A DNA stretch of 64,000 bases from Pseudomonas oryzihabitans (lineage in GTDB: Bacteria > Pseudomonadota > Gammaproteobacteria > Pseudomonadales > Pseudomonadaceae): the NCBI RefSeq assembly GCF_024652905.1, contig NZ_CP102428.1, forward strand, positions 1,004,501-1,068,500, written 5' to 3'. Positions 1 through 64,000 of the stretch are shown here, in pieces. The position numbers were made by a program, and so were the translations under genes. The notes beneath the pieces are model-generated. The model saw only the letters and a program-made list of their open reading frames with translations, did no database searches and was not told the DNA's origin. Positions within the stretch are counted from its first letter, which is position 1; every line of letters begins with the position of its first letter.

Positions 1-47
1 CATGATGATCAGCGCGGTAGCGACCTGCCGAAGCTGTCCTGCGCAGG

Positions 48-287
48 GTGGCAGCAGGAGACGTTAATACGGATCAAGCCCTTACCGCTATTATCGCTTC
101 TAATAGTCTGGAGGCTCGCCGGTATTGGTCGCGACTATTGGCGGAAGCCGCTACGGATCCTGAAAACCGCAACATGCTGGTGGAGATACTCCGGCATGCG
201 AACCTCGCTCCTGCAAGCACTGCAGCTAGGAAAGCCTTGAAACTCGTTGACGCGATTGCCTATGGGCCGCAAATTGAGCTGGAGTAG
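48..287 (+). CDS. Small hypothetical protein upstream of the Avs-like gene
   Basis: A 79-residue open frame with a GTG start. An in-frame stop lies just upstream (18-20), so it does not continue from outside the window in this frame. The product is predicted to be helical and mildly acidic, with no signal peptide or membrane segment. I do not recognise a family. No good ribosome binding site precedes the GTG, so the true start could be further in, or this could be the tail of a gene broken upstream. It lies 80 bases before the large STAND-type gene on the same strand and could be a partner or a remnant. Confidence 0.35.
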   Translation: MAAGDVNTDQALTAIIASNSLEARRYWSRLLAEAATDPENRNMLVEILRHANLAPASTAARKALKLVDAIAYGPQIELE

Positions 288-367
288 TCACAACGGCGCA
301 GCTCCATTATATTTGCAATTATTCAGATCGGCACAGCGAAAAGTATTTTGAATGGAGAGTTATTGGC

Positions 368-3300
368 ATGGCTGAGCTGAAAGAGCAAAGTAATCCATTT
401 TCAACCGGAGGTGGTGGCGTCAATTTTGAAAGCCGGGTACAGGCTTCTTTTTTAGTCGCGCTTTTAGCTGGAACACCTATCCCATGTATGCCTACCAATG
501 CTCGCGTAAAGGAAATTAGCTTCCAAAATAGATATGCCGGAGTGCACACAGATGATTTGCTTGTCTTATCTGAAGACTCAACAAATAACAAGCGATATCT
601 GCGCATTCAAATTAAACATGAAATAACGATAAGCGACTCTGAAGAATCTGTATTTGCCGAAGTGATTTTCGCCGCATGGGAAGACTTCAATAGCCAAGGT
701 TTTAATAAAGATCTTGACTCCATTGCGCTTGTTACTGGTCCATTGACCAAGGTCGATCTTGCCAGCACTATTCCTATACTTGAGTGGGCTCGTCATTCAT
801 CAAGCGCCGATGAATTTATCAGAAAAACAACAGCTAAAGGCTTCACAAGTGCCAAGAAAAAGGAACGACTAAGTGCTTTCCGAACGCAATTAAGTCGGGC
901 AAATGGCGACGCATTGTCAGATAATGAACTCTGGGAGTTCCTGAAGGTATTCCATCTTATTTCATATGACTTGGACCAAGCAGCATCAGTTACAGCTGCA
1001 ATGCTTGGCTCGCTCATTCGTCAACACTCTGACCTACCGCCTTCAGCAGTTTTGGCACAGATTGTAACGACCGCTCAAGAGTTCAACCAGAATGCAGGCA
1101 CAGTAACAGTCGATAACATTCCTGCCGATTTGAGCTCCTTATTCAGGGTCGGAGTAACTCAGTCACTTGAAGCGGATATAGATAAGCTACAGGAGAGAAG
1201 CAGTCATATATATCTAGGTATTTCTAATTCTATATGCGGGAGCCACGTATCCCGAGAGGACATTATTGAAGAGATACGCGATTCTTACGAAGAAGGTGGA
1301 TTCGTATTTGTTACCGGCGAACGGGGCGCCGGTAAATCTGGTGTTGTCAAAGACTATGTACAGTCCAGAGACTCAAGCGTGGCCACCTTCTACGTCAGGG
1401 CCGAGGATTTCGACAAGCCCCATCTTAATGATGTGTTTGCATCTATGGGGATCAGCTCAGACCTACGCCAATTGGCGAGCCATTTCTCTCTCCTTAAAGA
1501 AAAAAACTTGATCATTGAGTCAATTGAAAAAGTATTAGAGCTTAATAATTCGGCAGCCTTTATAGATTTATTGAACTTTATAAGATTGCAAGGGGGGTGG
1601 TGCGTGATTGCGACAGGACGCGATTATGCATACCAGCAGCTGGCATTTAATTACCTTCAACCCTGCGGTTTGAACTTTAAGAGTGTAAAGGTTTCAGGTT
1701 TCACCGGTGGGCAAGTTGAAGAGATCTGTAATAATCTTCCTGAGCTGCGGCAGTTAACGGATAATCCGGCCATCTCGGAGCTTTTGCACAATCCTTTCTT
1801 TATTGATCTTGCTGTTCGCGCGCTTGCAAACGGTGCCGAATTTGAGTCCGGCAATACCGAGGGCGACTTTCGAACAATTGTCTGGAATTCGGTCATTGAA
1901 AGACAATCGGATCGCAGAAATGGAATGCCCGCTCGGCGCAGAGCTACTTTTATTGAGGTGGCAAAGCTGCGAGCAAAACGAATGGTATTTGGTGTGCCTG
2001 ATACAGGTTTTGATCCTGCGGTTGTGGTCAAGCTGGAAGAAGATAATCTTATTCGCCGCGATGCCCGTAGCTCTTTGATAAGCCCTTCTCATGATGTATT
2101 GGAGGACTGGGCTCTCGGCGAATTCATTGAAAACGAATATTTAGCAAATTTAGGGTCGCCGAATAATTTTCTAGCCGCAATCGGAAGTGAGCCCGCAATT
2201 GGTCGCGGCCTCCGCTTGTGGATGAGCTTCAAGCTTGCAGCTGAAGCTGAATTGACAGACCTGATCGAAAGCATACTTACGGCGGATGATGTTGCCAGTC
2301 ACTGGAAAGATGAGGTTGTCGCCACCGTACTGTTAAGCCCTGATCCAGCTAAATTTTTTAATCTACTGCAAGATCAATTATTAGCTAATCAATGCAGTCT
2401 GCTAATTAGATTCAGCTTCATACTGCGTATTGCTTGCCAGCGCCCTGTAGAGGGTGCAGGCGGCTATCCGGATAAAAACTCTGACTCTGGATTCTTGCTG
2501 TTATTAAAACCACATGGTCGCGGGTGGGAGGCGCTGATAAATTTCATATTTTCGAATAGAGCATCTTTGTCTGAGTCAGTTCTCCCTCATGCTGTAGAGG
2601 TGGCTTACTCATGGTCGGACATTATAAGCATCTGGAGCAAGCTGCCCGCGGAGGCGCCTGCAATTGGTGGTATCTGCTTATTTTTACTTGAATGGGTAGA
2701 TTCGTATAAAAGGGAGAAGCTACGAACTAAAGTCCTGAAAGTTCTGCTGAAAGTAGTTCCGGCTATACCTGAAGAGTTCAATTCACTGGCAGAGCGCAAT
2801 GTATTTGCATCAAGGCTGAGGCGCGACCGCCCCAACTATGTGGAGGAGCTTGTCAGGTTGGCTCTTGCTAGCGATTTGGCTCCCATGCTCTGCCGGCATC
2901 GCCCTGATTTCATTATGCGGCTTGCCAGGCATGAATGGCTACAGCCTGAAACAGATGACAATAATCAGGTTGGCTATCGCCCTTTATCCGGAATGGGTTT
3001 GGATGAAACTTACGGCCTGCAAAACGAAAGAGGCTATTTTCCTGCAAGTGGCTTGAGAGGTCCATTTAGGTACCTCCTGCAACATCATCCCCGCAAAGGT
3101 CTAGATTTCATTCTAGACCTTTGCCGCGTTTGCTCCGCGAAGCTCGCAGCGTCTGAGTATGGCCAGAGTCATGAAGATCAACCTCAGGAAATGCCTGATG
3201 AGATGGCGGTTCGATCGGTTCTGATTCGTGCTAACGATGGAACCCAGATAACCCACTTTGCATCACCTCATTTGTGGAAAGGATATCGCGGCCACTCCAC

Positions 3301-5464
3301 TGTGCCTTATTTGCTCCAATGTGCCTTGATGGCCCTGGAGAACTGGTTGGTTGAGTATGTAGAGAATCCACCACCCAAGAATGAACTGTCTTGGATATAT
3401 GAGTACATATTGAAAAGCAGTAACTCAGTGTTAACTACAGCTGTGCTTGCCTCTATAGCCGTGGGGTTTCCTAAGCAGGTCGGCAGTGCCGCGTACCCGT
3501 TGCTGAAATGCACCAGTCTCTACACATTAGATCTAATTCGCCAAGTCGAGGAAAGAGGCAGTCAGGAATTAAATTGGTTTGCGATGCGCTTCGATCCCTG
3601 GTCTAAGTTCTTTGCTGAGGAGAGAAAAAATTCAGCTCTTAAGCCTTGGAGAGGGGAATCCCTAGAGACATTGCTGGTCAAGTTTCAGTTCATTGAAGAG
3701 GATAGATCTGCGGCGTATGAGATTGTTGATGAGCTGAGCGCTCTTGCGGAGGCAGGTGAAAACACCAGCCTGAAGTTCTTGGTTCATCGAGTTGATACAC
3801 GAAATTGGGAGGCTGTTCCGGACGAGGAAAACAATAGGATCATTTTCCAATCCACTCAGACACTTAGCGAAGATCTTCAGCAGGCTCAGCGTGAACACCA
3901 GGAAATTCATGCTCATGACTTTTCCGTCCAGCGACTCTATCTGTGGTCTAGGACGAAATTTGAAAAAAAAGAAACTAGCAGCGCTGGGCTGATTGGAGTC
4001 GACGAAGCTATCGCAGATGCAAAGAAAATCCTGGATCTTCTAATTAAGGGGAAGGTTGGGCGCTTCGAAATAATGGCGCTAGGTGCGGTTACTACTACGG
4101 CTGCAGTTGCAGTGAGAGATTATTTTGACGCCCTGTCAGCTGAGGATGTTAACTGGTGCTTGGAGGTGATAACTCAAGCAATCCACTTGAATTCGGATGA
4201 CAGTAGCGACCATATGGCGGTCGATGCTACCGATTCTAATGGAGCTGCCGCTTGTGCGTACGTTCTTGCGAAGCTCTTGGAAGTTGAGCTTGATCCAGAG
4301 CCGCGCGAAAAGATTTATTATGCAATCGCTACGGCGATAACGCATGTCAACATACATGTATGTGCGTCTGCTGCTAAAGGAGTGCGTGATTACCTCTGGA
4401 ACATGGATGAGAACTTTGCTAACAGCTGCATTAGTGGAGCTTTGGAATTTGCACGCTTCGAGCTTGCATCGCGCTATACGTCCATGCGAGCGGTTCCGAA
4501 TAGCGACCCTGACACACCGCTTAGCGAATGGAGCACGCTCGTTTCCGAGTTTCGAGAGAAGATTCTCGAAGCAGAATTTGAGTTTTCCCCATCTGAAATC
4601 AAACCGGAATCTTACTCCTTGTGGCGCATCCATATTCCGATGCTGATGCTCCCTCTCGGCAATTATCATGATAACCATCTTAGTCTTTTATATAAGACCG
4701 TTGCGATAATATATGAGGAGGAGAATGAACAGGAAAAGCATTCATCCAATCGATCATTTCGATTGGACCATGATGTGTCTGTAGTGATACAGAATTGCTT
4801 GGCTGAGCATGTCATTGCCAGCAAAGGTGATAATTTTAGGCCTATTCGTAATCTCCTGCTGGCAGGATGCCAACAAGCGCCTAGCTTTATATATCTTGTG
4901 AAGCTTCGATTCGATACCGCTATGGAGCAACGGTCTGACTATAAAGGCATGTGGGAACTCTGGTGCTTATTGGAGTCTCAGCTGCATGAAATTGCACTCA
5001 ATGCTGTATATACACCTTACTCAGGTCGTCAGCATGATCTAAATACATTTTTACGCGGCATGCTGTACAGCGATGGCGTGTATCAGAAGCATCCAAACCG
5101 GGTTAAAGCGATAACGACAGGATCGCAATACTTGCTTGAATTTTGTAGGCGTTCAGCATGCAACAGCTTGGTCTTTGAGTCGCTGTGCTCGCTCATGTAT
5201 CAATTCCACGATTTGTTTTTTGACAAGGGCATCCATGTTTTGGCAGCTGAGTACAGGAAGAATTCGAGCATTCTGACGTCTCAAGGAAATTCTGCATATT
5301 GCCTAGAAATGGCAATCGCTAAATTTTTTAAGCTCACTGACAAGCTAAGCCCTAAGATGTACGAAGCTTGTTTAGATCTTCTTACGGGAATAGTAGAGAC
5401 AGGGTCTGCTAGAGCATACTATCTCCGTGAATCACTGATCCGAACACGCAGAATTTCTAGTTAA
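368..5464 (+). CDS. Avs-like STAND NTPase with N-terminal nuclease-like domain (putative anti-phage protein)
   Basis: A 1698-residue protein with an ATG start and GGAGAG ribosome binding site about 8 bases before it. Residues about 1-200 look like a PD-(D/E)xK nuclease of the Cap4/DUF4297 type: E21, then the HTDD motif (D62/D63), then Q81-x-K83 in RIQIKHE. A P-loop NTPase follows, with Walker A GERGAGKS (317-324), a Walker B-like LIIESIE (381-387) and a sensor-like VIATGRD (about 413-419). A winged-helix-like SHDVLEDWALGEF lies near residue 573. The last 1100 or so residues are helical and repeat-like, as in the ligand-sensing half of STAND proteins. Size and order match the antiviral STAND (Avs) proteins, which sense a phage protein, oligomerise and cut DNA. 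The gene is AT-richer than the rest of the window, which suggests transfer. Membership of a named Avs class is inference; the acidic residue in the Walker B position is atypical. Confidence 0.72.
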   Translation: MAELKEQSNPFSTGGGGVNFESRVQASFLVALLAGTPIPCMPTNARVKEISFQNRYAGVHTDDLLVLSEDSTNNKRYLRIQIKHEITISDSEESVFAEVIFAAWEDFNSQGFNKDLDSIALVTGPLTKVDLASTIPILEWARHSSSADEFIRKTTAKGFTSAKKKERLSAFRTQLSRANGDALSDNELWEFLKVFHLISYDLDQAASVTAAMLGSLIRQHSDLPPSAVLAQIVTTAQEFNQNAGTVTVDNIPADLSSLFRVGVTQSLEADIDKLQERSSHIYLGISNSICGSHVSREDIIEEIRDSYEEGGFVFVTGERGAGKSGVVKDYVQSRDSSVATFYVRAEDFDKPHLNDVFASMGISSDLRQLASHFSLLKEKNLIIESIEKVLELNNSAAFIDLLNFIRLQGGWCVIATGRDYAYQQLAFNYLQPCGLNFKSVKVSGFTGGQVEEICNNLPELRQLTDNPAISELLHNPFFIDLAVRALANGAEFESGNTEGDFRTIVWNSVIERQSDRRNGMPARRRATFIEVAKLRAKRMVFGVPDTGFDPAVVVKLEEDNLIRRDARSSLISPSHDVLEDWALGEFIENEYLANLGSPNNFLAAIGSEPAIGRGLRLWMSFKLAAEAELTDLIESILTADDVASHWKDEVVATVLLSPDPAKFFNLLQDQLLANQCSLLIRFSFILRIACQRPVEGAGGYPDKNSDSGFLLLLKPHGRGWEALINFIFSNRASLSESVLPHAVEVAYSWSDIISIWSKLPAEAPAIGGICLFLLEWVDSYKREKLRTKVLKVLLKVVPAIPEEFNSLAERNVFASRLRRDRPNYVEELVRLALASDLAPMLCRHRPDFIMRLARHEWLQPETDDNNQVGYRPLSGMGLDETYGLQNERGYFPASGLRGPFRYLLQHHPRKGLDFILDLCRVCSAKLAASEYGQSHEDQPQEMPDEMAVRSVLIRANDGTQITHFASPHLWKGYRGHSTVPYLLQCALMALENWLVEYVENPPPKNELSWIYEYILKSSNSVLTTAVLASIAVGFPKQVGSAAYPLLKCTSLYTLDLIRQVEERGSQELNWFAMRFDPWSKFFAEERKNSALKPWRGESLETLLVKFQFIEEDRSAAYEIVDELSALAEAGENTSLKFLVHRVDTRNWEAVPDEENNRIIFQSTQTLSEDLQQAQREHQEIHAHDFSVQRLYLWSRTKFEKKETSSAGLIGVDEAIADAKKILDLLIKGKVGRFEIMALGAVTTTAAVAVRDYFDALSAEDVNWCLEVITQAIHLNSDDSSDHMAVDATDSNGAAACAYVLAKLLEVELDPEPREKIYYAIATAITHVNIHVCASAAKGVRDYLWNMDENFANSCISGALEFARFELASRYTSMRAVPNSDPDTPLSEWSTLVSEFREKILEAEFEFSPSEIKPESYSLWRIHIPMLMLPLGNYHDNHLSLLYKTVAIIYEEENEQEKHSSNRSFRLDHDVSVVIQNCLAEHVIASKGDNFRPIRNLLLAGCQQAPSFIYLVKLRFDTAMEQRSDYKGMWELWCLLESQLHEIALNAVYTPYSGRQHDLNTFLRGMLYSDGVYQKHPNRVKAITTGSQYLLEFCRRSACNSLVFESLCSLMYQFHDLFFDKGIHVLAAEYRKNSSILTSQGNSAYCLEMAIAKFFKLTDKLSPKMYEACLDLLTGIVETGSARAYYLRESLIRTRRISS

Positions 5465-5690
5465 TTTCCGCTGATTGATGATTGGTGCGTAGATCTAGGT
5501 CTCCCTAAACGTCCACTTTTAGCCTTGCTCTGTCGGTTACGTTTAGTTGGACATAGCTGGGGTGAGTAAAAGTACTGGCTAAGGCTAGTACCTGCGCGCG
5601 ACCAAGCCATATGTAACTCCGCGGCTAAATATTGGCAGGTAGCAATTACTCGCTTCACTTCTGCGGCGACCAGTTGCCTACCTATTTCAA
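5465..5690. other. Intergenic stretch with no recognisable gene
   Basis: The stretch between the Avs-like gene and the insertion-sequence-like repeats. A short open frame on the minus strand (5461-5658) has no recognisable product. I see no RNA gene or clear terminator here. Confidence 0.4.
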
Positions 5691-5816
5691 GGGTGGGTCA
5701 GGATCGTTGGTGTCTTGGATCACAACTACTGGAATGGCTGGACAGAACCTCCAGCGCGGGTGGGTCACAATAACTGGAATCGAAGGGCAGCATCACTGGA
5801 ATACACACCCGGGGTC
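5691..5816. repeat. Degenerate tandem repeats resembling an IS21-type element end
   Basis: GGGTGGGTCA appears at 5691-5700 and again at 5758-5767, the second time running into CACAATAACTGGAAT. A related CACAACTACTGGAAT lies at 5720-5734, and CATCACTGGAAT with GGGGTCA at 5790-5816. Spaced units of the GGTGGGTCA/TGGAAT kind occur at the ends of some IS21-family elements in Pseudomonas (recalled, not checked). No transposase gene is present, so this would be a relic marking the border of the AT-rich island. Confidence 0.4.
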
Positions 5817-5856
5817 AAAGCGCCTCTGGCCCCGAGGTCGTATCTAGCACCGCCGG

Positions 5857-6723
5857 CTACCCCAGCAACTCCTCCAAGATACTCAACCTGAACTGCCGCT
5901 GCAGCGTCACCGCATAGAAGCGTTCGGCGATCTCCGGCACCTCGGCGTAGAGCTGCAGGGCGCCGCTGCGCAGTTCATCCTGCACCACTACGGCGGGCAG
6001 CAGGGCCATGTCGCCGGAGTCGCGGGCGAGCAGGCGCAGCAGGGCCATGTCGTCAACTTCGGCGCAGATGCGCGGCGTCAGTCCCTGGCCGCTGCAATAG
6101 ACCTCGAACTGGCTGCGCACGTCGCTGCTGCGCCCGGGCACGATCAGGCGGGCCTGTTGCAGGTCGCGGTGGAGATCGAAGGGGCGGCGGTCCTGGCGTG
6201 GTGGACCGATCAGGCACACCGGCTGGCGATGGAGCAGGCGGCACTGCCAGGTGCGCTGGCTGTCGGCGCTCACCGCCTGGTTGGTCAGCACCACGTCGAG
6301 CTTGTGCAGGGCCAGGCGCTCGAGCAATTCGTCCACGCTGCCGGATTCCAGGGTGAGCACCAGGTCTTCCCGGCCAAGGAAGGGGCGCAGCAGGTTTTCC
6401 TGGAAGTTGCGCGACAGGGTCGCGACGGAGCCGATGCGCAGCCTCTGGTTCGCCTCCTGGGCGTTCTGCAGGGTGTTCTGCAACTCGCTTCCCAGGGCGA
6501 AGATGGTTTCGGCATAGTCCAGCACCAGCTGTCCGGCTTCGGTCAGCCGCAGGCTGCGTCCGGAGCGGAGGAACAGGGGATGGCCGAGCTGGTCTTCCAG
6601 CACGCGGATCTGGGTGGAGAGGGCGGATTGGGAGACATGCAGCGCCTCGGCGGCGCGGGTGAGATTGCCTTCCTTGGCCACGGCCCAGAAGTAGTGCAGG
6701 TGATGGAAATTGAGGCGACGCAT
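5857..6723 (-). CDS. LysR-family regulator, divergent from dabBA
   Basis: A 288-residue LysR-type transcriptional regulator. The N-terminal winged helix is clear (residues 3-62, with NFHHLHYFWAVAKEGNLTRA and the SQSALSTQIRVLE recognition helix). The effector domain starts near residue 90. The NFHHLxYFW opening is typical of the NhaR-like LysR subgroup. It is transcribed away from the dabB-dabA pair across a 100-base AT-rich gap, the usual layout of a LysR regulator and its target, so control of bicarbonate uptake is the likely role (inference). The inducer cannot be told from the sequence. Confidence 0.85.
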   Translation of the reverse strand: MRRLNFHHLHYFWAVAKEGNLTRAAEALHVSQSALSTQIRVLEDQLGHPLFLRSGRSLRLTEAGQLVLDYAETIFALGSELQNTLQNAQEANQRLRIGSVATLSRNFQENLLRPFLGREDLVLTLESGSVDELLERLALHKLDVVLTNQAVSADSQRTWQCRLLHRQPVCLIGPPRQDRRPFDLHRDLQQARLIVPGRSSDVRSQFEVYCSGQGLTPRICAEVDDMALLRLLARDSGDMALLPAVVVQDELRSGALQLYAEVPEIAERFYAVTLQRQFRLSILEELLG

Positions 6724-6826
6724 GCTTCGTTCTTCAAAAGTGAACGTTAGGTTCTGATCAATCTATTTTAAATAATTCTTACACATCCTGAAACTGGTGC
6801 CCTCTGGTGTTCAAGGAGTGTGCACG
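6724..6826. promoter_or_regulatory. Divergent LysR/dabB promoter region
   Basis: A short AT-rich gap between divergent genes, with the run CTATTTTAAATAATTCTTAC around 6760-6780 standing out from GC-rich flanks. It should hold both promoters and the LysR binding site, but I could not settle on exact boxes. AAGGAG at 6813-6818 is the ribosome binding site that fixes the dabB start. Confidence 0.45.
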
Positions 6827-8353
6827 ATGTCTAGCCCGCTGTTTCCCCTGGCTCCGCTGTTGCCCTGGGTCTATGCCCTGGCGCTGTTGCCGGCGGCCTT
6901 TCTCGCTTCACCTGGCCAATTCTGGCGGCCTGCTCGTGTCGCCGGCTATCTGGGCGTCTTGCTGGTTCTTGCCACATGGTTACAGGCGGTCTTCGAAACC
7001 CAGCACCCCGACCGCCTCGGCCTGGCGATGGCCGGACTCGTCAGCCTGCTGGCGCTGGTGATCATTGAGTACTCCCAACGCTATCTGGAAGGAGAGCCAG
7101 GACAGCGGCGCTATGTGCTCGCCCTGCTGGCCACCCTGGCGGCGGTGGCCACGGTGGTCACCAGCGGCAACCTCTTGCTGCTGGCGGGTGCCTGGATCCT
7201 GTCCAGCCTGTGCCTGCACCAGCTGTTGACCTTCTACCGCGAGCGCCCCCAGGCCGTGGTGGCGGCCCACAAGAAATTCATCGCCAGCCGCCTGGCCGAT
7301 GTCAGCCTGCTGCTGGCGATCCTGCTATTGGTACGGGCGGGCGGTAGCAGCCAGCTCTCACTGATCCTCGCCGCCGTGGAGGCCCAGGTGCAGGCGGGTG
7401 GTCTGCTCGGCTGGGAGCTGCAAGGCGCGGCGCTGCTGCTGGCGCTGACGGTGATCCTCAAGTCGGCGCAATTGCCGGTGCATGGCTGGCTGATCCAGGT
7501 GATGGAGGCCCCCACGCCGGTTTCGGCCCTGCTGCATGCCGGGGTGGTCAATCTCGGCGGCTTCGTGCTGCTGCGCTTCGCTCCGCTGTTTTCCGCCGCC
7601 GTACCGGCGCAGAGCCTGCTGGTGCTGGTGGGCGGCCTGACCGCGGTCCTCGCGGCCCTGGTGATGATGACCCGCATCAGCATCAAGGTCCGCCTGGCCT
7701 GGTCGACCTGCGCGCAGATGGGCCTGATGCTGCTGGAATGCGGGCTGGGGCTGTACGAACTGGCGCTGGTGCACCTGCTGGCCCATTCGCTGTACAAGGC
7801 CCATGCCTTCCTGGCCGCCGGCGAGACGGTGGCCCATGCCCGGCAACAGGCGCTGCAACCCCAGGCACCTGCGCTCGACCTGGCCGGCCTGCTGCGCGCG
7901 CTGCTGGTGGCCGCCCTGATGCTGATCCTGCTGCAAGGGCTCTGGGCCTGGCTGCTGCCCGGCCATGAGCTGCCTCTGGTGGCCCTGACGCTGCTGGCGA
8001 TCGGCTTGGCGCCCTGGTGCCTGCGCCGCGGCCAGTGGGCGCACGGACTGCTGATGTTCGGCCTGCTGCTGGGCGCCTATCTGCTGTGGCATCAGGCGGC
8101 CGGCTGGATCCTCGACCAGCACCTCGCCGAGGCGCCGCTGCCGCTGGCCCTGCTGGCGATGGGCCTGCTGGTCGGTCTCTACCTGCTGCAGGGCCTGCTG
8201 CTGGCTCGGCCGCGCGGCGCTCTGGCGCAACGCCTCTACCCGCTGGCCTTTGCCGGCTTCTACCTGGACGAGCACTTCACCCGCCTGACCTTCCGCCTCT
8301 GGCCGGCGCATGCGCCCCAGCCCCTGAGCGCCACCCTTGGAGACCACTCATGA
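6827..8353 (+). CDS. dabB: DabB, proton-conducting subunit of the DAB bicarbonate pump
   Basis: A 508-residue, almost wholly membrane-embedded protein of the NuoL/MrpA-like proton-conducting family. KSAQLPVHGWL followed by PTPVSALLHAGVVN is the family's core motif (genomic about 7458-7555). There is no other Nuo or Mrp gene nearby; its partner is the DabA gene that overlaps its stop codon by an ATGA. In the DAB system this subunit is thought to supply proton energy for one-way hydration of CO2 to bicarbonate by DabA. I chose the ATG at 6827 because AAGGAG lies 8 bases before it; an upstream in-frame start at 6797 lacks such a site. Confidence 0.88.
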   Translation: MSSPLFPLAPLLPWVYALALLPAAFLASPGQFWRPARVAGYLGVLLVLATWLQAVFETQHPDRLGLAMAGLVSLLALVIIEYSQRYLEGEPGQRRYVLALLATLAAVATVVTSGNLLLLAGAWILSSLCLHQLLTFYRERPQAVVAAHKKFIASRLADVSLLLAILLLVRAGGSSQLSLILAAVEAQVQAGGLLGWELQGAALLLALTVILKSAQLPVHGWLIQVMEAPTPVSALLHAGVVNLGGFVLLRFAPLFSAAVPAQSLLVLVGGLTAVLAALVMMTRISIKVRLAWSTCAQMGLMLLECGLGLYELALVHLLAHSLYKAHAFLAAGETVAHARQQALQPQAPALDLAGLLRALLVAALMLILLQGLWAWLLPGHELPLVALTLLAIGLAPWCLRRGQWAHGLLMFGLLLGAYLLWHQAAGWILDQHLAEAPLPLALLAMGLLVGLYLLQGLLLARPRGALAQRLYPLAFAGFYLDEHFTRLTFRLWPAHAPQPLSATLGDHS

Positions 8354-10797
8354 CTGCCTTCGAAGCGCTTCCCAGCCTCAAGCACAAGGTTCTGCACGAG
8401 GCCGCCCGGCAGGCCTGTGCGCGCATCGCACCGACCTGGCCGCTGGATCGCATGATCGCCGTCAGCCCCCTGTGGGAGCGGCGTGATCAGGCCTGGCAGA
8501 CCGTCGCCGCGCAACTCTGGCAACGCGCCGGCAGCCGCCTGACCCTGGACACCGTCGACTATCGCCAGGCCTGGCAGGACGGCCGCATCGCCGAGCGCCA
8601 TCTGCAGCAGGCGCTGGCCGAGCAGGGGGCGTCCTGCACGCCGGTACGGCTGCTGGAGGTACTAAACGCCCCTACGGAGGTCGGCCAGGGGCTGCCGCTG
8701 CTGGAAGACCTGGCGGAGCCAGGCGTGCCGCTTCCGGGCTGGCCGGCGCTGATCACCCAGCAGATCGGCCAGAGTTGCGCGGCCTGGTTCGATCACGAAC
8801 AGGCCGATTGGCGGCCGGCGGACAGCGCCGGGCTGTACCAGGCCTGGCGCGCCAGTCTGTTGGCCGACCGGGGTCTGAGCGTGCTCAGCGCCTGTCGCGA
8901 CCTGCCCCCGCGCATTGCCGAGTTGCCAATGCAACCCGAGGCGGCCCTGGAGGCGGCGGTCGAGCAGCTGGGTCTACCGGCGGAAGACTGGGCCCTCTGG
9001 TTCGACTGCCTGCTGTTGCGCAACCTGGGCTGGGCCTCCTGGTGCGCCTATCGGCGCTGGCAGGCCCGGTTGCAGGGCGAGGACGACCAGACGCTGCTGG
9101 AGCTGCTGGCCATCCGCGCGGCCTGGGAGTGGCTGGTGGATGATCGCCGGCGCGATGCCGGGAGCCGCTGGCACAGCTGGCGGGCGGCCTGGCAGGAGCG
9201 CTCGCAGCAGGCGCCCTCGGCCAATTGGCGGGCGCTGCAGCTGTGGCAGCGCGCCGACGAACTGGCCTGGCAGGAGCAACTGCAGCGGGCCCTGTGCCAG
9301 AGCACTCCCGCCGCCGCACCCACGGCACCGCTGGCCAAGCTGTTCTTCTGCATCGACGTGCGTTCCGAGCCGCTCAGACGCGCCCTGGAGCAAACGTGCC
9401 CGGAGCTGGAGACCGGCGGTTTCGCCGGCTTCTTCGGCCTGCCCATCGCCTATACCCCGCTGGGTACCCAGGCCACGCGCCCGCAATTGCCGGGCCTGCT
9501 CGCGCCGCAGCTGCAGGTGAGCGACGGCAGTGGCGATGCCGAACGGGATCGGCAACTGGCAGAGCTGCGTCAGGAGCGCCTGGCCCGTCAGGGTCGCTGG
9601 CGGCTGTTCGAGCGGTTGCCGGCCTCGACCTTCACCCTGGTCGAGAGCGTGGGGCTGGGCTATGCCGGGGCGCTGTTGGGGCGGACCTATGGCCTGGCCG
9701 GTGGCGCGCCGTCGCCAGAACTCAGTGCCTGGCGCCGCCACGAGCGGCAGCAGCTGCAACCACGGCTGCCGGCCCTGTCGCGGCTCCAGCAGGTCGACCT
9801 GGCCGAGCGCATCCTCAAGGCCATGGGGCTCAGCGGACAACTGCCGCCTCTGTTGGTTTTGGTCGGCCATGGCAGCCAGAGCGCCAACAATCCTCAGGCG
9901 GCAGGCCTGGACTGCGGCGCCTGCTGTGGTCAGAGCGGCGAGATCAATGCGCGACTGCTGGCAGGCCTGCTCAACGATCCCGAGGTGCGCATCGGGCTAC
10001 GGGTGCGCGGCCTCGACCTGCCGCCGCACTGCCAGGTACTGGCCGGGCTGCACAACACCACGACGGATGAGGTGCAGGTCTTTGGTCATGCGGCGCTTCC
10101 TGCTGCGCTCCAGCCCAGCTGGCAACGCCTGCGGGCAGCCCTGGACGGAGCGAGCGCCGAGGTGCGTCGGCAACGGGCCAGCACCCTGGGCCTTGCGCCG
10201 CTGCAGGAGCAGCCGGCCAAGTTGCTCGGACGGCTGCGGCGGCGCGCCCGCGACTGGGCGCAGACCCGGCCGGAATGGGGACTGGCCGGCAACGCCGCCT
10301 TCATCGCCGCGCCGCGGGCACGCACCCGCGCGGTGGATCTGCAGGGCCGCGCCTTCCTGCACGACTACGACTGGCGCCAGGACGCAGGGGGCAAGGTACT
10401 GGAGCTGATCATGACCGCACCCATGGTGGTGGCCCACTGGATCAACCTGCAGTACTTCACCTCGACCACCGACAACCTGCGCTTCGGCAGTGGCAACAAG
10501 CTGCTGCACAACGTGGTGGGTGGCCATATCGGGGTGTTCGAGGGCAACGGCGGCGACCTGCGCATCGGCCTGGCGCGCCAGTCGCTGCACGACGGTCAGC
10601 AGTGGATGCATCGTCCGCTACGGCTGCACGTGGTGATCGAGGCGCCGCGCGCCATGATCGATCAGGTGATCGCCAACCATGCCGTAGTACGCGATCTGGT
10701 GCGCAATGGCTGGCTGCACCTGTTGCGCTTGGATGGCCAGCCGGCCTGCCTCGAGCTGCGTACGGCGGGAGGGTGGCGGCCGTTACCGGAGGTCTGA
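8350..10797 (+). CDS. dabA: DabA (DUF2309), zinc-dependent carbonic-anhydrase-like subunit
   Basis: An 815-residue cytoplasmic protein of the DUF2309/UPF0753 family, the catalytic half of the DAB inorganic-carbon accumulation complex. The four expected zinc ligands are visible: C334 and D336 in FFCIDVRSE, H507 in LVGHGS and C522 in LDCGACCG. Their spacing is the same as C351/D353/H524/C539 of Halothiobacillus DabA2, shifted by 17. The start ATG at 8350 overlaps the dabB stop, so the two are translationally coupled. An open frame extends upstream in this phase to 8017, but it lies inside dabB and is not part of the gene. In a heterotroph the pump probably feeds carboxylases when CO2 is low (inference). 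Confidence 0.92.
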   Translation: MTAFEALPSLKHKVLHEAARQACARIAPTWPLDRMIAVSPLWERRDQAWQTVAAQLWQRAGSRLTLDTVDYRQAWQDGRIAERHLQQALAEQGASCTPVRLLEVLNAPTEVGQGLPLLEDLAEPGVPLPGWPALITQQIGQSCAAWFDHEQADWRPADSAGLYQAWRASLLADRGLSVLSACRDLPPRIAELPMQPEAALEAAVEQLGLPAEDWALWFDCLLLRNLGWASWCAYRRWQARLQGEDDQTLLELLAIRAAWEWLVDDRRRDAGSRWHSWRAAWQERSQQAPSANWRALQLWQRADELAWQEQLQRALCQSTPAAAPTAPLAKLFFCIDVRSEPLRRALEQTCPELETGGFAGFFGLPIAYTPLGTQATRPQLPGLLAPQLQVSDGSGDAERDRQLAELRQERLARQGRWRLFERLPASTFTLVESVGLGYAGALLGRTYGLAGGAPSPELSAWRRHERQQLQPRLPALSRLQQVDLAERILKAMGLSGQLPPLLVLVGHGSQSANNPQAAGLDCGACCGQSGEINARLLAGLLNDPEVRIGLRVRGLDLPPHCQVLAGLHNTTTDEVQVFGHAALPAALQPSWQRLRAALDGASAEVRRQRASTLGLAPLQEQPAKLLGRLRRRARDWAQTRPEWGLAGNAAFIAAPRARTRAVDLQGRAFLHDYDWRQDAGGKVLELIMTAPMVVAHWINLQYFTSTTDNLRFGSGNKLLHNVVGGHIGVFEGNGGDLRIGLARQSLHDGQQWMHRPLRLHVVIEAPRAMIDQVIANHAVVRDLVRNGWLHLLRLDGQPACLELRTAGGWRPLPEV

Positions 10798-10883
10798 CGC
10801 CTATCGCTGCCAGAGCGGCCTGATGCCTCAGGCTACTCCGGCAGGGCGGTTGCGGCACGGTCGGGCCTGACCGAGGTCGATCG

Positions 10884-11300
10884 CTAGTGGCTCAGCAGCT
10901 GCCGCTGCAGCAAGGGCCAGATCACCTCGCCGGTCAGGGGCGCCAGCGGCAGAGCGCCGGGCTCGTCTACCGCTACCCATAGCGCCTCTTCGATTTCGGC
11001 GGCCGGCAGCGGCTGATCTTGCGCGCCCATGGTTACCTGATACAGCGCGCAATCTACCCTGAAGCCGGGTTCATTGGCGGCCGGCGCCTGGTAGTTGCCA
11101 AGAAAGGTCGCGGCGTCCGGCGTGATGACCAGGCCAAGCTCTTCTTCCAGTTCGCGGATCAGGGCCTCCAAGGGTTGCTCCCCCGGATCCACCTTGCCGC
11201 CCGGTTGCATGAAGGCGGTGGTGCCCCGCTTGCGCACCAGCAGCACCTGCTGGCGGTCGTTCAGGAGGATGGCGGCGGCGATGTGCAGGGTAGGGGTCAA
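10884..11300 (-). CDS. Nudix hydrolase
   Basis: A 138-residue single-domain Nudix protein. The Nudix box is complete: GGKVDPGEQPLEALIRELEE then ELGLV, with the REL-x-EE metal-binding residues. Members cleave nucleoside diphosphates linked to another moiety, often damaged nucleotides; the substrate is not predictable here. The start appears to be TTG at 11300 with GGAA a few bases upstream; there is no better ATG. It converges on dabA and is not obviously in an operon. Confidence 0.85.
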   Translation of the reverse strand: MTPTLHIAAAILLNDRQQVLLVRKRGTTAFMQPGGKVDPGEQPLEALIRELEEELGLVITPDAATFLGNYQAPAANEPGFRVDCALYQVTMGAQDQPLPAAEIEEALWVAVDEPGALPLAPLTGEVIWPLLQRQLLSH

Positions 11301-11413
11301 GGTGAGCGTTCCGGACTAGGTGGGCGGGTCACCGTGCCGGGAGACGGGCGGAAAGGCAACCGGCGGCGATCCTGGCTCAGCCTGCCCGCGAGGGAGGTGG
11401 TGGCTGTCAGAGG

Positions 11414-11563
11414 TCAAGGGCATCGAACAGGATCTTGAACGGCTCGCCTGTGGGCAACAGGCTCATGGGCAGGTATCACGTCGGGCTCGTCGAGATCGAT
11501 CAGGCCGAGCATGGCGGAGAGGCAGGCCAGCAGCAGAGTCATAGAGACGCCGAAAGCGCGCAT
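11414..11563 (-). CDS. Possible small ORF with hydrophobic N-terminus
   Basis: A 49-codon frame, MRAFGVSMTLLLACLSAM and so on, with a signal-peptide-like N-terminus and a possible lipobox (LLAC). Near the 3' end an overlapping frame reads MSLLPTGEPFKILFDALDL, which looks more protein-like than the end of the first frame. The locus may therefore be a small gene carrying a frameshift. There is no homology evidence. Confidence 0.25.
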   Translation of the reverse strand: MRAFGVSMTLLLACLSAMLGLIDLDEPDVIPAHEPVAHRRAVQDPVRCP

Positions 11564-11639
11564 TAGCCAAGGCTCATGAAATGTCCTGGGAGCGGAGACG
11601 TGTTCCCGTGGATCGACGAAGGGAAAGGTCGCGTCGGCC

Positions 11640-11855
11640 TCACAGATCGGTATGCAGGGAATAGCCGTTGAAGCCGGCGGCGAACAACATGGCGCCCCAG
11701 AGAAAGAAGTCGGTTTGCAGGAACTCGCGCTTTATCGAAACCAGCTTGATGCCGTTGTTCAAGGCGACGGTGGGGTCTATGAGCCACCCCACGAGTACGG
11801 CCACCCCGCCCAGTATCATGGCGATGAAGCCGATGCTTTTTACGACGTGCCTCAC
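11640..11855 (-). CDS. Small two-helix membrane protein
   Basis: A 71-residue protein with a GTG start and a strong AAGGAG site about 7 bases before it. Two hydrophobic stretches, residues about 7-27 and 49-62, predict two membrane helices with a short polar loop between. I do not recognise a family and the neighbours suggest no function. Confidence 0.55.
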   Translation of the reverse strand: MRHVVKSIGFIAMILGGVAVLVGWLIDPTVALNNGIKLVSIKREFLQTDFFLWGAMLFAAGFNGYSLHTDL

Positions 11856-11965
11856 TGGCGTCTCCTTTTGTGCGAACGCGCATCCGATAGATGGGCGCCT
11901 GGAATTCAGGATATCGAGCTGCAGAAGGGCCCGTGTAAAACCTCATGAAGGCCGGTAAACAAGTG

Positions 11966-13555
11966 TTAACGCGAGGCCATGGGCGACGGGGTCGCAGCGG
12001 GTGAAGCGGCTAGATCCGCTTCGCCGCTCCGCTCCCACGCGCCGCCCAGTGCCCGGAACAGGTCGACGTGGGCGATCATCAGCTGCAGCCGGGTTTCGAT
12101 CAGCGCGTTATCGGCCTGGTAGAGGCTGCGCTGGCTGTCGAGCAGATTCAGGTAGTTGTCCAGCCCTTGCTGATAGCGCTCGCTCGCCAGTTCGACACTG
12201 CGCGCGGTGATGTCATGCAGGCGCTGCTGGGCCGCGAGCTGCCGTCTCAAGGGCGCCTCGGCGACGAGTTGATCGGCCACCTCGCGAAAGGCGACCTGGA
12301 TGCTCTTCTCGTAGCGAGCGATATCCTGATCGCGCCGCACCTCCGCCAGGTCCAGGTTGGCGCGGTTGCGACCGCCGTCGAACAGCGGTACCTGCAATTG
12401 GGGGACGAAGCTCCATACCTGATTACCGAGGTTGAACAGGCCGTTCAGATCGGAACTCAGGTAGCCGGCGCTGGCCGTCAGGGTGATGCGCGGGAAGAAG
12501 GCAGCCCGAGCGGCGCCGATATTGGCGTTGGCCGCACGCAGGCGGTACTCGGCCGCGCGAATGTCCGGACGGCGTTGCAGCAGGTCAGAGGGCAAGCCCG
12601 CCGGGACGGGCAGGTCGAGACCTTGGCGCGCAAGCGGCAAGGGCGCGGGCAGGTCGCTGCGCGGCTCTCCGCCGAGCAGCAGGCGCAGGCTGTTGTCCGC
12701 CTGTGCCCGACTCCGTTCCAGGACGGCGAGATCGGCTTCGGTGGTCTCTAGCGCCGTTTGAGCCTGGGCCAGGTCCAGCGCCGAACTCAGGCCGGCGGCA
12801 TGGCGCTGTTCGACCAGGGCGAGGCCTCGTTGGCGACTTTCCAGGGTATCGCGACTCACGAGCAGTCGTTCATCCAGGGCGCGCTGATTCAGATAGGCCG
12901 TCGCCACCTCGGCGATCAGTGACAGCTCCACCGCGCTGCGCGTCTCGCGTTGGGCCAGGTACTCGTCCAGAGTGGCATCACGCAGGTTTCTCAGCCTGCC
13001 GAACAGGTCCAGTTCGTAGGCGTTGGTACCCAACCCGACGCTGTATCGGTTGGCCGTCTGGCTGCCGCTTCGCTCCTGGTCGGTACGCGAGGCGCTATCC
13101 AGGCTTTGAGTCCGTTCCCGCGTCCGGCTGGCGGTGGCGCCCAGTTCGAACATGAGGTCGGCACGACTGATGCGATAGCGGGCGCGTGCCTCCTGGATAT
13201 CCAGCGCGACCAGCCGCAGATCCCGGTTTCCCTCCAGGACCTGATCGATCAAGGCGCGCAGGTACGGGTCGGCGAACAGACCCTGGCGGTCCGGTGACAG
13301 GTCCGAGGACGCCGTCGGCACGGGATAGCGCTCCGGGACCGGCGGCTGCGGTCGTTCATGGCGGGGTGCCAGGGAGCAACCCGCGAGCAGGACACTCAGC
13401 GCCAGGACGGTCACTCCTGTCATGACGAGCCTGCCTGCCGCGAGCTGTTTGCCCAGGGACAGGGATAGGCAGCGGGGCCGAGCCAAGGTGCGTAATGGCA
13501 TCAGGATCCGCTTTTTTTCGGGTTGGCAGGAAGGGAAGAGTAGGTAGTGGAACAT
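11966..13555 (-). CDS. TolC/NodT-family outer-membrane efflux lipoprotein
   Basis: A 529-residue outer-membrane factor of the OprM/NodT type. A lipobox LLAGC ends a hydrophobic signal stretch (residues about 45-60) and is followed by SLAPRHERPQPPVP. The paired OEP repeats follow, including LRAANANIGAARAAFFPRITL and the matching repeat earlier. Such proteins form the outer-membrane exit duct of RND or ABC tripartite pumps. No RND pump or periplasmic adaptor gene is adjacent; the nearest exporter is the ABC protein 1.7 kb away on the other strand. The ATG at 13555 has GAGGA 6 bases upstream, but it gives an unusually long leader; the ATG at 13501 (residue 19) is an alternative. Confidence 0.86.
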   Translation of the reverse strand: MFHYLLFPSCQPEKKRILMPLRTLARPRCLSLSLGKQLAAGRLVMTGVTVLALSVLLAGCSLAPRHERPQPPVPERYPVPTASSDLSPDRQGLFADPYLRALIDQVLEGNRDLRLVALDIQEARARYRISRADLMFELGATASRTRERTQSLDSASRTDQERSGSQTANRYSVGLGTNAYELDLFGRLRNLRDATLDEYLAQRETRSAVELSLIAEVATAYLNQRALDERLLVSRDTLESRQRGLALVEQRHAAGLSSALDLAQAQTALETTEADLAVLERSRAQADNSLRLLLGGEPRSDLPAPLPLARQGLDLPVPAGLPSDLLQRRPDIRAAEYRLRAANANIGAARAAFFPRITLTASAGYLSSDLNGLFNLGNQVWSFVPQLQVPLFDGGRNRANLDLAEVRRDQDIARYEKSIQVAFREVADQLVAEAPLRRQLAAQQRLHDITARSVELASERYQQGLDNYLNLLDSQRSLYQADNALIETRLQLMIAHVDLFRALGGAWERSGEADLAASPAATPSPMASR

Positions 13556-13912
13556 CGGGCGTCCTCGTGGAGAACGCCATGGTAGAGGGCCCGCCTGGGC
13601 GGCCTTGTAAAGGTCTGTAGGTCTCTTGTGAAAGAGTGTTAAGGGCTGCCCTTGAGGGCTTGGCGCTCCGTTATGCTCGCCGCCTCCTTGCCCTGGGACC
13701 TACCTGTGAAACTCTTTTTCAGCGTCGAAAACGTCATCATCCCCGCCGCGTCAGTGGCCACCGACCAGCGTCGCCGATGCGCGCTCGTGACGTTGCCTGG
13801 CCCGCGCCAGGAAGGCGCGGCCCACGGCTCGTGCTGGCCGTCGTTCAAGCTGGCAAAACGGTCCGGATGTGACCCGCAGGGACGACCGCGCCGTGGCGTC
13901 GAGTCCTGCTAG
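13556..13912. other. Intergenic region between divergent genes
   Basis: A 357-base gap between the outer-membrane factor gene and the broken sensor kinase. It must contain both promoters. I looked for a response-regulator gene or remnant that would pair with the kinase and found none; the short open frames here have no recognisable product. Confidence 0.4.
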
Positions 13913-15219
13913 ATGTTCAAGATCCTGATAAGGCTCTATTGCGTGCTGCTGGTGACCTATGGCGCAGCCAGCTATCTGGTCCCGGAAGCCCTGCAGCAGA
14001 TGTTCAGTGATCGCTATAGTCGCGTCAGTCTGGAGCAGATGAATGGCCCACTGAAACTGGTGGAGCGGACCTTCGTGGAGACGCCGATCTCTCGTTGGCC
14101 GGCGCTGCTGGCTGAGCTGAACGCCGACATCGCGCCCGTCACCTTGCAGCTGGGGCTGCAGACCGATCCTCGGTTGACGAGCGCCGAGCGCCACCGTTTG
14201 GCCAAGGGCGAACGGCGCGTCCGCCTGACCGACGATGGCGATCCCAGCGTCGCCCTGATCCCCCTGCCGGGCGGGCACGTCCTCTGGGTCGGCTTCGCCG
14301 AGGTTCCGACCGACATAGCCCTGACGTATTGGGCCATGAACGCCCTGATCGGTGCGGCGCTGCTCATCTGTCTGTATGTCTGGCTGCGGCCGCACTGGCG
14401 CGATCTGGAGCGGCTCAGGCGCACGGCGGCGCGCCTGGGCAAAGGGCATTTGCAGGAGCGTACCGCGATCTCGCCGCGCTCGGACATCGGCCAGCTGGCG
14501 CGGGCATTCGATGACATGGCCCAGGACCTCGAAACCCTGATCGTCCAGCAGCGCGACCTGCTCAATGCGGTCTCCCATGAGCTGCGCACGCCCCTGTCCC
14601 GTCTGGAGTTCGGCCTGGCCCTGTTGCAGGCTGACCACTGCCCGCTGAAACACAGCGACAGCTGGAGCAGCAGATTCGCCACGTCCGCGAACTGGATGCG
14701 CTGGTGAACGAGCTGCTTTCCTACGCGCGGTTGCAGTCCAGTCAGCAGCCACCCGAGCGTCAAGCACTCACGCTCGGTGCCTTCCTGGACAGTGTCCTGG
14801 CGGATTTCAGTGAGGAACAGGAAAGGCGTGGAGTCACCCTGAGCCTGGACATGGCCGCTGCGCCCGAGCAAGCCCTCTTGGCACCAAGACTCACGGCCCG
14901 CGCGTTGCAGAACCTGATTGGCAATGCCCTGCGCTATTGCCAGCGTGGGGTCTGGCTGACCGTTGGCCGCGACGCCGACACCCTGCTGATCACCGTCGAG
15001 GACGATGGCGAGGGTATTCCGCCGGGCGAGCGGGAGCGGGTGTTCGAGCCCTTCTATCGCCTGGATCGCAGTCGGGATCGTGCTACCGGCGGCTTCGGCC
15101 TAGGGCTGTCGATCAGCCGTCGCGCCATAGAAAAGCAGGGCGGGCAGCTGGCGCTGACGCAAAGCGAAAGAGGCGGCGCGCGCTTTGACATCCGGCTGAC
15201 CGACGCCCTCGCGTCCTGA
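13913..15219 (+). pseudogene. RstB/OmpR-pair-type sensor histidine kinase, frameshifted
   Basis: Two adjoining open frames (13913-14707 and 14704-15219) together make one sensor kinase. The first carries a membrane helix (residues about 5-20), a periplasmic domain, a second helix (about 140-160), HAMP and the HisKA H-box AVSHELRTPLSRLEFGLAL. The second carries the rest of the dimerisation helix and the ATPase N, G1 and G2 boxes (NALRYC, DDGEGIP, GGFGLGLSIS). The reading frame shifts by one base near 14636-14640. Adding one base there would give QADHLPAETQRQLEQQIRH, a smooth kinase sequence. No slippery heptamer is present, so a one-base deletion or a sequence error is more likely than programmed shifting. 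No response regulator gene is adjacent. Confidence 0.8.
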
Positions 15220-15304
15220 CCCCCAGACAGCCCAAGGCTTCCTTGGCACCCGATGACGCGGACTCGAGTCCGCTCCTTCCTCTGACCGACCTGAAAGCAC
15301 GCAA

Positions 15305-17107
15305 ATGTCCAGTTCCTCTTCTTCCCCACCATCGCCGGCTGAAACCGAGACCCTCGACGACTACGGCGACCTGGCCAGGCGGCATGTCACCTTCGCGCGA
15401 GTTCTCGAGCTACTGGCTCCACATCGGGCCGCACTGGTGCTGGTGGTCTTGCTGATCGCGGTCGCCGGGATCAGCGGCGTGATCAGTCCCTTCCTGATCC
15501 GCAGCATCGTCGACGATGCCTTGCCGGCGAAGGACCTGACGCTGCTGGTCTATCTAGCCGCCGGTCTGGTCGGGGTGGCGCTGTTCAATGCCATCGCCAA
15601 CCTGACCCAGACCTATGTCGCGATTCGGGTGGGCCAGAGCGTCATGCACGATCTGCGGACCCGCCTGTACGGCCACCTGCAGAACCTCTCGCTGGCGTTT
15701 TTCGCCGGTACCCGCGCGGGCGAAGTGCAGGCGCGCCTGTCCAGCGACATCGCCGGTCTGCAGACCCTGCTGACCCACTCCGCCACGGATCTGGCGAAGC
15801 ATCTGAGCGTCGTGGCGGCGACCCTGGTGGCGATGCTGCTATTGGACTGGCGCCTGGCGGGTGTCTCCTTCGCCGTCATTCCCTTGCTGGTCTGGATCAA
15901 TGGCCGCGTCGCCCAGCTTCGGGAGCGGGTGACCTACCGGCAACAGGAGCAGGTGGCGGACCTTTCCGCCAACATCGCCGAGTCCCTGTCGGCCGGCGGC
16001 ATCATCCTGTCGCGTACCATGGGCCGCGTGCACTATCTCGTGCAGCGCTTTCAGCGTGACTCCGCGCAGCTGGCGCGCCTGGAAACCCAGGCCAGCACGG
16101 CGGGACAATGGGAATTCGCGCTCGTCTTCCTGGCGCTGGATCTCCTGCCGGCGCTGACCTTCCTGGGCGGCGGTCTGTTCATCGGCCTGGGGATGCAGGT
16201 GTCCATTGGCACCCTGGTGGCCTTTATCGCCTTGCAGGAGCAATTGCTCTGGCCGCTGCTGGAGATCTTTGAAACGCGGATCGAATTCGCCAAGGGGCGC
16301 GCCTTGCTGGCGCGGGTGTTCAGCTACCTGGATACGCCTGCGACGGTCGTCGAAGCGAGCTCACCGACGACTCTTGCGCGGCAGGATTTCCAGCAGGGCA
16401 TCCGTTTCGAGAACGTCAGCTTCGCCTATGGCGATCGCGCCGTACTCAAGGATCTGACGTTCGAGATACCGGCCGGAAAGCACACGGCGCTGGTTGGCCC
16501 CACCGGCTCTGGCAAGACCACCATCTCCTATCTCCTCGCGCGCCTGTACGACGCCGATCAGGGGCGTATCCGCTACGACGGCATCGATATCCGCGAGCTG
16601 AGCTTCGCGACGCTGGCCAGCCTGGTCGGCATCGTGACCCAGGATACCTTCCTGCTCAACGCCAGCATCCAGGCCAACCTGCGCTTCGCCAAGCCCGACG
16701 CGAGCGAGGCGGAACTCTGGTGGGCGCTGGAAAGGGCGCAGCTGGATGCCACGGTGCGCGGGCTTCCCGAGGGGCTGGGGGCCGGGGTCGGTGACCGGGG
16801 CTATCAACTGTCCGGCGGCGAGCGCCAACGTCTGTCCCTCGCCCGCATGCTGCTGCGCGATCCGCCGATCATCCTCCTGGATGAAGCGACCAGCGCCCTG
16901 GACAGCAGCACCCAGGCGGCGATGGCCGCGGCCCTGGCTTCGTTGCAAAGGCCGCGGACCCTGATCTCCATCGCCCACCGCCTCAGCACCGTCAGGCAGG
17001 CGGATCGGATTCTGGTCATCCAGGCTGGGCAACTGGTGGAGCAGGGCACTCATGAGGAACTGGTCAGGCAGGATGGCCTGTATGCGGCCATGGCCCTGAA
17101 TGCCTGA
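15305..17107 (+). CDS. ABC exporter, fused permease and ATPase
   Basis: A 600-residue half-transporter of the type IV exporter (MsbA/multidrug/lipid) class. The N-terminal six-helix membrane domain covers residues about 35-330. The ATPase follows with Walker A GPTGSGKTT (genomic about 16498-16524), signature LSGGERQR, Walker B IILLDEATSALD and the H-loop HRLSTV. It should act as a homodimer, since no partner gene is adjacent. The substrate cannot be read from the sequence. It lies 85 bases after the broken sensor kinase on the same strand. Confidence 0.9.
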   Translation: MSSSSSSPPSPAETETLDDYGDLARRHVTFARVLELLAPHRAALVLVVLLIAVAGISGVISPFLIRSIVDDALPAKDLTLLVYLAAGLVGVALFNAIANLTQTYVAIRVGQSVMHDLRTRLYGHLQNLSLAFFAGTRAGEVQARLSSDIAGLQTLLTHSATDLAKHLSVVAATLVAMLLLDWRLAGVSFAVIPLLVWINGRVAQLRERVTYRQQEQVADLSANIAESLSAGGIILSRTMGRVHYLVQRFQRDSAQLARLETQASTAGQWEFALVFLALDLLPALTFLGGGLFIGLGMQVSIGTLVAFIALQEQLLWPLLEIFETRIEFAKGRALLARVFSYLDTPATVVEASSPTTLARQDFQQGIRFENVSFAYGDRAVLKDLTFEIPAGKHTALVGPTGSGKTTISYLLARLYDADQGRIRYDGIDIRELSFATLASLVGIVTQDTFLLNASIQANLRFAKPDASEAELWWALERAQLDATVRGLPEGLGAGVGDRGYQLSGGERQRLSLARMLLRDPPIILLDEATSALDSSTQAAMAAALASLQRPRTLISIAHRLSTVRQADRILVIQAGQLVEQGTHEELVRQDGLYAAMALNA

Positions 17108-17308
17108 ATGCCTGAATGCCCTGGGCGGAGGAGCTGCCTGCAATCTATCGCCCGACAGGCTTCCCGCAGGTGCATCCCGACCTGCGGTCCTCACTCCTCG
17201 CTGGACGCAAATCCCTCCAGCCAGCGCGCTTCCGAGCAGAGCAGGTGGTGGCGAATGCGGTATCGCGCCGGACACTTCACTGCCCCGGAACGCTGCGGCC
17301 GCTGGCCG

Positions 17309-17521
17309 CTAATGCGCCTCGGTCGCCAGTCTCACGGCGACTTCCTCGACCAGTTGGATGGTTTCTGCCGTCAGGGCTTCGAACTGGAAGAGAATCTCCT
17401 GCAGTTGCGAGCTGCCCATATCGACATTGCGCAGTTGATCGATTCTCAAGGTGAGAAGCCGGTGAATGTTCAACAGACAATCACGGTCGGGGTTATCGGG
17501 TATGGCGAAGCGGCTGCTCAT
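17309..17521 (-). CDS. Small hypothetical protein
   Basis: A 70-residue, mostly helical soluble protein (MSSRFAIPDNPDRDCLLNIH at the start). A good GGAGA ribosome binding site lies 6 bases before the ATG, which supports a real gene. I do not recognise the family. It ends with alternating acidic and hydrophobic residues that could form a helical hairpin. Confidence 0.5.
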   Translation of the reverse strand: MSSRFAIPDNPDRDCLLNIHRLLTLRIDQLRNVDMGSSQLQEILFQFEALTAETIQLVEEVAVRLATEAH

Positions 17522-17816
17522 CGTTGTCTCCGTGGAAGTTGACCACCATGACTCTCGATATCGCCTAACCGGCTTGTTTTTTAAGGCAATTCGTCGCCGA
17601 CGGCCTACCTGGAAACAGCACTTTTCGTACTTGACTCCGCGTGTCTGCAGAGTACTTGAAAGCGTTAGGTCGCGTTGATGACCTTAACTTCAAAAAGCTC
17701 GTCAAGAAGGCGTGAAAAATTCGTTAAAACTTCTGTTTAAGGGTGTTCGGGTGGAACGCGGTACTGGGAAAGTTACCGGTAAGTTGCCATTAAAGCCGAC
17801 GAACGAGCGCTTCGTT
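17522..17816. other. Intergenic region, nothing recognised
   Basis: Nearly 300 bases between two minus-strand genes, locally AT-richer around 17690-17750. No RNA gene, repeat or clear terminator was seen. Confidence 0.35.
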
Positions 17817-18704
17817 TCAGGCCTGGCAAACATCCGCTATCCGGGTTTTCAACAGATTCGCCAGCTCATCGAAGAGGATCTGCACCGAGCGCAGCGACAG
17901 ATTGTCCGGGCGGGTCAGCAGCCAGATATCGGTGTCGCAGCCTGGCAGCGCCGGACCTAGGCGTTCGACGCCGTCCAGGCTGCTGATCATGAAGTCGGGG
18001 AGGGCGGCCACGCCAAGACCGGCACCTACCAGGCTGCCGACCGAGGACATGCTGCTGCAGCGATAGCGCGGGGTGAGGCTGGGATAGGCCTGCCGCAACC
18101 AGGTGACCGAGACGTGATCGGCCAGGGAGTCGTCCGGGGCGATCCAGGGCAATTCAGTGGCCAACGGGCCATAGCCGCTGCGATAGCGCTCATGGCCGCA
18201 AACGAAGTAGGAGCTGCGACCGAGCCGCCGGCCGATCAGGTGTTCGGGCGGGGCGTTCGACAGGCGCAGAGCGATATCTGCATCCCGCCGACTCAGGCTG
18301 GCGAAGGTGTTGGAGGTGGCCACTTCCAGGGCGACCGCCGGATAGCGCGGCATGAGTTCGGCCAGGCCCGGCAAGAGCAGGCTGCGCAGCACGGCGTCGG
18401 TGCAGGTCAGGCGGACGGTGCCACTGATGACGTTCTCGCCATGGGTGAGGGCGATCCGCGCCGCTTCGAGGGCCTGTTCGGCGCGCTCGGCCTGTTCGGC
18501 GAGAGCCTTGGCGCTCTGGGTGGGGGTGTAGCCGCGGCGGGTCTTGTCGAACAGCGCGACCTGCAGATTGGCTTCGAGCTTGCGGATGGCGCGAAACACC
18601 GTGGAGACATCCACCTGCAGCTGCTCGGCCGCTCGGGCCAGGGTCCGGCCACGCACCAGGGCGAGGATCAGCTTGAGATCGGCATGGCCTATTTGATATT
18701 GCAT
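17817..18704 (-). CDS. LysR-family regulator, divergent from the putrescine operon
   Basis: A 295-residue LysR-type regulator with a helix-turn-helix in residues about 5-60 (LARAAEQLQVDVSTVFRAIR) and a substrate-binding domain from about 90. It is of the group that reads ADIALRLSNAPPEHLIGRRL in the effector domain. It is divergent from puuA across 200 bases, so control of the gamma-glutamyl-putrescine genes is likely (inference). This differs from Escherichia coli, where the repressor PuuR is a Cro/cupin protein. Confidence 0.82.
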   Translation of the reverse strand: MQYQIGHADLKLILALVRGRTLARAAEQLQVDVSTVFRAIRKLEANLQVALFDKTRRGYTPTQSAKALAEQAERAEQALEAARIALTHGENVISGTVRLTCTDAVLRSLLLPGLAELMPRYPAVALEVATSNTFASLSRRDADIALRLSNAPPEHLIGRRLGRSSYFVCGHERYRSGYGPLATELPWIAPDDSLADHVSVTWLRQAYPSLTPRYRCSSMSSVGSLVGAGLGVAALPDFMISSLDGVERLGPALPGCDTDIWLLTRPDNLSLRSVQILFDELANLLKTRIADVCQA

Positions 18705-18907
18705 CCGTGCATTCTTCCTTTGCCGATTCGCCGATATGGGTTGCGCTCATGCCAATTTATACTGGCCCAGCCCCGCGAGGGCAATCAGGTGGAAGGGCGG
18801 ACCTTGGCAGACGGGGTCGGCGCCTGCAGCGACCACCGCCCACAGCCACGCTGCCAGACCCGCACGAGCAAGCATAACGAAGCGGGCCAGCGTCAAGGAT
18901 GCCTCCC

Positions 18908-20290
18908 ATGAATTCGATATCCCCCCGCGTCGTCCAGCTCACCGAAGCCAACGGCTTTCTCAAGGAGCACCCCGAGATCCAGTACGTCGATCTGTTGATC
19001 ACCGACATGAACGGCGTCATCCGGGGCAAGCGTGTCGAGCGGGCCAGCCTGTCCAAGGTCTATGAGCGCGGCATCAATCTGCCGGCCTCGCTGTTCGCCC
19101 TGGACATCAACGGTTCCACGGTGGAAAGCACCGGCCTGGGGCTGCACATCGGCGATGCCGACCGCACCTGCTTTCCCATCCCCGGCACCCTGAGCTACGA
19201 GCCCTGGCAGAAGCGCCCTACCGCGCAGTTGCTGATGACCATGCACGAGCAGGACGGCTCGCCGTTCTTCGCCGATCCGCGCGAGGTGCTGCGCCGGGTG
19301 GTGAAGAAATTCGATGACCTGGGGCTGACCATCTGCGCCGCCTTCGAGCTGGAGTTCTACCTGATCGACCAGGAGAACGTGAACGGCCGGCCGCAGCCGC
19401 CGCGCTCGCCGATCTCCGGCAAGCGACCGGTCTCCACCCAGGTCTATCTGATCGACGACCTGGACGAATACGTGGATTGCCTGCAGGACATGCTCGAAGG
19501 CGCCAAGGAGCAGGGACTGCCGGCCGATGCCATCGTCAAGGAATCCGCGCCGGCGCAATTCGAGGTCAACCTGCATCACGTCGAGGACGCCATCAAGGCT
19601 TGCGACTACGCGGTGCTGCTCAAGCGGCTGATCAAGAACATCGCCTACGACCATGAGATGGATTCCACCTTCATGGCCAAGCCCTATCCCGGCCAGGCCG
19701 GCAACGGCCTGCACGTGCACATCTCGCTGCTGGACAAGCAGACCGGACAGAACATCTTCGCTACCGAGGATCCCGAGCACCATGCGCCGCTGCGCCATGC
19801 CATCGCCGGCATCCTGGAAACCCTGCCGGCGTCCATGGCCTTCCTCTGTCCGAACGTCAATTCCTATCGCCGCTTCGGCGCCCAGTTCTATGTGCCCAAC
19901 GCCCCGAGCTGGGGCCTGGATAACCGTACCGTGGCGGTGCGCGTACCCACCGGCAGCAGCGAGGCGATCCGCATCGAACACCGGGTCGCCGGGGCCGACG
20001 CCAATCCCTATCTGATGATGGCCTCGATCCTGGCCGGCATTCATCACGGCATGACCCAGCAACTCGAACCCTGCGCGCCGGTCAGTGGCAACTCCTACGA
20101 GCAGCTCGAACAGAGCCTGCCGAACAACCTGCGCGACGCCCTGCGCCGCCTGGACGACAGCGCGGTGATGAACCAGTACATCAGCCCCGAGTACATCGAC
20201 ATCTTCGTCGCCTGTAAGGAAGCCGAGCTGGAGGAGTTCGAGACCACCATCTCCGATCTCGAATACAACTGGTATCTGCATACCGTCTAG
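18908..20290 (+). CDS. puuA: Gamma-glutamylputrescine synthetase (glutamine synthetase family)
   Basis: A 460-residue glutamine-synthetase fold enzyme of the PuuA/SpuI type, which joins glutamate to putrescine with ATP as the first step of polyamine breakdown. Visible motifs are the metal-binding AAFELEFYL, NGLHVHISL and the glutamate-site RIEHRVAGADANPYL. It is shorter at the C-terminus than GlnA and lacks an adenylylation-loop tyrosine motif that I can identify. AAGGA lies 9 bases before the ATG at 18908; the ATG at 18899 directly abuts it and is a poor start. It heads an operon with the other three gamma-glutamyl pathway enzymes. Confidence 0.88.
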   Translation: MNSISPRVVQLTEANGFLKEHPEIQYVDLLITDMNGVIRGKRVERASLSKVYERGINLPASLFALDINGSTVESTGLGLHIGDADRTCFPIPGTLSYEPWQKRPTAQLLMTMHEQDGSPFFADPREVLRRVVKKFDDLGLTICAAFELEFYLIDQENVNGRPQPPRSPISGKRPVSTQVYLIDDLDEYVDCLQDMLEGAKEQGLPADAIVKESAPAQFEVNLHHVEDAIKACDYAVLLKRLIKNIAYDHEMDSTFMAKPYPGQAGNGLHVHISLLDKQTGQNIFATEDPEHHAPLRHAIAGILETLPASMAFLCPNVNSYRRFGAQFYVPNAPSWGLDNRTVAVRVPTGSSEAIRIEHRVAGADANPYLMMASILAGIHHGMTQQLEPCAPVSGNSYEQLEQSLPNNLRDALRRLDDSAVMNQYISPEYIDIFVACKEAELEEFETTISDLEYNWYLHTV

Positions 20291-20301
20291 GAGGCGCAAT
20301 C

Positions 20302-21795
20302 ATGACCGTGCTGACACGACAGGACTGGGAGCGGCGCGCCCAGGCATTGACCGTCGAATCCCGCGCCTTCATCGACGGCCGCTACCAGGCTGCCCTGGGC
20401 GGCGCCACCTTCGACGATCTGAGCCCGGTGGATGGTCGTCACCTGGCCCGGGTGGCCAGTTGCATGGCCGAGGATGCCGAAGTGGCTGTACAGGCCGCAC
20501 GGGCCAGCTTCGTGCGGGGTGACTGGGCGCATCAGGCGCCGGCGCAGCGCAAGCGGGTACTCATCGCCTTCGCCGAGCTGTTGCTGGCGAACGCCGAGGA
20601 GCTGGCCCTGCTGGAAACCCTGGACATGGGCAAGCCCATCGGCGATGCCCTGGGTATCGACGTCCCGGCGGCGGCCAATGCCATCCGCTGGAGCGCCGAG
20701 GCCATCGACAAGGTCTACGACGAGGTGGCGCCCACGCCGCGCGACCAGCTCGGCCTGGTGACCCGCGAACCGGTGGGGGTGGTCGCGGCCATCGTGCCCT
20801 GGAATTTCCCCTTGATGATGGCCTGCTGGAAGCTGGGTCCGGCGCTGGCGACCGGCAATTCGGTGATCCTCAAGCCCTCTGAGAAGTCGCCGCTGACCGC
20901 CATCCGCATCGCGGGGCTGGCGCTGGAAGCCGGCATCCCGGCAGGGGTGTTCAACGTGCTGCCCGGCTACGGTCACACCGTCGGCCAGGCGCTGGCGCTG
21001 CATGCGGATGTCGACACCCTGGTCTTTACCGGCTCCACCCGCATCGCCAAGCAGCTCTTGATCTATGCCGGCGAATCGAACATGAAGCGGGTCTGGCTGG
21101 AGGCGGGCGGCAAGAGTCCCAACATCGTCTTCGCCGATGCCCCGGATCTGGTGGCCGCTGCCGAAGCGGCCGCGGCGGCCATCGCCTTCAACCAGGGCGA
21201 GGTCTGTGTGGCCGGCTCGCGGCTGCTGGTCGAGCGCTCGATCAAGGAGCGTTTCCTGGCCTTGGTGGCGGAGGCGCTGCAGGCCTGGGCGCCCGGCCAT
21301 GCGCTGGACCCCAGCACCCGCGTCGGCGCCCTGGTGGACGAAGGCCATCTGCGCACCGTGCTGGGTTTCATCGAAGCGGGCCGCGCCGAGGGTGCCCGGC
21401 TGGTGAGCGGGGGCGCGCGCGCCCTGACCGAGACCGGTGGCAGCTACGTGACCCCGACGATCTTCGAAGGGGTGGACAACGCCATGCGCATCGCCCGGGA
21501 AGAGATTTTCGGCCCGGTGCTGGCGGTGATCGAATTCGAGGATGAAGAAGAGGCCGTGCGCATCGCTAACGACACCCCCTATGGCCTGGCCGCGGCCGTC
21601 TGGACGCGGGATATCTCCCGTGCCCATCGCGTGGCGCGGGCCTTGCGTGCGGGCAGCGTCTGGGTCAACCAGTATGATGGCGGCGACATGACGGCGCCCT
21701 TCGGCGGCTTCAAGCAATCCGGCAACGGACGCGACAAGTCGCTGCACGCCTTCGACAAATACACCGAACTCAAGGCGACCTGGATCAAGCTCTGA
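20302..21795 (+). CDS. puuC: Gamma-glutamyl-gamma-aminobutyraldehyde dehydrogenase
   Basis: A 497-residue NAD(P)-dependent aldehyde dehydrogenase. The catalytic cysteine is C302 in NQGEVCVAG, the general-base region reads WLEAGGKSPN, and the cofactor loop reads FTGSTRIAKQ. In this operon, 11 bases after puuA, it should oxidise gamma-glutamyl-gamma-aminobutyraldehyde to the acid. The family is broad, so the substrate call rests on the operon. The protein has the normal length for the family. Confidence 0.88.
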   Translation: MTVLTRQDWERRAQALTVESRAFIDGRYQAALGGATFDDLSPVDGRHLARVASCMAEDAEVAVQAARASFVRGDWAHQAPAQRKRVLIAFAELLLANAEELALLETLDMGKPIGDALGIDVPAAANAIRWSAEAIDKVYDEVAPTPRDQLGLVTREPVGVVAAIVPWNFPLMMACWKLGPALATGNSVILKPSEKSPLTAIRIAGLALEAGIPAGVFNVLPGYGHTVGQALALHADVDTLVFTGSTRIAKQLLIYAGESNMKRVWLEAGGKSPNIVFADAPDLVAAAEAAAAAIAFNQGEVCVAGSRLLVERSIKERFLALVAEALQAWAPGHALDPSTRVGALVDEGHLRTVLGFIEAGRAEGARLVSGGARALTETGGSYVTPTIFEGVDNAMRIAREEIFGPVLAVIEFEDEEEAVRIANDTPYGLAAAVWTRDISRAHRVARALRAGSVWVNQYDGGDMTAPFGGFKQSGNGRDKSLHAFDKYTELKATWIKL

Positions 21796-21850
21796 ACAGG
21801 CGCGGCGCTTCCGGTGCAGCCGCCGGAATCGCAAGCAGAGGAATCTCACC

Positions 21851-23128
21851 ATGCAACAACATGTCGGCAGCTACTACGCGGCTTCGCGTAACCTCCACAC
21901 CGAATACCCGGCGCTGCACGGCAGTGTCGAGACCGATGTCTGCGTCATCGGCGCCGGTTACACCGGGCTTTCCACCGCGCTGTTCCTGCTGGAGCACGGC
22001 TTCAGCGTGACGGTGCTGGAGGCGGCGCGGATCGGCTTCGGCGCCTCGGGGCGCAATGGCGGTCAGATCGTCAACAGCTACAGCCGCGACATCGATGCCA
22101 TCGAGCGCCAGTTGCCGCCCAAGCAGGCGCAACTGCTGGGCGAGATGGCCTTCGAGGGTGGTCGCATCATTCGCGAGCGCATCGCCCGCTACGACATTCA
22201 GTGCGATCTCAAGGACGGCGGCGTCTTCGCCGCCCTGACCGGCAAGCAGCTCGGCCACCTGGAAGCCCAGAAGAAGCTCTGGGAGCGCTATGGCCATACC
22301 CAGCTGCACCTGCTCGACAAGGCCGGCATCGGCGAGGTGGTCGGCACCGATCGCTATCTGGGCGGCCTGCTGGACATGAGCGGCGGCCATATCCATCCGC
22401 TCAACCTGGCCCTGGGCGAGGCGGCGGCGGTGGCCTCCCTGGGCGGCAAGCTCTATGAGCAGAGCGCCGCTACCCGTATCGACCGCGGTGCCAACCCCGT
22501 GGTGCATACCGCCAATGGCCAGGTGAAGGCGCGCTTCGTGGTGGTGGCCGGCAACGCCTACCTGGGCGGGCTGGTGCCGGAACTGGCTGCCAAGTCCATG
22601 CCCTGCGGCACCCAGGTGCTCACCACCGAGCCGCTGTCCGAGGACATGGCGCGCAGCCTGCTGCCCCAGGACTATTGCGTGGAAGACTGCAACTACCTGC
22701 TCGACTACTTCCGCCTCAGCGCCGATCGCCGGCTGATCTACGGCGGTGGCGTGGTCTATGGCGCCCGGGATCCGGCGGACATCGAGGCCATCATCCGGCC
22801 GAAGATGCTGCAGACCTTCCCGCAGCTCAAGGACGTGAAGATCGACTTCACCTGGACCGGCAACTTCCTGCTCACGCTGTCGCGACTGCCCCAGGTGGGA
22901 CGTCTCGGCGACAACATCTACTATTCCCAGGGCTGCAGTGGCCACGGCGTCACCTATACCCACCTGGCGGGCAAGGTGCTGGCCGAGGCCCTGCGCGGCC
23001 AGGCCGAGCGCTTCGATGCCTTCGCCGGCCTGCCGCACTATCCCTTCCCGGGCGGGCAACTCCTGCGCGTGCCCTTCACCGCGCTGGGCGCGACCTACTA
23101 CCAGCTGCGCGATCGCCTCGGTATCTGA
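21851..23128 (+). CDS. puuB: Gamma-glutamylputrescine oxidase (FAD-dependent)
   Basis: A 425-residue DAO-family flavoprotein. The FAD-binding GxGxxG reads VIGAGYTGLSTALFLLEHGF near residue 32, followed by FGASGRNGGQIV. It oxidises gamma-glutamylputrescine to the aldehyde with release of ammonia and hydrogen peroxide. In this operon it lies after puuC rather than before it, so the order is A-C-B-D. The C-terminal GCSGHGVTYTHLAGKVLAEAL is the usual FAD-end motif of PuuB. Confidence 0.88.
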   Translation: MQQHVGSYYAASRNLHTEYPALHGSVETDVCVIGAGYTGLSTALFLLEHGFSVTVLEAARIGFGASGRNGGQIVNSYSRDIDAIERQLPPKQAQLLGEMAFEGGRIIRERIARYDIQCDLKDGGVFAALTGKQLGHLEAQKKLWERYGHTQLHLLDKAGIGEVVGTDRYLGGLLDMSGGHIHPLNLALGEAAAVASLGGKLYEQSAATRIDRGANPVVHTANGQVKARFVVVAGNAYLGGLVPELAAKSMPCGTQVLTTEPLSEDMARSLLPQDYCVEDCNYLLDYFRLSADRRLIYGGGVVYGARDPADIEAIIRPKMLQTFPQLKDVKIDFTWTGNFLLTLSRLPQVGRLGDNIYYSQGCSGHGVTYTHLAGKVLAEALRGQAERFDAFAGLPHYPFPGGQLLRVPFTALGATYYQLRDRLGI

Positions 23129-23173
23129 CCCTGTCCGCCCGCCTGATCCAGGCGGGCACTCTGGAGATAAGCC

Positions 23174-23920
23174 ATGTCCCCTATGCCCCTGATCGGCGTG
23201 ACGGCGTGCCGGCAGACGCTCGGCAAATACGATTCCCATACCGTCGGCGACAAGTACGTCGAGGCCGCGGGTCATGCCGGCCTGCCGGTGGTGCTGCCGG
23301 CGCGCAGCGTGCCGAGCGATCCCCAGGCGCTGCTGGAGCACCTGGACGGCCTGCTGTTCACCGGCTCGCCCTCCAATGTCGAGCCCCATCACTACCAGGG
23401 ACCGGCGAGTCTCGCCGGCACCCACCACGACGCCTCCCGTGACGCCTACACCCTGCCGCTGCTACGGCTGGCCATCGATCGCGGCATTCCGGTGTTCTGC
23501 ATCTGCCGCGGCTTTCAGGAGCTCAACGTGGCCCTCGGTGGCAGCCTGCACCAGCGGGTGCAGGATTTGCCCGGGCATGCCGATCACCGCGAGCCCCAGA
23601 GCGAATTGCTGGCCGAGCAGTACGCGCCCACCCATCCGGTCCAGGTGCCACCGGGTGGGATGTTCGAGCGCCTCGGCCTGCCGGCCAGCTTCCAGGTGAA
23701 TTCCCTGCACAGCCAGGGTATCGACCGCCTGGCGCAGGGGCTGCGCATCGAAGCCCTGGCGCCGGATGGTCTGGTGGAAGGGGTGTCCCTGGCCGACGCC
23801 CCCGGCTTCGTCGTCGGGGTGCAGTGGCATCCCGAGTGGAATTTCCGCGAGAGCCCCGAATCCCTGACGCTGTTAGACGCCTTTCGGGACGCCTGCCAGC
23901 GCCATGCCGCATCGCGTTAG
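23174..23920 (+). CDS. puuD: Gamma-glutamyl-GABA hydrolase (class I glutamine amidotransferase fold)
   Basis: A 248-residue member of peptidase family C26. The nucleophile is C111 in FCICRGFQELNVALGG, and the His and Glu of the triad appear in VGVQWHPEWN near the end. It releases 4-aminobutyrate and glutamate, the last step of the pathway. It lies 45 bases after puuB on the same strand. A GABA aminotransferase gene is not in the window. Confidence 0.9.
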   Translation: MSPMPLIGVTACRQTLGKYDSHTVGDKYVEAAGHAGLPVVLPARSVPSDPQALLEHLDGLLFTGSPSNVEPHHYQGPASLAGTHHDASRDAYTLPLLRLAIDRGIPVFCICRGFQELNVALGGSLHQRVQDLPGHADHREPQSELLAEQYAPTHPVQVPPGGMFERLGLPASFQVNSLHSQGIDRLAQGLRIEALAPDGLVEGVSLADAPGFVVGVQWHPEWNFRESPESLTLLDAFRDACQRHAASR

Positions 23921-23978
23921 GCACCTTGCCGCGCACGCTGGACTCTGAACAACAATACCAACAGCAGGGCAGAGACCT

Positions 23979-25520
23979 ATGACTGAACAGAGCAAGGGCG
24001 CACCTGCAGGCGCTCCGGCCACCGCCGGGCCGGAAGCCCTGGCCGATCCGTCCGCTAAGGGCCTGGCCGCCGGCTCCCTGGGGCTACTCGCCTGCGTGGT
24101 GCTGGGCATTTCCACCATCGCCCCCGTCTACACCCTGACCGGCGCCCTGGGGCCGACCGTGCGCGAGGTGGGCGTCTACCTGCCCGCGGTCTTCATCGTC
24201 GGCTTCCTGCCGATGCTGCTGGTGGCCCTGGGGTATCGCGAGCTGAACGCCGTGGATCCGGACAGCGGCACCTCCTTCACCTGGTCGACCCGCGCCTTCG
24301 GCCCCATGATCGGCTGGATCGGCGGCTGGGGCCTGGTGACGGCCACCACCATAGTGCTGTCCAACCTCGCCGGGGTGGCGGTGGACTTCTTCTATCTCTT
24401 TCTCGCCCAGCTCAGCGGTCGAGCGGAGCTGGCGGCGCTGTCGCAGCACCTGCTGGTGAACATCGTCACCTGCTGCGTGTTCATCGCCATCGCGGTCTGG
24501 ATCAGCTGCCGCGGCATCGGCATGACCATGAGCGTCCAGTACGGGCTGGTCGCCCTGCAACTGCTGGTGCTGGTCGGCTTCTCGCTGGCGGCCTTCAACG
24601 CCGCGCCAGCGGCGGCGCCGGTGGTCTTCCACCCCGAGTGGTTCAACCCCTTCAACGTCGAATCCTTTTCCGCCTTTGCCGCCGGGCTGTCGCTGTCGAT
24701 CTTCATCTTCTGGGGTTGGGATGTCTGCTTGACGGTGAGCGAGGAGTCGGTGGGCAGCCAGAAGGTGCCGGGGCGCGCGGCGACGGTCACGGTGCTGCTG
24801 ATCCTGCTGCTGTACCTCTTTACCGCCGCGGCCACCCTGCAATTCGCCGGCATTGGCGACGCCGGCCTGGGGCTGGGCAATCCCGAGATCCAGGAAAACG
24901 TCTTCGCCCACCTGGCGGGACCGGTGATGGGGCCGCTGGCGATCCTGATGTCCATCGCGGTGCTGGCCAGTACCGCCGCCTCCCTGCAATCCACCTTCAT
25001 CTCCCCGGCGCGCACCCTGCTAGCGATGGGGTACTACGGTGCGGTGTCGCGCCGCTTCGCCCACATCTGCCCGCGCTCGCGCACGCCGCGCTATGCCACC
25101 ATCGCCGCCGGTATTGCCACGGGCGGTTTCTATGTGGTCATGCGCACCCTCAGCGACAACGTCCTGGCGGACACCATCACCGCCCTGGGCATGATGATCT
25201 GCTTCTACTACTCGCTGACCGCCTATGCCTGCGTATGGTATTTCCGCCGCAGCCTGTTCGACAGCCTGCGCCATGCGCTGCTGCGGGGCCTCTGCCCGCT
25301 GCTCGGCGCCATCATCCTCTCGGTGATCTTCTGGCAGACCGCCATCGCCAGCCTGTCGCCGGACTTCGGCAGCGGCTCGCACCTGGGCGGTATCGGCCTG
25401 GTGTTCATCATCGCCGTGGTGATCCTGGCCCTGGGTCTGGTGCTGATGCTGTTCGCCCGCTGGCGTGCGCCGGCCTTCTTCCAGGGCGAGACGCGGGAGG
25501 CGGTCCCGCACCGGGGCTGA
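23979..25520 (+). CDS. APC-family amino acid/polyamine permease
   Basis: A 513-residue permease with about 12 membrane helices and a 30-residue Ala/Gly/Pro-rich cytoplasmic N-terminus. The first helix GLLACVVLGISTIAPVYTL and the following GALGPTVREVGVYLP fit the APC superfamily. It closes the putrescine operon, so putrescine or a related amine is the likely substrate. It is not close enough to E. coli PuuP by eye for me to use that symbol. Confidence 0.82.
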   Translation: MTEQSKGAPAGAPATAGPEALADPSAKGLAAGSLGLLACVVLGISTIAPVYTLTGALGPTVREVGVYLPAVFIVGFLPMLLVALGYRELNAVDPDSGTSFTWSTRAFGPMIGWIGGWGLVTATTIVLSNLAGVAVDFFYLFLAQLSGRAELAALSQHLLVNIVTCCVFIAIAVWISCRGIGMTMSVQYGLVALQLLVLVGFSLAAFNAAPAAAPVVFHPEWFNPFNVESFSAFAAGLSLSIFIFWGWDVCLTVSEESVGSQKVPGRAATVTVLLILLLYLFTAAATLQFAGIGDAGLGLGNPEIQENVFAHLAGPVMGPLAILMSIAVLASTAASLQSTFISPARTLLAMGYYGAVSRRFAHICPRSRTPRYATIAAGIATGGFYVVMRTLSDNVLADTITALGMMICFYYSLTAYACVWYFRRSLFDSLRHALLRGLCPLLGAIILSVIFWQTAIASLSPDFGSGSHLGGIGLVFIIAVVILALGLVLMLFARWRAPAFFQGETREAVPHRG

Positions 25521-25523
25521 AGG

Positions 25524-25544
25524 GCGCGGGCCGGGTGCCCGCGC
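25524..25544. terminator. Hairpin between convergent genes
   Basis: GCGCGGGC (25524-25531) and GCCCGCGC (25537-25544) form an 8-pair GC stem between the stops of the permease and the convergent MFS gene. There is no T-run on either side, so it is at best a weak bidirectional terminator. Confidence 0.4.
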
Positions 25545-25550
25545 GGACGG

Positions 25551-26753
25551 TCAGTGGCCCAGGACGGGTAAGACGCTCGCCCGGGTGCCCGCCGGAAAGC
25601 CGTGGTGCCGGGCACCCGTCGCGATGGCCAGGGCGCCCAGCGACAAGGTCACCACGGCCCAGCTCAGGGCCTGGGGGCCGACGCCTTCTAGCAACAGGCC
25701 GCCTAGGATGCCACCCCCGGCGATGGCGCTGTTCCAGGTCACCACGTTCATCGCCAGGGCTGCATCGGCGCCGCTGCCCGCGGTATCCGCCAGGGCGGTT
25801 TGCAGCAGGGTGGCCGCGCCGCCGAACGTCAGCCCCCAGGCGAAGATGCCCAGGTACTGCGCCATCGCCGAATCACGGTTGAGCCCCAGCAGCAGCGCGA
25901 CCGCGGCGAAGCCGGCAAGACTCACCAGCACGGCGCGCCGCAGGCTGTGATCGACGATCCGCCCGGTGATCCAGATTCCCGCCAGCGAGGCCACCCCGAA
26001 GGTCAGCAGCACCCGGTCAACCTGATCGTCCAGGCCGGCCTGGGCCACGAAGGGCGCGATATAGGTGTAGAGCAGGTTGTGGGCCAGCATCCAGGTAAAG
26101 ACCACACCGAGGATGGCGCGAATGCCGGGCGTGGCGAACACCTGCCGCAGCGGTAGTCGCTGACCCTCGGCTTGCCCCGGATAGTCGGGGACCTTGGCCA
26201 GGACCCAGACGATCAGGCCTAGGGTGAGAGCGGACATGGCCGCGAACGCCAGCCGCCAACCCAGCAGACCGCCTAGCCAGGTTCCCAGAGGCACGCCCAG
26301 GGACAGGGCAACCGGGGTACCGATCATGGCAATGGCCATCGCTCGCCCTTGCAGGCGCGGCACTACCAGACGCCGGGCATAGCCGGCCAGCAGACTCCAG
26401 GCCAGGCCGGCCGCGGCTCCGGCGGCGAAGCGGGCGATCAGCGTCAGCGCATAGCTGGAGGAGAGCGCGGTCAGGGTGTTGAACAGCAAGAAGCCCAGGA
26501 TGGTCGCCAGCAACACCCGGCGCCGCCGCCAGCGCGCCGTCGCCAGGGTGAGGGGAATCGCGGCAACCAACGAGCCGGCGGCATAGGCGGTCACCGTCTG
26601 GCCGGCCAGGGCCGGGGAGACCGTGAGCCCCTGGGCGATCTCGGGGAGCAGGCCGGCGGGCAGGGTCTCGGTCATGATGCAGATGAAACCGGTCATCGCC
26701 AGCGCCAATAGCGCGGCAACGGGCAGGCGTTCGGGATCGGGTGTCAAGGTCAC
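25551..26753 (-). CDS. MFS transporter (drug/arabinose-efflux type)
   Basis: A 400-residue major facilitator protein with 12 predicted helices, of the DHA1/AraJ-like group. The first helix region reads MTGFICIMTETLPAGLLP, and the motif-A loop after helix 2 reads ATARWRRRRVLL. The start is GTG at 26753, fixed by AAGGAG 7 bases upstream; the open frame extends further upstream, but that part runs through the operator region. It is divergent from a tetR gene, a standard repressor and efflux-pump pair. The exported compound is unknown. Confidence 0.86.
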   Translation of the reverse strand: MTLTPDPERLPVAALLALAMTGFICIMTETLPAGLLPEIAQGLTVSPALAGQTVTAYAAGSLVAAIPLTLATARWRRRRVLLATILGFLLFNTLTALSSSYALTLIARFAAGAAAGLAWSLLAGYARRLVVPRLQGRAMAIAMIGTPVALSLGVPLGTWLGGLLGWRLAFAAMSALTLGLIVWVLAKVPDYPGQAEGQRLPLRQVFATPGIRAILGVVFTWMLAHNLLYTYIAPFVAQAGLDDQVDRVLLTFGVASLAGIWITGRIVDHSLRRAVLVSLAGFAAVALLLGLNRDSAMAQYLGIFAWGLTFGGAATLLQTALADTAGSGADAALAMNVVTWNSAIAGGGILGGLLLEGVGPQALSWAVVTLSLGALAIATGARHHGFPAGTRASVLPVLGH

Positions 26754-26765
26754 GGCAATGCTCCT

Positions 26766-26793
26766 TAGATATGTATCGATCGGTATATATCTA
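26766..26793. promoter_or_regulatory. TetR operator-like palindrome
   Basis: A 28-base inverted repeat with 12 of 14 half-site positions paired (TAGATAT on the left arm, ATATCTA on the right; core TGTATCGATCGGTATA at 26772-26787). It lies directly upstream of the MFS ribosome binding site. It is probably the binding site of the adjacent TetR protein (inference). Confidence 0.6.
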
Positions 26794-26825
26794 AGCAGCC
26801 GACCGCCTGACTGGTCAATGAATTC

Positions 26826-26841
26826 TGTATCGTCTAGTATA
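26826..26841. promoter_or_regulatory. Second TetR operator-like site
   Basis: TGTATCGTCTAGTATA matches the core of the palindrome at 26772-26787 in 12 of 16 positions. It lies 28 bases before the tetR start, where binding could give autorepression. Confidence 0.5.
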
Positions 26842-26869
26842 AAAATCGATTCTGGCGAGGAGATCCGCT

Positions 26870-27475
26870 GTGGCTCAGGTAGGACGTCCCCGGTCGTTTG
26901 ACCGTACCCAGGCAATCGATGACGCGCTGCTGCTGTTCTGGCGGTATGGTTATGAGGCGACCTCCCTGAGTCGGCTCAAGGCGGCCATCGGCGGCGGCAT
27001 CACCGCGCCCAGCTTCTATGCGGCCTTCGGTTCGAAGGAGGCGCTGTTCAAGGAGGTGGTCGCTCGCTACATGGAAACCCATGGCCGGGTGAACGACCCC
27101 TTGTTCGACGAGACGTTGACGCCCCGGGAGGCGATCGCCTCGGCCCTCGGGCGTTCCGCGCGGATGCAGTGTGACGCGCAGTTGCCCAAGGGCTGCTTGG
27201 TGGCGCTCGGCACTTTGGGCTCCTATGCGGAAGAAGACTCCAGCATTCCACTGCCGCTGCGCGAAGCCCGCGCCCGGATCCGCCAGGGCCTGTTGGCGTG
27301 CGTCAGCCGCGGTATCGCCCGTGGCGACCTCGCCGAAGACACCGACGCTCGCGCCCTGGCGACAGTGTTCGAAGGCCTGTTGCTGGGCATTTCACCCATG
27401 GCGCGGGACGGGGTGGAGTTACCGGTCATCGAGGGCGCCATCGCCCTGGCGCTGACGCTCTGGGATGGTCACTAG
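26870..27475 (+). CDS. TetR-family repressor
   Basis: A 201-residue TetR-type regulator with a GTG start and GCGAGGAG upstream. The N-terminal DNA-binding helix-turn-helix covers residues about 10-55 (ALLLFWRYGYEATSLSRLKA, then SFYAAFGSKEALF). The C-terminal ligand domain contains the MQCDAQLPKGCLVALGTLG segment seen in TetR_C-type regulators that answer to small organic compounds. It most likely represses the divergent MFS gene and itself through the two sites between them. Confidence 0.87.
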   Translation: MAQVGRPRSFDRTQAIDDALLLFWRYGYEATSLSRLKAAIGGGITAPSFYAAFGSKEALFKEVVARYMETHGRVNDPLFDETLTPREAIASALGRSARMQCDAQLPKGCLVALGTLGSYAEEDSSIPLPLREARARIRQGLLACVSRGIARGDLAEDTDARALATVFEGLLLGISPMARDGVELPVIEGAIALALTLWDGH

Positions 27476-27536
27476 GCGCCCGGCCGAAGCGTCGTCTGAG
27501 CTGGGCGTCTTGGGCCACGCGTGCAACGGCGGGGCG

Positions 27537-28079
27537 TCATGGCGCCTGCCGTTCCCCGGTGGGCCTGGCGGACGAGGAGTCTGCCAAGGCGATACGGTCG
27601 ATGACGTCCTGGTAGGGGACGAGATCGAGAAAGGCCTCGACCTGGGTCGCACGCGTCCCGTCCAGCTTGAAGATCCATACGTATTCATTGCGATAGGGCG
27701 CGCCATCGCGCGCGGTGGCCGTGCCATTCCAGCGCACCACGACCTGGTCCTCGCGCGCCCAGATGGCCTGTACCCGGGGCACGATGGGTGTGGCCAGACG
27801 CTGAGCGAAGGGACGTACGGCGCGCTCCAGGAAGTCCTCGCGGCCGTGGTAGGTGCCCGCCGCCGGACCGCTGCCCTGGATGGTCCAGACCACCGTGGGC
27901 GAGAGCAGGTCGTCGAAGAGACTGCCACGGCCCGCGCTCCAGTTCGCGAAGGCCCGTTCGACCAGGCGCTGGTTGCGTTCCGTGGTGGATTCGGCTGCGG
28001 CGACGCCGCTCCAGGGACTACTCAGCAGGACGAGCGACAGCAGCGCGCGCCCGGTCAGACGATTCGATGGATGCTGCAT
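27537..28079 (-). CDS. Secreted NTF2-like (SnoaL-type) protein
   Basis: A 180-residue protein with a signal peptide (residues 1-28, ending SGVAAA) followed by an NTF2-like fold: NQRLVERAFANWSAG, then FDDLLSPTVVWTIQGSG and the YHGREDFLE turn. The fold hosts many small-molecule isomerases and binding proteins; no catalytic set is evident. It stands alone between genes on either side. Confidence 0.72.
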   Translation of the reverse strand: MQHPSNRLTGRALLSLVLLSSPWSGVAAAESTTERNQRLVERAFANWSAGRGSLFDDLLSPTVVWTIQGSGPAAGTYHGREDFLERAVRPFAQRLATPIVPRVQAIWAREDQVVVRWNGTATARDGAPYRNEYVWIFKLDGTRATQVEAFLDLVPYQDVIDRIALADSSSARPTGERQAP

Positions 28080-28284
28080 GGCGGTACCCTCGCGCAGGAC
28101 GGAATGAGGTGGGCGGCGGCGCCGGCAAACGGCACCCGCCTGGAGCCCACCTTAGGCCGCTGGCGGCGTCCGGATAACCCGCACCCGACTGGACACGTCG
28201 GTTAGCGCGCCTAACCGCCAGACGTCGCGATCCGCTGCTGACCGCCGGATGAAGCGCGGCGGCCAGCGTCCACGCCGTCTACCC

Positions 28285-29991
28285 TCAACCCACCAGCGGC
28301 GGTGTCCGCGGCGGTACCTGGCGTTTGGAGCCGGTCGCCTCGTAGGCGGCGGCGAGCCTGAGCAGATTCGAGTCGTCATAGGCCCGCCCGGCGAAGGTCA
28401 GGCCCACCGGCATGCCGATGTCGGCCATCACGCCCATCGGTACGGTGACGGTCGGCACGCCCAGGTGGCGGATGGCGAGGTTGCCGTTGGCGACCCAGAC
28501 GCCGTTGCTCCAGGCGATGTCGGCCGAGGCGGGATTGATCTCGGCATCCGCCGGCGCCACGTCGGCCACTGTGGGAAAGAGCACCGCGTCCAGGTCCTGG
28601 GCCTGCAGCCAGTCTTCCAGGTCGATCTTACGCGTGTGTTCCAGGCCGCGCAGGCCGTCGGGGAGGGTGGTGATCTCGTCCAGGGTCTTGAGCCCCCGCT
28701 CGGCCATGCGCACGTATTCGGCCATGCCGGCGGCCAGGTCGCCTTCACGGTTGGGCAGGGTGCCGGGTTCGTGGGGAAAGATCAGCTCGCCTTCGACGTC
28801 CACCAGCCGGTTCAGGTTGGGATCGTTGTTGTCGCGCAGGAAGGTGTCGAAGCCCCAGGCGGACAGGTCCCAGAGTTCGTCGTGGAGAAAGGCCTGGGAG
28901 ACGATGCCGCGGTTGAACACCGTGGGCGCGCCGGGGCGGTCGCCTTCGCAATTGGACACCAGCGGGAAGTCCACCTCCACCACGGTGGCGCCGGCCGCTT
29001 TCAGGGCGGCGCGGGCCTGTTCCCAGAGGGCGATGACCGAGGGCCGGGTATGGATGCGCTGGCCGGTGGGGCCTCCGATGCCGGGATTGTCGCTGGTGCC
29101 GGCCTCCGGGTCCTGGTTGATGAACATGCGCGGCACGCCGAGGCGTTTGCCGGCCAGGGCGCTCGCGTCGACGGCCAGGTCGCTATAGCGGGCCGGGCGG
29201 ACCTCCGAGGCCTTGGGCAGTGGCACCCAGGGCTGCAGGCGCCAGAGGTCGCCGGAGGTGTCGGGATCGTCCGCCACTACCACGTCGAGCACTTCCAGCA
29301 GATCGGCCATGGTGCGGGCATAGGGCACCACCACGTCCATGGTCGGCGTCAGCGGCCAGTTGCCACGCACCGAGATGACCCCGCGCGAGGGAGTGTAGGC
29401 GCAGAGCCCATTGTTGGACGCCGGGCCGCGCCCGCTGGACCAGGTTTCCTCGGCCAGGCCGAAGGCGGCGAAGCTGGCCGCGGTGGCGGTGCCGGCGCCA
29501 TTGGAGGACCCGGAGGCGAAGGGCGCGGTGAGATAGCCAGCGTTGTAGGGGCTTTCCGCGCGGCCATAGACACCGCGCTGCATGCCGCCGTTGGCCATGG
29601 GCGGCATGTTGGTCTTGCCCAGGCAGATGGCACCGGCGGCGCGCAGCCGCTCGATGGTGAAGGCATCGCGCTGAGCGACCAGGTCCCTGAACGCCGGACT
29701 ACCGGAGGCGGCGGTCAGCCCCTTGACCAGATAGCTGTCCTTGGCGGTGTAGGGGATGCCATCCAGCGGCCCCAGGGTCTCGCCCCGGGCGCGACGGCGA
29801 TCGGACTCGGCGGCTTCGGCCAGGGCCTCGGGATTGCGCACCACCACGGCATTGAGCGCGGTGGCGCTGGCGGGCGGGTCGTAGGCATCGATACGGGCCA
29901 GGTACGCCTCGACCAGCTGCACCGCAGTGGTCTGGCCGGTTTCGAGTGCGCGACGCAACTCGGCGATGGAACGTTCGGTAACTTCGATCAT
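28285..29991 (-). CDS. Amidase-signature family protein
   Basis: A 568-residue amidase-signature protein. The catalytic lysine lies in IPYTAKDSYL, and the Ser-rich motif reads ASGSSNGAGTATAASFA. In the usual motif GGSSGGSAAA the last Ser is the nucleophile; here the aligned residue is Ala (codon GCC), one base away from Ser (TCC). The first Ser of the motif (the cis-Ser) is kept. If the alignment is right, the protein may be inactive as a hydrolase. I chose the ATG at 29991 (MIEVTERSIAELRRAL), where similarity to the family begins. No signal peptide is seen. The substrate is unknown. Confidence 0.82.
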   Translation of the reverse strand: MIEVTERSIAELRRALETGQTTAVQLVEAYLARIDAYDPPASATALNAVVVRNPEALAEAAESDRRRARGETLGPLDGIPYTAKDSYLVKGLTAASGSPAFRDLVAQRDAFTIERLRAAGAICLGKTNMPPMANGGMQRGVYGRAESPYNAGYLTAPFASGSSNGAGTATAASFAAFGLAEETWSSGRGPASNNGLCAYTPSRGVISVRGNWPLTPTMDVVVPYARTMADLLEVLDVVVADDPDTSGDLWRLQPWVPLPKASEVRPARYSDLAVDASALAGKRLGVPRMFINQDPEAGTSDNPGIGGPTGQRIHTRPSVIALWEQARAALKAAGATVVEVDFPLVSNCEGDRPGAPTVFNRGIVSQAFLHDELWDLSAWGFDTFLRDNNDPNLNRLVDVEGELIFPHEPGTLPNREGDLAAGMAEYVRMAERGLKTLDEITTLPDGLRGLEHTRKIDLEDWLQAQDLDAVLFPTVADVAPADAEINPASADIAWSNGVWVANGNLAIRHLGVPTVTVPMGVMADIGMPVGLTFAGRAYDDSNLLRLAAAYEATGSKRQVPPRTPPLVG

Positions 29992-30219
29992 GGTGGGTCG
30001 CCGTTGAGGATTCTGGGATACGGAAGAGGCTGCTGTCAGAGGCCTTGAAGGAAAGAAGCACCGGTGCAGTGTACACCCGAAGCCTGCCGGCTTTTGATTG
30101 CGTCCGTGCATGGAAGCCTTGCCGAACTGCCCATGCAGGCTAGCCTGCTGACCTCTATGATTGGCCTCAATTGAACCTGTTTGCCGCCCTTGGCGGCGAT
30201 CCCGTGGCTGGAGTGAATC

Positions 30220-31158
30220 ATGCTGAAACGCCTAGGCAACGAGCGCACGGTGCTGCGCTTCTCCATCGTCGTCACGGTGGTCCTGGCGGTCGTGGGCATC
30301 GCCTTCGGGGTGCTGTCGGGTTCCTATGCCATCGTCTTCGACGGCTTCTATTCGCTGACCGACGCCTTCATGAGTGGCGTGGCGCTGCTGGTGGCCATGC
30401 TGATCCATAGACACGGCCAGGAGGCGGAGGGCGACCGGCGACTGGCCGAGCGCTTCAACATGGGGTTCTGGCACCTGGAACCCATGGTGCTCGCCCTCAA
30501 CGGCAGCGTGCTGTGCATCGTGGCCTGTTACGCGTTGGTCAACTCGATCATCAGCCTGATGAGCGGCGGCAAGGCGCTGGCGTTCGGCATGGCGCTGCTC
30601 TATGCACTGGTCGCTGCGGTATGCTGCTTTGGCTTCGCCGCCCTCGTGCATCGCTTGAACCGGGACATCCAGTCGGACTTTCTCAAGCTCGACATCAAGA
30701 GCTGGATCATGTCGGGCAGCATTTCGGCCGCCCTGGTACTGGCCTTCCTGGTTGGCGCCCTGGCCGAAGGCACGGCCTATGCCTGGATCACGCCGTACAT
30801 CGATCCCCTGGTGCTGGCGATCATCTGCGTACTCATCATTCCCATACCGCTGAAGCTGGTCTGGCAGGCCTTCACGGAAATCCTCATGGTGACCCCGCCG
30901 CAACTCAAGCAGCAGGTCGATGAGGTCGCCCAGGGCATGGTTTCGCGCTTCGGCTTTCTCGACTACCGTGCCTATGTGGCCAAGGTCGGCCGAGCCCGGC
31001 AGATCGAGCTGTACTTCATCGTGCCGCTGGGCTGGCCGGCCAAGACCCTGGACGAATGGGACGCCATCCGCGACGAGATCGGCGAGGCCATTGGCGGCGA
31101 GGGCCCGGACCGCTGGCTGACCATCGCCTTCACCACCGACCCGGCCTGGTCGCGCTAG
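30220..31158 (+). CDS. Cation diffusion facilitator (CDF) transporter
   Basis: A 312-residue CDF-family exporter with about six helices. The metal-site helix reads VFDGFYSLTDAFMSG, and a second set lies near LKLDIKSWIMSG. A soluble C-terminal domain follows (from about residue 220). CDF proteins export Zn, Co, Fe or Mn in exchange for protons. The usual second-site HD is replaced by DI-x-S-W, so the metal is unclear. Confidence 0.8.
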   Translation: MLKRLGNERTVLRFSIVVTVVLAVVGIAFGVLSGSYAIVFDGFYSLTDAFMSGVALLVAMLIHRHGQEAEGDRRLAERFNMGFWHLEPMVLALNGSVLCIVACYALVNSIISLMSGGKALAFGMALLYALVAAVCCFGFAALVHRLNRDIQSDFLKLDIKSWIMSGSISAALVLAFLVGALAEGTAYAWITPYIDPLVLAIICVLIIPIPLKLVWQAFTEILMVTPPQLKQQVDEVAQGMVSRFGFLDYRAYVAKVGRARQIELYFIVPLGWPAKTLDEWDAIRDEIGEAIGGEGPDRWLTIAFTTDPAWSR

Positions 31159-31168
31159 CCTTGCCGCG

Positions 31169-32422
31169 CTAGCGGGAGGCGCAGAGGCGTTCGACGTCCG
31201 CAGCCAGCTGCTGGAGGATGACGCGGTCTTCGGCCTGGCCCAGGGTGGCTTCGGCCCGGGCCAGCGCCAGGCGGGAATGCCGCAGGCACTCGCGCCTGAT
31301 CCGCGCATCGCCCTGGACCGCCAGGCGCGCCAGGGATTTCTGCAGCCGCATGCCCACCTCCACCAGGGGCGCCGCGTCGCGGCCCACCGGCAGAAAGAAG
31401 TCGTCGAAGAGATCGTCCAGCGACAGCTCCGGCACCTCGATCCGCGGATAGCGAGGCTCGACGGGCTCGCGCCTTTCGGTGAGTTCGGTGAGCAGCCGTT
31501 GGGCGCGACCGAGGATGGCGATGGCGGTGCCCGAATCGCTGCGCGAAGGCACCAGCGCCCCGGTGGCGATCTCGCCCAGCACCGTCAGGCCGAAGCGCGG
31601 ATCCTGGTCGTGCACCCGGCGCGCATCCAGGGTGAAGGCGGCACGCAGGCGCGCGTCCTTTTCCGGCGGTAGGCCTTCCACCCAGAGCAGCGGCTGCGCC
31701 GGATCGAGAAAGGCGCCGGGCAGGGCGGCCAGGCGCAGGCGACCGCGGTCGCCGCAGAGGTCCGCCAGCAGCGGCATGTCTACCCGTTGCAGATAACCGG
31801 TGCGGTCCGCCAGGACCGGGCGGCCGTTGGCGGGTTCATCGACCGGCGCCGCCACCCCACCCAGGTAAGGATGGGTCAACCAGCGCTGCAGGCTATGCCG
31901 GGCGGCGTCTTCGATGCTGTCGCTGGTGGCATCCAGCTGCCCCAGCCGGGAGAGGTGGTCGATCCAACGCAGCAGGGTGAAGACGATCAGCAGGATCACC
32001 ACCAGGGTGACGGCGAAGAGCACCACGCGGCCGTTGTCGCCGTAGAGGCCGGTGCTCAGGGCGATGATGCCGACCAGGCTGAACAGGAAGGAGCCAAGAA
32101 AGGTGGCCAGGGCGTTCTGGGTGGTGCTGTCTTCCAACAGCAACGGATAGGCCCGGGGCGTCACGCTGCTGGCGGCGGCGTTGTAGGCCGTCACCATGGT
32201 GCTGAGGGAAAAGGTGGTCACCGCCAGCATGCTGCTGGCGATGATGGTGAGGATCTTGTCGACGGCATCGGCGCCGACCTTGGCCGGCAGACTGGCCGGG
32301 ATGTGGTCACGCAGGAGCAGGGCGAGGAGGGCGGTCGCCACCCCGGCGACCGAGAACAGGGTGGCGCGGAACCACAGGCGTCGCTGGAGTCCGCGCAGGA
32401 CCCAGCCCAGGCGGGCCAGCAC
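31169..32422 (-). CDS. DUF2254 membrane protein
   Basis: A 417-residue protein matching the DUF2254 family: about four N-terminal helices with SSMLAVTTFSLSTMVTAYNAA and TPRAYPLLLEDSTTQNALATF, and a soluble C-terminal half from about residue 160. The function is not known. It starts 6 bases after the cyclodeaminase-like gene on the same strand, so the two form an operon. Confidence 0.82.
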   Translation of the reverse strand: MLARLGWVLRGLQRRLWFRATLFSVAGVATALLALLLRDHIPASLPAKVGADAVDKILTIIASSMLAVTTFSLSTMVTAYNAAASSVTPRAYPLLLEDSTTQNALATFLGSFLFSLVGIIALSTGLYGDNGRVVLFAVTLVVILLIVFTLLRWIDHLSRLGQLDATSDSIEDAARHSLQRWLTHPYLGGVAAPVDEPANGRPVLADRTGYLQRVDMPLLADLCGDRGRLRLAALPGAFLDPAQPLLWVEGLPPEKDARLRAAFTLDARRVHDQDPRFGLTVLGEIATGALVPSRSDSGTAIAILGRAQRLLTELTERREPVEPRYPRIEVPELSLDDLFDDFFLPVGRDAAPLVEVGMRLQKSLARLAVQGDARIRRECLRHSRLALARAEATLGQAEDRVILQQLAADVERLCASR

Positions 32423-32428
32423 CGGCCG

Positions 32429-33061
32429 TCAGCCCATGGCCGGCGGAACGGGGGTGGCGCTCAGCTGGGCGAGTCGCTGATCGGCCTGCTGCTGGAGCTT
32501 GTCGCGCATCTGCCGCGCGGCTTCCCGGGCGTCGCCGGATTTCAGGCCATTGCGGTCGGCATCCACGGTGGTCAGCACCGCACCGAGGGCACCATGCACC
32601 AGGCGACCGCCGGCCAGAGTGTCGCTGCGCAGCGGTTCGACGGTGAGCGGCGTGGCGATCACGGCGAGATCCAGGGCTTCCAGGCACAGCTGAGCGGTAG
32701 CGATGGGAATCTGCACGGCGTTGGCCGCGGCCAGGTTGAGCGCCTGCTGGCGACGTTCGCCCTCGGCGCCGGCGCCACTGGCCTGACGATCGGCTTCCAG
32801 GTAGTTGGCGAAGGCCTGCACATCGGCATCGGCACAGGTGCTCAGGGCTTCCTGCAGGCGCTCGCCCAGGGTGATCAGCTCGGCGTGGCGGGTCACCGGC
32901 TGGCGCTGCTGGCTGAGCTTCAAGCCCTTGAGGACCAGCGCGACGCCCAGGCAGGCCGCCACGGTCGCCGCCGCGCCACTGCCCGGGGTGGGCAGGGTGG
33001 AACCGGTGCCGTCGCGGAACTGGGCGAGGGTCTGCTGCCAGAGAGTAGAGGTTTCGTTCAT
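32429..33061 (-). CDS. Cyclodeaminase/cyclohydrolase (FTCD C-terminal) family protein
   Basis: A 210-residue helical protein with the PTPGSGAAATVAACLGVALV motif near the N-terminus, as in formiminotetrahydrofolate cyclodeaminases. The family acts on folate one-carbon units, but many bacterial stand-alone members have no proven role. The ATG at 33061 gives the normal family N-terminus; an upstream ATG at 33100 has no ribosome binding site. It is co-transcribed with DUF2254. Confidence 0.75.
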   Translation of the reverse strand: MNETSTLWQQTLAQFRDGTGSTLPTPGSGAAATVAACLGVALVLKGLKLSQQRQPVTRHAELITLGERLQEALSTCADADVQAFANYLEADRQASGAGAEGERRQQALNLAAANAVQIPIATAQLCLEALDLAVIATPLTVEPLRSDTLAGGRLVHGALGAVLTTVDADRNGLKSGDAREAARQMRDKLQQQADQRLAQLSATPVPPAMG

Positions 33062-33246
33062 GCCAACCGCCTGCGAGCAAAGGGTAAGGGATTCGGTCAT
33101 GACCGAACGCAGTTTGGATCCTGCGAAACGCCTGAGGTTCGCAAGCTAAGTGCAATAAGCGAAAGGGGTTATTTCGATTTACGTCGTACCTCGGACCCCG
33201 TTTCGGTTAAGGTATTCCTGAAACAATAAGTTACAAGGAGTCACCT

Positions 33247-34614
33247 GTGGATCCTGCTGCGCTCGCCTGGGTCGCCCACGACACCCGGCTGATCTCTTGC
33301 TGCCTGGCCGCCATCCTGGCCATCGTCCTGCTGATTGGCGTCACCCGGCTGCCACCCTTCCTGGCCATTCTCATCGGCACCTTCATCGCCGGCCTGGGGG
33401 CCGGGCTGCCCGCCGAAGCCGTGGCCAAGGCCTTCAGCAAGGGCGCGGGTGGCATCCTCGGCGAGGCCGGCATCATCATCGCTCTGGGCTCCATGCTCGG
33501 TGCGCTGATGGCGGAGTCCGGTGCCGCCGATCGCATCGCCAGCACCCTGCTGGGCCTGGGCAAGGGTCGCAGCCTGCCCTGGGTCATGGCCCTGGTGGCC
33601 ATGGTGATCGGCCTGCCGCTGTTCTTCGAGGTCGGCCTGGTACTGATGGTCCCCATCATCTTCGTCATGGCGCAGCGCTCCGGGCAGCCGTTGCTGCGCA
33701 TCGCCATTCCGGCCCTGGCCGGGATGACCACCCTGCATGCGTTGCTGCCGCCGCACCCCGGTCCGCTGATCGCGGTCGGGGCATTGCACGCGGACCTTGG
33801 CCTGACCATGCTCCTGGGCCTGGTGATCGCCATCCCTGCGGTGATCCTGGCCGGTCCCCTGTACGGCGGCTGGCTGTCGCAGCGCATGACGATCCAGCCG
33901 CCGGCGGAGCTGGGTGAGTTGTTCAGCGCCCGGGATCAGGGCGCGCGCCAGCCGGGTTTCGGTCTGTCGTTGCTGGTGATCCTGTTGCCGGTGCTACTGA
34001 TGCTGGGCAGCACCTTCGCCAAGGTCGCCCTCGACCCGCACAGCGGTCTGGCGGAGGGGCTGAAGTTTCTTGGCGAACCCCTGATCGCCCTGGGGCTCGC
34101 CGTGCTGGCGGCCACCGTGCTGCTCGGCTGGGGCAGTGGCATGCCGCGCGAGCGCGTCGGTGGCGTGCTGCGCAAGAGCCTGGCGCCCATCGCCGCGTTG
34201 CTGCTCACCATCGGCGCCGGCGGTGGCCTCAAGCAGACCCTGCTCGACGCCGGGGTCAGCCACACCGTGGCCAAGGTCGCCGAGGGCGCCCATCTGCCCT
34301 ACATCCTGCTGGCCTGGCTGATCGCCGTGGCGCTGCGCCAGGCGACCGGCTCGGCGACGGTGGCGACCACCACCACGGCCGGTATCCTGGCGCCGGTGGT
34401 GGCCGGGCTGGCCGGGCCGCAGGCCTCGCTGATCGCCCTGGCCATCGGCGCCGGCTCGGTGTTCTTCTGCCACGTCAATGACGCCGGCTTCTGGATGGTG
34501 CGCGAGTATTTCGGCCTGGAGCTCAAGCAGACACTGTGGGTCTGGTCGGTGCTGCAGACCCTGGTTTCCGTCACCGGTCTTGCCGGTACGCTATTGTTGT
34601 CACTCTGGATCTGA
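33247..34614 (+). CDS. GntP-family gluconate:proton symporter
   Basis: A 455-residue permease with about 12-14 helices. Family motifs include GLPLFFEVGLVLMVPI and HALLPPHPGPLIAVG. It starts with GTG at 33247, 7 bases after AAGGAG. It imports gluconate or a related sugar acid, which fits a Pseudomonas that oxidises glucose to gluconate in the periplasm. No gluconate kinase or GntR repressor lies next to it. Confidence 0.88.
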   Translation: MDPAALAWVAHDTRLISCCLAAILAIVLLIGVTRLPPFLAILIGTFIAGLGAGLPAEAVAKAFSKGAGGILGEAGIIIALGSMLGALMAESGAADRIASTLLGLGKGRSLPWVMALVAMVIGLPLFFEVGLVLMVPIIFVMAQRSGQPLLRIAIPALAGMTTLHALLPPHPGPLIAVGALHADLGLTMLLGLVIAIPAVILAGPLYGGWLSQRMTIQPPAELGELFSARDQGARQPGFGLSLLVILLPVLLMLGSTFAKVALDPHSGLAEGLKFLGEPLIALGLAVLAATVLLGWGSGMPRERVGGVLRKSLAPIAALLLTIGAGGGLKQTLLDAGVSHTVAKVAEGAHLPYILLAWLIAVALRQATGSATVATTTTAGILAPVVAGLAGPQASLIALAIGAGSVFFCHVNDAGFWMVREYFGLELKQTLWVWSVLQTLVSVTGLAGTLLLSLWI

Positions 34615-34627
34615 CGAACCCCTGCCC

Positions 34628-35179
34628 ATGGACAACGACTCCACCCTGCACCGGCCGCGGCGCCGCGATCTCTTCCTCGGTTTCTTCGGCCTGGGCATCA
34701 CGGCCTTCGGTGGGGTGCTGCCGCTGGCGCGGCGCTACCTGGTGGAGAAGCGGCGCTGGCTGTCGGCGGAGGAATTCACCGAATTGCTCGGCCTCTGCCA
34801 GTTCTTGCCGGGCGGCAACATCATCAACCTCTCGGTGGCGGTGGGCATGAGATTCGCCGGCTGGAGCGGCGCCCTGGCCGCTGCCGCCGGGTTGCTGGTG
34901 GGGCCGACCCTGGTGGTGGTCGGCCTGGGCGTGCTCTACGACCGCTACCATGACGACCCCCTGGTGGGTCGCGCCTTCGCCGGTCTCGCGGCCGCGGCCG
35001 CCGGCCTGCTGGTAGCCATGGCGGTCAAGCTCATTCAGCCCTTGCGCGGTCGCTGGCTGGCTTTGGGCATCGCCTGCCTGGCCTTTCTCGCCTTGGCGCT
35101 GTTCAAGCTGCCGCTGCTCTGGACCATGCTGGTGCTCACCCCGATCAGCGTCCTGCTCAGCTATCGGCAGGGCCTATGA
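34628..35179 (+). CDS. Chromate transporter, first half (ChrA family)
   Basis: A 183-residue short-chain CHR protein. LFLGFFGLGITAFGGVLPLARRYLVE and LCQFLPGGNIINLSVAVG are the family signature, with about six helices. It works as a pair with the next gene, whose start overlaps its stop. CHR proteins export chromate or related oxyanions; in small paired form the substrate is less certain. It begins 13 bases after gntP. Confidence 0.85.
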   Translation: MDNDSTLHRPRRRDLFLGFFGLGITAFGGVLPLARRYLVEKRRWLSAEEFTELLGLCQFLPGGNIINLSVAVGMRFAGWSGALAAAAGLLVGPTLVVVGLGVLYDRYHDDPLVGRAFAGLAAAAAGLLVAMAVKLIQPLRGRWLALGIACLAFLALALFKLPLLWTMLVLTPISVLLSYRQGL

Positions 35180-35700
35180 GCGCGACCCTGCTGGCCCTGG
35201 CCCTGATCTTCACCCAGCTCTCGCTGCTGGCCTTTGGCGGTGGCAATTCGGTGCTGCCGGAGATGCAGCGCCAGGTGGTGACGGTGCACGGCTGGATGAG
35301 CGCCGCCGACTTCGCCGCCCTGTTCGCCCTGGCCCAGGCGGCGCCCGGTCCCAACCTGATGATCGTCCCGCTGATCGGCTGGCACGTGGCCGGCTGGCCG
35401 GGTCTGCTGGTGACCTCCCTGGCCAAGTTCGTACCGTCCTCGCTGTTGACCCTCGGCGTGCTGCACCTCTGGCAACGCTTCGCCGACCGCCCCTGGCGCC
35501 GTCATCTGCAGGCCGGACTGGTGCCGGTCACCGTCGGCCTGGTAGCCGCCAGTGCCTGGCTGGTGGGCGCGAGCGTGGCCACCACGCCGCTGTGGGTGCT
35601 GATCCTGGCGGCGGGTGCTCTGGGGTCGCTATTTACCCGCTGGCATCCGCTGTGGCTGCTGGCCGGCGGGGTGCTGGTCGGGATAGTGTTTGGTAGCTAA
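35176..35700 (+). CDS. Chromate transporter, second half (ChrA family)
   Basis: A 174-residue partner of the preceding gene, with the same repeat signature (LSLLAFGGGNSVLPEMQRQVV, then LAQAAPGPNLMIVPLIGW). The ATG overlaps the upstream stop codon (ATGA), so translation is coupled. The two proteins probably sit in antiparallel orientation in the membrane, as for other split CHR pairs. Confidence 0.85.
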   Translation: MSATLLALALIFTQLSLLAFGGGNSVLPEMQRQVVTVHGWMSAADFAALFALAQAAPGPNLMIVPLIGWHVAGWPGLLVTSLAKFVPSSLLTLGVLHLWQRFADRPWRRHLQAGLVPVTVGLVAASAWLVGASVATTPLWVLILAAGALGSLFTRWHPLWLLAGGVLVGIVFGS

Positions 35701-35749
35701 GCCAAAAAGCTGGGCAGGATCGTCCAGCCATCGACCCGAGGACCTCACC

Positions 35750-36232
35750 TTGCAGCTAAGCCATCGGCCGGTCCAGGACAGTGACCTGCCCGCCCTATGT
35801 GAATTCTCCAAGAACCCCACGGAGCTGATGTTCTGGTTTCCCCGTGCCCAATTCCCGCTCACCCCAGTTCAATTGCAGGCCGCCATCGCGGAGCGTCGTG
35901 ACAATCGCGTCGTGGTGGCGGATGGGCAAGTGGTGGGATTTTCCAACTTCTGCAGGTGGGCGGATGAGGTGTATGCGATTGGCAATGCCATCGTTGATCC
36001 CGCCTACCGGGGGCAGGGGGTCGGACGTTACCTGCTGAAGATGATGATAGGGCGCGCGTTCGAGACACACGGCGCTCGTGAAGTGGTCCTTTCCTGTTTC
36101 AACGCTAACGTGGTGGGGCTACTGCTCTACCAAGCCTTGGGCTTCACCCCCTATGCCATCGAAGAGCGACGTTCGGTGGCCGGTGAGCGGGTGGCGCTGA
36201 TTCATCTCAGACTGCCTCGGCCTTACCGGTGA
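35750..36232 (+). CDS. GNAT-family N-acetyltransferase
   Basis: A 160-residue GNAT enzyme. The acetyl-CoA loop reads DPAYRGQGVGRYLLKMMI, and the later LLLYQALGFTPYAIEERR is motif B. TTG at 35750 is the likely start, since GAGGA lies 7 bases before it; a GTG at 35690 would overlap the chromate gene. The substrate is unknown; the layout is similar to RimI/RimJ-type acetyltransferases. Confidence 0.82.
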   Translation: MQLSHRPVQDSDLPALCEFSKNPTELMFWFPRAQFPLTPVQLQAAIAERRDNRVVVADGQVVGFSNFCRWADEVYAIGNAIVDPAYRGQGVGRYLLKMMIGRAFETHGAREVVLSCFNANVVGLLLYQALGFTPYAIEERRSVAGERVALIHLRLPRPYR

Positions 36233-37140
36233 TCACCCGCCCCCAGAATCCCTCGCTGCGCGAACTGCTGTTCACGATACGCGGGTCCATCGTCCAGGCG
36301 ATCTGGCGCAAGCTGCTCTATGTGATGCTGCTGAGCCTGGCGGTAACCCTCAGCCATGGCGTCATCCTGCGCTTCGACTTCGGCCTGACCACCACCCCGC
36401 TGACCCTCTGGGGCCTGACCCTGGCGATCTTTCTCGGCTTTCGCAACACCACCGCCTACCAGCGCTTCTGGGAGGCGCGTGGTCTGTGGGGCGAACTGCT
36501 GATCGCCGGACGCAACCTGGCGCGCCAGGTCGAGACCCTGTTGCCTAGCCTGAACGCAGCTGAGCGCCGCCAGCTGCTGACCCCGCTGTTGGCCTTTGGT
36601 TATGCGCTGCGTGATCACCTGCGCCGGGAAGCGCCGTCTGCTGATCTGCAGCGCGTGCTGGCGGGGGAGGAAACCCTGCTCGCGGCCCCTCACCGACCCA
36701 GTGCGCTGATCCGCCGGCTGGGCACTATGCTGGTTGCCCGGGCACGACAGGAAGGGCTTGGTGATCCACTGATCGCCAATGTCGACAACCAGCTGGACCG
36801 GCTGACCGCGGTGCTCAGCGGCTGCGAACGCATTCGCCAGACGCCCATTCCCTATCCCTACATCCTGATGCTGCACCGGGTGGTGCACGTCTATTGCTTT
36901 CTGCTGCCGTTCTGCCTGGTGGACAGCCTGGGTTGGTTCACGCCGCTGGCGGTGCTGGTGCTGGCCTACACCTTCTTCGGCCTGGACGCCCTGGGCGACC
37001 AGATCGCCGACCCTTTCGGCACCCAGCCCAACCACCTGCCGCTGGACGCCCTCAGCCGCGGTCTGGAGATCGCCGTGCTGGATTTGCTGGGCGAGCCTAC
37101 GCCGGAGCCGATCCGCGCGGAGGCGGGGTTGTTGCGGTGA
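36229..37140 (+). CDS. Bestrophin-like (UPF0187) channel protein
   Basis: A 303-residue bestrophin-family membrane protein with the motifs FLGFRNTTAYQRFWEARGLW and DQIADPFGTQPNHLPLD. Bacterial bestrophins form pentameric ion channels. The GTG start overlaps the stop of the acetyltransferase gene, so the pair is coupled. Confidence 0.87.
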   Translation: MITRPQNPSLRELLFTIRGSIVQAIWRKLLYVMLLSLAVTLSHGVILRFDFGLTTTPLTLWGLTLAIFLGFRNTTAYQRFWEARGLWGELLIAGRNLARQVETLLPSLNAAERRQLLTPLLAFGYALRDHLRREAPSADLQRVLAGEETLLAAPHRPSALIRRLGTMLVARARQEGLGDPLIANVDNQLDRLTAVLSGCERIRQTPIPYPYILMLHRVVHVYCFLLPFCLVDSLGWFTPLAVLVLAYTFFGLDALGDQIADPFGTQPNHLPLDALSRGLEIAVLDLLGEPTPEPIRAEAGLLR

Positions 37141-37164
37141 TGGCGTGATGATTCGCGTTGATGC

Positions 37165-37229
37165 GATCGCGGCCATGGGCCGCTCCTACAGCAGAGGTGT
37201 ATCTGTAGGAGCGGCCCATGGCCGCGATC
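37165..37229. repeat. REP doublet (REPIN), copy 1
   Basis: Two inverted copies of GATCGCGGCCATGGGCCGCT-CCTACA separated by a short loop. The same element recurs at 47349-47413 and 54588-54653, so it belongs to a Pseudomonas REP family. It lies after the bestrophin gene. Confidence 0.85.
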
Positions 37230-37294
37230 AGAAGTCTGCCTCAGAGCGGTCACATCGGCGGATCGCCATGGCCGTGCCGTGCCGTGCCTTGCTG

Positions 37295-37492
37295 TCAGGT
37301 GTCTTGAGCTTCTTTCGCTACCCGCCGCGGACGCCTGACCAGCTCCCCGCGACAGTTCGGACACCGCTCCTGCAGCGGCCCCGCCGCGCATTCCGTGCAA
37401 AAGGTGCATTCATAGGAGCAGATCACCGCCTCCTTGCTCTCCATCGGCAACGCCTTGGCGCAGTGCTCACACGAAGTCCGCATTTCCAGCAT
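37295..37492 (-). CDS. DUF1272 small cysteine-rich protein
   Basis: A 65-residue protein beginning MLEMRTSCEHCAKALPMESK. Cysteines occur as CEHC, CSYEC, CTEC and CPNC, a zinc-ribbon-like set typical of DUF1272. The function is unknown. It lies 16 bases after the GlxA-type regulator on the same strand, so the two are likely co-transcribed. Confidence 0.83.
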   Translation of the reverse strand: MLEMRTSCEHCAKALPMESKEAVICSYECTFCTECAAGPLQERCPNCRGELVRRPRRVAKEAQDT

Positions 37493-37508
37493 GGCTGTCG
37501 CTCCCTGA

Positions 37509-38495
37509 TCAGGCGCCGAAGCGCGCTGCGTAGTCCTGGGGGCTGACCGCCAGGTGCTTGTGAAAGGTGCGTCGCAGATTTTCCGGATGGCCAAAGCCGC
37601 ACAGGCGCGAAACGGTGCCGATGGAGGCCTGGCCATCCTGCAGCAGTACTCGCGCCGTCTCCAGCCGGACCTGCTCGACATAGCGACCCGGACCCATGCC
37701 CACCTCGCGACTGAACAGCCGCGACAGCGTACGGGGCGCCATGTGGGCACGCTCGGCCAGGCGCTCCAGTCCCAGGTCTTCCCCCAGGTGACCGGGAATC
37801 CAGTCGAGCAGGGCGGCCAGTCGTGGCGTCCGTCCCGGATCGGGCGCCAGACAGGCGCTGAATTGCGCCTGGCCGCCGGGACGGCGCAGGAACATCACCA
37901 GCCGGCGCGCCACCGCCAGCGCCAGCGGACGTCCGAGATCGGCTTCCACCAGCGCCAGGGCCAGGTCGATGCCGGCGGTGACGCCGGCCGAGGTAAAGAC
38001 ATGGGGATCGCCATCGCGCCCCAGTGGATCATAGGTATGCAGGCGGTCGCCCTGGACCTCGATGTCCGGAAAGGCTGCTAGTTCGTCGACATAGGCCCAG
38101 TGGGTGGTGGCCCGGCGGGCGTCGAGCAGGCCGGCGCTGGCCAGCATCAAGGCGCCGGAACACACCGAGCCAAGACGCCGAACCCGGGGCTCCAGATCGC
38201 GCAGCCAGGCCTGCAGGCCGGCATCCTGGCGTAGCGTCTCGATGCCTATGCCGCCAGGGATCAGCAGGGTGTCCACCTCATCTACGTCGAGGTCGTACCA
38301 GCTCTGTTCGGCCTGGATGCCGATGCCGGCTGACGTCCTGACCAAGCCTTCGGCGGCGCCCAGCAGGCGCAGCTGATAGTAGGCGGGCAGGCCCTGACGT
38401 TCCCGTTCCAGGTTGGCCGAGGCGAATACCTGCAGCGGGCCGGTGACGTCCAGGCTCATGACGTCGGGGTAAAGCAGCGCAGCGATCAGCGGCAT
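37509..38495 (-). CDS. GlxA-family AraC-type regulator (DJ-1/PfpI domain)
   Basis: A 328-residue regulator. The N-terminal DJ-1/PfpI-like domain covers residues about 1-180 (LIPGGIGIETL, and VCSGALMLASAGLLDARRAT around the nucleophile-elbow cysteine). The C-terminal AraC helix-turn-helix pair covers about 220-325 (LAERAHMAPRTLSRLFSREV, GFGHPENLRRTFHKHL). Members often sense amino acids or amines. I chose the ATG at 38495, with GGAGAG about 6 bases upstream, over the ATG at 38540. Confidence 0.87.
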   Translation of the reverse strand: MPLIAALLYPDVMSLDVTGPLQVFASANLERERQGLPAYYQLRLLGAAEGLVRTSAGIGIQAEQSWYDLDVDEVDTLLIPGGIGIETLRQDAGLQAWLRDLEPRVRRLGSVCSGALMLASAGLLDARRATTHWAYVDELAAFPDIEVQGDRLHTYDPLGRDGDPHVFTSAGVTAGIDLALALVEADLGRPLALAVARRLVMFLRRPGGQAQFSACLAPDPGRTPRLAALLDWIPGHLGEDLGLERLAERAHMAPRTLSRLFSREVGMGPGRYVEQVRLETARVLLQDGQASIGTVSRLCGFGHPENLRRTFHKHLAVSPQDYAARFGA

Positions 38496-38633
38496 GGGTG
38501 GCTCTCCGTAGCGATCTGGTGAGCATGCCTTGGCGTCCATATAGGCGACAAGGTCAAAGACCCCACAGATCTCGCCATCCGGGTGGCAGGTTGGATTTGG
38601 CGTGACCCGCGCCCGGCCTTATCATCGCCGCCC

Positions 38634-39377
38634 ATGAACTACACCGATCCCAAGCAACTGGCACCCTTGCTGGAAGCCATCCTGCTCGCTGCCGGCCGCC
38701 CCCTGACCCTGGAGCGTCTGGCCGAACTCTTCGAAGAATACGAGCGCCCCGAGCCCGCCCACCTGCGCGCCGGTCTCGCCGTGCTCGGTGGCTCCTGTCG
38801 CAAGCGCGGCTTCGAGCTCAAGGAGGTGGCGTCCGGCTATCGCCTGCAGGTGCGCGAAAAGTACGCGCCTTGGGTCGGGCGACTCTGGGAGGAGCGTCCG
38901 CCGCGCTATTCCCGCGCCATGTTGGAGACCCTGGCGCTGATCGCCTATCGCCAGCCGATCACCCGTGGCGAGATCGAAGAGGTGCGCGGCGTGGCGGTCA
39001 ACAGCCAGATCGTCAAGACGCTGCTGGAGCGCGACTGGATCCGTGTGGTGGGCTATCGCGACGTGCCCGGCCGCCCGGCCATGTTCGCCACCACCAAGTC
39101 CTTTCTCGACTACTTCGACCTGCGCAGTCTCGACCAACTGCCGCCCCTGGCCGAGGTCCGCCAGTTGGAACCCGAACCGACGTCGGTGCTGGAAGACCCC
39201 GAGTTGAGCCTGGCGGCACTGGGGGTAGGGGAGCCGGAGCAAGAAGAGGACACCCTGGTGATCCCCGAGCGCACCAGCTTTCGCACCCTGCTCACCGAGC
39301 TGGACGCCATGGAGACCGGCCTCAAGACCGATTTCGACGACCTGCGCCAGGCGGCGGACGAAGAAGACGAGGGTTGA
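38634..39377 (+). CDS. scpB: Segregation and condensation protein B
   Basis: A 247-residue ScpB with two winged-helix domains (LEAILLAAGRPLTLERLAEL, then MLETLALIAYRQPITRGEIE and VNSQIVKTLLERDWIRVVG). It binds ScpA and the Smc ATPase in chromosome condensation. The usual upstream neighbour scpA is absent: a GlxA-type regulator on the opposite strand lies there instead. The start at 38634 gives the normal N-terminus; an upstream in-frame ATG at 38583 adds 17 unlikely residues. Confidence 0.9.
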   Translation: MNYTDPKQLAPLLEAILLAAGRPLTLERLAELFEEYERPEPAHLRAGLAVLGGSCRKRGFELKEVASGYRLQVREKYAPWVGRLWEERPPRYSRAMLETLALIAYRQPITRGEIEEVRGVAVNSQIVKTLLERDWIRVVGYRDVPGRPAMFATTKSFLDYFDLRSLDQLPPLAEVRQLEPEPTSVLEDPELSLAALGVGEPEQEEDTLVIPERTSFRTLLTELDAMETGLKTDFDDLRQAADEEDEG

Positions 39378-39386
39378 GTCAGCCCT

Positions 39387-39486
39387 GTTGGGCTTCGCTG
39401 CGCTCAGCCCAACCTACAGTTCCACTACAGTCCGGGCGTTCCGATGAGGATGCCGTAGGTCGGCGCTGAGCAACGTGAAGCCCAAC
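39387..39486. repeat. Inverted doublet of the GTTGGGCTTCG repeat family, copy 1
   Basis: GTTGGGCTTCGCTGCGCTCA-GCCCAACCTAC at 39387-39417 is followed by a degenerate inverse copy at 39455-39486. Each unit can fold on itself. A second doublet in the other order lies at 54490-54582. Confidence 0.75.
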
Positions 39487-39501
39487 ACTCCCACCAAAAC
39501 G

Positions 39502-39528
39502 AAAAAAGCGCCCGAAGGCGCTTTCTTC
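39502..39528 (-). terminator. Intrinsic terminator of gap
   Basis: Read on the minus strand, an 8-pair stem AAAGCGCC/GGCGCTTT with loop TTCG is followed by a T-run. It lies 20 bases after the gap stop codon. The A-run on the other side means it may also stop transcripts from scpB. Confidence 0.85.
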
Positions 39529-39547
39529 CAACTCAGACCTACAGACC

Positions 39548-40552
39548 TCAGGCCGGCGCGTTGACCAGCGCCTTGCAGGTATCGAGCATACGGTTGGAGA
39601 AGCCCCACTCGTTGTCGTACCAGGCCATGATCTTCACCAGCTTGCCGCTCACCTTGGTGTGGTTGGCGTCGAAGATCGACGACAGGCGGTTGTGGTTGAA
39701 GTCGATGGAGACCAGCGGCTTGTCGTTGTAGCCCAGCACCGGCGAAGCTTCGGCCGCCGCCTTCATGAAGGCGTTGATGGTCTTGGCGTCGGTTTCCTTG
39801 GCGGTCAGGATGGTCAAATCGACCAGCGACACGTTGATGGTCGGCACCCGCACCGCCATGCCGCTAAACTTGCCTTGCAGCTCCGGCAGAACCAGGCCCA
39901 CGGCCTCGGCGGCACCGGTCTTGGTCGGGATCATCGACTGGGTGGCCGAACGCGCCCGGAAGGGGTCGGAGTGGTAGACGTCCGACAGGTTCTGGTCGTT
40001 GGTGTAGGCATGGATGGTGGTCATCAGACCGTTCTCGATACCCAGTTCGCGCTGCAGCACCTGGGCGACCGGCGCCAGGCAGTTGGTGGTGCAAGAGGCG
40101 TTGGAGATGATCTGGTGCGACTGGCGCAGGATGTTGTCATTGACGCCATAGACGATGGTGGCGTCCACCTCTTTGCCCGGTGCCGAGATGATCACCTTGG
40201 AGGCGCCGGCTTCCAGGTGGGCAGCGGCCTTGTCGCGGCTGGTGAAGAGGCCAGTGCATTCGAACACCACGTCGATCTTCAGGTCCTTCCACGGCAGCTC
40301 GGCCGGGTTGCGGATGGCCGTCACGGCGATGCGGTCGCCATTGACCACCAGCTTGTCGCCCTCGACGGACACCTCGGCAGGGAAGCGGTCATGAACGCTG
40401 TCATACTGTAGGAGATGCGCATTGATGGCGGCGTCGCCCAGGTCGTTGATCGCGACGACCTCCAGGTCCTGGCGATAGCCCTCGGTATACAGCGCCCGCA
40501 GCACGTTGCGGCCGATGCGTCCAAAACCATTGATGGCAATACGAATACTCAT
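39548..40552 (-). CDS. gap: Glyceraldehyde-3-phosphate dehydrogenase, type I
   Basis: A 334-residue GAPDH. The NAD-binding [16 protein letters not shown] opens the protein, and the active site reads [12 protein letters not shown]. In Pseudomonas, which lacks a full Embden-Meyerhof route, this enzyme serves the lower half of the Entner-Doudoroff pathway and gluconeogenesis. It is divergent from edd, and the shared promoter region carries two related operator-like boxes. Confidence 0.95.
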
Positions 40553-40577
40553 TGAGAGAAACCTCGCGATAGCTGGG

Positions 40578-40600
40578 TTTTGTTGTAAAAAACATTACAC
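40578..40600 (+). promoter_or_regulatory. HexR-like operator box, gap side
   Basis: TTTGTTGT followed by AAACATTACA; within it TGTAA-N6-TTACA (40584-40599) is an inverted repeat. HexR, the phospho-sugar-sensing repressor of edd, gap and zwf in pseudomonads, is reported to bind TTGT-N7/8-ACAA-like sites. The assignment is inference. Confidence 0.5.
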
Positions 40601-40638
40601 ATGACGCGTGCTAAGCGGAATAATAGCGCCAATTTGGC

Positions 40639-40663
40639 TGTGAATGTTTTAAATAACAACAAA
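40639..40663 (-). promoter_or_regulatory. HexR-like operator box, edd side
   Basis: On the minus strand this reads TTTGTTGT, then a 7-base spacer and AAACATTCACA, so it is an inverted relative of the box at 40578-40600. It lies about 25 bases before the edd start codon. Confidence 0.45.
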
Positions 40664-40688
40664 TTTAGCCCGGTGGAGAATCGAAACC

Positions 40689-42514
<1,826 letters not shown>

Positions 42515-42518
<4 letters not shown>

Positions 42519-43492
42519 GTTTGGCTTTGGTTGGCGACATCGGGGGCACCAATGCCCGCTTCGCCCTGTGGCGTGACGGTCGCCTGGAGGCCATCGAGGT
42601 CTTCGCCTGTGCGGATTACGCCTGTCCGGAAGACGCGGTACGCAAGTACCTGGCGCAGACCGGCGTGGCGCTGGATGACATCACCGCCGTGTGCCTCGCC
42701 TGTGCGGGCCCGGTGGGCGAGGGTGACTTCCGCTTCACCAACAATCACTGGGTGATCAAGCGCGAGCAGTTCTGCTGCGAGCTGGGCCTGACCCATCTGC
42801 TGCTGATCAACGACTTCACGTCCATGGCCTGGGCCATCGCCCGCCTGGATCCGGCGGACTCCGTCCAGGTGCGCGACGGCATCGCCTTGCCGACCCGCCC
42901 GCGCCTGGTGATCGGTCCCGGCACCGGCCTGGGTCTCGCCAGCCTGGTGCCCAGCGGCAAGGATCGCTGGATCGTGCTGCCGAGCGAGGGTGGTCACGTC
43001 GACCTGCCGATCAACACCCAGCGCGAATTCGATATCTGGAAGATCCTCAAGCGCCAGTTCGGCAATCACGTCTCCGCGGAGCGCGTGGTGTCCGGCAGCG
43101 GCCTGGTCAACCTCTATCACGCGAGTTGCGAACTGGACGGCCGGACCGCCGCCCTGCATAGCGCGGCGGACATCTGCGAGCTGGCGCTCAAGGGCGATCC
43201 CTATGCCGATGCCGTGCTGGAGCAGTTCTTCATCTGGCTGGCGCGGGTCGCCGGCAACGCGGCCCTGACCCTGGGTGCCCTGGGTGGCGTTTACATTGCC
43301 GGCGGCATCCTGCCGCGCTTCGTCGAGCGCTTCCAGAGCGGGGCCTTCGCCCATGCTTTCGCCGACAAGGGCAAGACCAGCAGCGCCTACCTCAAGGATA
43401 TCCCGGCCTGGCTGGTGACCGCCGAGTATCCGGGGCTGTTCGGTGCCGGCGTCGCCCTGGATCAAACCATCGCCGAAGCGCGACAGGTCTAA
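42515..43492 (+). CDS. glk: Glucokinase
   Basis: A 325-residue bacterial glucokinase. The phosphate-binding [17 protein letters not shown] starts the protein, and INDFTSMAW with [15 protein letters not shown] mark the sugar and ATP sites. It phosphorylates glucose imported by the GtsABCD system. The ATG overlaps the edd stop codon (ATGA). The TAA stop shares its last A with the structured repeat that follows. Confidence 0.94.
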
Positions 43493-43649
43493 GAGCCTGT
43501 TCAAAGTCTGCTGCGCGTCGGCCAAACTGCGTTAAAAATGGCTTCGGAATGCTCATTTACCATTCGTAAACCCGAGCGCGGGTCCGATCCGCTTCCTCAG
43601 CCATTTTTGCCTTGTTTGGCTCTAGCTCGCGATCCTTTGAACAGGCTCT
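43492..43649 (+). repeat. Long structured palindromic repeat, copy 1
   Basis: A 158-base folded element. The outer stem AGAGCCTGTTCAAAG/CTTTGAACAGGCTCT (43492-43506 with 43635-43649) is perfect over 15 pairs. An inner stem AAAAATGGCT/AGCCATTTTT (43534-43543 with 43599-43608) follows, and TTTAC/GTAAA forms a hairpin near 43556-43570. A second copy lies at 52599-52740 in the opposite orientation. It begins on the last base of the glk stop codon. Confidence 0.85.
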
Positions 43650-43754
43650 GATCCACCCCGGGGTGGGCGACTACTCAAGGTCGCCCGACCCCGGTATGCT
43701 GCCGGCACTACCGGTAGCTGGCCTCCGGCCAAGACAACAAGAGCGAACATCGCC

Positions 43755-44495
43755 ATGTCCACCCTGGGCAAATCCCTCCTGGTCGTCGACGACGACGGGG
43801 AAATCCGTGAGCTTCTCGACGCCTATCTCACCCGTGCCGGCTATCAGGTGCGCGCCGTTGGCGATGGCCGCGAGCTGCGCCGGGCGCTGGGTGACTTCGT
43901 CCCCGACCTGCTGATCCTCGACGTCATGCTCCCCGGCGAAGACGGCTTCGCCCTCTGCCGCTGGATGCGCGAGCAGTCGAGCTGCCGCCAAGTGCCCATC
44001 ATCATGCTCACCGCCAGTTCCGACGAGGCGGATCGGGTCATTGGCCTGGAGCTGGGCGCCGACGACTACCTGGGCAAGCCCTTCAGCCCCCGCGAATTGC
44101 TGGCGCGCATCAAGGCGCTGTTGCGCCGGGCCGGCTTTGGCGAAACGCGTCCGGCGGCTACCGGTCTGCTGACCTTCGACGACTGGCGCCTAGATCCGGT
44201 CAGTCATCGGCTGTTCCACCGCGACGGCGAGGAGGTCATCCTCTCCGGCGCCGATTTCACCCTGCTCAAGCTGTTTCTCGACCATCCCCAGCAGATCCTT
44301 GATCGCGACACCATCGCCAATGCCACCCGTGGCCGCGAGGTGCTGCCGCTGGAGCGCATCGTCGACATGGCGGTGAGTCGCCTGCGTCAGCGTCTGAGGG
44401 ACACCGGCAAGTCGCCGCGGCTGATCCGTACCGTGCGTGGTTCCGGGTATTTGCTCGCCGCCGAGGTCAGCGGGCTGGTCGCCGATGCGGTGTAG
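43755..44495 (+). CDS. gltR: Response regulator of glucose uptake
   Basis: A 246-residue OmpR-type response regulator. The receiver domain has the acidic pocket VVDDDGE and phospho-acceptor Asp in LLILDVMLPGEDG; the C-terminal winged helix ends with PRLIRTVRGSGYLLA. Position after glk and before gtrS matches GltR, which controls the glucose transporter and oprB in Pseudomonas. Its stop codon overlaps the start of the kinase gene. Confidence 0.92.
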   Translation: MSTLGKSLLVVDDDGEIRELLDAYLTRAGYQVRAVGDGRELRRALGDFVPDLLILDVMLPGEDGFALCRWMREQSSCRQVPIIMLTASSDEADRVIGLELGADDYLGKPFSPRELLARIKALLRRAGFGETRPAATGLLTFDDWRLDPVSHRLFHRDGEEVILSGADFTLLKLFLDHPQQILDRDTIANATRGREVLPLERIVDMAVSRLRQRLRDTGKSPRLIRTVRGSGYLLAAEVSGLVADAV

Positions 44496-45933
44496 CGGTC
44501 CGCTCGCGCGGCTGGTGCCGCGTTCCCTGCTGGCGCGGATGCTGCTCCTGACCCTGCTGGCGGTGCTCCTGGCCCAGGGCGCCTCGGCGCTGTTCTGGTC
44601 GGCCGCATTGCGCAGCGATCGCAACCAGGGCCTGCAGACCGCGGCCCGCAGCCTGGGCTATTCCATCGCCGCCAGCGTGCGTTATTTCAGCCTGCTGCCA
44701 CCGGCCTATCGGCCGCTGGTGCTGGAACAGCTGCGCAACATGGGCGGCACGCGCTTCTTCGTCTCGCTCAACGAAAAGCCGCTGACCATGCAGGCACTGC
44801 CCGCGACCCCGGGGCGTCGCGCCGTGCTGCAGGAGGTCGAAGCGGTGCTGCGCGAACGCCTGGGCGCCACCATGCCCATGTACGTGGAATTCATCGGCCC
44901 GCAGCAGCTGCGGCTGTTCAACGGTGCCTTGGCGCTCGACGAACTGCCGCGCTCCTGGGCGCACTATGCCCTGAGTCTGGAGCCACTGGAGCCGCCGGTG
45001 CTGGTGACCCAGATCCGCATCGGCGAAGGGGAGTGGGTGTATCTGGCGACCCTGATGCCGGCGCCTTACTACAGCCTGGACGAGTCCTGGCTGCCCCTGC
45101 AGCAGCTGCTGTTCATGGTCTTCAGCAGCGCCTTCCTGCTGCTGTTCATCGGCCTGCTGATCCGCTGGCAGAGTCGCCCGCTCAAGCGGCTGTCGCGCGC
45201 TGCGCGGGAGCTGTCGCTGGAGGTCCATACGCCGCCGGTGCGGGAGGAGGGCGCCCAGGAGATCCGCGAGGTCACCCGCGCCTTCAATGCCATGCGTGAA
45301 CGCATCGCCCGCTATCTGGACGAGCGCGCCCAGCTGTTCAGCGCCATCTCCCACGACCTGCGCACCCCCATCACGCGGCTGCGGCTGCGTGCCGAGTTGG
45401 TGGACGACGAGGTGATGCAGGCCAAGCTCGTGCGTGATCTCGACGAGCTGGATCTGTTGGTGAAGGGCGCCCTGCAGTGCGTCAAGGACACCGACATCCA
45501 CGAGAATCTGGAGCCGGTCGACCTGCAGGCGCTGCTGGTGCAGCTGGTGGAGCCCTTCACCCAGGAGCAGCCCCCGCGGGTATGCCTCACCGGAGAAGCC
45601 CAGGGCACCCTGCTGGGCAAGCCTCTGGCGCTCAAGCGCTGCATCGGCAATCTGCTGGACAACGCCCTCAAGTATGGCCATCGCGCTCATTTGCAGGTGG
45701 AAGACGACAGTCATGCCTTCGTCCTGCATGTCGACGACGAAGGGCCAGGGGTGCCCGAGCAGGAGCTGGAGCAGGTGTTCCAGCCCCATGTCCGCCTGGC
45801 CACCGACCGCCAGGGTTACGGCCTGGGCCTGGGCATCGCCCGCAACCTGGCCCACGCCCATGGCGGCGAGGTGGAGCTGCGCAACCGCCGCGAGGGCGGT
45901 CTGCGGGTGACCCTGACCCTACCGCGCAGCTAG
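44485..45933 (+). CDS. gtrS: Sensor histidine kinase partner of GltR
   Basis: A 482-residue membrane sensor kinase. Helices lie at residues about 17-38 and 205-228, with a periplasmic domain between. HAMP follows, then the H-box FSAISHDLRTPITRLRLRAEL and the ATPase boxes NLLDNALKYGH, DDEGPGVP and GYGLGLGIARN. In Pseudomonas aeruginosa the homologue senses 2-ketogluconate and 6-phosphogluconate. The ATG at 44485 overlaps the gltR stop, giving coupled translation. Confidence 0.9.
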   Translation: MRCSGPLARLVPRSLLARMLLLTLLAVLLAQGASALFWSAALRSDRNQGLQTAARSLGYSIAASVRYFSLLPPAYRPLVLEQLRNMGGTRFFVSLNEKPLTMQALPATPGRRAVLQEVEAVLRERLGATMPMYVEFIGPQQLRLFNGALALDELPRSWAHYALSLEPLEPPVLVTQIRIGEGEWVYLATLMPAPYYSLDESWLPLQQLLFMVFSSAFLLLFIGLLIRWQSRPLKRLSRAARELSLEVHTPPVREEGAQEIREVTRAFNAMRERIARYLDERAQLFSAISHDLRTPITRLRLRAELVDDEVMQAKLVRDLDELDLLVKGALQCVKDTDIHENLEPVDLQALLVQLVEPFTQEQPPRVCLTGEAQGTLLGKPLALKRCIGNLLDNALKYGHRAHLQVEDDSHAFVLHVDDEGPGVPEQELEQVFQPHVRLATDRQGYGLGLGIARNLAHAHGGEVELRNRREGGLRVTLTLPRS

Positions 45934-45950
45934 GCAGGACCCTACCGCTA

Positions 45951-45968
45951 TGTCACCAGCTCGTGACA
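45951..45968. promoter_or_regulatory. Perfect palindrome upstream of gtsA
   Basis: TGTCACCAGCTCGTGACA has 6-base arms TGTCAC and GTGACA around a 6-base centre. It lies 18 bases after the gtrS stop and about 90 before gtsA. It could be an operator for GltR or another regulator; the owner is not known. Confidence 0.5.
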
Positions 45969-46056
45969 AAACGCCTTCCCTTCGTTACCCACGGCCGCAG
46001 TCGTCTGACTAGACTCGGCCCAGCTCCAATAAAAAAACAACAAGGAACGACCCCTC

Positions 46057-47319
46057 ATGAAGGCATTGAATCGTCTCGCTCTCGCCGTTTCCCTTTCCTG
46101 CGCCGCGCTGGCTGCCCCCCTGACCGCCCATGCCGGTGAGGTCGAGGTGCTGCACTGGTGGACCTCCGGTGGCGAGGCTCGCGCCGTCGATGTGCTCAAG
46201 CAACTGATGCAGAAGCAGGGCGATACTTGGAAGGACTTCGCCGTGGCCGGTGGCGCCGGTGAAGCCGCCATGACCGTGCTCAAGACCCGCGCCGTCTCCG
46301 GCAACCCGCCGTCCGCTGCCCAGCTGAAAGGCCCCGACATCCAGGAGTGGGCCAGCATGGGCTTCCTGGCCAACATCAGCGACATCGCCAAGCAGGGTAA
46401 CTGGGACACCATCCTGCCCAAGCGCGTGGCTCAGACCATGCAGCACGACGGCGAGTACGTCGCCGTGCCGGCCGGCATCCACCGCATCAACTGGCTGTGG
46501 ATCAACCCCGCCGTCTTCAAGAAGGCCGGCGCCAAGGTCCCCACCACCCTGGACGAATTCTTCGAAGCCGCCGACAAGCTGAAGGCCGCTGGCGTCGTGC
46601 CCCTGGCCCACGGTGGTCAGAACTGGCAGGACGGTACCATCTTCGAATCCCTGGTCATGGCCATCATGGGCCCGGAAGGCTACGACAAGGTCTTCGTGCA
46701 GACCGATGCCGACACCATCCGCAGCGACAAGATGGTCGAGGTCTTCAAGACCTTCAAGCGCATCAAGGGCTACGTCGATCCCAACGCCGCCGGTCGCGAC
46801 TGGAACCTGGCCACCGCCATGGTCATCGAGGGCAAGGCCGGCATGCAGATCATGGGCGACTGGGCCAAGGCGGAATTCACCGCCGCCGGCAAGAAGCCGG
46901 GCGTCGACTACGAATGCGTGGTGATGCCAGGCACCCAGGGCGACTTCATCTACAACATTGACTCCCTGGCCATGTTCAAGATCAAGAACAAGGACAACCA
47001 GAAGGCCCAGGACGATCTGGTGCGCACCGTCATCGACAAGCCCTTCCAGGAGGTCTTCAACCTCAACAAGGGCTCCATCCCGGTGCGTAACGACATCGAT
47101 CTGTCCAAGTTCGACAGCTGCGCCCAGCAGTCCGCCAAGGACTTCCAGGCGGCCAACGCCGATGGCAAGGCCGAGCCGAGCATGGCGCACAGCATGGCCA
47201 ACACCAGCTACGTGCAGGGCGCGATCTTCGACGTGGTGACCAACTTCTTCAACGACGCCAACGCCGATCCGAAGAAGGCCACCGAGCAACTGGTCGCCGC
47301 CATCCAGGCCGCGAAGTAA
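46057..47319 (+). CDS. gtsA: Glucose/mannose ABC transporter, periplasmic binding protein
   Basis: A 420-residue family 1 solute-binding protein with a signal peptide (residues 1-26, ending PLTAHAG) and a start of the mature protein [18 protein letters not shown]. It is also known as GltB in Pseudomonas aeruginosa. It captures glucose in the periplasm for the GtsBC channel. AAGGAA precedes the ATG. A REP doublet separates it from the permease genes, which may keep its mRNA in excess over theirs. Confidence 0.93.
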
Positions 47320-47348
47320 GCGCAAACAGCCATCGGTAAGGATTGTTT

Positions 47349-47413
47349 ATCGCGGCCGTAGGCCGCTCCTACAGGCCAATCGTCGGCTGTAGGAGCGGCC
47401 CATGGCCGCGATC
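47349..47413. repeat. REP doublet (REPIN), copy 2
   Basis: ATCGCGGCCGTAGGCCGCTC-CTACA and its inverse with a short loop, lying inside the operon between gtsA and gtsB. It is the same family as at 37165-37229. Such hairpins between a binding-protein gene and permease genes often protect the upstream mRNA (known from malE-malF); that role here is inference. Confidence 0.85.
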
Positions 47414-47460
47414 ATCCAACTGCCTGACGCCCAGATAATACCACCCCTGAGACCGCCTCC

Positions 47461-48378
47461 ATGGCTCTTACCGAAACTCTTCCCGCGACGGCGGTCAGCC
47501 GACGCCCAGACCGGCTGCAGCGCCTGCTGCCCAAGCTGGTGCTGGCGCCCACGGCCATCGCCATGGTCGTCTGCCTCTATGGCTACATGCTGTGGACGGC
47601 GGTGATCTCCTTTACCAATTCGCGTTTCCTGCCCAGCTACAATTTCGCCGGCTTCGCCCAGTACGCGCGGCTGCTGGAGAACGACCGCTGGCTGGTGGCC
47701 TGCAAGAACCTGGCGATCTTCGGCGGTCTGTTCATCCTGTTGAGCCTGGCCATCGGCGTCTTCTTCGCCATCCTGCTGGACCAGCGCATCCGCCGCGAAG
47801 GCTTCATCCGCACCATTTACCTCTATCCCATGGCGCTGTCGATGATCGTCACCGGCACCGCCTGGAAGTGGCTGCTCAACCCCGGAATGGGCCTGGACAA
47901 GCTCTTGCGCGACTGGGGCTGGGAAGGCTTTCGCTTCGACTGGCTGGTGGATCCCGACCGGGTCATCTACTGCCTGCTGATCGCCGCCCTCTGGCAGGCC
48001 TCGGGCTTCGTCATGGCCATGTTCCTCGCCGGCCTGCGCGGCGTGGATTCCTCGATCCTCAGAGCCGCCCAGGTCGACGGGGCAGGGCTGCCGACCATCT
48101 ACCTGCGCATCGTCCTGCCCAGCCTGCGGCCGGTGTTCTTCAGCGCGGTGATGATCCTCGCCCACATCGCCATCAAGAGCTTCGACCTGGTCATGGCCAT
48201 GACCGCGGGTGGTCCCGGCTACGCCTCGGACCTGCCGGCGGTGTTCATGTACCAGCACACCTTCACCCGCGGCCAGATGGGCCTGGGTTCGGCCAGTGCG
48301 GTGTTGATGCTCGGCGCGGTGTTGGCGGTGCTGGTGCCCTATCTCTACTCGGAATTGCGGAGCAAGCGAAATGGCTAA
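47461..48378 (+). CDS. gtsB: Glucose ABC transporter permease 1
   Basis: A 305-residue MalF-type permease with six helices. The EAA loop reads GVDSSILRAAQVDGAGLPTI, followed by IVLPSLRPVF, which docks on the ATPase. It is GltF in the older naming. Its end overlaps the start of gtsC. Confidence 0.92.
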   Translation: MALTETLPATAVSRRPDRLQRLLPKLVLAPTAIAMVVCLYGYMLWTAVISFTNSRFLPSYNFAGFAQYARLLENDRWLVACKNLAIFGGLFILLSLAIGVFFAILLDQRIRREGFIRTIYLYPMALSMIVTGTAWKWLLNPGMGLDKLLRDWGWEGFRFDWLVDPDRVIYCLLIAALWQASGFVMAMFLAGLRGVDSSILRAAQVDGAGLPTIYLRIVLPSLRPVFFSAVMILAHIAIKSFDLVMAMTAGGPGYASDLPAVFMYQHTFTRGQMGLGSASAVLMLGAVLAVLVPYLYSELRSKRNG

Positions 48379-49201
48379 GGCTCTGAATGTCAATCGCGTG
48401 GCCATCCACGCCACCCTGATCATCGCCTGCGCGGTCTATCTGGTGCCGCTGCTGGTGATGCTGCTGACCAGCTTCAAGACCCCGGATGATGTCCGCACCG
48501 GCAACCTGCTGAGCCTGCCCCTGGACTGGACGGTGATCGGCTGGCTCAAGGCCTGGGACGTGGTACACAGCTACTTCTGGAACTCCTTCCTAATCACCGT
48601 CCCCGCGGTGCTCATCTCCACCTTCATCGGCGCGCTCAACGGCTACGCCCTGTCGAAGTGGCAGTTCCGCGGCTCGAATCTGCTATTCAGCCTGCTGCTG
48701 TTCGGCTGCTTCATTCCCTTCCAGGTGATCCTGCTGCCGATGTCCTTCACCCTCGGCCAGCTGGGCTTGGCCAACACCACCGCCGGCCTGGTGCTGGTGC
48801 ACGTGATCTACGGCCTGGCCTTCACCACGCTGTTCTTCCGCAACTACTACGTGGGCATCCCCGATGCCCTGATCAAGGCGGCGCGGCTGGACGGGGCAGG
48901 CTTCTTCACCATCTTCTTCAAGATTCTGCTGCCGCTGTCCACGCCCATCGTGATGGTCAGCCTGATCTGGCAGTTCACCCAGGTGTGGAACGACTTCCTG
49001 TTCGGCGTGGTGTTCGCCAGCGGCTCGTCGCAGCCCATCACCGTGGCCCTGAACAACCTGGTCAACACCAGCACCGGCGCTAAGGAATACAACGTCGACA
49101 TGGCCGCCGCCATGATCGCCGCGTTGCCGACGCTGCTGGTCTACATCTTCGCTGGCAAGTATTTCGTCCGGGGCCTGACCTCGGGCGTGGTCAAAGGATA
49201 A
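48371..49201 (+). CDS. gtsC: Glucose ABC transporter permease 2
   Basis: A 276-residue MalG-type permease with six helices. The EAA loop reads IPDALIKAARLDGAGFFTIF followed by KILLPLSTPI. The ATG overlaps the end of gtsB by 8 bases. It is GltG in the older naming. Confidence 0.92.
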   Translation: MAKALNVNRVAIHATLIIACAVYLVPLLVMLLTSFKTPDDVRTGNLLSLPLDWTVIGWLKAWDVVHSYFWNSFLITVPAVLISTFIGALNGYALSKWQFRGSNLLFSLLLFGCFIPFQVILLPMSFTLGQLGLANTTAGLVLVHVIYGLAFTTLFFRNYYVGIPDALIKAARLDGAGFFTIFFKILLPLSTPIVMVSLIWQFTQVWNDFLFGVVFASGSSQPITVALNNLVNTSTGAKEYNVDMAAAMIAALPTLLVYIFAGKYFVRGLTSGVVKG

Positions 49202-49212
49202 GGAAGGCCACC

Positions 49213-50313
<1,101 letters not shown>

Positions 50314-50441
50314 ACAGAGTTCATGGCTGAAACGTTACAGCAGTGGTAAGGTCCGCCCGCCGCCGCGCCTGAGGTCGGGTTGCGGCCTTACCAAAGGCTC
50401 GGGATCGACTCCCGGCTGCCGTGACAGACAGGAGAACAAGA

Positions 50442-51347
50442 ATGGCACTACCCCGCGTTGTGGTCTTTGGCGAAGCCCTCACCGACATCGTCCAGGGTAA
50501 TCCTGGCGAATGGCGGGGTTATCCAGGCGGCGCCCCCTGGAACGTGGCGCGTGGCCTGGCCCGGCTGGGCGTGACAAGCGCCTTTGGTGGTGCCATCAGT
50601 CAGGATGGCCTGGGTGATGAGATCGCCTGGCAATCGGAAACCGCCGGTCTCGATACCCGCTTCCTCCAGCGCGTCGCCGCCGACCCGCTGGTGGCCATCG
50701 TGCCGTCCAGTCGTCCGCCGCGCTATTTCTTCGCTGGCGAAGCCGATCTCCAGTTCGACCCGGCGCTGCTGCCCGAAGGCTGGCTGGAGGCCGCCGAAGT
50801 CTGCCATTTCAGCTGCATCAGCCTGGCCCGCTATCCGCTGGCCGATACCCTGCTGAACCTGGCGCGCCAGGCCAAGGCCGCTGGCAAGCGCCTGAGCTAC
50901 GATCCCAACTGGCGCAACCTGATGGACGATCGCTATCGCCAGCAGACCTTTCCCGAACTGGTGCGCCTGGCCGACGACATCAAGCTGTCCGACGAAGACA
51001 TCCGCCAGATCTATCCGGGCCTGGACGAGCGCGCCGCGCTGGACGAATTGCGCGCCCTCAATCCACAGGCCCGCATTCTCTTCACCCGTGGCGAGCACGG
51101 CCTGGTGCTCTATACCCCGGACGGCGAATGGCAGCAGCCCGCCATCGCCGTGGATGTCGTCGATACCGTGGGCGCCGGCGATGCCTCCATGGCCGGCTGG
51201 CTGGCCTCGGGCCTGCTGGGCCTGACCGACCTGCAGCAGCGCCTGAGATTCGCCGCGGCCAGTGCCTCGGTGTCCTGCCGCCATGCCGGCGCCTATGCGC
51301 CGACCCGTGCCGATGTCGAAGCCCTGCTGCAGGTGAGCCCTCACTAG
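50442..51347 (+). CDS. PfkB-family sugar kinase (fructokinase-like)
   Basis: A 301-residue ribokinase-family kinase. VVFGEALTDIVQ and YPGGAPWNVARGLARLG form the sugar site; DTVGAGDASMAGWL holds the anion hole and catalytic Asp. The ATG at 50442 is 8 bases after AGGAG; a GTG at 50421 is less likely. Next to an AGE-family isomerase, it probably phosphorylates fructose (inference). This gene and the next are extra relative to the P. aeruginosa glt cluster. Confidence 0.85.
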   Translation: MALPRVVVFGEALTDIVQGNPGEWRGYPGGAPWNVARGLARLGVTSAFGGAISQDGLGDEIAWQSETAGLDTRFLQRVAADPLVAIVPSSRPPRYFFAGEADLQFDPALLPEGWLEAAEVCHFSCISLARYPLADTLLNLARQAKAAGKRLSYDPNWRNLMDDRYRQQTFPELVRLADDIKLSDEDIRQIYPGLDERAALDELRALNPQARILFTRGEHGLVLYTPDGEWQQPAIAVDVVDTVGAGDASMAGWLASGLLGLTDLQQRLRFAAASASVSCRHAGAYAPTRADVEALLQVSPH

Positions 51348-51387
51348 ACCGCTTTCCCACAACAACAATAGCCGCCAAGGAAACCCG

Positions 51388-52599
51388 ATGGACTTCCCCG
51401 ATTTTCGTCGTCGCGACACCCTGCTGGAACACGTCCGCCACACCCTGGCGTTCTACCATCCCCGCTGTGTCGATCCCCAAGGCGGCTTCTATCACTTCTT
51501 CAAGGATGACGGCACGGTCTACGATCGCCAGACCCGCCATCTGGTCTCCAGCACCCGCTTCGTCTTCGATTTCGCCATGGCCTACCGGCACTATGGCGAT
51601 CCGGCCTTTCTGGAAGCGACCCGCCACGGCCTGAGATACCTGCGCGAGCGGCATCGCCAGGCCAACGGCGGCTATGCCTGGTTGCTCGACGGCGACACCG
51701 TGGTGGATGGCACCAATCACTGCTATGGCCTGGCCTTCGTGGTGCTGGCCTACGCCCACGGCCTGCAGGCGGGCATCCAGGAAGCGCGCAACTGGCTGAG
51801 CGAAGCCTGGGAATCCCTGGAAACCCACTTCTGGCGTGAAGCCGATGGCCTCTATGTCGACGAGATCAGCGCCGACTGGCAGACCGTGGCGCCGTATCGC
51901 GGCCAGAACGCCAACATGCACGCCTGCGAAGCCCTGCTGGCCGCCTTCGAAGCCAGCGGCGAGACGCGCTACCTGGACCGCGCCGAGACCCTGGCCCGCA
52001 ACATGACCCAGCGCCAGGCGGCCTTGACCCAAGGGCAGGGCGGGGTGGCCGACGAGGTCCCCGGTGGCCTGGTCTGGGAGCACTACCACAGCGACTGGTC
52101 CATCGACTGGGACTACAACCGCGACGATCCGGCCAACCTGTTCCGGCCCTGGGGTTTCCAGCCGGGGCACCAGATCGAATGGGCCAAGCTGCTGCTGATC
52201 CTCGAACGCCATCGCTCCCAGTCCTGGCTGCTTCCGCGCGCCCAGGCGCTGTTCGATATCTCCTGGCGCCTGAGCTGGGACGGCGAGCACGGCGGCCTCT
52301 ATTACGGCTTCGCCCCGGACGGCTCACCCTGCGATCCGGACAAGTATTTCTGGGTGCAGGCCGAGGCCCTGGCCGCCGCGGCGCTGCTGGCCGAGCGCAG
52401 TGGCGAGGCCCGCTATTGGGAACACTATGAGGCGCTCTGGCGCTACAGCTGGAAGCATTTCATCGATCACGAGCACGGCGCGTGGTGGCGCCTGCTCGAC
52501 CGTCGGAACCACAAGTACTCCGACGACAAGAGTCCGGCCGGCAAGGTCGACTACCACACCATGGGTGCCTGTTACGAAGTCCTCAACGTCCTGCCGTAA
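51388..52599 (+). CDS. AGE-family epimerase/isomerase (mannose isomerase-like)
   Basis: A 403-residue (alpha/alpha)6-barrel enzyme of the N-acylglucosamine 2-epimerase family. Conserved histidines lie in YGLAFVVLAYAHG, NANMHACEALLAAFEASG, PGHQIEWAKLLLILERH and DYHTMGACYEVL. Members include mannose isomerases (mannose to fructose) and YihS-type enzymes. With a fructokinase-like gene upstream and a glucose/mannose transporter, mannose isomerase is the best guess. Its TAA shares a base with the following structured repeat. Confidence 0.82.
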   Translation: MDFPDFRRRDTLLEHVRHTLAFYHPRCVDPQGGFYHFFKDDGTVYDRQTRHLVSSTRFVFDFAMAYRHYGDPAFLEATRHGLRYLRERHRQANGGYAWLLDGDTVVDGTNHCYGLAFVVLAYAHGLQAGIQEARNWLSEAWESLETHFWREADGLYVDEISADWQTVAPYRGQNANMHACEALLAAFEASGETRYLDRAETLARNMTQRQAALTQGQGGVADEVPGGLVWEHYHSDWSIDWDYNRDDPANLFRPWGFQPGHQIEWAKLLLILERHRSQSWLLPRAQALFDISWRLSWDGEHGGLYYGFAPDGSPCDPDKYFWVQAEALAAAALLAERSGEARYWEHYEALWRYSWKHFIDHEHGAWWRLLDRRNHKYSDDKSPAGKVDYHTMGACYEVLNVLP

Positions 52600-52740
52600 G
52601 AAGCTGTACACGATCTCGCGAGCTAGAGCCAAACCAGACGAAAAGGCCTGAGAAAGCGCAGTTTACGAGTGGTAAATGAGCATTTCGAAGGCCTTTTCAA
52701 CGCCGTTTGGCCGACGCGCAGCAGATCGTTTAAAGCTTCT
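52599..52740 (-). repeat. Long structured palindromic repeat, copy 2
   Basis: A 142-base element, inverse to the copy at 43492-43649. The outer stem AGAAGCT...GATC pairs with GATC...AGCTTCT at 15 of 17 positions. The inner stem GAAAAGGCCT/AGGCCTTTTC (52640-52649 with 52689-52698) replaces AAAAATGGCT/AGCCATTTTT of copy 1. Conserved single-stranded or loop parts include GCTCATTTACCA and TTTGGCTCTAGCTCGCGA. Confidence 0.85.
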
Positions 52741-52804
52741 AAGTATTAGAGACGCGGGTTTCGGGCCCTGGGTGTCATCACTTCAATAAAAAGGGATCTC
52801 AGTA

Positions 52805-54205
52805 ATGAACAAGCAAAACCACAAGAATCGTCCGGGGCGCGCACTGCCCCTGGTATCGCTGCTGGCCCTGGCGGTCGCCGCGGGTGCCCAGGCGGCGCCC
52901 CAGTCCAATCCGGGCGGCAACTTCAGTGGCGTCAACAATACCGAGGCCGCCTTCGAGCCGCTGGGCAACACCATGACCGGTGACTGGGGTGGCGTGCGCA
53001 AGGACCTGCGCGACAAGGGCTGGGACATCAAGCTCGAATACGTGGGCGAGGGCGCGACCAACTTGCGTGGCGGCTACGACGACGATCGCACCGGGCGCTG
53101 GAGCTCGCAGTACATGTTTGGCCTGTGGGGCGACATGAACAAGATCGCCGGTTGGGAAAACTCGGTGTTCAAGCTGGCCATCACCTCCCGTGACGGCCGC
53201 AACCTCACCGACGACCGCATCACCGATCCGCGCGTCGGCGGCTACTCCTCGGTGCAGGAAGTTTATGGCCGTGGCCAGACCTGGCGTCTGACCCAGCTGT
53301 GGCTGTCCAAGGGCTTCTTCGACGGTCGCCTGGATATCAAGGCCGGTCGCTTCGGCGAAGGCGAGGACTTCAACTCCTTCGAGTGCGACTTCCAGAACCT
53401 GGCGTTCTGCGGTTCCCAGGTCGGTAACTGGGAAGGCATCTGGTACAACTGGCCGGTCAGTCAGTGGGCCCTGCGCGTCAAGTACAGCCTGACCCCCGAG
53501 TTGTTCGTCCAAGTTGGGGCCTACGAGCAGAATCCGTCGCTGCTGGAAACCGGCAACGGCTTCAAGCTCAACAGCAGCGGCACCAAGGGTGCGGTCCTGC
53601 CGGTGGAAATGGTCTGGTCGCCCAAGGTCAACGGTCTGCCGGGCGAATACCGCGTCGGCTACTACTACAGCACTGCCGATGCCAACGACGTCTACGAAGA
53701 CGTCAACGGCAACTCCGCGGCCCTCACCGGGCTGGACTACAAGGAACACTCCAGCAAGCACGGCTACTGGGTCGTGGCCCGTCAGCAGATCACCGCGCAC
53801 AACGATGACCCGAGCCGTGGCCTGTCGGTATTCGCCAACTTCACCGCCCACGCCAAGGACGTCAACAAGGTCAGCAACTACGTGCAGGCCGGCCTGGTCT
53901 ACAAGGGCCCCTTCGACGGTCGTCCCAAGGATGACATCGGCTTCGGCATCGCGCGCATCAGCACCAATAGCGACTTCCGCGACAACCAGCGCGCCCTCAA
54001 CCAGGCCGCCGGTGCCACCGACTACAACGATCCGGCCTTCACGCCGCTGCAGCACAACGAGTACGACGCCGAGATCTACTACGGCGTGCACGTGACCAAC
54101 TGGCTGACCGTGCGCCCCAACCTCCAGTACATCAAGAGCCCGGGCGGCGTGCGTGAAGTCGACAATGCAGTGGTCGGTGGCCTGAAGGTTCAAGCGGTTT
54201 TCTAA
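52805..54205 (+). CDS. oprB: Carbohydrate-selective porin OprB
   Basis: A 466-residue outer-membrane porin with a signal peptide (residues 1-35, ending GAQAA). The mature barrel opens with FEPLGNTMTGDWGGVRKDLR, the OprB hallmark, and ends in the aromatic VQAVF typical of outer-membrane barrels. It admits glucose and other sugars and is normally controlled by GltR/GtrS. A strong terminator follows. Confidence 0.94.
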   Translation: MNKQNHKNRPGRALPLVSLLALAVAAGAQAAPQSNPGGNFSGVNNTEAAFEPLGNTMTGDWGGVRKDLRDKGWDIKLEYVGEGATNLRGGYDDDRTGRWSSQYMFGLWGDMNKIAGWENSVFKLAITSRDGRNLTDDRITDPRVGGYSSVQEVYGRGQTWRLTQLWLSKGFFDGRLDIKAGRFGEGEDFNSFECDFQNLAFCGSQVGNWEGIWYNWPVSQWALRVKYSLTPELFVQVGAYEQNPSLLETGNGFKLNSSGTKGAVLPVEMVWSPKVNGLPGEYRVGYYYSTADANDVYEDVNGNSAALTGLDYKEHSSKHGYWVVARQQITAHNDDPSRGLSVFANFTAHAKDVNKVSNYVQAGLVYKGPFDGRPKDDIGFGIARISTNSDFRDNQRALNQAAGATDYNDPAFTPLQHNEYDAEIYYGVHVTNWLTVRPNLQYIKSPGGVREVDNAVVGGLKVQAVF

Positions 54206-54249
54206 ATCGCCCCCATAGTCCGCCATCCTGCCCGATGGCGCTGGACAGG

Positions 54250-54281
54250 GCCCTGCAGTGGTTATACTGCAGGGCCTTTTT
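54250..54281 (+). terminator. Intrinsic terminator of oprB
   Basis: A 10-pair stem GCCCTGCAGT/ACTGCAGGGC with a 6-base loop and then CTTTTT, 45 bases after the oprB stop. Confidence 0.9.
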
Positions 54282-54297
54282 CATTTCCGAGGTTGCC

Positions 54298-54471
54298 GTG
54301 GGTAAGGTCGAAAGTCCCTGCATCAGCCAGTGCAAGATCAAAGACGACGTCTGCCAGGGATGTGGCCGCAAACGCTCAGAGATCAAGGGATGGAAAGAGC
54401 TGAAGGACCGCGAGCGCAAGGAAGTCATCGACAAGTCGAAGAAGCGCCTGAAGAAACTCAAGAAGGGCTGA
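54298..54471 (+). CDS. DUF1289 small protein
   Basis: A 57-residue protein starting with GTG. The motif SPCISQCKIKDDVCQGCGRK is the DUF1289 cysteine signature, suggesting a bound metal, and a Lys-rich tail follows (KSKKRLKKLKKG). The function is unknown. The frame is open upstream to 54235, but that part is the oprB terminator; GAGG lies just before the GTG at 54298. Confidence 0.85.
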   Translation: MGKVESPCISQCKIKDDVCQGCGRKRSEIKGWKELKDRERKEVIDKSKKRLKKLKKG

Positions 54472-54489
54472 TGCGTTCCTGGCGGCACC

Positions 54490-54582
54490 GTAGGTTGGGT
54501 TGAGCGCAGCGAAGCCCAACGTTGCCCAGGCTGCTCCGCGTTGTTGGGCTTCGACGATAACACCGTCTCAGCCCAACCTACG
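54490..54582. repeat. Inverted doublet of the GTTGGGCTTCG repeat family, copy 2
   Basis: GTAGGTTGGGTTGAGCGCAG-CGAAGCCCAAC (54490-54520) faces GTTGGGCTTCG...CTCAGCCCAACCTAC (54543-54582). The doublet order is opposite to that at 39387-39486. Confidence 0.75.
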
Positions 54583-54587
54583 GCGCT

Positions 54588-54653
54588 GATCGCGGCCATA
54601 GGCCGCTCCTGCAGGTTAGCTTCGTACTTGTAGGAGCGGCCCATGGCCGCGAT
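54588..54653. repeat. REP doublet (REPIN), copy 3
   Basis: GATCGCGGCCATAGGCCGCT-CCTGCA with its inverse copy, directly after the GTTGGGCTTCG doublet, so two repeat families sit side by side here. Confidence 0.85.
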
Positions 54654-54702
54654 TGCCAATGCCGGAAACGCATGCCTAATCAATAGGTATACGCTGAACG
54701 CG

Positions 54703-55578
54703 TTACTTCCCTTCCACCTCATCCAGCAATCCCATGAACGCCTGCGCCGCATTCGAATGGGTGCGCTCGGTATGCAGGATGTACCCCAGGCGTCGCTCCA
54801 GCTGTATCCCCGGCAGCGGCAGCCGGCGTACCTGGTCGTCCAGCAGGGTCCGCGGCAGGACGCTCCAGGCCAGGCCGATGGACACCAGCATCTTGATCGT
54901 CTCCAGGTAATTGGTGCTCATGGCGATATTGGGTGTCAGACCCTGGGCATCGAAGAGCCCATGGACGATCAGCCGGGTAAAGGTGTTGCCACCGGGAAAC
55001 ACCGCTGGATGCCGTGCCACGTCGGCCAGGGTGACCCGGTCCTGGTTGGCCAGCGCATGTTCGGGCGCCGCCACGAAATCCAGGGGATCGCGCCACACCG
55101 GCACCGCCTTGATCGGGGCCGCGGTCTGGGGCGCCAGGGTGATGATCGCCAGCTCCACCCGCCCATGCAGGATCTCGTCGTAGGCGGCTTCCGAATCGAG
55201 AAAGCGGATGTCCAGCGCCACCTCGGGATATTCCCGGGTAAAGCGCCTGAGGATCGGCGGCAGCCGGTGCAGGCCGATGTGGTGACTGGTCGCCAGCGTC
55301 AGTCGGCCGCCGATGGCACCATTGAGATTGGTCAGGGCGCGCCGGGTGTCATCGATCACGCCGAGAATCTGATAGGCGCGGGGGAGCAGGGCACGTCCGG
55401 CCTCGGTCAGGCTGACCTCGCGCCCAATGCGGTCGAACAGCCGCAGCCCCAGCTGCAGCTCCAGTGCGGCGATGCGCTTGCTGATCGCGGGCTGGGTCAG
55501 GTGCAGGCGCTCGCCAGCGTCGGAAAAGCCGCCGGTTTCGGCCACGGCGACAAAGGCATTGAGGTTGGCGAGGTCCAA
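54703..55578 (-). CDS. LysR-family regulator, divergent from leuC
   Basis: A 291-residue LysR-type regulator. The helix-turn-helix lies near the start (NLNAFVAVAETGGFSDAGER, then LTQPAISKRIAALE). It is next to leuC as in other Pseudomonas. I prefer the TTG start at 55578 because AGGA lies about 9 bases before it and it gives the usual LDLANLNAF opening; an ATG at 55632 adds 18 residues. Control of leucine genes is possible but not shown. Confidence 0.83.
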   Translation of the reverse strand: MDLANLNAFVAVAETGGFSDAGERLHLTQPAISKRIAALELQLGLRLFDRIGREVSLTEAGRALLPRAYQILGVIDDTRRALTNLNGAIGGRLTLATSHHIGLHRLPPILRRFTREYPEVALDIRFLDSEAAYDEILHGRVELAIITLAPQTAAPIKAVPVWRDPLDFVAAPEHALANQDRVTLADVARHPAVFPGGNTFTRLIVHGLFDAQGLTPNIAMSTNYLETIKMLVSIGLAWSVLPRTLLDDQVRRLPLPGIQLERRLGYILHTERTHSNAAQAFMGLLDEVEGK

Positions 55579-55719
55579 GACGTCGAATTCCTGTTGGTTA
55601 TGCGCTTCATGAAAAAGATGAATTTGTTTCATGCGAGCCTAGCGCGGTATCTTTGACCCCACAAGCACCAAGGGCATGCAAAGGCCCGTGCCGTTCCACG
55701 CCTGATGAGGAATCCACCC

Positions 55720-57144
55720 ATGGCTGGCAAGACGCTCTACGACAAACTCTGGGATATGCATCTGGTCAAGCAGCGCGACGACGGTTCCGCGCTGCTCTAC
55801 ATCGACCGCCACATCATCCACGAAGTGACCTCGCCCCAGGCCTTCGAAGGCCTGCGTCTGGCCGGCCGCAAACCCTGGCGCCTCGACGCCAACCTCGCGA
55901 CCCTCGACCACAACGTGCCCACCACCCCGGATCGCAAGGAAGGCCTCGACTCCATCAAGGACGAGACCTCGCGCATCCAGGTCCGCACCCTGGACGAGAA
56001 CTGCGACGACTTCGGCATCACCCAGTTCAAGATGAACGATGTCCGCCAGGGCATCGTTCACGTCATCGGCCCGGAGCAGGGCGCCGTGCTGCCCGGCATG
56101 ACCGTGGTCTGCGGTGACTCCCACACCTCCACCAACGGCGCCTTCGCCGCTCTGGCCCATGGCATCGGCACCTCCGAGGTCGAGCACGTGCTCGCCACCC
56201 AGTGCCTGGTGGCCAAGAAGATGAAGAACATGTTGGTGAAGGTGGAAGGCGACTTGCCCTTCGGCGTGACCGCCAAGGACATCGTTCTCGCCATCATCGG
56301 CAAGATCGGCACCGCCGGCGGTAACGGCCATGCCATCGAATTCGCCGGCAGCGCCATTCGCGCCCTGTCCATGGAAGGCCGCATGACCATCTGCAACATG
56401 TCCATCGAGGCCGGTGCCCGGGTGGGCATGGTGGCGGTGGACCAGACCACCATCGACTACGTCGAGGGTCGTCCCTTCGCGCCCACCGGCGCCGTCTGGG
56501 AGGCCGCCGTGGCCGAGTGGCGTGGCCTGGTATCCGATGCCGATGCCCACTTCGATACCGTGGTCGAGCTCGACGCCGCCCAGATCAAGCCGCAGGTCAG
56601 CTGGGGCACCTCGCCCGAGATGGTCCTGGCCGTCGACCAGAAGGTACCGGATCCGACCCGCGAAGCCGATCCGGTCAAGCGCGGTTCCATCGAACGCGCC
56701 CTTAAATACATGGGCCTCAAGGCCAACCAGCCGATCACCGACATCGTGCTCGATCGCGTCTTCATCGGCTCCTGCACCAACTCTCGCATCGAAGACCTGC
56801 GCGCCGCCGCCGCCGTGGCCAAGGGCCGCAAGGTCGCGGCGACCCTCAAGCAGGCACTGGTGGTGCCGGGCTCCGGTCTGGTCAAGGCCCAGGCCGAGCG
56901 CGAAGGCCTGGACAAGGTGTTCATCGAAGCCGGCTTCGAGTGGCGCGAGCCGGGTTGCTCCATGTGCCTGGCGATGAACGCCGACCGCCTGGAGAGTGGC
57001 GAGCACTGCGCCTCCACCTCCAACCGCAACTTCGAAGGCCGGCAAGGCGCCGGTGGCCGTACCCACCTGGTGAGCCCGGCGATGGCCGCCGCTGCCGCCA
57101 TCGCCGGTCGTTTCGTCGACGTCCGCGACTTCGCCACCGCCTGA
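55720..57144 (+). CDS. leuC: 3-isopropylmalate dehydratase, large subunit
   Basis: A 474-residue aconitase-family large subunit. The [4Fe-4S] ligands are C352 in IGSCTNSR and C413 and C416 in GCSMCLAMN. With LeuD it isomerises 2-isopropylmalate to 3-isopropylmalate in leucine synthesis. The ATG at 55720 follows GAGGAA. It heads leuC-leuD-methyltransferase-leuB. Confidence 0.96.
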
Positions 57145-57155
57145 GGAGCCTGACC

Positions 57156-57800
57156 ATGCAAGCCTTTACCCAGCACACCGGTTTGGTCGCCCCCCTGGAT
57201 CGCGCCAACGTCGATACCGACCAGATCATTCCCAAGCAATTCTTGAAGTCGATCAAGCGCACCGGCTTCGGCCCGAACCTGTTCGACGAGTGGCGCTACC
57301 TGGACGTCGGCCAGCCCGGCCAGGACAACAGCAAGCGCCCGCTCAACCCCGAGTTCGTGCTCAATCAGCCGCGCTATGCCGGCGCCAGCATCCTCCTGGC
57401 CCGGGAAAACTTCGGTTGCGGTTCCAGCCGCGAACACGCGCCCTGGGCGCTGGATGGCTACGGCTTCCGTTCGGTGATCGCGCCCAGCTTCGCTGACATC
57501 TTCTTCAACAACAGCTTCAAGAACGGCCTCTTGCCGATCATCCTCAGCGATGCCGACGTCGACGAGCTGTTCCGCCAGGTCGAAGCCAGCGAGGGCTACC
57601 AATTGGTGGTCGATCTCGAGAGCCAGACCGTGCGCCGTCCCGATGGCGTGGCGCTGTCCTTCGAGATCGATGCCTTTCGCAAGCACTGCCTGCTCAACGG
57701 CCTGGACGACATTGGCCTGACCCTGCAGGATGCCGACGCCATCGGGAGTTTCGAAGCCCGCTATCGCCAGAGCAGTCCCTGGATGTTCCCCAGCGCCTGA
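57156..57800 (+). CDS. leuD: 3-isopropylmalate dehydratase, small subunit
   Basis: A 214-residue swivel-domain subunit. The motifs [14 protein letters not shown] and [15 protein letters not shown] are those of LeuD. It follows leuC by 11 bases with GAGGAGCC before the ATG. Length is normal. Confidence 0.96.
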
Positions 57801-57845
57801 ACCCCGTCGCCGGCCCTCAAGGTCGGCGCTCTTTCCGGAGGCTCC

Positions 57846-58610
57846 ATGAGCGGTGACCACGAGCAACACGTACAGCAGCAATTCGGCGCCACCGCCGAGG
57901 CCTACCTGACCAGCACCGTCCATGCCCAGGGCGCCGAACTCGCCGAATTGCGTGACGCCGTGGCCCAGCGCGAAGGCGCCAAGGTGCTGGATCTCGGGTG
58001 CGGTGGCGGTCACGTCAGCTACAACGTGGCGCCGGTGGCCGGCCAAGTGGTCGCCCTGGATCTGGCCGAGGAAATGCTTTCGGTGGTCAAGCGCACCGCC
58101 GCCGAGCAGGGCTTGGACAACATCAGCGTCCAGCCCGGCATGGCCGAGCACCTGCCGTTCGGCGACGCCAGCTTCGACTTCGTCTTCAGCCGCTATTCGG
58201 CGCACCACTGGCGCGACATCGGCGCGGCCCTGCGCGAAGTGCGCCGGGTGCTGCGACACGGTGGCGAAATGGCCATCATCGACGTGGTCTCGCCGGCCAA
58301 CCCGCGCCTGGACACTTACCTGCAGACGGTGGAGATCCTGCGCGACATCAGCCATGTGCGTAATTACTCCCTGGCCGAGTGGCACCGCCTGCTGGACATG
58401 GCGCGCCTCGGCGTGACCCGCTGCCGCCGCCAGCGCCTGCGCCTGGACTTCGCCAGCTGGACCGGGCGCATGCGTACGCCCGAGCCGCAGTGCCAGGCCA
58501 TCCGCAGCCTGCAGAACAAGATCGGTCAGGAAGTCCGCCAGTATTTCGAAATCGACCGCGACGGCTCCTTCAGCGTCGACGTCATGGTTCTCTGGGCCCA
58601 GCCCATCTGA
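57846..58610 (+). CDS. Class I SAM-dependent methyltransferase
   Basis: A 254-residue methyltransferase. Motif I reads [17 protein letters not shown], followed by the acidic [10 protein letters not shown] and motif post-[21 protein letters not shown]. It is of the UbiE-like group but longer at the C-terminus. It lies between leuD and leuB in Pseudomonas genomes generally, yet no role in leucine synthesis is known. The substrate is unknown. Confidence 0.86.
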
Positions 58611-58629
58611 TTTGGAACAGGAAAAGACA

Positions 58630-59712
<1,083 letters not shown>

Positions 59713-59769
59713 TCTGATCGGCCGCCAGGGGAGGCGGCCGTCCTCCAAGACAACAAAGGTGCAGTAGCG

Positions 59770-60882
59770 ATGAAACGTGTAGGTCTGATCGGTTGGCGTG
59801 GCATGGTGGGCTCCGTGCTCATGCAGCGCATGCTCGAAGAGCGGGATTTCGACTTGATCGAGCCCGTGTTCTTCACCACTTCCAACGTCGGCGGCGAAGG
59901 CCCGGCCATTGGCAAGGGCGTGGCGCCGCTCAAGGATGCCTACAGCATCGACGAGCTCAAGACCCTCGACGTTATCCTCACCTGCCAGGGCGGCGACTAC
60001 ACCTCCGAGGTGTTCCCCAAGCTGCGCCAGGCCGGTTGGAAAGGCTACTGGATCGACGCGGCTTCCAGCCTGCGCATGCAGGATGACGCCGTCATCGTGC
60101 TGGACCCGGTCAACCGTCGCGTCATCGACCAGGCCCTGGCCGATGGCCGCAAAGATTTCATCGGCGGCAACTGCACCGTCAGCCTGATGCTGATGGCCCT
60201 GGGCGGGCTGTTCGAAGCCGGTCTGGTGGACTGGATGAGCGCCATGACCTACCAGGCGGCCTCCGGCGCCGGTGCCCAGAACATGCGCGAACTGATCCGC
60301 CAGATGGGCGCGACCCACGCCGCCGTCGCCGACAGCCTGGCCGATCCCGCCAGCGCCATCCTCGACATCGATCGCCAGGTCGCCGAGACCCTGCGTAGCG
60401 AAGCCTTCCCCACCGAGCAATTCGGCGTTCCCCTGGCCGGCAGCCTGATCCCCTGGATCGACAAGGAACTGCCCAACGGCCAGAGCCGCGAGGAATGGAA
60501 GGCCCAGGCCGAGACCAACAAGATCCTCGGACGCTTCAAGAATCCCATCCCGGTGGACGGCATCTGCGTGCGCATCGGCGCCATGCGCTGCCACAGCCAG
60601 GCGTTGACCATCAAGCTCAACAAGGACGTGCCGCTGTCCGACATCCACGGCCTGATCAGCCAGCACAATCCCTGGGTCAAGCTGGTGCCGAACAACCGCG
60701 ACGTCAGCATGCGCGATCTGACGCCGGCTGCCGTGACCGGCACCCTGAGCGTACCGGTCGGCCGGCTGCGCAAGCTGAACATGGGTTCCCAGTACCTGGG
60801 CGCCTTCACCGTTGGCGACCAACTGCTGTGGGGCGCCGCGGAGCCGCTGCGGCGGATGCTGCGAATCCTGCTCGAACAGTGA
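59770..60882 (+). CDS. asd: Aspartate-semialdehyde dehydrogenase
   Basis: A 370-residue enzyme that reduces aspartyl phosphate to the semialdehyde for lysine, methionine, threonine and cell-wall diaminopimelate. The NADP loop reads [17 protein letters not shown], and the active cysteine is C135 in [14 protein letters not shown], the same number as in E. coli. AAAGGTG precedes the ATG. Confidence 0.96.
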
Positions 60883-60910
60883 GCTGACGGTTAAACGTTT
60901 GCTTAGGGAG

Positions 60911-60940
60911 GAGGGCCGCCAGTAAAGTGCGGCCCTCTTT
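60911..60940 (+). terminator. Intrinsic terminator of asd
   Basis: GAGGGCCGC and GCGGCCCTC pair over 9 bases with a 9-base loop and are followed by TTTCG. The T-run is short, so termination may be partial, which would let the next gene be read. Confidence 0.65.
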
Positions 60941-60960
60941 CGTTGCGGACCGTTCCCATC

Positions 60961-61956
60961 ATGACTGCCAGAGATATCGCCCTCATCGGCGCCACCAGTG
61001 CCCATGGCGAAGCCATTCGCGAACTCCTCGACGAGCGCGACGTGCCCCTCGGCCGGCTGCACCTGCTCGCCAGTGGTGAGTCGGCAGGTCAGAATCTGCC
61101 GTTCCGAGGCAGCAACCTGCGCGTCACCAGCGTTGACGGCTTCGATTTCGCCCAGGTCGGCATCGTCATCCTCGCCGTACCGGCCACGGTGGTGGAAGGT
61201 CTCAGGCCGCAACTCACCGCCGCCGGTTGCGCCGTGCTGGATCTCAGTGGCGCCTCGGCCGCGCGCTCCGTCCTGCCCCGGATCAACGGCGAGCGTCTGG
61301 ACAATCTCTCTGCCGCCGCCTGGCTCGGGGTGCCCCTGGCAGCCACCCAGGCGGCCGCCAGCGTGGCAGCGGTGCTCGCTCGCCTCAATACCCTAGGTGA
61401 CGCTTCCTTGACCGCCTGCCTGGCGGCGTCCGGCGCTGGCCGTGGCGGCGTCGAGGAATTGGCGCGTCAGGCCACCGAATTGCTCAATGGCCGGCCGGTC
61501 GAGGCACGGCTGTTCGAGGGCCAGCTGGCCTTCAATCTGCTCGGTCGCACCGGTGCGCCGGCCGCGGATGGCTATACTGCCCAGGAACATCGCCTGCTGG
61601 ACGAATGTGAGCAGGTGCTGGGCGAGACCTTGCCGGTACTGGATGTCACCGCACTGCAGGCGCCGGTGTTCTTCGGCGACAGCCTGGCGCTGAGCCTGAG
61701 GGCCCGGGCGCCCTGGCAACTGGAGCAGGTGCTGGAAGCCCTGGGGGACGAGCCGGGCCTGGCGCTCGACGAAGAGCTCGATTGTCCGTCCGCGGTAGGC
61801 GATGCCCTGGGGCGGGAAGAGGTGTTAGTAGGGCGCGTCCGACTGCATCCACGGGATGCTCGACGACTGGAGTGTTGGCTGGTGGCGGACAACGTCAGAT
61901 TATCGGCGCTCACAGCCGTTCAGCTGGCCGAATTGTTGCTTAAACAGTCGGCCTAA
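60961..61956 (+). CDS. Asd-like USG-1 homologue, degenerate
   Basis: A 331-residue paralogue of aspartate-semialdehyde dehydrogenase, related to the USG-1 protein. The nucleotide-binding loop survives as ALIGATSAHGEAIRELLDE, but the region of the active cysteine reads SGAGRGGVEELARQA with no cysteine. It is therefore probably not a dehydrogenase. Its place between asd and fimV is conserved in Pseudomonas. ATG at 60961 is preferred over a GTG at 60943. Confidence 0.83.
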   Translation: MTARDIALIGATSAHGEAIRELLDERDVPLGRLHLLASGESAGQNLPFRGSNLRVTSVDGFDFAQVGIVILAVPATVVEGLRPQLTAAGCAVLDLSGASAARSVLPRINGERLDNLSAAAWLGVPLAATQAAASVAAVLARLNTLGDASLTACLAASGAGRGGVEELARQATELLNGRPVEARLFEGQLAFNLLGRTGAPAADGYTAQEHRLLDECEQVLGETLPVLDVTALQAPVFFGDSLALSLRARAPWQLEQVLEALGDEPGLALDEELDCPSAVGDALGREEVLVGRVRLHPRDARRLECWLVADNVRLSALTAVQLAELLLKQSA

Positions 61957-62079
61957 AAGATACTTCGTGAAATGCTTCGCCCTTTTGGCTTGAGCAAAGG
62001 GGTGGTGGACATGGCACGCAGCGATGGACACAGGCGCCCGCACGGTGGCGCGATCGACAGCTTCTAAAAAGGGACGGTC

Positions 62080-64000
62080 ATGGTTCGAGTTCAGAAACTG
62101 GTGCGGGCAATTGCAGCGGCGAGCGCCTTGATGTCTGGCGCGGCCCAGGCCCTCAGCCTGGGGGAGATCCACCTCAATTCCGCCCTCAATCAGCCCTTCG
62201 ATGCCACCATCGATCTGTCGGACCTGCGCGACCTTGGCGCCGCCGAATTGCGCCCCAATCTGGCCTCCGCCGAGGATTTCGGCAAGGCTGGGGTGGACCG
62301 CGCCTTCTTCCTCAACGATCTCAAGTTCACGCCGGAGGTGCGCAATGGGCGCACCGTCATCCGCGTGACCTCGGCGCGCCCGGTGCGCGAGCCCTATCTC
62401 AACTTCCTGCTCGAAGTGAACTGGCCGAGTGGCCGGATCCTGCGCGAGTACACGGTGCTGCTGGATCCGCCGCTCTATACCCCGCAGGCCGCGGCAGCGC
62501 CGTTCGCACCTCAGGTCCCAGCCGCACCGCGGGCGCGCACCACCTCGCCAAGTGCGCCGCGTCCGGCCGCGTCCCCTGCCGCGCCGGCGCCGAGCGCGAC
62601 CCAGGCGCCTGGCACCTACACCACCGAGCGGCGCGATACCCTCTGGGAAGTGGCGGCGCGCAATCGCCCGGCGTCCAGCGTCACCGTTGATCAGACCATG
62701 CTGGCGATCCAGGACCTGAATCCCGACGCCTTCATCGATCGCAACATCAACCTGATGAAAAGCGGCCAGGTGCTGCGCCTGCCCGATCAGGCCCAGGCCG
62801 GCGCGCGGCCCCAGCGCGAGGCGGTGGCCGAGATCGCCCGCCAGACCCGCGCCTGGAAGCAGGGTGGCGACAGCGCATCCGCGGGGACGCCACGCCGCCA
62901 GGTAGATGCATCGGCCCAGCCGAGTGGCAACGAGACGTCGACACCCGCCGCGCCCAAGGACAACCTCAAGCTGCTTTCCGGTCAGCCCTCCGGTCGCGCC
63001 GGCGAATCCGCCGGTGGCAAGGGCGGTGACCAGGCCCTGGCCGATCGCCTGGCGGTGACCCAGGAGAGCCTGGACACCACCCGCCGCGAGAACGAAGAAC
63101 TCAAGAGCCGCCTCGGCGATCTGCAGTCGCAGCTCGACAAGCTGCAGAAGATCATGCAGCTCAAGGACGCCCAACTGGCGCGGATGCAGGCCAACATGGC
63201 CAATCCCCAGGCCGCGGGCCAGCCGGCCCAGCCGCCGGCATCGCCTGAAGCCGCGGCTCCGGTCACGCCCGCGCCGGCCGAGAACACCGCCACGCCGGCG
63301 CCTCAGGAGCCGGCGGCGACGACCCCGGCCACTCCAGCCGAGGGCACCCCCGCACCGACCACCACGCCGCCCGCCAGCGAGGCAGGTACCGGCGCGGCAC
63401 CGCCCGCTGCCAGCGAGCCCAAGGTCATTCCGGTCACGCCAAGCACCCCGGCGACCGAACCGACCGAGGCGACCAACAGCTTCCTCGACGAGATCCTCAG
63501 CAACCCGCTGTGGCTCGGCATCATCGGCGGCAGCGCCTTGCTGGCGCTGCTGGTCCTGCTGATGATCAACTCGCGTCGCAATGCGGTGAAGGAGGCCGAG
63601 CGTGAGCGTGACGCCGAAGCCGCGCGCAACGATACGGTGTTCGAGGCGGATCCCGAGCTTGGCGACCACCACGCACTCGCCGGCCTGGAATTGGGGCAGG
63701 GTACCCAGGACAGCGCGCAGGACGCCGACGCCCAGGACGACGCCCTGGGTCAGGCCGACATCTACATGGCCTATGGTCGCTTCAGTCAGGCGGCTGAGGT
63801 GCTCAAGAAGGCCAGCGACCAGGAGCCCCATCGCGCCGATCTGCGCCTCAAGCTCATGGAAGTCTATGCCGAGATGGGCGATAAGGATGGCTTCCAGCGC
63901 GAGGAGCGCGAACTCAAGGAGATCGGCGGCGCCCAGCCGGCGGTCGAGCACCTGAAGTCGCGCTATCCGGCAATGGCCACCGTGGCGGTGGCCTCGGCTG
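62080..64000 (+). CDS. fimV: FimV, pilus assembly and motility hub protein (5' part)
   Basis: 640 codons are visible before the window ends. The order is a signal peptide (residues 1-24, ending GAAQA), the FimV N-terminal domain opening LSLGEIHLNSALNQPFDATI, a Pro/Ala linker, a LysM-like peptidoglycan domain (about 178-235, YTTERRDTLWEVAARNRP), a coiled coil (about 319-370), a long Ala/Pro/Glu-rich linker, a membrane helix (about 476-497, LWLGIIGGSALLALLVLLMI) and the first cytoplasmic TPR (QADIYMAYGRFSQAAEVLKK). FimV supports type IV pilus assembly and twitching at the cell pole. GGGACGG precedes the ATG. Confidence 0.93.
   Translation, partial: MVRVQKLVRAIAAASALMSGAAQALSLGEIHLNSALNQPFDATIDLSDLRDLGAAELRPNLASAEDFGKAGVDRAFFLNDLKFTPEVRNGRTVIRVTSARPVREPYLNFLLEVNWPSGRILREYTVLLDPPLYTPQAAAAPFAPQVPAAPRARTTSPSAPRPAASPAAPAPSATQAPGTYTTERRDTLWEVAARNRPASSVTVDQTMLAIQDLNPDAFIDRNINLMKSGQVLRLPDQAQAGARPQREAVAEIARQTRAWKQGGDSASAGTPRRQVDASAQPSGNETSTPAAPKDNLKLLSGQPSGRAGESAGGKGGDQALADRLAVTQESLDTTRRENEELKSRLGDLQSQLDKLQKIMQLKDAQLARMQANMANPQAAGQPAQPPASPEAAAPVTPAPAENTATPAPQEPAATTPATPAEGTPAPTTTPPASEAGTGAAPPAASEPKVIPVTPSTPATEPTEATNSFLDEILSNPLWLGIIGGSALLALLVLLMINSRRNAVKEAERERDAEAARNDTVFEADPELGDHHALAGLELGQGTQDSAQDADAQDDALGQADIYMAYGRFSQAAEVLKKASDQEPHRADLRLKLMEVYAEMGDKDGFQREERELKEIGGAQPAVEHLKSRYPAMATVAVASA

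Follow-up and report, generated by a model that had tools for sequence, protein, structure and literature searches.

Diverse N-terminal domains have previously been reported on Avs proteins, and that of Avs4 itself is Mrr-like. Avs3 and Avs4 form tetramers, and the ATP switch is regarded as central to STAND immunity. Nucleases of the Cap4 (CBASS), LmuA (Lamassu) and HerA-DUF4297 types work with other partners and other triggers, whereas in the gene described here such a head is joined to a STAND sensor. The gene lies in a 64,000-nt stretch of Pseudomonas oryzihabitans contig NZ_CP102428.1 (the window), and its product is probably an effector-swapped Avs4-like STAND receptor with a Cap4/LmuA/Avs3-type PD-(D/E)xK nuclease head, as judged from sequence comparison and modelled structure. 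The architecture of the receptor is near certain. A literature search of limited reach found no paper pairing Avs4 with Cap4.

A receptor gene in an AT-rich insert

The receptor gene (368..5464, + strand), recognised by its open frame and family matches, starts with ATG and runs for 1,698 codons with zero internal stops; its own genome holds one copy (100% identity match). Both the frame and the motifs of the first-pass annotation were recovered, every motif at the residue given there: NFES at 19 (E21), HTDD at 60 (D62/D63), QIK at 81 (Q81 and K83), GERGAGKS at 317, IESIE at 383 and SHDVLEDW at 574. Among the matches listed, the closest protein (94% identity) is recorded for Pseudomonas sp. 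ATCC 13867, and an orthologue in P. alcaligenes MRY13-0052 (L002) shares 90% amino acid identity. Pairwise dN/dS against this orthologue is 0.19 overall and 0.16-0.23 across five segments; the gene is therefore constrained along its full length and shows purifying selection.

The gene had also been placed in an AT-rich island, which is borne out both by base composition (46.8% GC in 29-5807, 66.2% in the remaining window) and by comparison with genus relatives, whose sequence at the same place sets the outer limits of the foreign insert (29..5807, no strand assigned). Upstream DNA, as far as position 1 of the adjoining L003, has 61-72% GC. The insert shortens an MFS transporter gene, which starts at L003:18494 and comprises L003:18494-19500 plus its 3' end at window 2..67 (+), giving about 357 aa when the frame is followed by eye over the window edge. 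At this place L070, L071 and L072, three genus relatives, have a metabolic cassette and a full-length MFS gene (457-459 aa). For L073 and L074, two further relatives, the points at which alignment picks up, starting from the U32 peptidase side, are -1278 and 5852-5855. In the window, the MFS gene is broken near base 28, and the sequence of the relatives takes over again at 5807-5850.

With P. alcaligenes L002, the window shares bases 219-5748 at 91%, a unit of about 5.5 kb that holds one large gene. The stretch that ends the unit, GGATCACAACTACTGGAATGGCTGGACA (5715-5800), is common to the far end of the L002 unit, is half repeated further on, and by its sequence looks like an insertion-sequence end. 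A search for flanking repeats gave nothing notable in window 1-400 and one short palindrome in 5400-6000.

By Pfam, the upstream neighbours are MscS, a U32 peptidase and the cut MFS gene, and the downstream ones LysR, a Proton_antipo (DabB-like) protein, DabA and NUDIX; none of these seven is a defence gene, all being ordinary metabolic or transport genes. The DabB-like and DabA genes form an inorganic-carbon transporter pair (6797-10797) adjoining the insert. The one tested neighbour of the L002 orthologue had no PADLOC match. The defence context anticipated by the first-pass annotation was thus found in part: the neighbours tested here and in L002 are not defence genes, but more distant relatives do adjoin such genes.

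Head, NTPase and sensor arm

Residues 1-270 (368..1177, +) were modelled with a mean pLDDT of 90.5, and the predicted head structurally matches Avs3, LmuA and Cap4 in VIA-align 2, the one program used for structural comparison of head and arm, in which the absence of a family does not amount to its exclusion. The predicted head has the Cap4/DUF4297-type fold, and the E, D and QxK residues of that type are conserved as putative catalytic residues in an alignment of 121 rows (the window protein plus the best 120 of 311 homologues at E<=1e-3). These putative active-site residues, placed by alignment and motif position on the + strand, are E21 (428..430), D62/D63 (551..556) and Q81-I82-K83 (608..616). 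E21 is E in 117 of the 121 rows, the other four being gapped; D62 is D in 117 and E in one, with three gaps; D63, Q81 and K83 are invariant in 118, again with three gaps. The proposed Cap4/DUF4297-like PD-(D/E)xK N-terminus thus holds for both residues and predicted fold. At the sequence level, Pfam gave no nuclease family for residues 1-291 (at E<=10 only CSTF1_dimer, E 0.15), and the head profile returned nothing significant when run against PDB sequences, the best entry being a designed cage at E 1.1; the nuclease assignment accordingly rests on predicted fold and conserved residues. On this modelling, the effector of the receptor is likely a nuclease. The PADLOC phage-defence candidate PDC-M54A matches the N-terminus weakly (41 bits, residues 12-332), with nothing reported past residue 332, and its model also matches relatives that carry a related head.

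The domains follow the Avs/STAND order of effector, P-loop NTPase, winged helix (recognised by the HDVLEDW motif alone) and repeat sensor, and the receptor's family matches are to defence models only. The earlier assignment to the Avs-type STAND NTPases is supported. The NTPase and winged-helix region covers residues 290-600 (1235..2167, +), as delimited by family matches and alignment to Avs4. It contains the P-loop GERGAGKS (residues 317-324, 1316..1339, +), where G317, G320, G322, K323 and S324 are invariant in 120 of 121 rows with one gap, and SHDVLEDW (residues 574-581, 2087..2110, +), both placed by alignment and motif position. The Walker B region IESIE (residues 383-387, 1514..1528, +), located by alignment, differs from Avs4 in having Glu in place of Asp, E. 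coli Avs4 reading DSAE there. The canonical aspartate is indeed absent, as the label "atypical" implied, but the change is lineage-wide, with E384 present in 120 of 121 rows and one gap. Because the replacement is conservative and lineage-wide, it constitutes weak evidence against STAND membership.

The helical-repeat sensor arm (residues 601-1698, 2168..5461, +) is of Avs4 type. Using PADLOC PDLC02169, NCBIfam NF041815 and PDB 8dgf (titled "Avs4 bound to phage PhiV-1 portal") as references for Avs4 (AVAST type 4), the match runs collinear through NTPase and arm to the C-terminus by family profile, PDB profile search and hhalign, and the predicted arm structure is Avs4-like to the C-terminus in VIA-align 2. 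Avs3 (PDB 8dgc) behaves differently: no Avs3 model appears among the family matches at E<=1, and among PDB chains at E<=10 the receptor family profile retrieves Avs4 but no Avs3. Low throughout, sequence identity with E. coli Avs4 drops along the arm, from 23% in the NTPase and 26% in residues 601-1060 to 16% in 1061-1360 and 13% in 1361-1698. At the other end, the Avs4 family profile match begins at profile position 166, which is receptor residue 271, and the N-terminal stretch that hhalign places against Avs4 is forced, gappy and unconvincing. The N-terminal domain is non-homologous to that of Avs4, and Avs4's own nuclease was rejected for this position, the profile match starting at residue 271 and the head matching Avs3, LmuA and Cap4. 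The NF041815 score (572.5 bits; 442, 583 and 648 bits for three relatives) falls far short of the equivalog cut-off of 1,500 bits, and for this reason, together with the different N-terminus, the receptor is not an Avs4 equivalog by the strict test. Its sensor and NTPase are nevertheless Avs4-like, and the receptor most likely works as Avs4 does.

Relatives and exchange of heads

A tree built on the NTPase and arm of 32 sequences (1,353 columns, root chosen by the analyst) gives support of 100 for the window family, 100 for Avs4 with a Calothrix protein, 94 for Hymenobacter with Haliscomenobacter and 100 for the joint clade. The Hymenobacter relative has a related head retaining E, D, D, Q and K; the head of the Haliscomenobacter relative is trypsin-like (Trypsin_2, 26.8 bits, just below the 27.6 cut-off). 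From these sequence comparisons, the head appears to be exchangeable among Avs4-type arms.

On the Haliscomenobacter plasmid (L035:2763-10230), the Avs4-type arm comes directly after a gene matching the LmuA, RTasMBL and Avs1a models, and the locus also holds a CBASS cyclase and a 2TM effector. The trypsin-like head and the preceding gene recall the nuclease-protease pairs described in PMC12799240, where AVAST, Lamassu, Hachiman and DRT are named; by analogy, the locus may possibly encode such a pair on an Avs4-like receptor. The Calothrix Avs4-type protein (L036:3002-8137, 1,422 bits) is without a nuclease head, and the product of a separate 232-aa gene immediately upstream is not significantly similar to the heads compared. 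On an Azospirillum plasmid (L034:6007-15849), a second very large gene, on the same strand and without PADLOC match, lies downstream of the gene for a distant relative whose head is related. The 48% relative (L093:12679-18640) sits within a run of short same-strand genes including two macro-domain proteins; with two 145-nt repeats that are 96% alike, this locus is perhaps an integron-like cassette array.

A search of genome contigs found one relative, that of P. alcaligenes. The architecture occurs in 1 of 13 genomes of the genus sample (its own). Matches number 13 of 390 genomes in the order sample, 3 of 369 in the class sample and 13 of 398 in the phylum sample. The order matches comprise this genome, the full-length 48% relative in G695, four Avs4-type arms without match to the receptor head, three heads on a frame of about 1,180 aa, two broken or partial heads, and two distant proteins comparable in length. 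Ten viral contig stretches fit a pattern and none encodes a receptor relative; phage records gave one weak partial match only (22.5% identity over 26%), and 62 plasmid records have a match, none covering 80% of the query.

The unnamed family of about 1,180 aa that carries the window head is intact at L098:7315-10857, L099:7922-11455 and L100:5815-9354 (1,177-1,180 aa), partial in L039, broken in L102 and a fragment in L103. By hhalign, it shares residues 2-277 with the receptor at 39% identity over 276 columns and nothing else, its arm being unrelated to that of the receptor or Avs4, and it has no conserved P-loop. The L098 query returned 2,517 proteins at E<=1e-3, a count that may include STAND proteins sharing the head only, since scoring admitted candidates as long as 1.75 times the query. 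Its best 120 are 1,173-1,196 aa long and at least 77% identical; sources named among the matches listed are Microbulbifer, Aliidiomarina, Alloalcanivorax, Lonsdalea, Chlorobium, Acidithiobacillus and planctomycete records. In these 120, the equivalents of E21, D62 and K83 are invariant, and a Walker A pattern is absent from 116, occurring in the other four at three non-conserved places. Two members tested against each of Pfam, PADLOC and NCBIfam had no match. One of the three intact members, in L099, directly follows PDC-S19, a PADLOC phage-defence candidate (564 bits); PADLOC gave no match for its second neighbour or for one neighbour each of the L098 and L100 members. We tentatively suggest that the head could be a mobile module which the receptor has in common with this family, and that the family could represent a P-loop-less nuclease-plus-sensor immune receptor operating without an ATP switch.

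Activation, alternatives and implications

With an arm that is Avs4-like by sequence and predicted structure, the phage portal, which triggers Avs4, becomes the first candidate trigger and, by analogy, our best guess. The receptor would be off in the uninfected cell; upon infection, the arm would dock onto a conserved fold in one of the phage's structural proteins, the portal being the likeliest, and ATP-bound receptors would oligomerise. Clustering would then activate cutting of dsDNA by the heads, halting phage and host together. The gene itself would have been transferred alone, in a unit of about 5.5 kb.

The same machine might answer another trigger, the arm having drifted to terminase, capsid, a Ksap1-like or other phage protein; the low identity of the distal arm segments to E. 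coli Avs4 (16% and 13%) and the report in PMC12931631 that distinct ligands can trigger Avs5 clades both speak for this option, which we nevertheless hold to be unlikely. That the arm represents a new class of sensor without kinship to known Avs arms, as the first-pass annotation had entertained, is very improbable: the NCBIfam Avs4 cut-off is not reached and, in a PDB search with the single sequence, significant alignment ends at residue 1290, but the Avs4 match carried to the C-terminus by profiles, hhalign and predicted structure speaks against such a class, the structural comparison largely refuting it. It is scarcely credible that the gene has decayed or travels as a passenger without a role in defence. 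The gene stands alone amid ordinary genes, in an insert that cuts the MFS gene, and its architecture is rare in the genus, but its frame is open, its motifs are invariant, its dN/dS is low and its family matches are to defence models only.

The novelty of the effector-swapped receptor is modest, and its P-loop-less relatives merit separate attention. If the reading is correct, one phage-sensing arm bears at least three heads (that of E. coli Avs4, the Cap4-like one and the trypsin-like one of Haliscomenobacter), and the portal becomes a directly testable trigger of a 1,698-aa receptor. The locus would also offer a natural head-swap with which to ask whether any clustering nuclease works on an Avs4 arm. 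Should the P-loop-less family prove antiviral, the need for an NTPase switch would come into question.
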